DNA of 36,767 bases, taken from Ancalomicrobiaceae bacterium. Lineage in GTDB: Bacteria; Pseudomonadota; Alphaproteobacteria; Rhizobiales; Ancalomicrobiaceae. The position numbers and the translations under genes are program-made. This document shows positions 1-36,767 of this stretch, in pieces. The DNA is taken from contig JARLIU010000264.1 of the NCBI GenBank assembly GCA_031291595.1, forward strand, positions 1 to 36,767, given 5' to 3'. Every line of letters begins with the position of its first letter. The first letter of the stretch is position 1. The notes below the pieces were generated by a model. It was not told where the DNA came from, ran no database searches, and worked only from the letters and a program-made list of their open reading frames with translations.

Positions 1-1
1 C

Positions 2-1327
2 GTCGACACGCTGATCGTCATCCCCAACCAGAACCTCTTCCGCATCGCCAACGAGCGCACCACCTTCGCCGACGCCTTCGCCATGGCCGACCAGGTGCTC
101 TATTCCGGCGTTGCCTGCATCACCGACCTGATGGTCAAGGAAGGCCTGATCAACCTCGATTTCGCCGACGTCCGCTCGATCATGCGCGGCATGGGCAAGG
201 CGATGATGGGCACCGGCGAATCCTCCGGCGAGAAGCGCGCGCTGCAGGCCGCCGAGGCCGCGATCGCCAACCCGCTCATCGACGAAACCTCGATGAAGGG
301 CGCTCGTGGCGTGCTGATCTCGATCTCCGGCGGCAAGGACCTGACCTTGTTCGAGGTCGACGAGGCCGCCACGCGGATCCGAGAAGAGGTCGACCCGGAT
401 GCCAACATCATCCTCGGCGCCACCTTCGACGACAGTCTCGAGGGCATCGTGCGCGTCTCCGTCGTCGCCACCGGCATCGACCAGCTGATGGACGAGGCCG
501 GCGAGCCGGTCGAAATGCCGGTCCGCAGCCGTGTCGTGCCGCGCGGGTCCGAACCGACCCAGACGAACCGCGCCAGTGCCCAGGCCTTCGTCCGCACCGA
601 CGAATCGGCGGTCGCCCAGCGCCGCGCCGAGGCGATGGCCGCCGCCTCCCGCGCCGAGGCCCAAGCCCGTCTCGAACGCGAGATGGCGTTGCCTGAGCCG
701 CACACCCAGCCCACCTACACAACCGTGACCCAGCCGGCCTATACGACGGTGGCACCGCAGGATCCGGCCGTCACCATCGAGCGTTTCGAGCCGCAGCCGT
801 CCGATTACGCCCATGTCGCCGACCCGATCCACGAGATCGAGACGCCGCAGCCGCCGCGTCACGAAGCCGCTGAACAGCGCCCCTACATCCCGCCGCAGGC
901 CGAACGTCCGGTCGAGCCGCGCATGTCAACGCGGATGCCGCGCATCGACGAGTTCCCGCCGATCGCCCAGCGTCAGATCGTCCAGCCGCAGCCGTCGGAC
1001 TTCGCTCACGGCGACGACGAGCGTCGGCCGATGAGCCTGCTGAAGCGGCTGGCCAGCGGCTTTCGTCGCGAGGATCACGAGGGTGAGGAAGCCCTGACCC
1101 AAGGCATGACCCAGCCGATGGCACCGCCACGCGAACCTTCGTTCCGCGACGAGGTGAAGCGTCCGCTGGTGCAGGGCCAGCCGCGCTCGTCGACCGAACA
1201 GATGCATCGCCCGGCGGCGGGCCAGCTCGACCCGCACGGCCGCCAGCCGGCCGGTCTGCCGCAGCAGCGCCTGTCCGACGACGACCAGCTGGAGATTCCC
1301 GCCTTCCTGCGTCGCCAGGTGAAGTGA
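2..1327 (+). CDS. ftsZ: Cell division protein FtsZ, 3' part (5' truncated by window edge)
   Basis: Tubulin-like GTPase that polymerises into the Z ring at mid-cell. The reading frame is open from base 2, so the gene begins left of the window; 441 residues are present. Visible at the left are the end of the GTPase core ([19 protein letters not shown]) and the T7 synergy loop (NLDFADV), which completes the active site of the neighbouring subunit. After the core comes a long Pro/Gln/Arg/Glu-rich linker, typical of alphaproteobacterial FtsZ, and then the C-terminal peptide EIPAFLRRQ, which binds FtsA and other partners. A strong terminator follows the stop. ftsA, ftsQ and ddl would be expected to the left on the same strand. 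Identity is certain; the N-terminal GTP-binding half cannot be judged. Confidence 0.98.
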
Positions 1328-1352
1328 CTGGCGACCGCCGATTCGACTTCGG

Positions 1353-1383
1353 AACGCCCCGGCCCGCCTTTGCCGGGGCGTTT
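1353..1383 (+). terminator. Intrinsic terminator after ftsZ
   Basis: Perfect 11-bp stem (AACGCCCCGGC at 1353-1363, GCCGGGGCGTT at 1372-1382) with an 8-base loop, ending in TTT. It lies 25 bases after the ftsZ stop and probably separates ftsZ from lpxC transcription. Confidence 0.8.
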
Positions 1384-1427
1384 CAATAGGATAGGTACGT
1401 TCATTTACGCATCAGAATTCTATTGGT

Positions 1428-1442
1428 TTACCAACTATTTAA
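1428..1442 (+). promoter_or_regulatory. CtrA-like half-perfect box upstream of lpxC
   Basis: TTAC-N7-TTAA matches seven of the eight core bases of the CtrA consensus TTAA-N7-TTAA. It sits in AT-rich DNA about 200 bases before the lpxC start. One or two such near matches are expected by chance in a window of this size, so this is only a candidate. Confidence 0.25.
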
Positions 1443-1644
1443 GAATTCCGGTCAACGGTAATAATGTGTAACGGAGTGTGATTTTGCGATTGCCGGGCCC
1501 GCGCGTAACGTCTCGTTCGTTCGATGCGAGATCAGGCTGATCGCGAGCGCCAATGGCGCACGTCGGAAGGCTTTCAGACCCCAACTAACGAACTCCGGAA
1601 ACGGGCGGCCAACCGCAGCGTTAGCCGAGTTCCTAGGTGACAGT

Positions 1645-2595
1645 ATGGCAAAACACGGCGTGTCCGCTCAAACGACGATAGCCGACTCGGTTCGGGTCGT
1701 CGGCATTGGGGTTCACAGCGGCAATCGCGTCGCAGTTACTTTGCATCCCTCCGATGCCAACACCGGCATCGTCTTCCTCAGGACGGAACTGGCCGGCCGT
1801 GACGTCGAAATCCCTGCCAATTGGCGCGCCGTCTCCAATACCGATCTGTGCACCGTCGTCGGCGATCCCGCCCGGGCCTCGATCGGCACCATCGAGCACC
1901 TGATGGCGGCGCTGCGCGGCCTCGGGCTCGACAACGTCCTCGTCGAGATCGATGGCCCGGAAGTGCCCGTCATGGACGGCAGCGCGCGGGCATTCGTCGA
2001 AGCGGTCGATCAGGTCGGCATCATCTCCCAGGGCGTTCGCCGCCGCATGGTCAAGGTCGTCAAGCCGATTCGCGTCGAACATAACGGCTGCTGGACGGAG
2101 CTGCGCCCGTATGACGGCTGCCGCTACGAAGTGACCATCGATTTCGCCTCGCCGCTCATCGGCCGTCAGGCGCTGGCGTTCGATCTGACGCCGAAGGCGT
2201 TTCGCACCGACGTCGCCGGCGCCCGCACCTTCGGGTTCGTCAAGGATCTCGAACGCCTGATGCCGATGGGCCTCTGCCGCGGCTCGAGCCTGGAAAACTC
2301 CATCGCCATCAAGGACGACCGGGTGCTCAATCCGGATGGACTGCGCTGGGCCAATGAGTTCGTCCGCCACAAGACGCTCGATGCCATCGGCGATCTGGCG
2401 TTATCCGGCGCACCGATCCTCGGGCTGTTCCGCTCCTACAAGGGCGGCCATCGGATGAACCATGAGACGTTGAAGGCGTTGTTTGCCGATGCGAACGCCT
2501 GGGCCATGGTCGACATGCCGATCCGGCGCGAAAGCCCGGCGGCCGAGATCGGGACCGGTCACTCCGCGCCGCTGTATCGCCCCGACCAGACCTGA
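1645..2595 (+). CDS. lpxC: UDP-3-O-acyl-N-acetylglucosamine deacetylase (lipid A synthesis)
   Basis: Zinc amidase that carries out the first committed step of lipid A synthesis: it removes the acetyl group from UDP-3-O-acyl-GlcNAc in the cytoplasm. The protein has 316 residues, close to the usual length of about 305-318. By comparison with characterised LpxC, the zinc ligands are H85 in IEHLMAAL and H242 and D246 in RHKTLDAIGD. H269 in KGGHRMNH is the second catalytic histidine. The start is set by AGGTGA at 1635-1640, four bases before the ATG. It has its own upstream region after the ftsZ terminator and is followed by a hairpin. The order ftsZ-lpxC is standard. All key residues are present. 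Confidence 0.97.
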   Translation: MAKHGVSAQTTIADSVRVVGIGVHSGNRVAVTLHPSDANTGIVFLRTELAGRDVEIPANWRAVSNTDLCTVVGDPARASIGTIEHLMAALRGLGLDNVLVEIDGPEVPVMDGSARAFVEAVDQVGIISQGVRRRMVKVVKPIRVEHNGCWTELRPYDGCRYEVTIDFASPLIGRQALAFDLTPKAFRTDVAGARTFGFVKDLERLMPMGLCRGSSLENSIAIKDDRVLNPDGLRWANEFVRHKTLDAIGDLALSGAPILGLFRSYKGGHRMNHETLKALFADANAWAMVDMPIRRESPAAEIGTGHSAPLYRPDQT

Positions 2596-2618
2596 AAGAG
2601 TTCACCTGTCGTGCCGAC

Positions 2619-2645
2619 ATGCCGGGGCTGGTCCCCGGCATTGTT
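2619..2645 (+). terminator. Hairpin after lpxC, possible terminator
   Basis: Perfect 9-bp stem (ATGCCGGGG at 2619-2627, CCCCGGCAT at 2633-2641) with a 5-base loop, followed by TGTTAT rather than a clean T run. It lies 23 bases after the lpxC stop and may terminate or attenuate transcription before bamD. Confidence 0.5.
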
Positions 2646-2880
2646 ATATGAGCCGCCTGCCAAACACGCGAAAGTCTCCGACCGCGGCATGACCGCGCCA
2701 CAATTTCGCGGCAAATCGCAAGGACCTAGACATCGTGCCGGCCGTCCCGCCTCACGTCCCGAATTTCCGGGGGCCGTACGGTGGCAGCCGGCAAGGCTTT
2801 ACTGTAGGGTCGCGCGCTGCCGATGGGCGCCGCCGCTTGAACACGCATCCAGGCGGCCGCATGAAGGAACCGAAGACGTC

Positions 2881-3753
2881 ATGATCGAAGCGAGTAGCAT
2901 GAAGACCGCGGCATCGAGGCCAATGCGCGACATCGCGGCCTATCGTCGACTGGTCACTGCGGCTGGTCTGGCGCTGGTTCTCGGACTTGCCGCCTGCTCG
3001 TCGACCGACGAAGACAAGGTCGACGCGACGCCGGCGGATGTGCTCTACAATCAGGGCCTTGCCAACATGCAGAGCGGCAAGCCGACGGAAGCCATCAAGA
3101 AGTTCGAAGACCTCGACCGGCTCCACCCCTACTCCGAACTGTCGCGCAAGGGAATTCTGCTGCAAGCCTACAGCGCGTTCGAGAAGGGCGACTATACCAG
3201 CTGCATCCAGGCAGCCAAGCGCTTCGCCACCATCTATCCGCAGAGCCCAGAAGCGGCTTACGCGCTGTATCTGATCGCTGAATCCTACTACAAGCAGATA
3301 CCGGAAGTTTCCCGCGACCAGGAATTGACGCAAAAGGCCCTCGACGCCTACGCCGAACTCCTGACCAAGTTCCCGGATTCGCGCTTCACCGCCGACGCCC
3401 GGCAGAAGCAGGAAGCGGCGCGCGACCAGCTGGCCGGCAAGGAGATGGAGATCGGCCGCTTCTACCTGCAGAAGCGGGAATATCTCGCCGCCATCAACCG
3501 ATTCCGTGTCGTCGTCGGCAAGTACCAGACGACCCGGCACGTCGAGGAGGCGCTGTCGCGTCTGGTCGAATGCTATTATGCGCTCGGCGTCGTGCCGGAA
3601 GCCCAGACCGCGGCTGCCGTGCTCGGGCACAATTTCCCCGACAGCAAGTGGTACAAGGATTCCTTCACGCTGCTGCAGACCGGCGGCTACGCGCCGCAGG
3701 AGGACCAGGGCAGCTGGATCTCCAAGGCTTTCCGCGGCATCAAGATCATCTGA
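2881..3753 (+). CDS. bamD: Outer-membrane assembly lipoprotein BamD (ComL)
   Basis: Essential lipoprotein of the Bam complex, which inserts beta-barrel proteins into the outer membrane; it works on the periplasmic face with BamA. From this start there are 290 residues. A basic stretch and hydrophobic segment end in a lipobox, LAAC, with the acylated cysteine at residue 39. The mature part holds tandem TPR helices (such as ADVLYNQGLANMQSGKPTEA and the repeats after it), as in BamD. The frame is open further upstream, but that extension has no family resemblance. AAGGAA at 2864-2869 supports ATG 2881; ATG 2899 and 2923 would also keep the signal peptide. The order lpxC-bamD-recN is the usual alphaproteobacterial one. 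Confidence 0.93.
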   Translation: MIEASSMKTAASRPMRDIAAYRRLVTAAGLALVLGLAACSSTDEDKVDATPADVLYNQGLANMQSGKPTEAIKKFEDLDRLHPYSELSRKGILLQAYSAFEKGDYTSCIQAAKRFATIYPQSPEAAYALYLIAESYYKQIPEVSRDQELTQKALDAYAELLTKFPDSRFTADARQKQEAARDQLAGKEMEIGRFYLQKREYLAAINRFRVVVGKYQTTRHVEEALSRLVECYYALGVVPEAQTAAAVLGHNFPDSKWYKDSFTLLQTGGYAPQEDQGSWISKAFRGIKII

Positions 3754-3904
3754 GGCGGATCCGCCGTTCTCCCGGCGTCGGCCGCCCGAACCGGACGCGG
3801 ATCATGTCGGCGCAATTTCATCTTCCTCTTGCGCAGGCGCGACCCGATCAGCTACCAGAACAAAAGGTGTAACCAGGATTCTGGACCCGGCGCCGGAGGG
3901 CCCG

Positions 3905-5587
3905 ATGCTTGTCGCCTTGTCCATCAGCGACATCGTGCTGATCGAAAAGCTGGAGATCGACTTCGCGCGCGGCCTGACCGTGCTCACCGGCGAGACCGGC
4001 GCCGGCAAGTCGATCCTGCTTGACGCCCTGTCGCTGGCGCTCGGCGGCCGCGGCGATGCCGGCCTGGTACGTCACGGCGCGGCGCGCGGCCAGGTGACGG
4101 CCGTGTTCGATGTGGCGCCGGACCACCCGGCCCGTACGCTGCTGGCCGACAACGAGCTCGACGGCGACGGCGACCTCGTCGTCCGCCGCATCCAGGCCAC
4201 CGATGGCCGCACCCGCGCCTTCATCAACGACCAGGCCGTCAGCGCCACGCTGTTGAAAAGTCTCGGCGACATGCTGGTCGAGATCCACGGCCAGCACGAC
4301 GACCGCGCCCTCGTCGACGAGCGCGAGCACCGCCGGCTGCTCGACGCTTTCGGCAGACTGGAGCCGCAGGTCGCCGACGTCGCCGGCCTGTGGGATCGAC
4401 GGCGCCAGGCGCTGAAGGAGCGCGACCAGACCCGCGCCCGGCTCGAGGCGTCCCGCCGCGAGGCCGACTACCTGCGCGCCTCGCTCGACGAACTCGACAA
4501 ACTGAAGCCGCAGCCCGGCGAAGAGACCGAGCTCGCCACTGCGCGCCACCGGATGATGCAGGCGGAGAAAGTCGCCGGTGACCTGAAAGAGGCGCTGGAG
4601 ACGCTCGAAGGCTCCGGTTCGCCGATCGCCTCCACCGCGTCGCTGCTGCGCCGGCTCGAGCGCAAAAGCGGTCAGATCAGCGAACTCGGCGAGGCGGTGA
4701 TCAAACCGTTGGGGCTGGCCGTCGACGCGCTCGAAGAGGCCCGCAGCGGGCTGGAGGCGTGGCTCAGAGCCTCCGATTACGACCCGCGGCTGCTGGAACG
4801 AACCGAGGAGCGGCTGTTCGCCCTGCGTGCTGCCGCCCGCAAGCACGATTGCACCGTCGACGGCCTTGCCGCGCTGCGCGACCGGATGGCAGCCCAGCTG
4901 GCGGAACTCGATCAGAGCGAGGACCGGCTGAAGCAGCTCGAAGCCACGCTCGCCGCCGCCGAGGGCGCCTACGGGACCGCCGCCACGGCGCTGTCCAAGG
5001 CGCGGTCAGGCGCTGCCCGGGCGCTCGAACAGGCGGTTGCCACCGAGCTGCCCGCGCTGAAGCTCGAGCGTGCCCGCTTCACGGTCGAGCAGCACGCCGA
5101 TCCGGCCGATGCCGGCCCCACCGGCTATGACGCCATCGAGTTCTGGGTTGAGACTAACCCCGGCACCCGTCCCGGCCCGATCCTCAAGGTGGCTTCCGGC
5201 GGCGAGCTGTCGCGCTTCCTCTTAGCGCTGAAAGTCAGCCTTGCCGATCGGGGATCGGCCCCGACGCTGGTGTTCGACGAGATCGATACCGGCGTCGGTG
5301 GCGCGGTCGCCGAGGCGATCGGGCTGAGGCTCGCCCGGCTGGCCGAGCGCGTGCAGGTGATGTCGGTCACCCACGCGCCGCAGGTCGCCGCCCGCGCCGC
5401 CACCCATCTGCTGATCCTCAAGGAGGCCAGCAAGGCCGGCCACAAGGAGGAGCGGGTGGCGACGAGGGTCGTGCAGCTCGCCGCACCCGAACGGCGCGAG
5501 GAGATCGCCCGCATGCTCGCCGGCAGCGTCATCACCGACGAGGCGCGTGCCGCTGCCGCGCGGCTGATGGCCGGAGCGGCGGCATGA
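3905..5587 (+). CDS. recN: DNA repair protein RecN
   Basis: SMC-like ATPase that acts on double-strand breaks in the cytoplasm during recombinational repair. It has 560 residues, a normal length. Walker A is GETGAGKS at residues 29-36. The centre is a long, charged coiled-coil region. Near the C-terminus are the ABC signature ASGGELSRF, Walker B in LVFDEIDTGVGG and the switch histidine region SVTHAPQVAA. The start follows GGAGG at 3895-3899; the frame opens earlier inside bamD but is not protein-like there. Its ATGA overlap with the next gene (5584-5587) implies translational coupling to a glycosyltransferase unrelated to DNA repair. Confidence 0.96.
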   Translation: MLVALSISDIVLIEKLEIDFARGLTVLTGETGAGKSILLDALSLALGGRGDAGLVRHGAARGQVTAVFDVAPDHPARTLLADNELDGDGDLVVRRIQATDGRTRAFINDQAVSATLLKSLGDMLVEIHGQHDDRALVDEREHRRLLDAFGRLEPQVADVAGLWDRRRQALKERDQTRARLEASRREADYLRASLDELDKLKPQPGEETELATARHRMMQAEKVAGDLKEALETLEGSGSPIASTASLLRRLERKSGQISELGEAVIKPLGLAVDALEEARSGLEAWLRASDYDPRLLERTEERLFALRAAARKHDCTVDGLAALRDRMAAQLAELDQSEDRLKQLEATLAAAEGAYGTAATALSKARSGAARALEQAVATELPALKLERARFTVEQHADPADAGPTGYDAIEFWVETNPGTRPGPILKVASGGELSRFLLALKVSLADRGSAPTLVFDEIDTGVGGAVAEAIGLRLARLAERVQVMSVTHAPQVAARAATHLLILKEASKAGHKEERVATRVVQLAAPERREEIARMLAGSVITDEARAAAARLMAGAAA

Positions 5588-6784
5588 GCCTGACCCTTGC
5601 CAGTCTGGGCCCCTGGCTGCCGGGCGGTGCCGCGACGCGGCCACACGGCGCCGCGATGCGGTCGACCGGCTGGGTCATGCCTTTGCGTGACATCGAACTC
5701 CTCGTCGCCATCGCGGTCCTCTCCCGCCTGATCATCGTCCTCGCCTTCGTCCTTGCCTACGCCGCCAATCCGGCCCGCATGGAAGGCGGCCCCGACGACA
5801 TCTTCTGCAACTGGGATTGCAGCTGGTACATCGACATCGCCGAGAAGGGCTACTGGCTCGTCACCGACGCCGACAAGCACGGCGTCGCCAATTGGGCGTT
5901 CTTCCCGCTGCTGCCGGCCGCCATCGCCGGCGTAACGGCAGCGACCGGCCTGCCGGCCGCCTATGCCGGCCTCGTCGTCGCCAATGTCGCCTGGTGTCTC
6001 GGGCTGTATTTCATCTATCTCCTTGCTCGCGACTACGGCGGCTCGCCATTTGCCCGCTATGTCAGCCTCCTCTACGGCTTCTGGCCGTTCGGCGTGCATG
6101 CCTCGGTGCCGATGACCGAGGCGGTGTTCGTGCCCCTGTCCATCGGCCTGTTCCTGTTTGCCCGTCGCGGCGGCTGGCTGATGGCGCTGCCGCTGGCCGC
6201 CGCGCTGTCGGCAAGCCGCACCGTCGGCGTCCTGACGGTCATTCCGCTGTTCGTCCTGGCTTCGCGCGAATACGGACTGTGGCGGGTGATCTTCATCCGC
6301 CCCGGCACCGAACGGGCGGTGCTGGCGCTTGCCGCTTCGGGGCTGGGGCTGGCGCTCTACATGCTGCATCTCAACGGGCTGATGGGCGACGCACTCGCCT
6401 TCGCCCATAATCAGAACGCCTGGAACCGCCAGTTCAAATGGCCGTGGATGATGCTCCTCGACGAATTGAACCCGGCCTACGTCAGCGGTCCCTGGCTCAT
6501 CGCCAATGCCTGCAACGCCGCCACGGCGCTCGCGGCTTTCGCCCTGCTGCCGCCGTTGTGGCAGCGCGGCCTCAAGCCCGAGGCGATCTTCGCCGGTCTG
6601 GCGCTCGCCGCCGCCTTCCTGACCGGCACGACCAACAGCTTGCCGCGCTATTCCGGCGGCCTGTTTCCGTTCATCCTTGCCGTCGCGCTGCTGACCGACC
6701 GGCCACTCGGCCGGACGCCAACGCTGGTGCTGTCGCTGGCCGGTCTCGCCATCTTCGCCTTTGCCTGGGCGATGGAGCAGTTCT

Positions 6785-6795
<11 letters not shown>
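5584..6795 (+). CDS. PIG-V-like (GT-C fold) mannosyltransferase family membrane protein
   Basis: Integral membrane protein of 403 residues with many hydrophobic segments. It resembles the PIG-V family of GT-C glycosyltransferases, which use polyprenyl-phosphate sugars on the outer face of the membrane. Family-like features are an early acidic/aromatic motif, WDCSWY at residues 77-82 followed by IDIAEKGY, then NWAFFPLLP and PMTEAVFVPL. The first 24 residues are not hydrophobic, so the true start could be ATG 5656 (Met25). It overlaps recN upstream by four bases and the next gene by 11, so the two inserted genes probably act together. The acceptor and sugar are unknown. In related genomes recN and ligA are usually close neighbours, so this pair looks like a lineage-specific insertion. 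Confidence 0.75.
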
Positions 6796-9628
<2,833 letters not shown>

Positions 9629-9629
<1 letters not shown>

Positions 9630-10522
9630 TGGACAGCCTTGAGCTCAACAAGATCGACGATTATTGGGCGGAGATGATCCGCAAGTACCCAGTTGACAAC
9701 AAAAATGATCCGAATATTTCTAATTTGGAGCAATTCCAAACGATCGCTGACGAAATAATATCCAGGGCGGGTGTATTTGCACCTCTATTTCGAGGGCAAC
9801 CTGACGCCTCGTTCGAGCTCGAGTCTTCGCTCGACAGGTCGCCAGAGCCCGATATATCTATGTTCGAATACTACAGACGACTTTATGTTGTTAAACCCCG
9901 GATCGAGGCATTTACAGGCCAAAGATGGGAAGAGATTGCAGAAGCGAAAGATCCCAGTTCATTTGCAGACTACGATTCCATTCGCCAACGTCTTTCTACA
10001 TATGATGTTCCTCATTACGATCTATTGGCATATTTGAGGCATTGCGGATTTCCATCACCACTATTGGACTGGACGAGGTCGAGTTATATTTCTAGTTTTT
10101 TCGCTCTTAAAAGTAAGTCATATAATGTTCATCCAGCAATATTTGTATTTGTGGAACGGCCGACCGGAATGAAGACCAGTAGTAGTAGGGAACCCCATAT
10201 CTTTTCGTTGAATTCGGCTGTTAGAACTCACCAGCGACATTTTTTGCAGCAGGCCGAATACACAATTTGCACTCAATTTCATTCACCTACGGGCGATCTT
10301 TCGGCCGGTGCCTGGACCTTCCCAAAATACACAAGCGCGATCAATAGATTCGGCCCAAGCCAGAATATCGTTCTGAAATTTGTCCTCGACAGAACCATGC
10401 GAGATGCCGCGCTAAAGAGACTTCATAGCTACAATATAAATTCCTATTCGCTATTCGGCAACGAAGAGAGCCTAATAGAGACCATGGCCTACGAAGAGTT
10501 CGAATTAAATCGCCATAGATAG
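9629..10522 (+). CDS. FRG-domain protein, AT-rich and probably acquired
   Basis: 297 residues carrying an FRG domain. The name-giving motif is FRGQ at residues 54-57, and the second conserved block runs from HYDLLAYLRHCGF (129-141) into PLLDWTRS (144-151) and FFALKS. FRG proteins have no settled biochemical role; they often lie on accessory or defence islands, so a defence or toxin function is possible but unproven. No signal peptide or membrane segment is seen. Codon use is far more AT-rich than every neighbour, indicating horizontal acquisition. Its ATG shares the last base of the ligA stop, with GGAG at 9619-9622 as ribosome site, so it is read through from ligA. It ends just before an inverted-repeat element and converges on murB. 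Confidence 0.85.
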
Positions 10523-10568
10523 ATCAAAGACCAAATAGTACTTGCTGCATTATTTCGCAAACCCGCTC

Positions 10569-10662
10569 TCCGTCATTGCGAGCGCAGCGTAGCAATCCAG
10601 ACTTATGATGCTCAAATCTTTGAAAGTTTTCTGGATTGCTTCGCTGCGCTCGCAATGACGGA
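10569..10662. repeat. 94-bp inverted-repeat element (REP/MITE-like) between FRG gene and murB
   Basis: Two 32-base arms (10569-10600 and 10631-10662) are reverse complements with a single mismatch (T at 10590), around a 30-base AT-rich loop. The arm core CGTCATTGCGAGCG with AGCAATCCAG matches a short palindromic sequence I recognise as scattered between genes in many bacterial genomes. I see no flanking target duplication and no reading frame. Lying between convergent genes, it could also serve as a two-way terminator. It sits at the apparent dcw inversion junction. Confidence 0.9.
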
Positions 10663-10689
10663 GGCAGGCAACGGCCGCGAAGGCCGGCC

Positions 10690-11640
10690 CTATCCCGCCG
10701 TATCGGTGAATTCCGCGACCTCAAGACCCGGAACGAAATATCCCAGCCGCTTGATCTCCCACTCGAGCCTTATGCCGGAATGCGCCAGCACACGGGCGCG
10801 AACCGTCTCGGCCAACCGCTCGATGTCGCGCGCCGTCGCCTCGCCCTCGTTGATCAGGAAATTGCAATGCTTTTCCGAGACGACCGCGCCGCCGACGCGC
10901 AAGCCGCGGCAGCCGGCGTCGTCGATCACCTTCCAGGCGCTTAAGCCCGGCGGATTCTTGAAGGTCGACCCGCCGGTCTTGACCTTGGTCGGCTGCGACG
11001 TCTCCCGATGCAGCATGACCTCCGCCATCAGCCGTTCGATCTCGGGCTTCTCACTCGGCACGCCTTGCATGACGGCCGAAACGAACACGAGGCCGGCAGG
11101 CGCCGAGGAGTGCCGGTAGGAATAGCCCATGTCGGCGAGGCCGAGCGTCACGACCTCGCCGGCCCGGTCGATCGCCCGGACCTCGACGACGCGCTCGGAC
11201 GTTTCGACGTTGTTGGCCCCGGCGTTCATCGTGAGCGCGCCGCCGAGGCCGCCGGGAATGCCGTGATAGGGATGGAAGCCGCCGAGGCCCGCCTCGAGCG
11301 CGGCCTTGGCCAGCATTCTGTCGGGCACGGCGGCGCCGACCTTCAGCCGCGTCGGCGAGATCCTCTCGATGCCGCCAAAGCCGCGCCCCGACAGCCGGAT
11401 GGCGACCCCCTTCAGCCCACCGTCGCGCACCAGCAGGTTGGAGCCGAGCCCGAGGATCGTCACCGGCACATCGTCCGGCAGGCGCTGAAAGAACAGCTGC
11501 AGGTCGGCCTCGTCGGCCGGCTGGTAGAGGAGATCGACCGGTCCGCCGACGCGGAACCAGGTCAGGTCCGCCATCGGCACATTGTGCTGCAAGGCACCGC
11601 GGATGCCGGACGTATCGAAGGACGACAGGATGGACGTCAC
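10690..11640 (-). CDS. murB: UDP-N-acetylenolpyruvoylglucosamine reductase MurB
   Basis: Flavoenzyme that reduces UDP-GlcNAc-enolpyruvate with NADPH to UDP-MurNAc, the second committed step of peptidoglycan synthesis in the cytoplasm. It has 316 residues. FAD-binding features are TWFRVGGP near residues 27-34 and [12 protein letters not shown] at 64-75. GGSTFKNP holds the catalytic serine, and the C-terminal part has LINEGEAT and LEWEIKRLG. It overlaps murC by four bases (ATGA). In relatives murB leads into ddl-ftsQ-ftsA-ftsZ; here it instead converges on an FRG gene and ligA from the other strand. Confidence 0.97.
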
Positions 11641-13070
11641 GCTGGCAGTTCCTCGTCACGCGCCGCCAACTGTTTCGGCAGCGCATAGGCCCATTGGGTG
11701 ATGTTGCCGGCCCCGAGGAACACGACGTAGTCGCCGTCGCGCGCATCGGCGGCGACGAGTCCGGCGATCTGGTCGGGGCTCTCCAACGGCGTCACGTGCC
11801 GGTGGCCACGGGCGCGCAGACCGCCGACCAGCGCGTCGCGGCTGGCCCCGGCGATCGGCGCCTCGCCGGCCGGATAGACGTCGGCGACGATGACGGCATC
11901 GGCATCATTGAAGGCTTGGCAGAATTCCTCGAACAGCGAGGCGAGACGGGTATAGCGGTGCGGCTGGATCACGGCGGTGACGCGGCCGCCCTTGCCCTCG
12001 CCGATGACGGCGGCGCGCGCCGCGGCGAGCACGGCCATGATCTCGACCGGATGGTGGCCGTAGTCGTCGAAGATCTGCACGCCCTTCCACTCGCCGGTCG
12101 CAGTGAAGCGGCGCTTGACGCCGGTGAACGTCGCCAGCCCCTTGGCGATGGCTTCCGGTGCGATGCCGAGCTGGTCGGCGACCGCCACGGCGGCGCAGGC
12201 GTTCGACACGTTGTGGATGCCGGGCATGTTGACCACGAGGTCGGCGATCGTCTTCTCGGTGCCCGTCACCCGGTCGCGAATGGTGACGGAGAACCGCGAC
12301 GCGCGGCCGAGCGCGGCGACGTCGAAGAAACGCACGTCCGCCTGCCGATTGGTGCCGTAAGTGACCACTCGCCGATCCTCGATCTTGCCGACGAGAGCCT
12401 GCACCTCCGGATGATCGAGGCACATCACCGCGAAGCCGTAGAACGGCACGTTCTCGACGAAATGGGCGAAAGCCTCCTTCACCTTGTCGAAGCTGCCGTA
12501 GTGGTCGAGATGTTCCGGATCGATATTGGTGACGACGGCGATGTCGGCCGGCAGCTTGACGAAGGAGCCGTCGGATTCGTCCGATTCGACCACCATCCAG
12601 TTGCCGGCGCCCAACCGCGCGTTGGTGCCGTAGGCGTTGATGATGCCGCCATTGATGACGGTCGGATCGAGCCCGCCGGCATCCAACAGCGCCGCCACCA
12701 TCGACGTCGTGGTGGTCTTGCCGTGCGTGCCGCCGATGGCGATCGCCGACTTGAAGCGCATCAACTCGGCCAGCATCTCGGCCCGGCGCACGACAGGCAG
12801 AAGCCGCGTGCGCGCAGCGAGCAGCTCGGGATTGTCGCGCTTGATCGCCGAGGAGACGACGACGACACGGGCGTCGCCGAGGTTGGCCGCGTCGTGGCCG
12901 ACGGTGACGGCGATGCCCTTCTCCCGCAGGCGCTGCACGTTGTAATTGTCGGCGACGTCGGATCCCTGCACCTTGAAGCCGAGCGTGTGCAGCACTTCGG
13001 CGATGCCGCTCATGCCGATGCCGCCGATCCCGACGAAGTGAACGGGTCCGATGGTCGAGGGCATCTTCAT
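11637..13070 (-). CDS. murC: UDP-N-acetylmuramate--L-alanine ligase MurC
   Basis: ATP-dependent Mur ligase that adds L-alanine to UDP-MurNAc in the cytoplasm. It has 477 residues, normal for the family. The N-terminal UDP-binding glycine loop is [16 protein letters not shown], the ATP loop is [12 protein letters not shown], and the central and C-terminal Mur ligase domains follow ([30 protein letters not shown]). The start is preceded by AAGGA about nine bases upstream. Its stop overlaps the murB start. A gap of nearly 500 bases separates it from murG and holds a small gene on the opposite strand, so murC-murB may need a promoter of its own. Confidence 0.97.
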
Positions 13071-13313
13071 GGGGCAGAATCCTTGGATCAGCGCCGAACG
13101 CGGCGGGGCCGCTTAGTAGCAGGCTCCGACACCCCGGCACAAGTTGGCGCTAGCCCTGGCTAACATCATCGCGGCTCAGCGAGGTCGAGAACGGGTAATC
13201 TATTCAGTCAGACGCACCCGTGCCCCACTGAACCGAAGTCGCCGAATGGGCCGGGTTGCGCAGGTCCGGTCCGGCGGTCAAAATACGGCCCTAACCGCTA
13301 GGGAGACCTTTCC

Positions 13314-13520
13314 ATGACTACCAATGCAATCTACGCCGATGCCGCAGCCAGAGCGTGGTTAATGTTGCCAGATGGCCAAGAAATCGAATACTGGACCCTC
13401 CAGGAAGCCATCATTGGTTGGCGGCACTTGCCAGAACATGAACGAGCGGCGGCGGCTATCAGATCTAATGGGAAACGTTTTTCTTCCAGTGAGATCGATC
13501 ATATTCACAAGTCCGCGTAG
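13314..13520 (+). CDS. Small hypothetical protein in the murC-murG gap
   Basis: 68 residues, running against the dcw cluster. It is supported by AGGGAG at 13300-13305, eight bases before the ATG, and by a balanced protein-like composition (for example WLMLPDGQEIEYWTLQEA, then WRHLPEHERAAAA). It has no signal peptide, membrane span or known motif. Base composition is less GC-rich than the mur genes, so it may be a later insertion. A short imperfect hairpin (13533-13551) follows the stop. Function unknown; a spurious frame cannot be excluded, though the ribosome site argues for a real gene. Confidence 0.55.
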   Translation: MTTNAIYADAAARAWLMLPDGQEIEYWTLQEAIIGWRHLPEHERAAAAIRSNGKRFSSSEIDHIHKSA

Positions 13521-13566
13521 GGTGGTCTGATTCCAACGATATTATCGTCGGCTCGTCTCTGTCACA

Positions 13567-14661
13567 TCACCGGCCCATCGCCGCCCTCTCCACCACATCG
13601 GCCAGCCGCGCGACCGCGTCCGGCCGACCGGCCGCGCGGGCAGCGGCGGCGGCGGCAATGAGCACGCCGGGGGCGCGCATCAGCCGGGCGATCTCGGCCG
13701 CGAGCACCTCCGGGGTCAGCTCCTTCTGCGGGTGCGACCAGCCGCCACCGGCGGCTTCCAGCACGCGGGCATTCGCCGCCTGGTCCTGGTCGAGCGCGCC
13801 GGGCAATGGCACGAGGAGGCCGGGGCGACCGATAATGCAGAGTTCCGTCACCGTTGAGGCGCCGGCGCGGCCGATGACCAGATGGCTCGCCGCGATGCGC
13901 GCCGGCAGGTCGACGAAGAACGATGACAGCTCAGCGGCGACGCCGATCGCGTCATACGCCGCCTTGACGCGCGGCATGTCCTCGGGCCGCACCTGCTGGG
14001 TCAGCCTGAGGCGCGACCGCAAATCCGCATCCATCAGCGCGATCGCCGGCGGCACGGCATCGGAGAAATAGCGCGCGCCCTGGCTGCCGCCGGTAACGAT
14101 CAGGTGGAACGCGCCCTCGGCCGTCGGCTCGGGATAGGCGATCGCCGAAGCCTCGATCACCATGTCCCTGACCGGATTGCCGGTCGTCGTCACCTTGGCC
14201 GCCAGCCCGGCCGGCATCCTCACTTCGGCGAAGCTCGTGGCAATGCGGGTGACCTTCCTGGCGAGCCGCGCGTTCGCCCGGCCCATCACCGCGTTCTGCT
14301 CGTGCAGCACCGTCGGCACGCCGGCGAAAACCGCGGCGATCAAGGGCGGTACCGTCGGATAGCCGCCGAAGCCGACGACGACGGCCGGCTTCAGCCGCCG
14401 GATCAGCGCCCATGACTGGACGAAGCCGCGGGCGAGCGCCAAGCCCGTCCGAGCAATCGCCAACGGCGAGCGGCCCTTCAACGTCGCGGATGCCACGATG
14501 TGGATGGCGCGGGCCGGGAAGCGGCGGCCGTATTTGTCGGCCCGCTCGTCGGTCGCCAGTTCCACCGCATAGCCGCGACGGATGAGCTCGGCAGCAAGCG
14601 ATTCCGCCGGGAACAGGTGGCCGCCGGTGCCGCCGGCGGAAAGCAGGATGGTTTTGGGCAT
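13567..14661 (-). CDS. murG: Lipid II synthase MurG (GlcNAc transferase)
   Basis: Peripheral membrane GT-B glycosyltransferase that transfers GlcNAc from UDP-GlcNAc to lipid I, making lipid II on the cytoplasmic face. It has 364 residues from ATG 14661. The N-terminal glycine loop AGGTGGHLFPA, the motif GFGGYPTVPP with HEQNAVMGRAN, and the UDP-GlcNAc site region (GGSQGARYFSD, IGRAGASTVTE, PGALDQDQAANA) are all present. An in-frame ATG at 14697 would overlap the end of ftsW by 11 bases and add 12 residues with no family resemblance. Neither start has a good ribosome site, so translation may depend on ftsW. Confidence 0.95.
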   Translation of the reverse strand: MPKTILLSAGGTGGHLFPAESLAAELIRRGYAVELATDERADKYGRRFPARAIHIVASATLKGRSPLAIARTGLALARGFVQSWALIRRLKPAVVVGFGGYPTVPPLIAAVFAGVPTVLHEQNAVMGRANARLARKVTRIATSFAEVRMPAGLAAKVTTTGNPVRDMVIEASAIAYPEPTAEGAFHLIVTGGSQGARYFSDAVPPAIALMDADLRSRLRLTQQVRPEDMPRVKAAYDAIGVAAELSSFFVDLPARIAASHLVIGRAGASTVTELCIIGRPGLLVPLPGALDQDQAANARVLEAAGGGWSHPQKELTPEVLAAEIARLMRAPGVLIAAAAAARAAGRPDAVARLADVVERAAMGR

Positions 14662-14686
14662 CGAAGGCAACCGCGTTGTCGGGCCG

Positions 14687-15844
14687 TCAGTCGGCATGCA
14701 CGGCCGAGACCATGCGCGTCGCCTGCGGCCGGCGGCGGGTGAGCGCCAGCAGGCAGCCCATGCCGAAGGCGAGCGACAGCATCGACGAGCCGCCGTAGGA
14801 TATGAACGGCAGCGTCATGCCCTTGGCCGGCATCAAATGCAAGTTCACCGCCATGTTGATGCCCGCCTGCACACCGAATTCGGTGGCCAGCCCGACGACC
14901 GACAGGCGGATGAACGGGTCCTCTTCCTTCAGCGCGAACCACAGCGCCCGGCCGACGACGAAGGCGAACAGCGTGACGAGCAGGATGCAGGCGATGATGC
15001 CGAATTCCTCGCCGAGCACCGCCATGACGAAGTCGGTGTGGCTATCGGGCAGGATCTTCTTCACCGTGCCCTCGCCGGGTCCGCGGCCGAACCAGGAACC
15101 GTTGGTAAAGGCGTCGATCGCCGTCTGCACCTGGAAATTGTCGCTGGCGAACCGAGCCGGCCCTTCGACCGGCGCGGCGAAGAAGCGATCGACGCGCGCG
15201 TGCACGTGCGGGAACACCACATAGGCGAGATAGCCGGCGCCGACGCCTGCCGCTCCGAGGCCGATGATCCACACCACCTGCAGACCGGCGACGAAGAAGA
15301 TGGCGCCCCAGGACACCACGGTCAGGATCGTCTGGCCGACATCCGGCTCGGCCAAGAGCAGCGCGACCACGACGGCCAGCAGCAGCATGGCGAGGAGATT
15401 GCCCGGCACTTCCGGCCGCTTCATGCGCTCGGAGAACAGCCAGGAGGCGACGATGATGAAGGCCGGCTTCACCAGTTCCGACGGCTGGATGGAGAGCACC
15501 GCCAGCGTGATCCAGCGCCGCGACCCCTTCACCTCCTGACCGAAGAACAGGGTCGCGACCAGCAGGACGAGGCCGACCGCCAGCATCACCACGGCGGCGC
15601 GCCGGACGTCGCGCGGCCCCATGAACGAGCAGCCGACGAGAATGGCCGCAGCGGGGGTGACGAACAGCGCATGCCGCTTGATGAAGTAGAACGTACCAGC
15701 GCCGATGCGTTCGGCGACTGCCGGGCTCGCCGCAAACGACAGCACCAGGCCAAGCACGATCAGGATCAGGAACGCCGCGAGCAACGCCCGATCGACTGTC
15801 CACCACCACTGCGCGAAACTGGAGCGATCCATCCGGTCGATCAT
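14687..15844 (-). CDS. ftsW: Lipid II polymerase / division protein FtsW (SEDS family)
   Basis: Multi-pass inner-membrane glycosyltransferase of the SEDS family that polymerises septal glycan with its partner FtsI. It has 385 residues and about ten hydrophobic segments. Family motifs are GSRRWITLAVLSIQPSELVK in the first half, LLAEPDVGQT, and the C-terminal PFISYGGSS. The start follows a strong GAGGAGG (complement of 15850-15856), five bases from the ATG. The 127-base gap to murD is the longest inside the mraZ-ftsW run apart from the murE leader, and carries a palindrome (15938-15952), so an internal promoter is possible. Confidence 0.97.
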   Translation of the reverse strand: MIDRMDRSSFAQWWWTVDRALLAAFLILIVLGLVLSFAASPAVAERIGAGTFYFIKRHALFVTPAAAILVGCSFMGPRDVRRAAVVMLAVGLVLLVATLFFGQEVKGSRRWITLAVLSIQPSELVKPAFIIVASWLFSERMKRPEVPGNLLAMLLLAVVVALLLAEPDVGQTILTVVSWGAIFFVAGLQVVWIIGLGAAGVGAGYLAYVVFPHVHARVDRFFAAPVEGPARFASDNFQVQTAIDAFTNGSWFGRGPGEGTVKKILPDSHTDFVMAVLGEEFGIIACILLVTLFAFVVGRALWFALKEEDPFIRLSVVGLATEFGVQAGINMAVNLHLMPAKGMTLPFISYGGSSMLSLAFGMGCLLALTRRRPQATRMVSAVHAD

Positions 15845-15937
15845 TGCATCCTCCTCAGCCTCGCGGCCGGCACAGGGTCCGCTTGCCCGCGTCTTCTGAA
15901 CGGCAAGAAGGCGCGACGGTTAAGAACCCTAGAACAG

Positions 15938-15952
15938 CTTTGGTTACCAAAG
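15938..15952. promoter_or_regulatory. Perfect palindrome upstream of ftsW
   Basis: CTTTGG-TTA-CCAAAG, a 6-bp inverted repeat with a 3-base centre, lies in the short murD-ftsW gap about 95 bases before the ftsW start. Its core TTGGT/ACCAA resembles the palindrome upstream of lpxC (1423-1434). It could be an operator or a small hairpin; no T run follows on either strand. Confidence 0.3.
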
Positions 15953-15971
15953 GACCAAATGCCGTTCCGCT

Positions 15972-17354
15972 CTAGCCAACGCGCCGGTGAATGCCGGGAA
16001 TGGCGGCGACCAACTCGCGGAAGCGGTCACCGCGCACTTCGAAGTTCTTGAACTGGTCATAGGAGGCGCAGGCGGGCGACAGCAGCACCACCGGCTCGGC
16101 CGTCGCCGAGGCGCCCGCCGCTTCGGTGGCACGTTCGAGCGCCGTCTCGATGGTGCCGCAGCGTTCGAACGGCACGCGGCCATCGAGCGTGGCGGCGAAG
16201 TCTTCCGTCGCCTGGCCGATCAGAAAGGCCCGGGCGATGCGCGGAAAGAGGCCGTCGAGCGAGGTGATGCCGCCGGCCTTCGGCTTGCCGCCGAGGATCC
16301 AATGGATGTCGGTGAAGGTGGCAAGCGCCTGGGCGGTGGAATCGGCGTTCGTCGCCTTGGAATCGTTGATGAAGATCACGCGTCCGAGCGTTCCGACCTG
16401 TTCCATCCGGTGCGCCAGGCCGGGAAAGCTCTTCAGCCCGGACACGATGGCCGCCCGGTCGAGCCCGAGCGCCGTGACCGCGGCGATCGCCGCAGCGGCG
16501 TTCTGGCCGTTGTGGGCGCCCCTGAGCGAGCCGATGCCGGCAAGGTCGGCTACGACCTCCGCGCCGGCGCAGATCTTGCCGTCGGCGTAAAAATAGCCCT
16601 CGGCAAGCGGTCCCTTGACTGAAATCCGCACCAGCTTGCCGCCGCGCAGCTGCAGCCGCTCGGCGATGCCGCGCGACACGTCGTCGTCGACGCCGACGAC
16701 GGCGGTGCGGGACGCCGTTACCAGCCGCTCCTTGATGGCGGCGTAATTCGCCATCGTGCCGTGGCGGTCGAGATGGTCCGGCGACAGGTTCAACAGCACC
16801 CCGACCGTCGGATCAAGCGTCGGCGCCAGATCGATCTGGAACGACGAGCACTCGATCACATAGGTGCGATCCGGAGCCGGCGGATCGAGCGTGAGCACGG
16901 CGCGGCCGATGTTGCCGCCGAGTTGCACGTCGCGCCCGGCCGAGGTCAGCAGGTGCGCGATCAGCGCCGTCGTCGTCGACTTGCCATTTGTTCCTGTGAT
17001 GGCCACCAGAGGCGTGGTCGGCGCGGTGGCGCGGATCTCCTCGGCCAGCAGTTCGATGTCGCCGACGACGGCAACACCCTTGGCAGAGGCGAGCTTGACC
17101 GACCAATGCGGCTCGGGATGGGTGAGCGGCACGCCGGGCGCAAGCACCAGCATGTCGATCTCGTCCCAGTCGATGCCGTGCAGGTCGACGACGTTGAGGC
17201 CCGTCTCGGCGGCCAGCGCCCGCGAGGCCTCGCTGTCATCATAGGCGAGGACGTCGGCGCCGCCCGCCGTGAGAGCTTGTGCGGTGGCCAGGCCGGAACC
17301 GCCGAGCCCGAAGACCGCAACCCGTTTGCCGCGTGCTGTGGTGACCGGAATCAT
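15972..17354 (-). CDS. murD: UDP-N-acetylmuramoyl-L-alanine--D-glutamate ligase MurD
   Basis: Mur ligase that adds D-glutamate to UDP-MurNAc-L-Ala using ATP, in the cytoplasm. It has 460 residues from ATG 17354, which begins MIPVTT as rhizobial MurD proteins do. The N-terminal nucleotide-like fold is [14 protein letters not shown], the ATP loop is [16 protein letters not shown], and [11 protein letters not shown] and the C-terminal [11 protein letters not shown] complete the family set. A GTG at 17363 overlaps the mraY stop as GTGA and would add three residues; either is compatible with coupling to mraY. The same frame stays open far upstream through mraY, but that part is not MurD. Confidence 0.96.
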
Positions 17355-17359
17355 GCGCG

Positions 17360-18445
17360 TCACCTCAGCTTCAGCGTGGAGAGGCCGATCAGCGCCAGGA
17401 CGAAGGCAATGATCCAGAAGCGGATGACCACCTGTGGCTCCTTCCAGCCCAACTGCTCGAAATGATGGTGGATCGGCGCCATGCGGAACACGCGCTTGCC
17501 CGTCAGCTTGAACGAGGTGATCTGGATGATGACGGAGGCCGCTTCCAGCACGAACAGGCCGCCGACGATGGCGAGCACGATCTCGTGCTTGGTGGCGACC
17601 GCAACGGTGCCGAGCAGCCCGCCGAGGGCGAGGGATCCGGTATCGCCCATGAAGATTGCCGCCGGTGGCGCGTTGAACCAGAGGAAGCCGAGTCCGGCGC
17701 CGATCACCGCGCCGAGCACCACCGCCAGTTCCTGCGTGCCGCGCACGTAGTTGATGTCGAGATAGTGGGCGAAATTGATGTTGCCGGAGACATAGGCGAT
17801 CAGACCGAAGGAGCCCGCCGCGATCATCACCGGCACGATGGCCAGCCCGTCGAGCCCATCGGTGAAGTTGACCGCATTGCCGGCGCCGACGATGACAAAG
17901 CCGCCGAACACGATGAAGAAATAGCCGAGCGGCAGCAGCACTCCCTTGAAGAACGGAAAGGCGACGCCCGTCGCGCTGGAATCGCGCCCGAGCGCGGTGA
18001 TCGCCCAGACCGCCGCCGCGGCGATGACCGCTTCGAGAATGAGCCGCTGGCGCTCGGAAAAGCCGCGATGCGACTGTTTCGTCACTTTGAGGAAGTCGTC
18101 GTAGAAGCCGATGGCGCCGAAGCCGACCGTGACCAGAATGACGATCCAGACATAGGCATTGAGGAGATTGGCCCACAGCAGCGTCGAGACGATCACCCCG
18201 GCCAGGATCATCAGCCCGCCCATGGTCGGCGTGCCGCGTTTGGTGAGGAGATGCGAGGCCGGCCCATCGGCGCGGATCGGCTGGCCCTTGCCCTGCTTCA
18301 CTCGCAGCGTATTGATCATCGCCGGTCCGAACAGCAGAACGAACGCCAGCCCGGTCAGGATCGCCCCGCCAGTGCGAAAGGTGGTGTAGCGGAACAGGTT
18401 GAAAATGATCAGCTTGTCGCTCAGATCGCCTAATAGAAACAGCAT
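17360..18445 (-). CDS. mraY: Phospho-N-acetylmuramoyl-pentapeptide transferase MraY
   Basis: Polytopic inner-membrane enzyme that moves phospho-MurNAc-pentapeptide from UDP to undecaprenyl phosphate, forming lipid I. It has 361 residues, matching the family. Motifs include the early TPTMGG loop, the acidic [17 protein letters not shown], the Mg-binding [10 protein letters not shown], and APIHHHFE near the C-terminus. It starts 12 bases after murF stops and ends overlapping a possible GTG start of murD, so murF-mraY-murD are tightly coupled. Confidence 0.98.
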
Positions 18446-18457
18446 TGGCCGAAACCC

Positions 18458-19900
18458 TCAAACGTCCATGTCTTCGACCGATTCCTCGATCGAGGGAAAC
18501 TGCATCCGCAGCGCGTCGACGAGTTGCCCCATGCGGCTGCCGTTCGAGCCCTTGACCATCACCACGTCGCCGGGCGCCAAGGCCAGCAGCAGCACGGGCT
18601 TCAATTCCTTGGCGGTCTCGGCATGCGCTCCGCGCACCTCCATCGGGATCGCATGCCACAGCGAGCGCATCAGCGGCCCGGCGCAATAGAGGCGATCGAC
18701 GCCGACGCGCATCAGCCGCTCCGCCAGTTCGGCATGCAGCCGCGGGCCGGCGTCGCCAAGTTCCAGCATGTCGCCGAGGACCGCGATGCGCCGCCCGCGC
18801 AAGCCTACCGGCGACTGGCCGAGCAGGTCGATCGCCGCACGCATCGAGGCTGGATTGGCATTGTAGCTCTCATCGATCAACGTGAAGCTGCCGTGACCGA
18901 TTTGCAGCACGTGTTGCGCGCCGCGCCCCTGCGGCGCCACCAACTCGGCCAGCGCCAGCGCGGCGAGCGCCAGATCGGCGCCGAGCAGCGACGCCGTGGT
19001 CAGCACCGCGAGCGAATTGATCGCCACGTGCTTGCCGGGCGCCCCGACCTTCCAGATGACCGGCGCACCGAGGATATAGCCGCGGATCACCGAACCGTCG
19101 GCCCGCGGCACCAGGGTCTCCACATGCGAGGCGAGCCCCGGCCGTTCGCCGAAGAGGTAGATGTGCTCGACGCCGGCGCGCCGCGCCTCGGTTTCCAACA
19201 GCCCGGCTTCGGCGATGTCGCCGTTGACGACCGCCGCGCCGCCCGGCTCGACGCCTGAGAAGATCTCGCTCTTGGCACGGGCGATTTCGACGACCGATTC
19301 GAAGTATTCGAGATGCACCGGCGCCACCGTGGTGACGATCGCCACATGCGGGCGCACCAGTTTGACCAGCGGCGTGATCTCGCCCGGATGGTTCATGCCG
19401 ATCTCGAACACCGCATAGTCGGTATCGGCCGGCAGCCGGGCAAGCGTCAGCGGCACGCCCCAGTGATTGTTGAACGAGGCCGGCGAGGCATGCACCGAGC
19501 CCTGCTTGCCCAGCACGATGCGCAAGGCCTCCTTGGTCGAGGTCTTGCCGACCGACCCCGTCACCGCCGCGACCCGGGCTCGCGTCCGGGCGCGCGCCGC
19601 CGCCCCCAGCCGCCCGAGCGCCCGCAGCACGTCATCGACCACCACGTAGCGGCCGTCGGCGGCAAGCTCGGGGAGTTTCTCCTCCGCCACGACGGCAAAG
19701 CCGGCACCGCGATCGAGTGCCGCCCTGACGAATGCGTGGCCGTCATGCGTATCGCCCTTGATGGCGAAGAAGGCTTCGCCCGGCAGAACGGTTCGGCTGT
19801 CGATGGAAATGCCGGTGATCCCGGCTGTGGCCGCACCGACGACGCGCCCACCGGTCGCGGCAATCAGCGCATTGAGCGTCCACAGCGGTTGAGAGGTCAT
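18458..19900 (-). CDS. murF: UDP-N-acetylmuramoyl-tripeptide--D-alanyl-D-alanine ligase MurF
   Basis: Mur ligase that adds D-Ala-D-Ala to the UDP-MurNAc tripeptide, completing the pentapeptide precursor in the cytoplasm. It has 480 residues. Domain 1 carries [16 protein letters not shown], the ATP loop is [14 protein letters not shown], then [21 protein letters not shown] and the C-terminal [11 protein letters not shown]. Its ATG overlaps the murE stop by four bases. The D-Ala-D-Ala ligase gene (ddl), its metabolic partner, is missing from this half of the cluster and should lie left of the window. Confidence 0.97.
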
Positions 19901-21357
19901 TGCTTCAAGTCCCGCAGCGCCGCATCGGCGGCTTCATGGTCGGAAAACGGCAGTACGCGATCCCCCACGATCTGGCCGGTTTCATGGCCCTTGCCGGCGA
20001 TCATGAGAATATCGCCTCGTCTCAGCATTTGGACGCCGGCGCGAATCGCCTCGCCGCGGTCGCCGATCTCGATGGCACCGGGCGCGGCGATCAGGATCTG
20101 GCGGCGGATCTCGGCCGGGTCTTCGCTGCGCGGGTTGTCGTCGGTGACGATGGCGACGTCGGCGGTCCTCACCGCGATCTCGCCCATCACCGGCCGCTTG
20201 CCCGGATCGCGATCGCCGCCGCAGCCGAAGACGACCACGAGCCGGCCTGTCGTATAGGGTCGCAGCGCCGCGATCGCCTTTTCGAGCGCATCGGGCTTAT
20301 GCGAATAGTCGACGAACACCGGGGCGCCTGCCGGCGTCGTGCCGACGAGTTCGAGGCGGCCCGGCGCGCCCTTCAGCGCCTCGATGGCATAGAGCGCCTT
20401 GTCGCGCTCGATGCCGGTGGCGAGCGCCAGCCCCGCCGCGACGAGCGCATTCGACACCTGGAACGTGCCGAGCAACGGCAGTTTGAGGGTGTGCCGCTTG
20501 CCGAAGGCCTCGACGACGATCACCTGGGCGAACCCCTCCGGCCGGGTAGAGACCAGCCGCAGCGTCGCGCCCTCGACACCGACCGTCAGCACGTCGAGCC
20601 CGACGGCTTTCGCCCGTTCCGCCGCTTGGCGGCCGTAGGGCGTATCGACGTCGACGACGGCGGACTTTCCCGGCCCGAGCAGCGCCTCGAACAGCCGCAT
20701 CTTGGCGTCGAAATACGCCTCGACATCAGGGTGATAGTCGAGGTGGTCGCGCGACAGGTTGGTGAAGGCTCCGGCGGCCAATTCGATGCCATCAAGCCGG
20801 TGCTGGTCGAGCCCGTGCGAGGAGGCTTCCATCGCCACGTGGGTGATGCCTTCACGCGCCAGCTTGGCAAAGCTCTTGGCCAGTTCGACCGGATCGGGCG
20901 TCGTCAGCGAGCCGTAGGTCTCGTACTCGGGCGTGACGATGCCGATGGTGCCGACCGAAGCGGCACGATGCCCCGCCGCCTGCCAGATCTGCCGGAGAAA
21001 GGCCGCGATCGAGGTCTTGCCCGAAGTGCCGGTGACGGCGGCGACGGTCTTGGGGAACGGCTGATTGAGGCGGGCGCTGGCGAGCGCCAGAAAGTGGCGT
21101 GGCTCGTCGACGCGGATGACCGGGATTGCGACATCGGCCAATACCGCGTTGTGTCCGCTGACGACGACCGCGGCCCCCTTGGCGACCGCATCGGCGACAT
21201 AACGGGCGCCATCGGCCTTGGTGCCGGCGAGCGCGACGAAGATCTCGCCGGCGGCGACGCGGCGGCTGTCGGCGGAAATGCCGGCAATCGGCATCGTCCC
21301 GACGGCATCCGCAATCGCGCTCGTCCCAAGCCCCGTCACCACATCCTTCAACAGCAT
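19897..21357 (-). CDS. murE: UDP-MurNAc-L-Ala-D-Glu--meso-diaminopimelate ligase MurE
   Basis: Mur ligase that adds the third residue of the stem peptide. The specificity motif DNPR (in TDDNPRSEDP) points to meso-diaminopimelate. It has 486 residues from ATG 21357. Domain 1 shows ISADSRRVAAGEIFVAL, the ATP loop is VTGTSGKTSIAAFL, then TTPDPVEL and NLSRDHLDYH. The frame is open back to a TTG at 21528 that touches the ftsI stop, but the 57 added residues are Arg-rich and not MurE-like, so the later ATG is preferred. The ribosome site is weak (AAGTGG, poorly spaced). The resulting 167-base leader is unusual for this compact cluster. Confidence 0.94.
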   Translation of the reverse strand: MLLKDVVTGLGTSAIADAVGTMPIAGISADSRRVAAGEIFVALAGTKADGARYVADAVAKGAAVVVSGHNAVLADVAIPVIRVDEPRHFLALASARLNQPFPKTVAAVTGTSGKTSIAAFLRQIWQAAGHRAASVGTIGIVTPEYETYGSLTTPDPVELAKSFAKLAREGITHVAMEASSHGLDQHRLDGIELAAGAFTNLSRDHLDYHPDVEAYFDAKMRLFEALLGPGKSAVVDVDTPYGRQAAERAKAVGLDVLTVGVEGATLRLVSTRPEGFAQVIVVEAFGKRHTLKLPLLGTFQVSNALVAAGLALATGIERDKALYAIEALKGAPGRLELVGTTPAGAPVFVDYSHKPDALEKAIAALRPYTTGRLVVVFGCGGDRDPGKRPVMGEIAVRTADVAIVTDDNPRSEDPAEIRRQILIAAPGAIEIGDRGEAIRAGVQMLRRGDILMIAGKGHETGQIVGDRVLPFSDHEAADAALRDLKQ

Positions 21358-21524
21358 CGATCGATCCACTTCGAGAGTTCCAACCGCTTGAACCTTGGCG
21401 ACGCACCACCGGAGACACCCCCCGGCGCGGCCGATACAGCGGCCTCGACTGAACGCACCCAACGCCGACCTCGGCGCCCCCCAGTCGACTTGGGACCGCC
21501 ATAGGCGCCGATCGGACGCCGCCG

Positions 21525-23231
21525 TCAATTGGATGCGGCGGTGATCGGCGGCGTATCGAACTTCGGCATCACGCCGAGCATCGGCGCAATGCGGCGGATG
21601 ATGTTGCCGACCGTCGGCGCGGCGTTGAGGCCGGCGACGGCGGAGCTGCCATCCTTCTCGGGTTTCGGCTCATCGAGCACCACCAGCACCAGATACTGCG
21701 GGTCTTCCATCGGGAAGGCGGCAAGGAAGGAGTTGCGCCGCTTGTCGTGCTCATAGCGACCGGCCGCGACCTTTTCCGCCGTACCGGTCTTGCCGCCGAC
21801 GCGGTAGCCCTCGACCTCGGCACGCGTGCCCGATCCGGGCGGCAGGCAGTTGAGGCGGAAGAGATAGCGCAGCTTGTCGCTGGTCTCCGGCCGGATGACC
21901 CTGACGGCGGTCGCCATCGCCTCCTCGCGACTGCGCGGAAAGAAGGTCGGGTTCATCAGCATGCCGCCGTTGATCATCGCCGCCCCGGCGATCGCGGTAT
22001 GCATCGGCGTGACCGAAATGCCGTGGCCGAACGCCATGGTGGCGGTCGAGATCTCGGACAGCCGCTTCGGGAACATCGGAACCGCCTCTTCCGGCAGTTC
22101 GGTATCGAGCTTCTTGAAGAAGCCGATCTTCTCGAAGAAAGCGTGCTGGGTCTCCTCGCCGGCCTTCAAGGCCATGCGCGCCGAGCCGGTGTTGGAGGAA
22201 TAGATGAAGATCTCCGGCACCGTGAGCGGCCGGCCCTTGCCGTGGAACTCGGAAATGTGCTGGTGGCCGATCTGCAGACCGCCGCGCGTCTCGAATATGT
22301 CGGAGAGCGAGACCTTGCCGGAATCGAGCGCCATCGCCGAATTGAAGGTCTTGAACACCGACCCCATCTCGAACACGCCGGCCGTGTCGCGGTTCATGTT
22401 CTCCTTGTCAAGCGCCTCCTTGGGCTGCGCCGGATCGAAATCCGGCAACGACACCATCGCCAGCACCTCGCCCGTGTGCACGTCGAGCACGATGCCCATG
22501 CCGGCGACGGCGCGATAGCGCTTCTTCGCCTCGTTGACCTCGTCGCGCACCACATGCTGCACGCGCAGGTCGATGGAAAGGCGCTGCGGCAGCAGCCCGT
22601 CCGGCGGCAACACGCCGATCTTGTTCATCTCGGTCAGCGACAGCTTGTCGTCGAGATACTTCTCGATGCCGGAGATGCCCTGGTTGTCGACATTGACCAG
22701 GCCGATGATGTGGCTGGTGAGGTTCGCCACCGGATAGAGCCGCTTGTTCTCGTCGATGAAGCCGACGCCAGGGAGCCCGAGCCGATAGATGCGCGCCCGC
22801 TGCATCGGCGTGATCTCGCGCTTCAGCCAGACGAAGCCGGCCTTGGTCGACAGTCGCTGGCGGATCTGCGGATCGCGCATGTCGGGCAGCACGGTCGCCA
22901 GCGCGTCGATCGTCTCCGAGACGCCGAGCACGTGCTTCGGCTCGGCGAACAGCGACGACGTCTTGATGTCGGTGGCAAGCACTTCGCCGTTGCGATCGAG
23001 GATGTCGGGGCGTTGCGCCGAGACCTCGGTGCGCGCCATGTCGAGCGCGGCGATATGGTCGTCGGCGTCGAGCCCGAGTTTGACCAGCTTCAGGATGATG
23101 AGGCCGTAGACGGCGGCAAACGCCAGCCCGGTCAGGAACACCCGCGGTCCGGAGAGGCGGACGCGATGCACCGGGCGGCCCAATTGCGGTGCGGCAACTG
23201 CTGGATCGGATCGACGGAACCACAGCCTCAT
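21525..23231 (-). CDS. ftsI: Septal peptidoglycan transpeptidase FtsI (PBP3)
   Basis: Class B penicillin-binding protein that cross-links septal peptidoglycan together with FtsW. It has 568 residues. One membrane anchor lies at about residues 30-50, then the pedestal domain (RPDILDRNGEVLAT) and the transpeptidase domain with SVFK (catalytic S291, K294), SSN (345-347) and KTG (481-483). The start lies nine bases after ftsL. It is the target of beta-lactams such as cephalexin and aztreonam in relatives. All active-site motifs are intact. Confidence 0.97.
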   Translation of the reverse strand: MRLWFRRSDPAVAAPQLGRPVHRVRLSGPRVFLTGLAFAAVYGLIILKLVKLGLDADDHIAALDMARTEVSAQRPDILDRNGEVLATDIKTSSLFAEPKHVLGVSETIDALATVLPDMRDPQIRQRLSTKAGFVWLKREITPMQRARIYRLGLPGVGFIDENKRLYPVANLTSHIIGLVNVDNQGISGIEKYLDDKLSLTEMNKIGVLPPDGLLPQRLSIDLRVQHVVRDEVNEAKKRYRAVAGMGIVLDVHTGEVLAMVSLPDFDPAQPKEALDKENMNRDTAGVFEMGSVFKTFNSAMALDSGKVSLSDIFETRGGLQIGHQHISEFHGKGRPLTVPEIFIYSSNTGSARMALKAGEETQHAFFEKIGFFKKLDTELPEEAVPMFPKRLSEISTATMAFGHGISVTPMHTAIAGAAMINGGMLMNPTFFPRSREEAMATAVRVIRPETSDKLRYLFRLNCLPPGSGTRAEVEGYRVGGKTGTAEKVAAGRYEHDKRRNSFLAAFPMEDPQYLVLVVLDEPKPEKDGSSAVAGLNAAPTVGNIIRRIAPMLGVMPKFDTPPITAASN

Positions 23232-23240
23232 CGTCTCTCC

Positions 23241-23735
23241 TCACCGCGCCAAGGCATTGATCGGATCGTTCGGGCGGGGCTCGACCCCCTTGGCTGCCAC
23301 CAGCGCGTCGAGCTTGTCGGTCGCTTTCTTCACCTGCTCGTTCGCCCCCTTCTTCGGGATCGAACCAGTCAGATCGCCGGCCTTGCCGATGGCGAGCATG
23401 CGCGACGGCTTCGCCGGATCGACCGTGCCGTCGTCCGGCTTCGAGGCGGCCGGGCGCATCGGGATCTCGTCGATACTCGCCACCTGTCCGGGCTCGAGCC
23501 GGTCGAGCTCGAGATAGTTGTGGTACTTCTCCACCAGGTCCTGCAGGCGTTTCGGCTGATTGAGCAGGCTCCATTCGGCCTTCAATCCGGCAATCGCCTC
23601 GCGCGTATCGGAAATCTTGTGCTGCAGCTTGGCGATGCGGCCCGCCGCCCGCTCGCTGTCGTATTTCATCAGGTAGACGACGCCGGCTCCCAGCAGCATC
23701 AGGCCGATCAGCACGACATTGAACGTCTTCAGCAT
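23241..23735 (-). CDS. ftsL: Cell division protein FtsL
   Basis: Small bitopic membrane protein that, with FtsB and FtsQ, links early division proteins to FtsWI. It has 164 residues. A short N-terminus and one membrane span at about residues 5-24 are followed by a coiled coil (about 28-75) containing [21 protein letters not shown], typical of alphaproteobacterial FtsL. A longer Pro/Lys-rich tail follows, which makes it bigger than the 121-residue E. coli protein. It overlaps rsmH by seven bases and sits directly before ftsI. Identity rests on position and topology as much as on sequence, because FtsL is poorly conserved. Confidence 0.9.
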
Positions 23736-24787
23736 GCGGCACCTGTCGGCTTCGGCAGCACAGCGACGGCGGGCACGCCAAGTTCGGCAAGATCGATCGG
23801 CCGCGCCGCTGCCGCCGTCCTGATCCCGGCCCGGAGCTTGGCCGAGCGCGCCCGCGGATTGCCCGCGACTTCGGCTTCGCCCGCGATGACTGCGGCTTTT
23901 TCGATCAGCCGGAAGGTCGGATCCGGCACCCGCGTCTCCGGCGCATGGCGCGAACCGCCGGCCGTCTCGCGGCTGCGATCGGCGAAGAACCGCTTGACGA
24001 TGCGGTCTTCCAGCGAATGGAAGCTGACGATCACCAGCCGCCCGCCGGGCTTCAGCACCTGTTCGGCTGCGGCAAGCGCAGAAGCCAGTTCATCGAGCTC
24101 GCCGTTGACGAAGATCCTGAGCGCCTGGAAGGCACGCGTCGCCGGATGGATGTCGTCGTGGCGGCGCTTGCCCCAGCCGACGACGCGTTCGGCCAGGCCC
24201 GCCAACTGCCGGGTGCGGATGAACGGCTCGGCGTCGCGATCGGCGACGATGGCGCGGGCAAGCGCGTTCGAGCGCTTTTCCTCCCCCAGCACCCAGAAGA
24301 TGCGGGCCAGATCGCGCTCGTCGAGCCGGTTGACGACGTCCGCGGCGCTCGGCCCATCTTGTCCCATGCGCATGTCGAGGGGCCCGTCGTTGCGGAAGGA
24401 GAAGCCGCGCTCCGCCTGATCGAGCTGCATCGACGACACGCCGATATCGAGCACCACGCCGTCGACAGCGGCGATGCCGAGATCGGCGAGATGCTGGTCG
24501 AGCGCGCCGAAGCGGCCGTTGACGAGCCGCAATCGTCCGCCGGTCGCCTGCACCAGGGCCTCGCCGGCAGCGATCGCCGTCTCGTCGCGGTCGATGGCGA
24601 CGACCTCGGCGCCGGCAGCCAGGATCGCGCTTGTATAGCCGCCGGCCCCGAAGGTGCCGTCGACGATGGTCTCGCCGGCTTGCGGCCCAAGCGCGGCCAG
24701 CACTTCGGCGAGCATCACCGGCAGGTGACGGCCTGCGGGCTCGCGTGCGGCGATGTCGGGGCCAGGCGTCTCACGGTCAGGCGTCAT
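23729..24787 (-). CDS. rsmH: 16S rRNA (cytosine(1402)-N4)-methyltransferase RsmH (MraW)
   Basis: SAM-dependent methyltransferase that modifies C1402 of 16S rRNA. It has 352 residues from ATG 24787. The typical opening [13 protein letters not shown] is followed by the SAM loop [14 protein letters not shown] and AIDRDETAI. Further on are [22 protein letters not shown], the acidic PLDMRM, and the late [17 protein letters not shown]. The start overlaps the mraZ stop as ATGA. The frame stays open upstream but reads through mraZ in another frame and is not protein-like there. Confidence 0.97.
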
Positions 24788-25260
24788 GGCGCTCCTCCGT
24801 CCGAGACCCCCGGCCGCGCCGGTCCGCCCTGCCGCACGAGTCGTGCCGCAGTCTGCCGTGCCTCCGCTTCGAAGGCCCGGAACCGCTCCGGCTCCCAAAT
24901 CTGAAAGGTGGTTCCCAAGCCGACGAAGACGATCTCCTCGCCGATAGCCGTCGCCTGCCTGAGCCAGTCCGGCACGACGATGCGGCCCTCCGCATCCAGG
25001 CTCAGCGTATCGCCGGCTCCGAGCAGCGCAGTCGACAGCGCATGGTGCTCGGGCGAAAAGCGGTCGAAGCGCGCAAGCAGGGTGTCGATCTCGGCGATCA
25101 ACGCATTGCCGCCGGCCTCCACTGCGTTTGAGACGGGCGAGCATACGACGAACAGCCCATCGAAACCGTCGCGCGCCAACACCGCCCTGAATGGCGCTGG
25201 AATGGACACCCGTCCCTTGGCATCGATGCGCTTGGCGTGTCGGCCGAGAAAGCGGTCCAT
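24784..25260 (-). CDS. mraZ: Transcriptional regulator MraZ
   Basis: DNA-binding protein of the AbrB-like fold that heads the dcw cluster and, in E. coli, represses its own promoter. It has 158 residues from ATG 25260, giving the typical opening MDRFLGRH and then [15 protein letters not shown]. The second copy of the swapped-hairpin motif, [14 protein letters not shown], is also present. In-frame ATGs at 25278 and 25299 would add 6 or 13 residues; AAGGGAG just before 25260 favours the short form, though spacing is tight. It is followed without a gap by rsmH. Four regularly spaced TGGG repeats lie upstream (25486-25519). Confidence 0.94.
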
Positions 25261-25485
25261 CACTCCCTTTCCAGCCATGCTGCGGGCCGATCGAGCCATT
25301 TGCCCGGCCCCGTCCCGCGCGACTTCCACGCCCCGAGCCCGGCGACCAGGCTCCCGTTCCCGCAAGGATCCGGCGCGCAAACGCCGACCCCGGCATCCCG
25401 CACCGGGAGAGACGGCACCATCGGTCCGCCGCACCGGCTGGCGGGCAGCCGCAGCGTTCGAACGATGTGCCGACCGAACCACGAT

Positions 25486-25519
25486 TGGGATGAATTGGGA
25501 TATCATGGGCTGATATGGG
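25486..25519 (+). promoter_or_regulatory. Four TGGG direct repeats at 10-bp period: candidate MraZ operator
   Basis: TGGG occurs at 25486-25489, 25496-25499, 25506-25509 and 25516-25519, exactly one helical turn apart and on one face of the DNA. E. coli MraZ binds three TGGGN repeats separated by 5 bases upstream of mraZ, the same 10-bp period. Here the repeats read on the strand opposite to mraZ, about 225-260 bases before its start, and overlap a putative promoter. Confidence 0.75.
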
Positions 25520-25525
25520 CGTCAA
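25497..25525 (-). promoter_or_regulatory. Putative promoter of the dcw operon (Pmra)
   Basis: On the - strand TTGACG (25525-25520) is followed after 17 bases by TATCCC (25502-25497). The -35 is near consensus and the -10 matches only TAT. Transcription would start near 25490, leaving a leader of about 230 bases before mraZ. The spacer and -10 coincide with the second to fourth TGGG repeats, as expected for repression by MraZ. Confidence 0.5.
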
Positions 25526-25579
25526 TGGATCGAGGCATGCCGGTCCCCGGCGCGCTGCAACGATTAAGCATCCGGTAGT

Positions 25580-25595
25580 GTTAAATTGGTCTTTA
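25580..25595 (-). promoter_or_regulatory. CtrA-like box upstream of the mraZ promoter
   Basis: On the - strand TAAA-N7-TTAAC matches seven of eight core bases of TTAA-N7-TTAA plus the preferred final C. It lies about 60 bases upstream of the putative Pmra -35 element. Cell-cycle control of the cluster by CtrA would make sense, but a match of this quality can arise by chance. Confidence 0.3.
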
Positions 25596-25767
25596 CGAAC
25601 CGTCCCGAAGCGGCCGAACCGACCGCTGCTCGCCATCAGCGCAATGCTGTCATACGGAAACACATGACGGCATCGCGATCTAAACTTCTGATGGCGCAGC
25701 GAATCATCTCGTCGATGCCGCGTCATGGACGGTCCGACCGAGAACTTCTTGTTCGTGCTACCAAGGG

Positions 25768-25784
25768 AAAAACGTCAGTCGGCC
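25768..25784 (-). terminator. rnpB terminator (P1 3' strand plus T run)
   Basis: Directly after the 3' strand of helix P1 the - strand reads TTTTT (25772-25768). The P1 stem followed by a U run would act as the intrinsic terminator of rnpB. Confidence 0.55.
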
Positions 25785-26194
25785 TGTAAGCCGGGTTCTG
25801 TACGGTGGGGTTACCCCCACGTGGCGGCCATTCATCTGGGACGCCCGTTGCCGGACGCCTCGCGCAACCAACCCGGGCGACTGGTCTGGAAAAGACTGGG
25901 GTTGCCCCCACGCCGCCCCTATTCGGTTTTGCTCCCGGTGGGGTTTGCCATGCCGGCACCGTTGCCGGCGCCGCGGTGGGCTCTTACCCCACCTTTTCAC
26001 CCTTACCGCATCGACGCCCCCGCCGGAGGCTCGCATCCCCTGGCGCTGATGGGACGAACCGGCGCGGCGGTTCGATCTCTGTGGCACTTTCCCTGAGGTC
26101 GCCCTCGCCGGGCGTTACCCGGCACCGTCTTTCCATGGAGCCCGGACTTTCCTCCCCCGCGTGACGCGGGAGCGGCCGCCCGGCCGACTGACGC
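25773..26194 (-). ncRNA. rnpB: RNase P RNA, bacterial class A
   Basis: Catalytic RNA of ribonuclease P, which trims the 5' ends of tRNA precursors. On the - strand the 5' part carries the universal GAGGAAAGTCCGGGCTCC (complement of 26137-26154). Next come GGTAAGGGTGAAA and AGAGCCCACCGC, then AGATGAATGGCCGCC and the 3' ACAGAACCCGGCTTACAGG. The ends pair as helix P1 (GCGTCAGTCGGCC with GGCCGACTGACG). The ends are set by P1 and may be off by a few bases. Being next to mraZ agrees with rhizobial genomes. Confidence 0.97.
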
Positions 26195-26199
26195 GCTCC

Positions 26200-26227
26200 T
26201 CATTTCGCATACCGGGTCACAGGTCAA
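26200..26227 (-). promoter_or_regulatory. Putative rnpB promoter
   Basis: On the - strand TTGACC (26227-26222), preceded by C as in the alphaproteobacterial CTTGAC motif, is followed after 16 bases by AAATGA (26205-26200). The spacing to the RNA 5' end near 26194 fits. The -10 is weak. Confidence 0.4.
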
Positions 26228-26361
26228 GCACTTCACGTCGTCGTCATGGCCGCCCACACCCGGGAATTGGCCTCCGACCGGCCCGCATCGGGGAAAAACC
26301 CAAGGAAAATGAACCCTCTAGACCTAAGTAGTAATCGCAAATACTGGCGCACACATACAAA

Positions 26362-26377
26362 TTATCGAATTGTTAAC
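26362..26377 (+). promoter_or_regulatory. CtrA-like box upstream of the chemoreceptor gene
   Basis: TTAT-N7-TTAAC matches seven of eight core bases of the CtrA consensus plus the trailing C. It lies 54 bases before the chemoreceptor ATG in the only clearly AT-rich stretch nearby, next to a run of eight T (26393-26400). CtrA commonly controls motility and chemotaxis genes in alphaproteobacteria. Confidence 0.4.
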
Positions 26378-26431
26378 ATTGCATGGACATGGTTTTTTTT
26401 GGAATTTGTCAATGACATCGGAGCCATTGCG

Positions 26432-28123
26432 ATGCTGTCCAAGCTGTTCAGCAGCATTTCGTTCAAGCTGATCATCATCATTGCGATGTCGGTTATCGCC
26501 ATGACTTCCGGCACGTACTTTGCCAATCACGTCATGCGCGAGGAACTGCTGAACCAGAAGCAGTCGGAACTCCGGCATCTGATCGAGGGCTCGGTCACGC
26601 TCATCGGGCGCTTCGTCGATCTCGCCAAGCAAGGCGAGATGTCCGAAGCCGACGCCAAGAAGGCAGCGTTGGCGGCTTTGCGCGGCTTCCGCTACGACGA
26701 CGGCAACTACATCTTCGTCTATGAGCCGAGCGGCATCAACCTGCTGACTGCGTCACGCCCCGAACTCGAGGGCAAATCGCTGATCGACATGAAGGACGCC
26801 GATGGGAACTACATCATCCGCAGCCTCCTCGCCAAGGCCTCCGCCGGCGGCGGCAGTCTCGACTATCTCTGGGTCAAGCCGGGCGATAGCGTGCCGACGC
26901 TGAAGATGTCCTATGCCGCCTCGGTCCCGGGTTGGAACTGGATGGTAGGCACCGGTTTCCACGTTGCCGACGTCGAATTGATCGTACGCGAGCACACCAG
27001 CACACTGGTGGCCATGGCGGGCGGCGCCCTGCTGCTGCTGGTGCTGACGGGAGCGATCGTCTACCGCTCCATCGCCAAGCCGCTCGCCCGTTTGACCAGC
27101 GCCATGGAGCGGTTGCGCGGCGGCGAACTCGACATAGACATCCCCGGAGCCAGGCGATCCGACGAGATCGGCCTCATCGCTCGCGCCGTCGATGCCGCCC
27201 GCCAGGATCAGCGCCACCGCGCCGAGGAGGAGATGCGTGCCGAAGCCACGCGCCAGGTGGCCGACAAGGAAAGCCGACGCCAGGCGCTGCTTGCCGTGAC
27301 GCGCGAGTTCGAAGGCTCGGTCAAGGTTTCGGCCAACGGCATTGAGCGCAATGCGGTCGGCTTTCTCGCCACGTCCGACAAGCTCATCACCATGGCGGCC
27401 GAAACCAAGACGCGGGTCGAGGCCAATGCCCACGAAAGCGCGGCCGCGCGCGATTCGGTCGAAACCGTTGCCGGCGCCGCCGAGGAATTGTCGTCGTCGA
27501 TCCACGCCATCGTCAGCCAGGTGACCAATGCGGCCGACCTGACCCGTCAGGCCGTCACCGAGATGGCCAACGCCACCGACGTCATCCGCTCGCTCGAAAA
27601 GGCCTCGGCCGAGATCGGCCATGTGGTCGCGCTCATCCAGGCCATTGCCGATCAGACCAACCTCCTGGCGCTCAATGCCACCATCGAGGCGGCGCGCGCC
27701 GGCGAGGCAGGGCGCGGCTTTGCCATCGTCGCTTCCGAAGTGAAGTCGCTCGCCAGCCAGACCTCGACCGCCACCGACGAGATCTCCCGTCGTATCGAAC
27801 TGATCCAGGCGACCACCAAGCGCGCCGCGGATGCAACGCTGTCGGTCGGCAAGTCGATCGGCACCGTCAGCGAAATTTCCGAGGCGATCTCCGGCACGCT
27901 GTCGGAACAGAATACCGCGGTCGCCGAAATCACCCGTGCCATCAGTTCGACGGCGGCCGCGACCGATGCGCTCGCCGCCAACATGGCGAAACTCATGGAA
28001 TTCTCCGGCGATACGGATGCCGTCGCGCACGCGGTGGCCAGCGCCGCCCGCGACCTCAAGACCGAATCGAACGAGATGAACACCCAGATCGACCGCTTCG
28101 TCGGTGGACTCAAAGCCGGCTGA
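26432..28123 (+). CDS. Methyl-accepting chemotaxis protein with a Cache sensor
   Basis: Transmembrane chemoreceptor of 563 residues that senses small ligands in the periplasm and controls CheA. A membrane span at about residues 11-31 is followed by a single-Cache domain (about 35-185, with [14 protein letters not shown] and [14 protein letters not shown]). A second span (about 193-215), a HAMP domain (from [19 protein letters not shown]) and the cytoplasmic signalling helices follow. The hairpin tip is [19 protein letters not shown]. No C-terminal CheR-docking pentapeptide is seen (it ends GLKAG). The start is set by GGAG at 26420-26423; the frame opens earlier but crosses the promoter region. 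No other chemotaxis genes are near, so it is an orphan receptor. Confidence 0.95.
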
Positions 28124-28212
28124 TCCGGCCTCCGGCTCCGCACGCACCCGCCGCCGCGCTTCTTCATTGACGCGCCTGCCCCGTCTTCTGCTAACACTCG
28201 CCCAGAGCATCA

Positions 28213-28240
28213 GCCGATCGGATCGACTCATCCGATCGGC
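28213..28240. repeat. Perfect 11-bp inverted repeat between the chemoreceptor and TerB/J genes
   Basis: GCCGATCGGAT (28213-28223) and ATCCGATCGGC (28230-28240) are exact reverse complements around a 6-base loop. It lies about 90 bases after the chemoreceptor stop. No T run follows, so it could be a Rho-assisted terminator or an operator for the next gene. Confidence 0.5.
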
Positions 28241-28353
28241 CGATTGCGGAGCGTCGATTGCACGAGCGTGGTCCATCGTTCGGTTCGCATCGATCTGGAC
28301 GGGACACGCTCCGGGCCGGCCCGCGCCCGAGCGACTGCGAGGGCGGCCATGCC

Positions 28354-29058
28354 ATGACGCTGTGGAGCGAGATCCGATCCTTCCTCTCCGAGACCAGCCA
28401 GGCCTTGGGGATCACCTCCTGCATCGAGCGCGCATTCGACCGGCTCGGCCGCATCGGCCGCGAGCCGAACGATGTCACCTTCACCGTCGCCCTGATCGCG
28501 CTCTCCGCCAAGATGGCCAAGGCCGACGGCATCGTCACGGATGACGAGATCGGCGCCTTCCGCCGCGTCATCGACGTGCCGCCGGAGGAGGAGCGCAACG
28601 TCGCCCGGCTGTTCGATCTCGCCAAGGCGGACATCGCCGGCTTCGAGACCTATGCCGGCCGCATCGCCAGGATCGTCGAGGGCGACGCGGCCTTCCTGGC
28701 GAGCGTCCTCGACGGATTGTTCCACATCGCCGCCGCCGACGGCTACATCCACGAGGCCGAACTGGCGTTTCTGCAGCGTGTCGCCACGATTTTCGGCATC
28801 GTCGGCTCCGGTTTCGAACGAATTCTGTCGCGCCATGTCCGGCGCCGGCGCTCCGATCCCTACGCCATTCTCGGCATCGACAGCGATGCGGAAGACGACG
28901 AAATCCGCAAGCACTGGAAGGAGTTAGTCCGCCGGACCCACCCCGACGCGCACCGCTCCAACGCCCGCTCCCAGGCCGAATTGGATGAAATGTCGGATCG
29001 CTTGGCAGCGATCAATTCAGCATGGGACGAAATCCGAGCGGAACGGGGGCTACACTAA
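28354..29058 (+). CDS. TerB-like / J-domain (DjlA-like) co-chaperone
   Basis: 234 residues. The N-terminal two thirds (about 40-155) is a helical TerB-like domain with paired acidic loops (KADGIVTDDE and AADGYIHEAE). The C-terminus (about 168-232) is a J domain with DPYAILGI and the HPD tripeptide at 196-198, which stimulates DnaK ATPase. It looks like DjlA without the N-terminal membrane anchor, so it is probably cytoplasmic. GAGGG at 28339-28343 supports the start. The amidase gene starts 28 bases downstream, an arrangement I recall from other rhizobia, suggesting an operon. Confidence 0.88.
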   Translation: MTLWSEIRSFLSETSQALGITSCIERAFDRLGRIGREPNDVTFTVALIALSAKMAKADGIVTDDEIGAFRRVIDVPPEEERNVARLFDLAKADIAGFETYAGRIARIVEGDAAFLASVLDGLFHIAAADGYIHEAELAFLQRVATIFGIVGSGFERILSRHVRRRRSDPYAILGIDSDAEDDEIRKHWKELVRRTHPDAHRSNARSQAELDEMSDRLAAINSAWDEIRAERGLH

Positions 29059-29086
29059 GTCTGAATTTTTGATTAAAAGGGAGCCC

Positions 29087-29986
29087 ATGATAGCGGCTCC
29101 TGCTAACCTTTCTGACCAGGACGGCGCTTCCCCCTCGGTGGCGGACAGCGCGTTGGTCGATGCCGTCCGCCCGTCGCCCAATTATGGTAAACGCCGCGGC
29201 TCGCATGCCGGCGTCAGGCCGTCGCTCGTTGTCCTGCATTACACCGGCATGCCGGCCGGTCGCGGGTTGAGCGCAGCCGAACGTGCCATCCGCTGGCTGA
29301 CGGATCCGCGCTCTGAAGTCTCCTCGCACTATGTCGTCGACGAGGACGGCGGCATCGTGCAACTGGTGCCGGAGGGGCAGCGCGCCTGGCATGCCGGTCT
29401 CGGCGCATGGCGAGGCGAGCCCGACATCAATTCCGCCTCCATCGGCATCGAGATCGTCAATCCCGGCCACTTCTGGAACATGTCGGCTGCCCCGGATCTG
29501 AAGTCCGGCGAGGCCGTCGAGGTGCATCCCGGCTACCAGCCGTTCCCGGACGTGCAGATCGCGGCAGTTGCCCGCCTCGTCGCCGACATCGTGGCGCGGA
29601 ATGGCATGGCGCCGGAAAGCGTTCTCGCCCATTCAGACATCGCGCCCGCCCGCAAGTCCGATCCCGGCGAGAAGTTCCCCTGGGCACGGCTCGCCGATCA
29701 AGGCCTGGGGCTGTGGATCGAACCGGCGCCGATCGAAGGCGACGCGGGCCTGCAGCCCGGCACCGAGGGCCAGCCGATTTCCGCGCTGCAGTCGATGCTG
29801 GCGCTGTTCGGCTTCGACCTTGCCGTCACCGGCGTCTACGATGCCGCGACCGAAGCGGTGGTAACGGCATTCCAGCGCCACTGGCGGCCGGAAAAGGTCG
29901 ACGGCCGCGCCGATCGCTCGACGACGGCGACGCTCGTCCGGCTGCTGCGCGCCGCCGAAGACGCCAGACGGAGGCTCGCATCATGA
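29087..29986 (+). CDS. N-acetylmuramoyl-L-alanine amidase (AmpD-like) with peptidoglycan-binding domain
   Basis: Zinc amidase that cleaves the bond between MurNAc and L-Ala in muropeptides. It has 299 residues. The Amidase_2 domain (about 30-200) has the zinc ligands expected from AmpD: H51 in VLHYTGM, H182 in AHSDIAPARK and D192 in the following SDPG. A C-terminal PG_binding_1 domain (about 225-290, with LQSMLALFGF and AFQRHW) follows. No signal peptide is visible, which fits a cytoplasmic recycling role, although the binding domain would suit intact wall. The start is set by AAGGGAG at 29077-29083; the frame opens earlier inside the J-domain gene. It overlaps the next gene by four bases (ATGA). 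Confidence 0.92.
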   Translation: MIAAPANLSDQDGASPSVADSALVDAVRPSPNYGKRRGSHAGVRPSLVVLHYTGMPAGRGLSAAERAIRWLTDPRSEVSSHYVVDEDGGIVQLVPEGQRAWHAGLGAWRGEPDINSASIGIEIVNPGHFWNMSAAPDLKSGEAVEVHPGYQPFPDVQIAAVARLVADIVARNGMAPESVLAHSDIAPARKSDPGEKFPWARLADQGLGLWIEPAPIEGDAGLQPGTEGQPISALQSMLALFGFDLAVTGVYDAATEAVVTAFQRHWRPEKVDGRADRSTTATLVRLLRAAEDARRRLAS

Positions 29987-31008
29987 CGCGGACCCCGCCC
30001 CTGGCCCTGCCTCTCTCCTACTCCCGCAGCTCGCGTCTGGCCGCCCTGGCCGCCACGCTCGCGGCCCTCAGCGCCTCCGGTGCGTCGGCTGAAGTTGTGG
30101 TGAACAAGGGCAAATCCGATCGCGCCATCGTCGTCTCGGCGCTGGAATGGCAGCCGAGCGCCGTCTCGGTCGAATGGCTCGCCTCGGCGCCGGCGCATCG
30201 GGCCACCCCGGCCGAACGCCGCATCGACCCGGAGGTCGTGGCGCACACGCCGCAGGATCCGCTGCACGCCGCCTTCGGCCTGTTCGAGGACGGCACCCCG
30301 GTGTCGCTCGCCAATTCGCGCGGTTTCGTGCTGCGCACCGCCTCGCTCGATCCGGAAACCGGGTTGCTGCCGTCCGCGCCCGTCTCGGCTCAGGCGGCAC
30401 CTGCCGCGAACGCGACGCTTCCCGGCCGCTCCGGTCCCCTGCCGCCGGCGCCGGGACGCGGCCAGCAGCCGCAGCCGATCGCCGCCCTCCCCTTGCCGCC
30501 GCGAAAGCCGCCGCTGCCGGCTCCCGTCAGGGTCGCATCGCTGACGACCGGCGACCTGCCCTCGATCCAGACCAAACCATCGGCGATCGAGGCCGCGCCC
30601 ATTCTCGGCGAGCCGCGCAAGATGCCGAATGGCGCCCAGCCCTATCTCGACCTTTTCCGGCGCGAGGCGCGGACGCACAACATCCCGCTGTGGCTGGCGC
30701 TCGGCGTCGCCTGGGTGGAGAGCAAGTTCGAACCGAAGCTGCGCGGCACGCATACGGTTGTCGGCATGATGCAGGTGATGCCCCAGACCGCGCGCGAAAT
30801 GGGCTATCGTGGTACGGTCAATCAGCTTTTCGACCCGGAGACCAATATCGTCTGGGGCATGCATGAATTGTCGAAAGACTATCAACTCGCCCGTGGCGAC
30901 ATCTGTCTGACGATCGCGAAATACAAGGGTGGCTTCCGCACCAATCACATCAATCGCGGTGCGGCCAATTATTGCTCCCAGGTCAAACGCGTAACCGGCA
31001 TGCCTTGA
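29983..31008 (+). CDS. Exported lytic transglycosylase (SLT domain)
   Basis: 341 residues. A signal peptide ends near ASA at residue 36. Then come about 90 residues of unknown fold, a Pro/Ala-rich linker (about 130-185, with PPAPGRG and LPPRKPPLP) and a C-terminal SLT domain. The catalytic glutamate is E246 in WVESKFEP, followed by GMMQVMPQTAREMGY and the late IAKYKGG. It would cut glycan strands in the periplasm to 1,6-anhydro products. The ATGA overlap with the amidase implies co-translation. The long frame upstream lies inside the amidase in another phase and is not real. Confidence 0.92.
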   Translation: MTRTPPLALPLSYSRSSRLAALAATLAALSASGASAEVVVNKGKSDRAIVVSALEWQPSAVSVEWLASAPAHRATPAERRIDPEVVAHTPQDPLHAAFGLFEDGTPVSLANSRGFVLRTASLDPETGLLPSAPVSAQAAPAANATLPGRSGPLPPAPGRGQQPQPIAALPLPPRKPPLPAPVRVASLTTGDLPSIQTKPSAIEAAPILGEPRKMPNGAQPYLDLFRREARTHNIPLWLALGVAWVESKFEPKLRGTHTVVGMMQVMPQTAREMGYRGTVNQLFDPETNIVWGMHELSKDYQLARGDICLTIAKYKGGFRTNHINRGAANYCSQVKRVTGMP

Positions 31009-31142
31009 TTGTGGCGAGATCGCCGGCCATTACCTTGAAAATTCCACATTCGCTCCCCGAAGCCGCACGATTCGCTCGCCATCCTCGCTGAAGCTGGGAG
31101 GCCCTGCCTTCCATCCGTCACATGCGAGGAGGGACAGGGCTC

Positions 31143-32090
31143 ATGATCCCGCACGCCAAGGCCGGGCTGCTGATCGCCGTCGCCTTGGCCGGCGCCATAC
31201 CGCCGGCTTACGTTCTGGTCCAGGGCTGGAACAGCCTATGGGTGAAGCAGGATTTTGCCGCCGCGGTACTGCCGGCCAAGCCGTCGCAACCGCCCGGCGT
31301 GACCAACGCCGCCCCGTCTGCAGCCGAGCGGTTGGCGGCGGGATTCGACGCCGTCGCACGTGGGACCGACGCGCCAGCCGCCCAGTCCGGGCTCGACCGC
31401 TATGCCGAGACGCCGCTCGTCCCACCGCCGGCTGCCGCCGTTACGGTGGTCTCGACCCATCCATCCCGACCCTCCCAGCCCGCACTTGCGACCGCGCCGG
31501 CGTTGGCCAAGCCGCTGTTGCCGCCGGTCCCGCCCGCCCCGATGCAGCTCGCTGCCGTCGATCCGTCGCTGGCGCTGGCGTCGGTCGAAGCGCCCGCCGA
31601 CCCGGCTGAGCAGGCCATCGTCCCGCAGGCGCCGGAAGAGACCGCCGCGCTGCAGCCGCAGGCCGCATCGTTGCCGCCGCCACCGGCTCCGCGCGTGCTG
31701 CCGGTGGCGATGCCGGACGCCTATCGCAAGCTGATCGAAGACGAAGCGACGGCCGATCACCTGCCGGTCAAGCTGGCGCTCGCCGTCGTTGCCGTCGAAA
31801 GCGACTTCAAGGCTGACAAGCACGGCGACGACGGCAAGCTCGGGCTGTTCCAGCTGCGCTATCCGATCGCCAAGGCGCTCGGCTACAAGGGAACGTCCGC
31901 CGAACTGCTGGATCCGGCCACCAACGTCAAATGGGGCATGAAGTATCTGGCCGGCGCCTATACCCGCGCCGGCGGCGATACCTGCAAGACGGCGATGAAG
32001 TTCATCGGCGGCCACTACCAGGACGAGTTCAAGCCGATCCACGCCGCCTATTGCCAGAAGCTCGAGGATCGCATGGCGGCGCTGCAGTGA
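31143..32090 (+). CDS. Second lytic transglycosylase (SLT-like), membrane-anchored
   Basis: 315 residues. The hydrophobic segment at residues 8-26 acts as signal or anchor. A low-complexity Pro/Ala-rich region (about 40-185) follows, then a C-terminal SLT domain with catalytic E219 in VVAVESDF, KLGLFQLRYPIAKALGY and the late AMKFIGGHY. It has the same architecture as the gene before it but is divergent in sequence, so an old duplication or two parallel recruitments are both possible. GAGGAGGGA at 31126-31134 sets the start; the ATG at 31122 lies before this site. It converges on the aldo/keto reductase gene. Confidence 0.9.
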   Translation: MIPHAKAGLLIAVALAGAIPPAYVLVQGWNSLWVKQDFAAAVLPAKPSQPPGVTNAAPSAAERLAAGFDAVARGTDAPAAQSGLDRYAETPLVPPPAAAVTVVSTHPSRPSQPALATAPALAKPLLPPVPPAPMQLAAVDPSLALASVEAPADPAEQAIVPQAPEETAALQPQAASLPPPPAPRVLPVAMPDAYRKLIEDEATADHLPVKLALAVVAVESDFKADKHGDDGKLGLFQLRYPIAKALGYKGTSAELLDPATNVKWGMKYLAGAYTRAGGDTCKTAMKFIGGHYQDEFKPIHAAYCQKLEDRMAALQ

Positions 32091-32118
32091 GTCGCCGGCG
32101 GTCCGGACGGGCGTCGCG

Positions 32119-33102
32119 TCACTTGTGACCCTGCACCGCGCGCGGCTGATAGGGCTCTTCCAGCTCCCTCTGGGTCGCCACGTCGAGCGCGACGTCAAGC
32201 GCTGCAACCGCGTCGTCGAGATGGGCGAGCTTGGTCGCCCCGACGATCGGCGCGGTGACGCCGGGCTTCGACATCACCCAGGCGAGCGCCAGCACGGACG
32301 GCTTCAGGCCGAGCCGCGCCGCCACCTCGTCGAGCCGCGCCTTGACGCGATAGTCCTGCAGCGAGCCGAAATAGCCCTGCGCCAATTGGTCCTCCGCCCC
32401 CCGCCGCGACGGTTCGCCCTGCGGCGGCCGGTTTCCCGCCAGAAAGCCGCGCGCCAACGGCGACCAGGGGATCACGGCGATGCTCTCCTCCTGGCAGAAG
32501 GGGATCATCTCGCGTTCCTCCTCGCGATAGGCGAGATTGTAGAAATCCTGCATGGAGACGAACTCCGCCCAGCCGTTGGCGCGCGAGGTCAGCACCATGC
32601 GCACGAATTGCCGCGCCCACATCGACGATGCCCCGAGGTAGAGCGCCTTGCCGGCCTTGACGACGTCGTTGAGCGCCTCGAGCGTCTCTTCGATCGGCGT
32701 CGAATAGTCGAAGCGGTGGATCTGATACAGATCGACATAGTCGGTGCCGAGCCGCTTCAGGCTGGCATCGATCGCCTCGAAGATGTGCTTGCGCGATAGT
32801 CCGCGCTGGTTCGGTCCCTCGCCCATGGCATTGTAGACCTTGGTGGCGATGACCACGTCGGTGCGGCGGGCGTAGTCCTTCAGCGCCCGGCCGACGATCG
32901 TTTCGCTCGCCCCGAGCGAATAGACATTGGCCGTATCGAAGAAATTGATGCCCAGATCGAGCGCCCGCTTCAGGAACGGCCGGCTGTCCGCCTCGTCCTT
33001 CACCCAGGACCAGTTGCGCCAGCTCGGATCGCCGTAGGACATGCAGCCGAGGCAGATGCGCGACACTTCGAGGCCGGTGCGGCCGAGTTTGACGTAGTCC
33101 AT
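32119..33102 (-). CDS. Aldo/keto reductase
   Basis: NADPH-dependent TIM-barrel oxidoreductase of 327 residues, similar to the YajO/AKR11-12-like group; the natural carbonyl substrate is unknown. The catalytic tetrad is complete: D56 (FFDTAN), Y61 (VYSLG), K88 (ATKVYN) and H129 (YQIHRFD). The C-terminal cofactor region is PIVGATKLAHLDD. The start follows GGGAGAGAG. Transcribed opposite to both neighbours, it appears to be a single-gene unit. A longer frame upstream is Arg/Ser-rich and not family-like. Confidence 0.93.
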   Translation of the reverse strand: MDYVKLGRTGLEVSRICLGCMSYGDPSWRNWSWVKDEADSRPFLKRALDLGINFFDTANVYSLGASETIVGRALKDYARRTDVVIATKVYNAMGEGPNQRGLSRKHIFEAIDASLKRLGTDYVDLYQIHRFDYSTPIEETLEALNDVVKAGKALYLGASSMWARQFVRMVLTSRANGWAEFVSMQDFYNLAYREEEREMIPFCQEESIAVIPWSPLARGFLAGNRPPQGEPSRRGAEDQLAQGYFGSLQDYRVKARLDEVAARLGLKPSVLALAWVMSKPGVTAPIVGATKLAHLDDAVAALDVALDVATQRELEEPYQPRAVQGHK

Positions 33103-33578
33103 ATGTCTCTCTCTCCCGCCAACGGACTGATCGGTCCGGATCCGGCACGGTTTCCGAAGCTCACACGATCCGCGATGCGACGAGCCATCGGCAGGGCGCT
33201 CCGGCCGCAGACGAGTTTCGGCCATGGACGAACGGCTTGGCAAGAGCAGACCAGCTGCGCTGTACGATGCCCGGCGGAGCCGCCGACGCGGAGCAGCACC
33301 GGCGAGCGAGTTCCCGAGGGCTGGGCCGCAGTGGCGAGGCAGCCCGCATCCCGCCCGCAAGCCCGCGCGAATGGTCGCATCGGACCATATCGCAAGTTGC
33401 CAATTCGCCCCGAAAAGCTAAGCTGGCATGCCGCATGGCCAAGAACCGGATCCCCTGACAGCTGAGCAGCATTGTGGCCGATCCCATGCCTCGCGGCATC
33501 GGCGACCACGTGCCGGCGCACGGAACCGGACCGGGCCACCTGGCGGCGCCGGCCGGATCGCTTTGGGGGGAACCGCAC
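33103..33578. other. Divergent intergenic region between the reductase and DUF2235 genes
   Basis: These 476 bases separate two divergent genes. I find no RNA gene, repeat or convincing promoter. Several frames are open on both strands, but all have compositions expected of GC-rich noise; the 35-residue in-frame extension upstream of the DUF2235 start has no similarity or ribosome site. Promoters for both flanking genes presumably lie here. Confidence 0.5.
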
Positions 33579-34715
33579 ATGCCGAAATCCATCGTCTTTT
33601 GTGCCGACGGCACGTGGAACGGACCCGGACAGGTCGAGGGCCACGAGGTGCTCGGCAATGCCACCAATGTCTTCAAGCTCTTCGTCAATCTGGACGGCGC
33701 GCTGTCACAGGCCGATCTGGCGCTGGCCGACGAGCAGGAGAAGGCGGCCCCCGACGGCAGCCAGATCGCCAAATACATCCACGGCGTCGGCGACAGCGGC
33801 AATACGCTCGTCCGGCTGCTCGGAGGTGCCGTCGGTGCCGGAATCCTCACCCGGATCCTGCGCGGCTACACCTTCATTTCGCGCAACTACCAGCCTGGGG
33901 ACCGCATCTATATCGCCGGTTTCAGCCGCGGCGCCTACACCGCGCGAGCGCTCGCCGGCATGATCGCCGGGGCCGGCGTGATGGACGCGACCAAGGCCGA
34001 TCTCACCGACAAGTCAAACGCCTACCGTCTCGCCGCGGCGGTTTGGTACAAGTATAGGAAGAAGACGGCGCCGAGAAAGGGTCTCCTCGAACGGCTCAAC
34101 AGCGTCATCGACGAATTGCCGGGGTTCTTTTCCAACACCAAACCGCCGCCGATGCTCGCCGACGTGCCGATCGAGGCGGTTGCCGTCTGGGACACCGTCG
34201 GATCGCTCGGCATCCCGGTCTATATGGGCGAGAATTTTCCGCTCGACCTGTTCCAGTTTGCCGATACCAAGCTGAGCCCGAAGGTCAATCACGGCGTCCA
34301 TTTCGTCGCTGTCGACGAGCAGCGGGAGGATTTCACTCCGACACTCTGGCAAGGCGATGCCGAGCGTATCGAGCAGACGCTGTTTCCCGGTGCCCACAGC
34401 GACGTCGGCGGCGGCTATCCGGTCACCAACGCCGAGTCCGGCCTGTCCGACTGGTCGCTTGTCGACATGCAGCAACGATTGACGGCACTCGGCGTCCGCT
34501 TCGCTGACCCGCCGCCGCTGGCGACTGCTGCCTCGGCGATCGGTCCGGCGCACGAACCTTGGCGCGATCCGCCGTTCAACCACCTGAACACATGCCCGCG
34601 CGACAATCTCAAGGGTCTGCCGACCTCGCAGTCGTTCAAGGATCGCAAGGCCGGGGGCAACGTCCGGCCCGATCCCCGTGCCGATCCCAGCGCTTATAAT
34701 CCGGCGAACGTGTAG
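33579..34715 (+). CDS. DUF2235 alpha/beta hydrolase (Tle1-like phospholipase candidate)
   Basis: 378 residues of the DUF2235 family, an alpha/beta hydrolase group that includes type VI phospholipase effectors of the Tle1 class. The start MPKSIVFCADGTWNG is typical. The nucleophile elbow is GFSRG (114-118, Ser116) in GFSRGAYTARALAG. Other conserved blocks are AVWDTVGSLG (Asp205 a candidate acid) and GAHSDVGGGY (His273 a candidate base). No signal peptide is visible; a hydrophobic glycine-rich stretch (about 78-92) could sit in a membrane. GGGGGGAA at 33566-33573 supports the start. It is followed 71 bases later by a GH19-type enzyme. No type VI secretion genes are seen in the window, so an effector role is speculative. 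Confidence 0.85.
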   Translation: MPKSIVFCADGTWNGPGQVEGHEVLGNATNVFKLFVNLDGALSQADLALADEQEKAAPDGSQIAKYIHGVGDSGNTLVRLLGGAVGAGILTRILRGYTFISRNYQPGDRIYIAGFSRGAYTARALAGMIAGAGVMDATKADLTDKSNAYRLAAAVWYKYRKKTAPRKGLLERLNSVIDELPGFFSNTKPPPMLADVPIEAVAVWDTVGSLGIPVYMGENFPLDLFQFADTKLSPKVNHGVHFVAVDEQREDFTPTLWQGDAERIEQTLFPGAHSDVGGGYPVTNAESGLSDWSLVDMQQRLTALGVRFADPPPLATAASAIGPAHEPWRDPPFNHLNTCPRDNLKGLPTSQSFKDRKAGGNVRPDPRADPSAYNPANV

Positions 34716-34786
34716 ATCGCCGCGTCATCGTCTCGCCCGCCCCAGCCGACGGACATCTCGATGCGCCGCCGGCCAGGAGCTGCTCG

Positions 34787-35455
34787 ATGGCGTTGGATGT
34801 TGGCGTAAAAATGCTCAAATCGCAGTGGCCGCGTGCGGCCGACCCGGTCATACAGGGTACGGTTGCCGTCTGGCCGGCAATCGCGGCGCAATACGGGCTG
34901 AATACTCCACTGCGTGCCGCACACTTCTGGGGGCAGATTTCCTGGGAATGCGGCGGCGGCACGGAATTGCGCGAGAACGGGCATTATACCGCCGACGGCA
35001 TCATGCGCGTGTTCGGAGTGGGCAGCGGCTCCTCGGCCAAGGTGACGCGTCACGAAGCCGAGCAGCTGGCCGCACGCGCCAGGGCCGACGGCGGCCGCGC
35101 GCTGTTCAACCGCGTCTACGGCCTCGGCAATGCCAAGAAGGCCAGCGAGCTCGGCAATTCCGGCACGGACGACGGCTGGCTCTACCGCGGCGCCGGCGCA
35201 CTCAACACCACCGGCCGGGCGGCGTTCGCCCGCGTCGGCAAGGCGATCGGCCGCGATCTCGTCGGCAATCCCGAGCTTGCCAATGATCCGGAGATCGCCT
35301 TGTGGATGGGGGCGGAAGACTACATCGAGCTCGGCTGCCTGAAATTTGCCGATGCCGACGACACCCGCGCCGAGACCCTCGCCATCAATGGCGGCCTCAA
35401 CGGCCTTGCCGGCCGCATCCGTTCGATCGAGGCCTGGAAACGACTGTTCGCCTGA
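34787..35455 (+). CDS. GH19-type glycoside hydrolase (chitinase/endolysin-like)
   Basis: 222 residues resembling the compact GH19 lysozymes and chitinases found in phages and bacteria. The active-site stretch is HFWGQISWECGG, with E54 as the likely general acid and E60/E63 as candidates for the second carboxylate. Next come NGHYTADGIMRVF, the substrate-groove motif WLYRGAGALNTTGR and the late AINGGLNGLAGR. There is no signal peptide, so export would need a dedicated system or lysis. GGAG at 34773-34776 supports the start. It follows the DUF2235 gene on the same strand. It could be an endolysin remnant, a toxin or a housekeeping wall enzyme. Confidence 0.83.
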   Translation: MALDVGVKMLKSQWPRAADPVIQGTVAVWPAIAAQYGLNTPLRAAHFWGQISWECGGGTELRENGHYTADGIMRVFGVGSGSSAKVTRHEAEQLAARARADGGRALFNRVYGLGNAKKASELGNSGTDDGWLYRGAGALNTTGRAAFARVGKAIGRDLVGNPELANDPEIALWMGAEDYIELGCLKFADADDTRAETLAINGGLNGLAGRIRSIEAWKRLFA

Positions 35456-35527
35456 CAGGCGACGGCCGGATGGCGCACGGCGCCGCTTGTCGCGAAGTTG
35501 GGCGCTCGCGGATCGCGACGGCCGGGC

Positions 35528-36541
35528 TCAGCCGAGCGAGCGCAGCGGCGCCGGCTTCGAATAGATCTTCAATCGCCCGTTGCGCATCAATTCCCCGCCG
35601 CCCAACGGCGCCAGCAGGAACGTGCGGCGGCGAAATTCGGCGACGAGCGGCTCGCGCTCCTTGATTGCCGACCATTCGGAACAGGGGATGGGATCGCCGA
35701 TGCGCACCACTATCCGCTTTCCCATGCGTTTGGCCGTCTCACGGAACAGCAGCGAATAGCGCAGCGTCATCGACATGTGCGAGGCGAGCTGGAACAGCCG
35801 GCTGTTCTGCCCCTCGAAGTAGATCGGCACCACGGTCGCCTTCGAACCCATCGCCAGTTTGCCGGTGAATGGTGCCCAGGGCAGGTCGAGCGCCGGACCT
35901 TCGAGCGGCTTCTCCGTGGTGGAAATGCCGCCGGCCGGGAAGATGCCGATGGCATGCCCGGTCTGCAGCCATTTCTGCGCCGCGATCCGCGACTTCAGCG
36001 TCGTTTCCTGCGCCTCGCGCGTCTCGGCGAAATCGATCGGCAGCAGTTGTTCGCGCGCTTCCGGCAAGGCGCAGAGCACGCCGGCTGCCAGCACCTTGAC
36101 GTCGGGGCGCACCTTGGCGGCCAGCCAGGAGAGAATGACGCCGTCGAGCACGCCGAAGGGATGATTGGCGACGAACAGCACCGGTCCGTCCTTCGGCACC
36201 TTGGCGAGCTGCAAGCGGTCATAGATGACGTCGAGCGCCAGCATGCGCACCGCCATGTCGAAGAACCCTTCGCCGCGTGCCACCGCGGCGCGTCCCTCGA
36301 GGTAGCGCTTCTTCAACTTGCGCTGGCCGCCGACAAACTCCAGCGTCTTGATCACGGCGCGGGTGAGGACCGGCTGGTCGGCGGTTGCGTAGCTGAACTT
36401 GACGGAATCGGCCTTGAGAAGATCGGACCTGCGGACGCGCATGAAGCTTTTCAGTCTCCGCTCTTTCGGCGGCTGCTCGGATGGCGAAGCCGAGGTCCGC
36501 CCACTGCCGGGTGGGCGCTTGAGGGGCAATCTGAATTTCAT
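35528..36541 (-). CDS. PlsC-like lysophospholipid acyltransferase family protein
   Basis: 337 residues of the LPLAT (PlsC) superfamily, closest in feel to the hemolysin-like/OlsB-type putative acyltransferases. The acceptor motif is NHPFGVLDG (126-134), where H127 and D133 are five residues apart instead of the four of classic HX4D. FPAGGIST is the second conserved block, then VVPIYFEGQNSRLF. It probably acylates a lyso-lipid or lipo-amino acid at the inner membrane. Neither ATG 36541 nor ATG 36442 has a clear ribosome site; the first is used here. It converges on the GH19 gene and follows the partial gene at the window edge on the same strand. Confidence 0.85.
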   Translation of the reverse strand: MKFRLPLKRPPGSGRTSASPSEQPPKERRLKSFMRVRRSDLLKADSVKFSYATADQPVLTRAVIKTLEFVGGQRKLKKRYLEGRAAVARGEGFFDMAVRMLALDVIYDRLQLAKVPKDGPVLFVANHPFGVLDGVILSWLAAKVRPDVKVLAAGVLCALPEAREQLLPIDFAETREAQETTLKSRIAAQKWLQTGHAIGIFPAGGISTTEKPLEGPALDLPWAPFTGKLAMGSKATVVPIYFEGQNSRLFQLASHMSMTLRYSLLFRETAKRMGKRIVVRIGDPIPCSEWSAIKEREPLVAEFRRRTFLLAPLGGGELMRNGRLKIYSKPAPLRSLG

Positions 36542-36686
36542 AGGGCGTTCGTCGGACGGTTTGATGACGGAAAGGAGGCACGAGCGGGTTGCCCGTGCTG
36601 TCTAGCACGAAGCCGGACGCGGTGCCATGCATGGCCGATCGTGAATTGGTCCGACGTAAAGATCCGGATCGCGCGTCGTCAGTCGG

Positions 36687-36767
36687 CTATTCGTCGTCGT
36701 CCTCGTTTCCCGGGGTGATCGAGCCGGTGAAGGTCGGCAGGCCATAGGCCATCGGCCCATCGTACAG
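36687..36767 (-). CDS. C-terminal end of an unrecognised protein (truncated by window edge)
   Basis: On the - strand a frame runs from the window edge for 26 codons to a TAG stop. It reads YDGPMAYGLPTFTGSITP and ends in a very acidic EDDDE tail. Codon choice looks like real coding sequence. Too little is present to name a family. It lies 145 bases upstream of the acyltransferase gene on the same strand and could share its transcript. Confidence 0.55.
   Translation of the reverse strand: MYDGPMAYGLPTFTGSITPGNEDDDE

Follow-up and report, generated by a model that had tools for sequence, protein, structure and literature searches.

The dcw cluster is the main operon for cell division and the cell wall, and MraZ is its widespread regulator. 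The MraZ protein of Escherichia coli is said to bind TGGG repeats, a result attributed to Eraso et al. in 2014, and the E. coli mraZ leader is 38 nt long. The accessible part of PMC8475190 describes MraZ of both E. coli and M. genitalium as a repressor and cites Fisunov et al. (2016) for the Mollicutes MraZ box, AAAGTG[T/G]. In Burkholderia cenocepacia the promoter PmraBc carries four 7-nt repeats separated by 3-nt spacers, and MraZ binds the fragment (accessible part of PMC7761207). For Alphaproteobacteria, Weber et al. (PMC5089854, part available) give an mraZ leader of at most 70 nt in Caulobacter and one of 170 nt in Sinorhizobium meliloti, the latter derived from public reads and placed within a predicted terminator; neither 'TGGG' nor 'repeats' occurs in the main text of that paper as available. 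A leader of about 268 nt has been published for Rhodobacter sphaeroides. Our literature search found nothing on MraZ binding or expression in any alphaproteobacterium and no publication on the orientation of MraZ boxes or on reversed boxes in this class; it covered the key MraZ literature incompletely, and an earlier description of reversed boxes is possible. No associated paper was found for the MraZ entries 9qlg, 9qlr, 9r4j, 9sx6 and 9sz7 of the PDB, and a viral scan using E. coli MraZ gave no match.

The repeat array and the mraZ promoter

The window is a stretch of 36,767 nucleotides from an Ancalomicrobiaceae bacterium (contig JARLIU010000264.1, assembly GCA_031291595.1), in which mraZ heads the dcw genes and is followed by rsmH (Table 1). 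By its sequence the product of the first gene is MraZ: it scored 43.2 bits against PF02381, which is over the cut-off, and 158.9 bits against NCBIfam NF001477, slightly below the cut-off of 162, and all four of the PDB entries that it matched at E 0.001 were MraZ. Two D-x-x-G-R motifs are the hallmark of the family, and the protein contains DAKGR and DAEGR. The likely start codon is the conserved ATG at 25260 (MDRF...), preceded by AAGGGAG; the protein used as query and in the tools (P0001) starts at the ATG at 25278. RsmH was identified from the E. coli-like gene order and its own search matches rather than by a family scan.

Table 1. Coordinates of the features at the mraZ locus of the window
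Feature	Position	Strand	Remarks
MraZ-type box 1, TGGG	25486..25489	+	+1 to +4, at the predicted start; slot +2 of the promoter
MraZ-type box 2, TGGG	25496..25499	+	overlaps -10 TATCCC; slot +1
MraZ-type box 3, TGGG	25506..25509	+	adjoins TG of extended -10; slot 0
MraZ-type box 4, TGGG	25516..25519	+	immediately downstream of -35; slot -1
Degenerate fifth box, TGGA, in phase	25526..25529	+	upstream edge of -35; slot -2
-35 element, TTGACG	25520..25525	-	TTGAC at matching offset in relatives
-10 element, TATCCC	25497..25502	-	TG at 25505-25504 makes extended -10 (TGaTATCCC)
Predicted transcription start	25489 plus or minus 2	-	spacing transferred from S. meliloti
Predicted 5' leader of mraZ, ~229 nt	25261..25489	-	inference
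mraZ coding region including stop	24784..25260	-	family profiles; conserved start
rsmH (mraW), second gene	23729..24787	-	starts at 24787; overlaps mraZ stop
RNase P RNA gene (rnpB)	25771..26191	-	next upstream gene, same direction; 297.5 bits
Possible CtrA-like site, TTAA-N7-TTAA, one mismatch	25581..25595	.	~55 bp upstream of -35; weak

Four TGGG words stand upstream of mraZ between 25486 and 25519 with an exact period of 10 bp, and they are read on the strand opposite to the gene; the initial annotation had given both the spacing and the strand correctly. When one mismatch at most was allowed, a search of the window for three words in phase gave three matches, all of them overlapping at the array, compared with a mean of 0.14 in shuffled sequence. 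The assembly comprises 5.25 Mb and is 95.65% complete; in it the exact three-word pattern was found at the array site alone, as two overlapping matches, and the pattern read backwards was found nowhere.

The bases of the repeats also hold the putative promoter, as had been proposed from the presence of TTGACG and a TAT-type -10; the two hexamers are 17 bp apart on the mraZ strand. A consensus promoter scan of the window did not report the array site, because TATCCC lacks T at the sixth place. The start of transcription was predicted from S. meliloti. A start eight bases past TATCCC in record L331 would produce a leader of exactly 170 nt, and gaps of 4-9 bases after the -10 would produce leaders of 173-168 nt; L331 is strain 4H41, which may differ from the strain behind the published leader. 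Carrying this spacing over puts the start in the window at about 25489, close to the earlier estimate of 25490. The four boxes would then begin at about -30, -20, -10 and +1. L530 (G228, family f74) has a degenerate core with two mismatches; its -10 would give a leader of about 268 nt, and we take the resemblance to the published R. sphaeroides length as a lead only. CtrA-like sites were seen in the 200 bp that precede the -35 in 75/215 regions and in 20/215 mononucleotide shuffles.

Distribution of the array and its link to mraZ

P0001 served as the query to locate mraZ genes, and we compared the sequence preceding each of them over up to 700 bp. The order sample contained mraZ in 136 of 199 genomes and, with five extra members of the family, gave 141 regions (family and genus included); the class sample contained it in 161 of 190 genomes, and all of these except G000 and G094, 159 in number, were examined, some of the regions being cut by contig ends. 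Second, partial mraZ matches in G038 and G083 were excluded. The initial annotation had proposed an alignment of such regions, and the phased repeats proved to be kept: at least three TGGG words at exactly 10 bp, opposite to mraZ, were present in 91/141 order regions and 96/159 regions from the rest of the class. On the mraZ strand, at least three phased words were found in 0/141 and 2/159 regions and at least two in 16/141 and 15/159. The core, CCCATGNTATCCCA, was present with at most two mismatches in 140/141 order and 138/159 class regions. Reversed-sequence controls (order and class, respectively) gave 0 and 0 arrays and 0 and 1 cores, and when 131 order and 83 class regions were each dinucleotide-shuffled ten times, at least three TGGG words appeared in 1/1310 and 0/830 cases. 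The core on the other strand, again within two mismatches, was found in 14/224 regions against 1/224 in the shuffle. Better-scoring regions predominated among the first 83 of the class, and the remaining, weaker 76 were included against bias; at least three phased words were found in 33/76 of the latter and the core in 59/76. The 50/141 order and 63/159 class regions with fewer than three exact phased words count against the operator reading. The core was absent within two mismatches from 21/159 class regions, 17 of them from the weaker-scoring set and two shortened.

The spacing of the words was strict. Over 224 regions, opposite-strand TGGG pairs were 10 bp apart in 437 cases, 9 bp apart in one and 11 bp apart in 10; the mraZ strand had 37 pairs at 10 bp, a small unexplained excess. 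We aligned 217 of these regions on the core (138 from order, family and genus and 79 from the class), dropping five that were coreless and two with the core near the region end. TTGAC lay 16 or 17 bases ahead of the core in 117/138 and 59/79 regions, and in the former group 105 regions had it at the offset of the window and 12 had it displaced upstream by one base. Slots -1, 0 and +1 were CCCA in most aligned regions, slot +2 in the order was CCCG in 62/140 and CCCA in 44/140, and TCCA was the commonest content of slot -2 in the order sample (50/140, mraZ strand). The spacer that bears the -10 is conserved (TGnTAT) and the one separating slots -1 and 0 varies, as expected for an operator interlaced with a promoter.

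The initial annotation had read the four copies as a sign of higher co-operativity. Four copies are ordinary: at least four phased words opposite to mraZ were counted in 30/141 order and 55/159 class regions. We rejected a special co-operativity of the four-copy form, since relatives alternate between three, four and five copies, with slot +2 often CCCG, and four repeats have been published for B. cenocepacia.

Several upstream regions departed from the common form. The two class regions with three same-strand words are L499 and L530; in both, the words lie well upstream of the core and are unlike the E. coli arrangement. In L530, two groups of three phased mraZ-strand words stand 550-605 bases before mraZ, about 300 bp upstream of its degenerate core. 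L461 (Sphingomonas parapaucimobilis) encodes an annotated, diverged MraZ and has no phased boxes upstream, and neither have L535 and L537 (family f64), the gene start of L537 being uncertain. Loss of autoregulation is possible in these boxless Sphingomonas and f64 genes.

Genomes without mraZ offered a further comparison. No MraZ match was found in 63 of the 199 order genomes, and a profile of 65 alphaproteobacterial MraZ proteins gave no match at E 1 in these genomes; rsmH matches were found in 61 of the 63. Given that mraZ went undetected often across whole families of the order while rsmH was kept, the gene has seemingly been lost more than once. After exclusion of six genomes (two without an rsmH match and four with fragments or weak matches), 57 rsmH upstream regions were usable. 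At least three phased TGGG words, on either strand, were found in 0/57 of them; two phased words occurred in 3/57 and the core, with two mismatches, in 1/57. Anywhere in the genome, the exact three-word pattern was found in 20/63 mraZ-less genomes, in 14/63 when read backwards, and in 97/136 mraZ-bearing genomes. The 20/63 is little above the backwards count and none of these arrays is at rsmH, so we regard them as background and rejected them as operators. One of them, L315 (G174), consists of perfect 10-bp tandem repeats inside a Fic-domain-like reading frame and was rejected as an mraZ operator.

The exact composite pattern was also sought in a genome collection, where it matched at least 120 stretches. 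Among the 80 matches listed and checked for mraZ, the gene lay 67-234 bp downstream in the same sense in 78; in the other two the sequence ended within about 110 bp. Going by their titles, the listed matches presumably come from alphaproteobacteria or unspecified Proteobacteria, apart from one MAG labelled Nitrosomonas (L358), which has the exact alphaproteobacterial composite ahead of mraZ and may reflect mis-binning or transfer. The pattern TTGAC-n2-CCA-n6-CCCATGnTATCCCA would be a strong marker for locating mraZ promoters. In L316 (G061, contig C388), phased TGGGGTAAAA repeats stand just upstream of a reading frame that presumably resembles fabI, and are possibly a second target; the upstream region of mraZ in the same genome (L095) has no TGGG run.

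Orientation of the boxes and alternative explanations

The orientation of the repeats had been marked for comparison with E. coli, and the two differ. In E. coli K-12 the mraZ strand carries three TGGG words, which lie 43, 33 and 23 bases ahead of the start codon; with the 38-nt leader these start at about -5, +6 and +16 and span about -5 to +19. A layout with boxes on the mraZ strand and downstream of the -10 does not describe the window, where they are on the opposite strand and over the -10, the spacer and the start. A search of the phylum matched 66 genomes outside the class, of which 40 were examined: on the mraZ strand 35/40 had at least two phased GTGG words and 22/40 at least three, while on the other strand 9/40 had two and 0/40 had three. 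A plasmid collection, which includes misfiled chromosomes, contained 36 records with MraZ, of which 15 were examined. Together with E. coli, these gave 14 named non-alphaproteobacteria, from Aeromonas, Burkholderia, Neisseria, Listeria, Bacillus, Subdoligranulum, Paenibacillus, Nonomuraea, Tsukamurella, Phocaeicola, Microbacterium, Monoglobus, Bacteroides and Escherichia. At least two phased GTGG words were on the mraZ strand in 12/14 and at least three in 10/14, and three on the other strand in 0/14; Burkholderia and Monoglobus had single GTGG words only, and visual inspection of B. stagnalis showed GTG repeats on the mraZ strand. In S. meliloti four TGGG words lie on the other strand, and Sphingomonas has none in phase. 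Most of the species sampled in other classes, and in three further phyla, thus have the same-strand form, and the alphaproteobacterial boxes seem, from these comparisons, to differ from most other bacteria sampled in reading ATGGG, in lying on the opposite strand and in being placed inside the core promoter.

One could envisage that the array belongs to another regulator, such as CenR or CtrA, or consists of promoter elements only, with MraZ a bystander. CenR is enriched upstream of mraZ in R. sphaeroides, without its motif and undiminished in inactive-system strains, and S. meliloti mraZ has been reported with a CtrA motif, according to the accessible parts of these reports; moreover, the -10 portion of the core is promoter sequence. 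We nevertheless consider this very improbable, given that all 57 rsmH regions without detectable mraZ lack a three-box array, that slots -1 and +2, outside the hexamers, still keep the 10-bp phase, and that the E. coli mraZ promoter carries three TGGG words at an identical period. Control of the promoter by a G-quadruplex formed from the four GGG tracts is scarcely credible. The usual motif for such structures is G3+N1-7, and the window, with loops of 7-7-7, formally falls within it; a G-quadruplex has also been reported for S. aureus mraZ, downstream of its promoter in the part of that account available. A quadruplex needs neither loops of exactly 7 nt nor the A and T ahead of GGG, yet the pairs of words keep almost entirely to 10 bp, and fewer than four consecutive GGG tracts are present in 59/140 and 39/79 relatives, against four in 81/140 and 40/79.

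Two further alternatives accept MraZ as the ligand. It might bind the array and chiefly activate, or merely tune, the promoter; the number and quality of the boxes vary, and we found no alphaproteobacterial expression data. We regard this as improbable, as boxes over the -10, the spacer and the start suit repression, which is also the role described for MraZ in E. coli and M. genitalium. The boxes might instead represent a new motif, read as CCCAT along the mraZ strand, with MraZ having adapted to it, rather than an old operator reversed. The base before TGGG is A in 484/646 alphaproteobacterial boxes (224 regions) and G in 48/49 boxes of other Pseudomonadota (40 regions), and the contact would therefore have changed besides the strand; the reversed strand together with this changed base could cast doubt on an identical protein-DNA contact. 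On the other hand, the common TGGG, the 10-bp period and the direct repeats fit a reversed site with one base change, and we consider a new motif unlikely. It is fairly probable that early in the Alphaproteobacteria the operator was reversed, went from GTGG to ATGGG and was rebuilt in the core promoter, so that some 35 bp would serve as both promoter and operator.

Proposed mechanism and comparison with known systems

The array is very probably an MraZ operator placed inside a sigma-70-type promoter of mraZ-rsmH-dcw, acting in autorepression by occlusion. The earlier proposal, which placed an MraZ operator over the dcw promoter, is well supported indirectly by the conservation across the class, by the lack of arrays at rsmH where mraZ is undetected, by the conserved promoter with its predicted start near 25489 and by the composites that precede mraZ. 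Ring-forming MraZ would bind successive ATGGG boxes on a single face of the DNA, the boxes being spaced by one helical turn. In the predicted class layout the -10 (TGnTATCCC) would fill one inter-box spacer and the -35 (TTGACG) would lie immediately upstream of a box; bound MraZ would occupy the promoter between about -30 and +4 and exclude RNA polymerase, placing mraZ-rsmH-dcw under negative autoregulation by occlusion. Since a ring on one face would extend over the -10, the spacer and the start, occlusion is the likeliest means of repression, and autorepression in Alphaproteobacteria is likely. For this class we infer the binding, the repression, the ring geometry and the evolutionary history. 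If the class-wide reversal is true, there is no need for the MraZ ring to keep one direction on the DNA with respect to RNA polymerase and, the same-strand form being found elsewhere, the class would have undergone a rewiring of dcw autoregulation. The layout also provides a precise prediction of the dcw promoter in Rhizobiales and their relatives, and a clean comparison of one protein family and one period in opposite directions.

Phased MraZ boxes, four copies included, are already known, and the reversed, promoter-embedded layout would be the new aspect. In the Mollicutes the mraZ promoter region likewise has a series of direct repeats, and the box sequence differs (accessible part of PMC8475190). 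The dcw leader of R. sphaeroides with UpsM also belongs to an alphaproteobacterial mraZ and is long (PMC5089854, part available). The B. cenocepacia promoter shares the 10-bp period and the four copies with the window, and it differs in having a GTG motif that lies downstream of the -10 and overlaps the start, in the portion of PMC7761207 available. The E. coli operator has in common with the window the TGGG direct repeats, their 10-bp period and their position at the first dcw promoter (mraZ1p). The likeness to E. coli drawn by the initial annotation holds for the word and the period; its description as the same operator plus one copy is wrong, because the E. coli repeats are on the mraZ strand and not within the promoter. 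In E. coli the box reads GTGGG and shares its strand with mraZ, whereas the consensus of the class is ATGGG on the opposite strand, and the boxes of the window extend from about -30 to +4.
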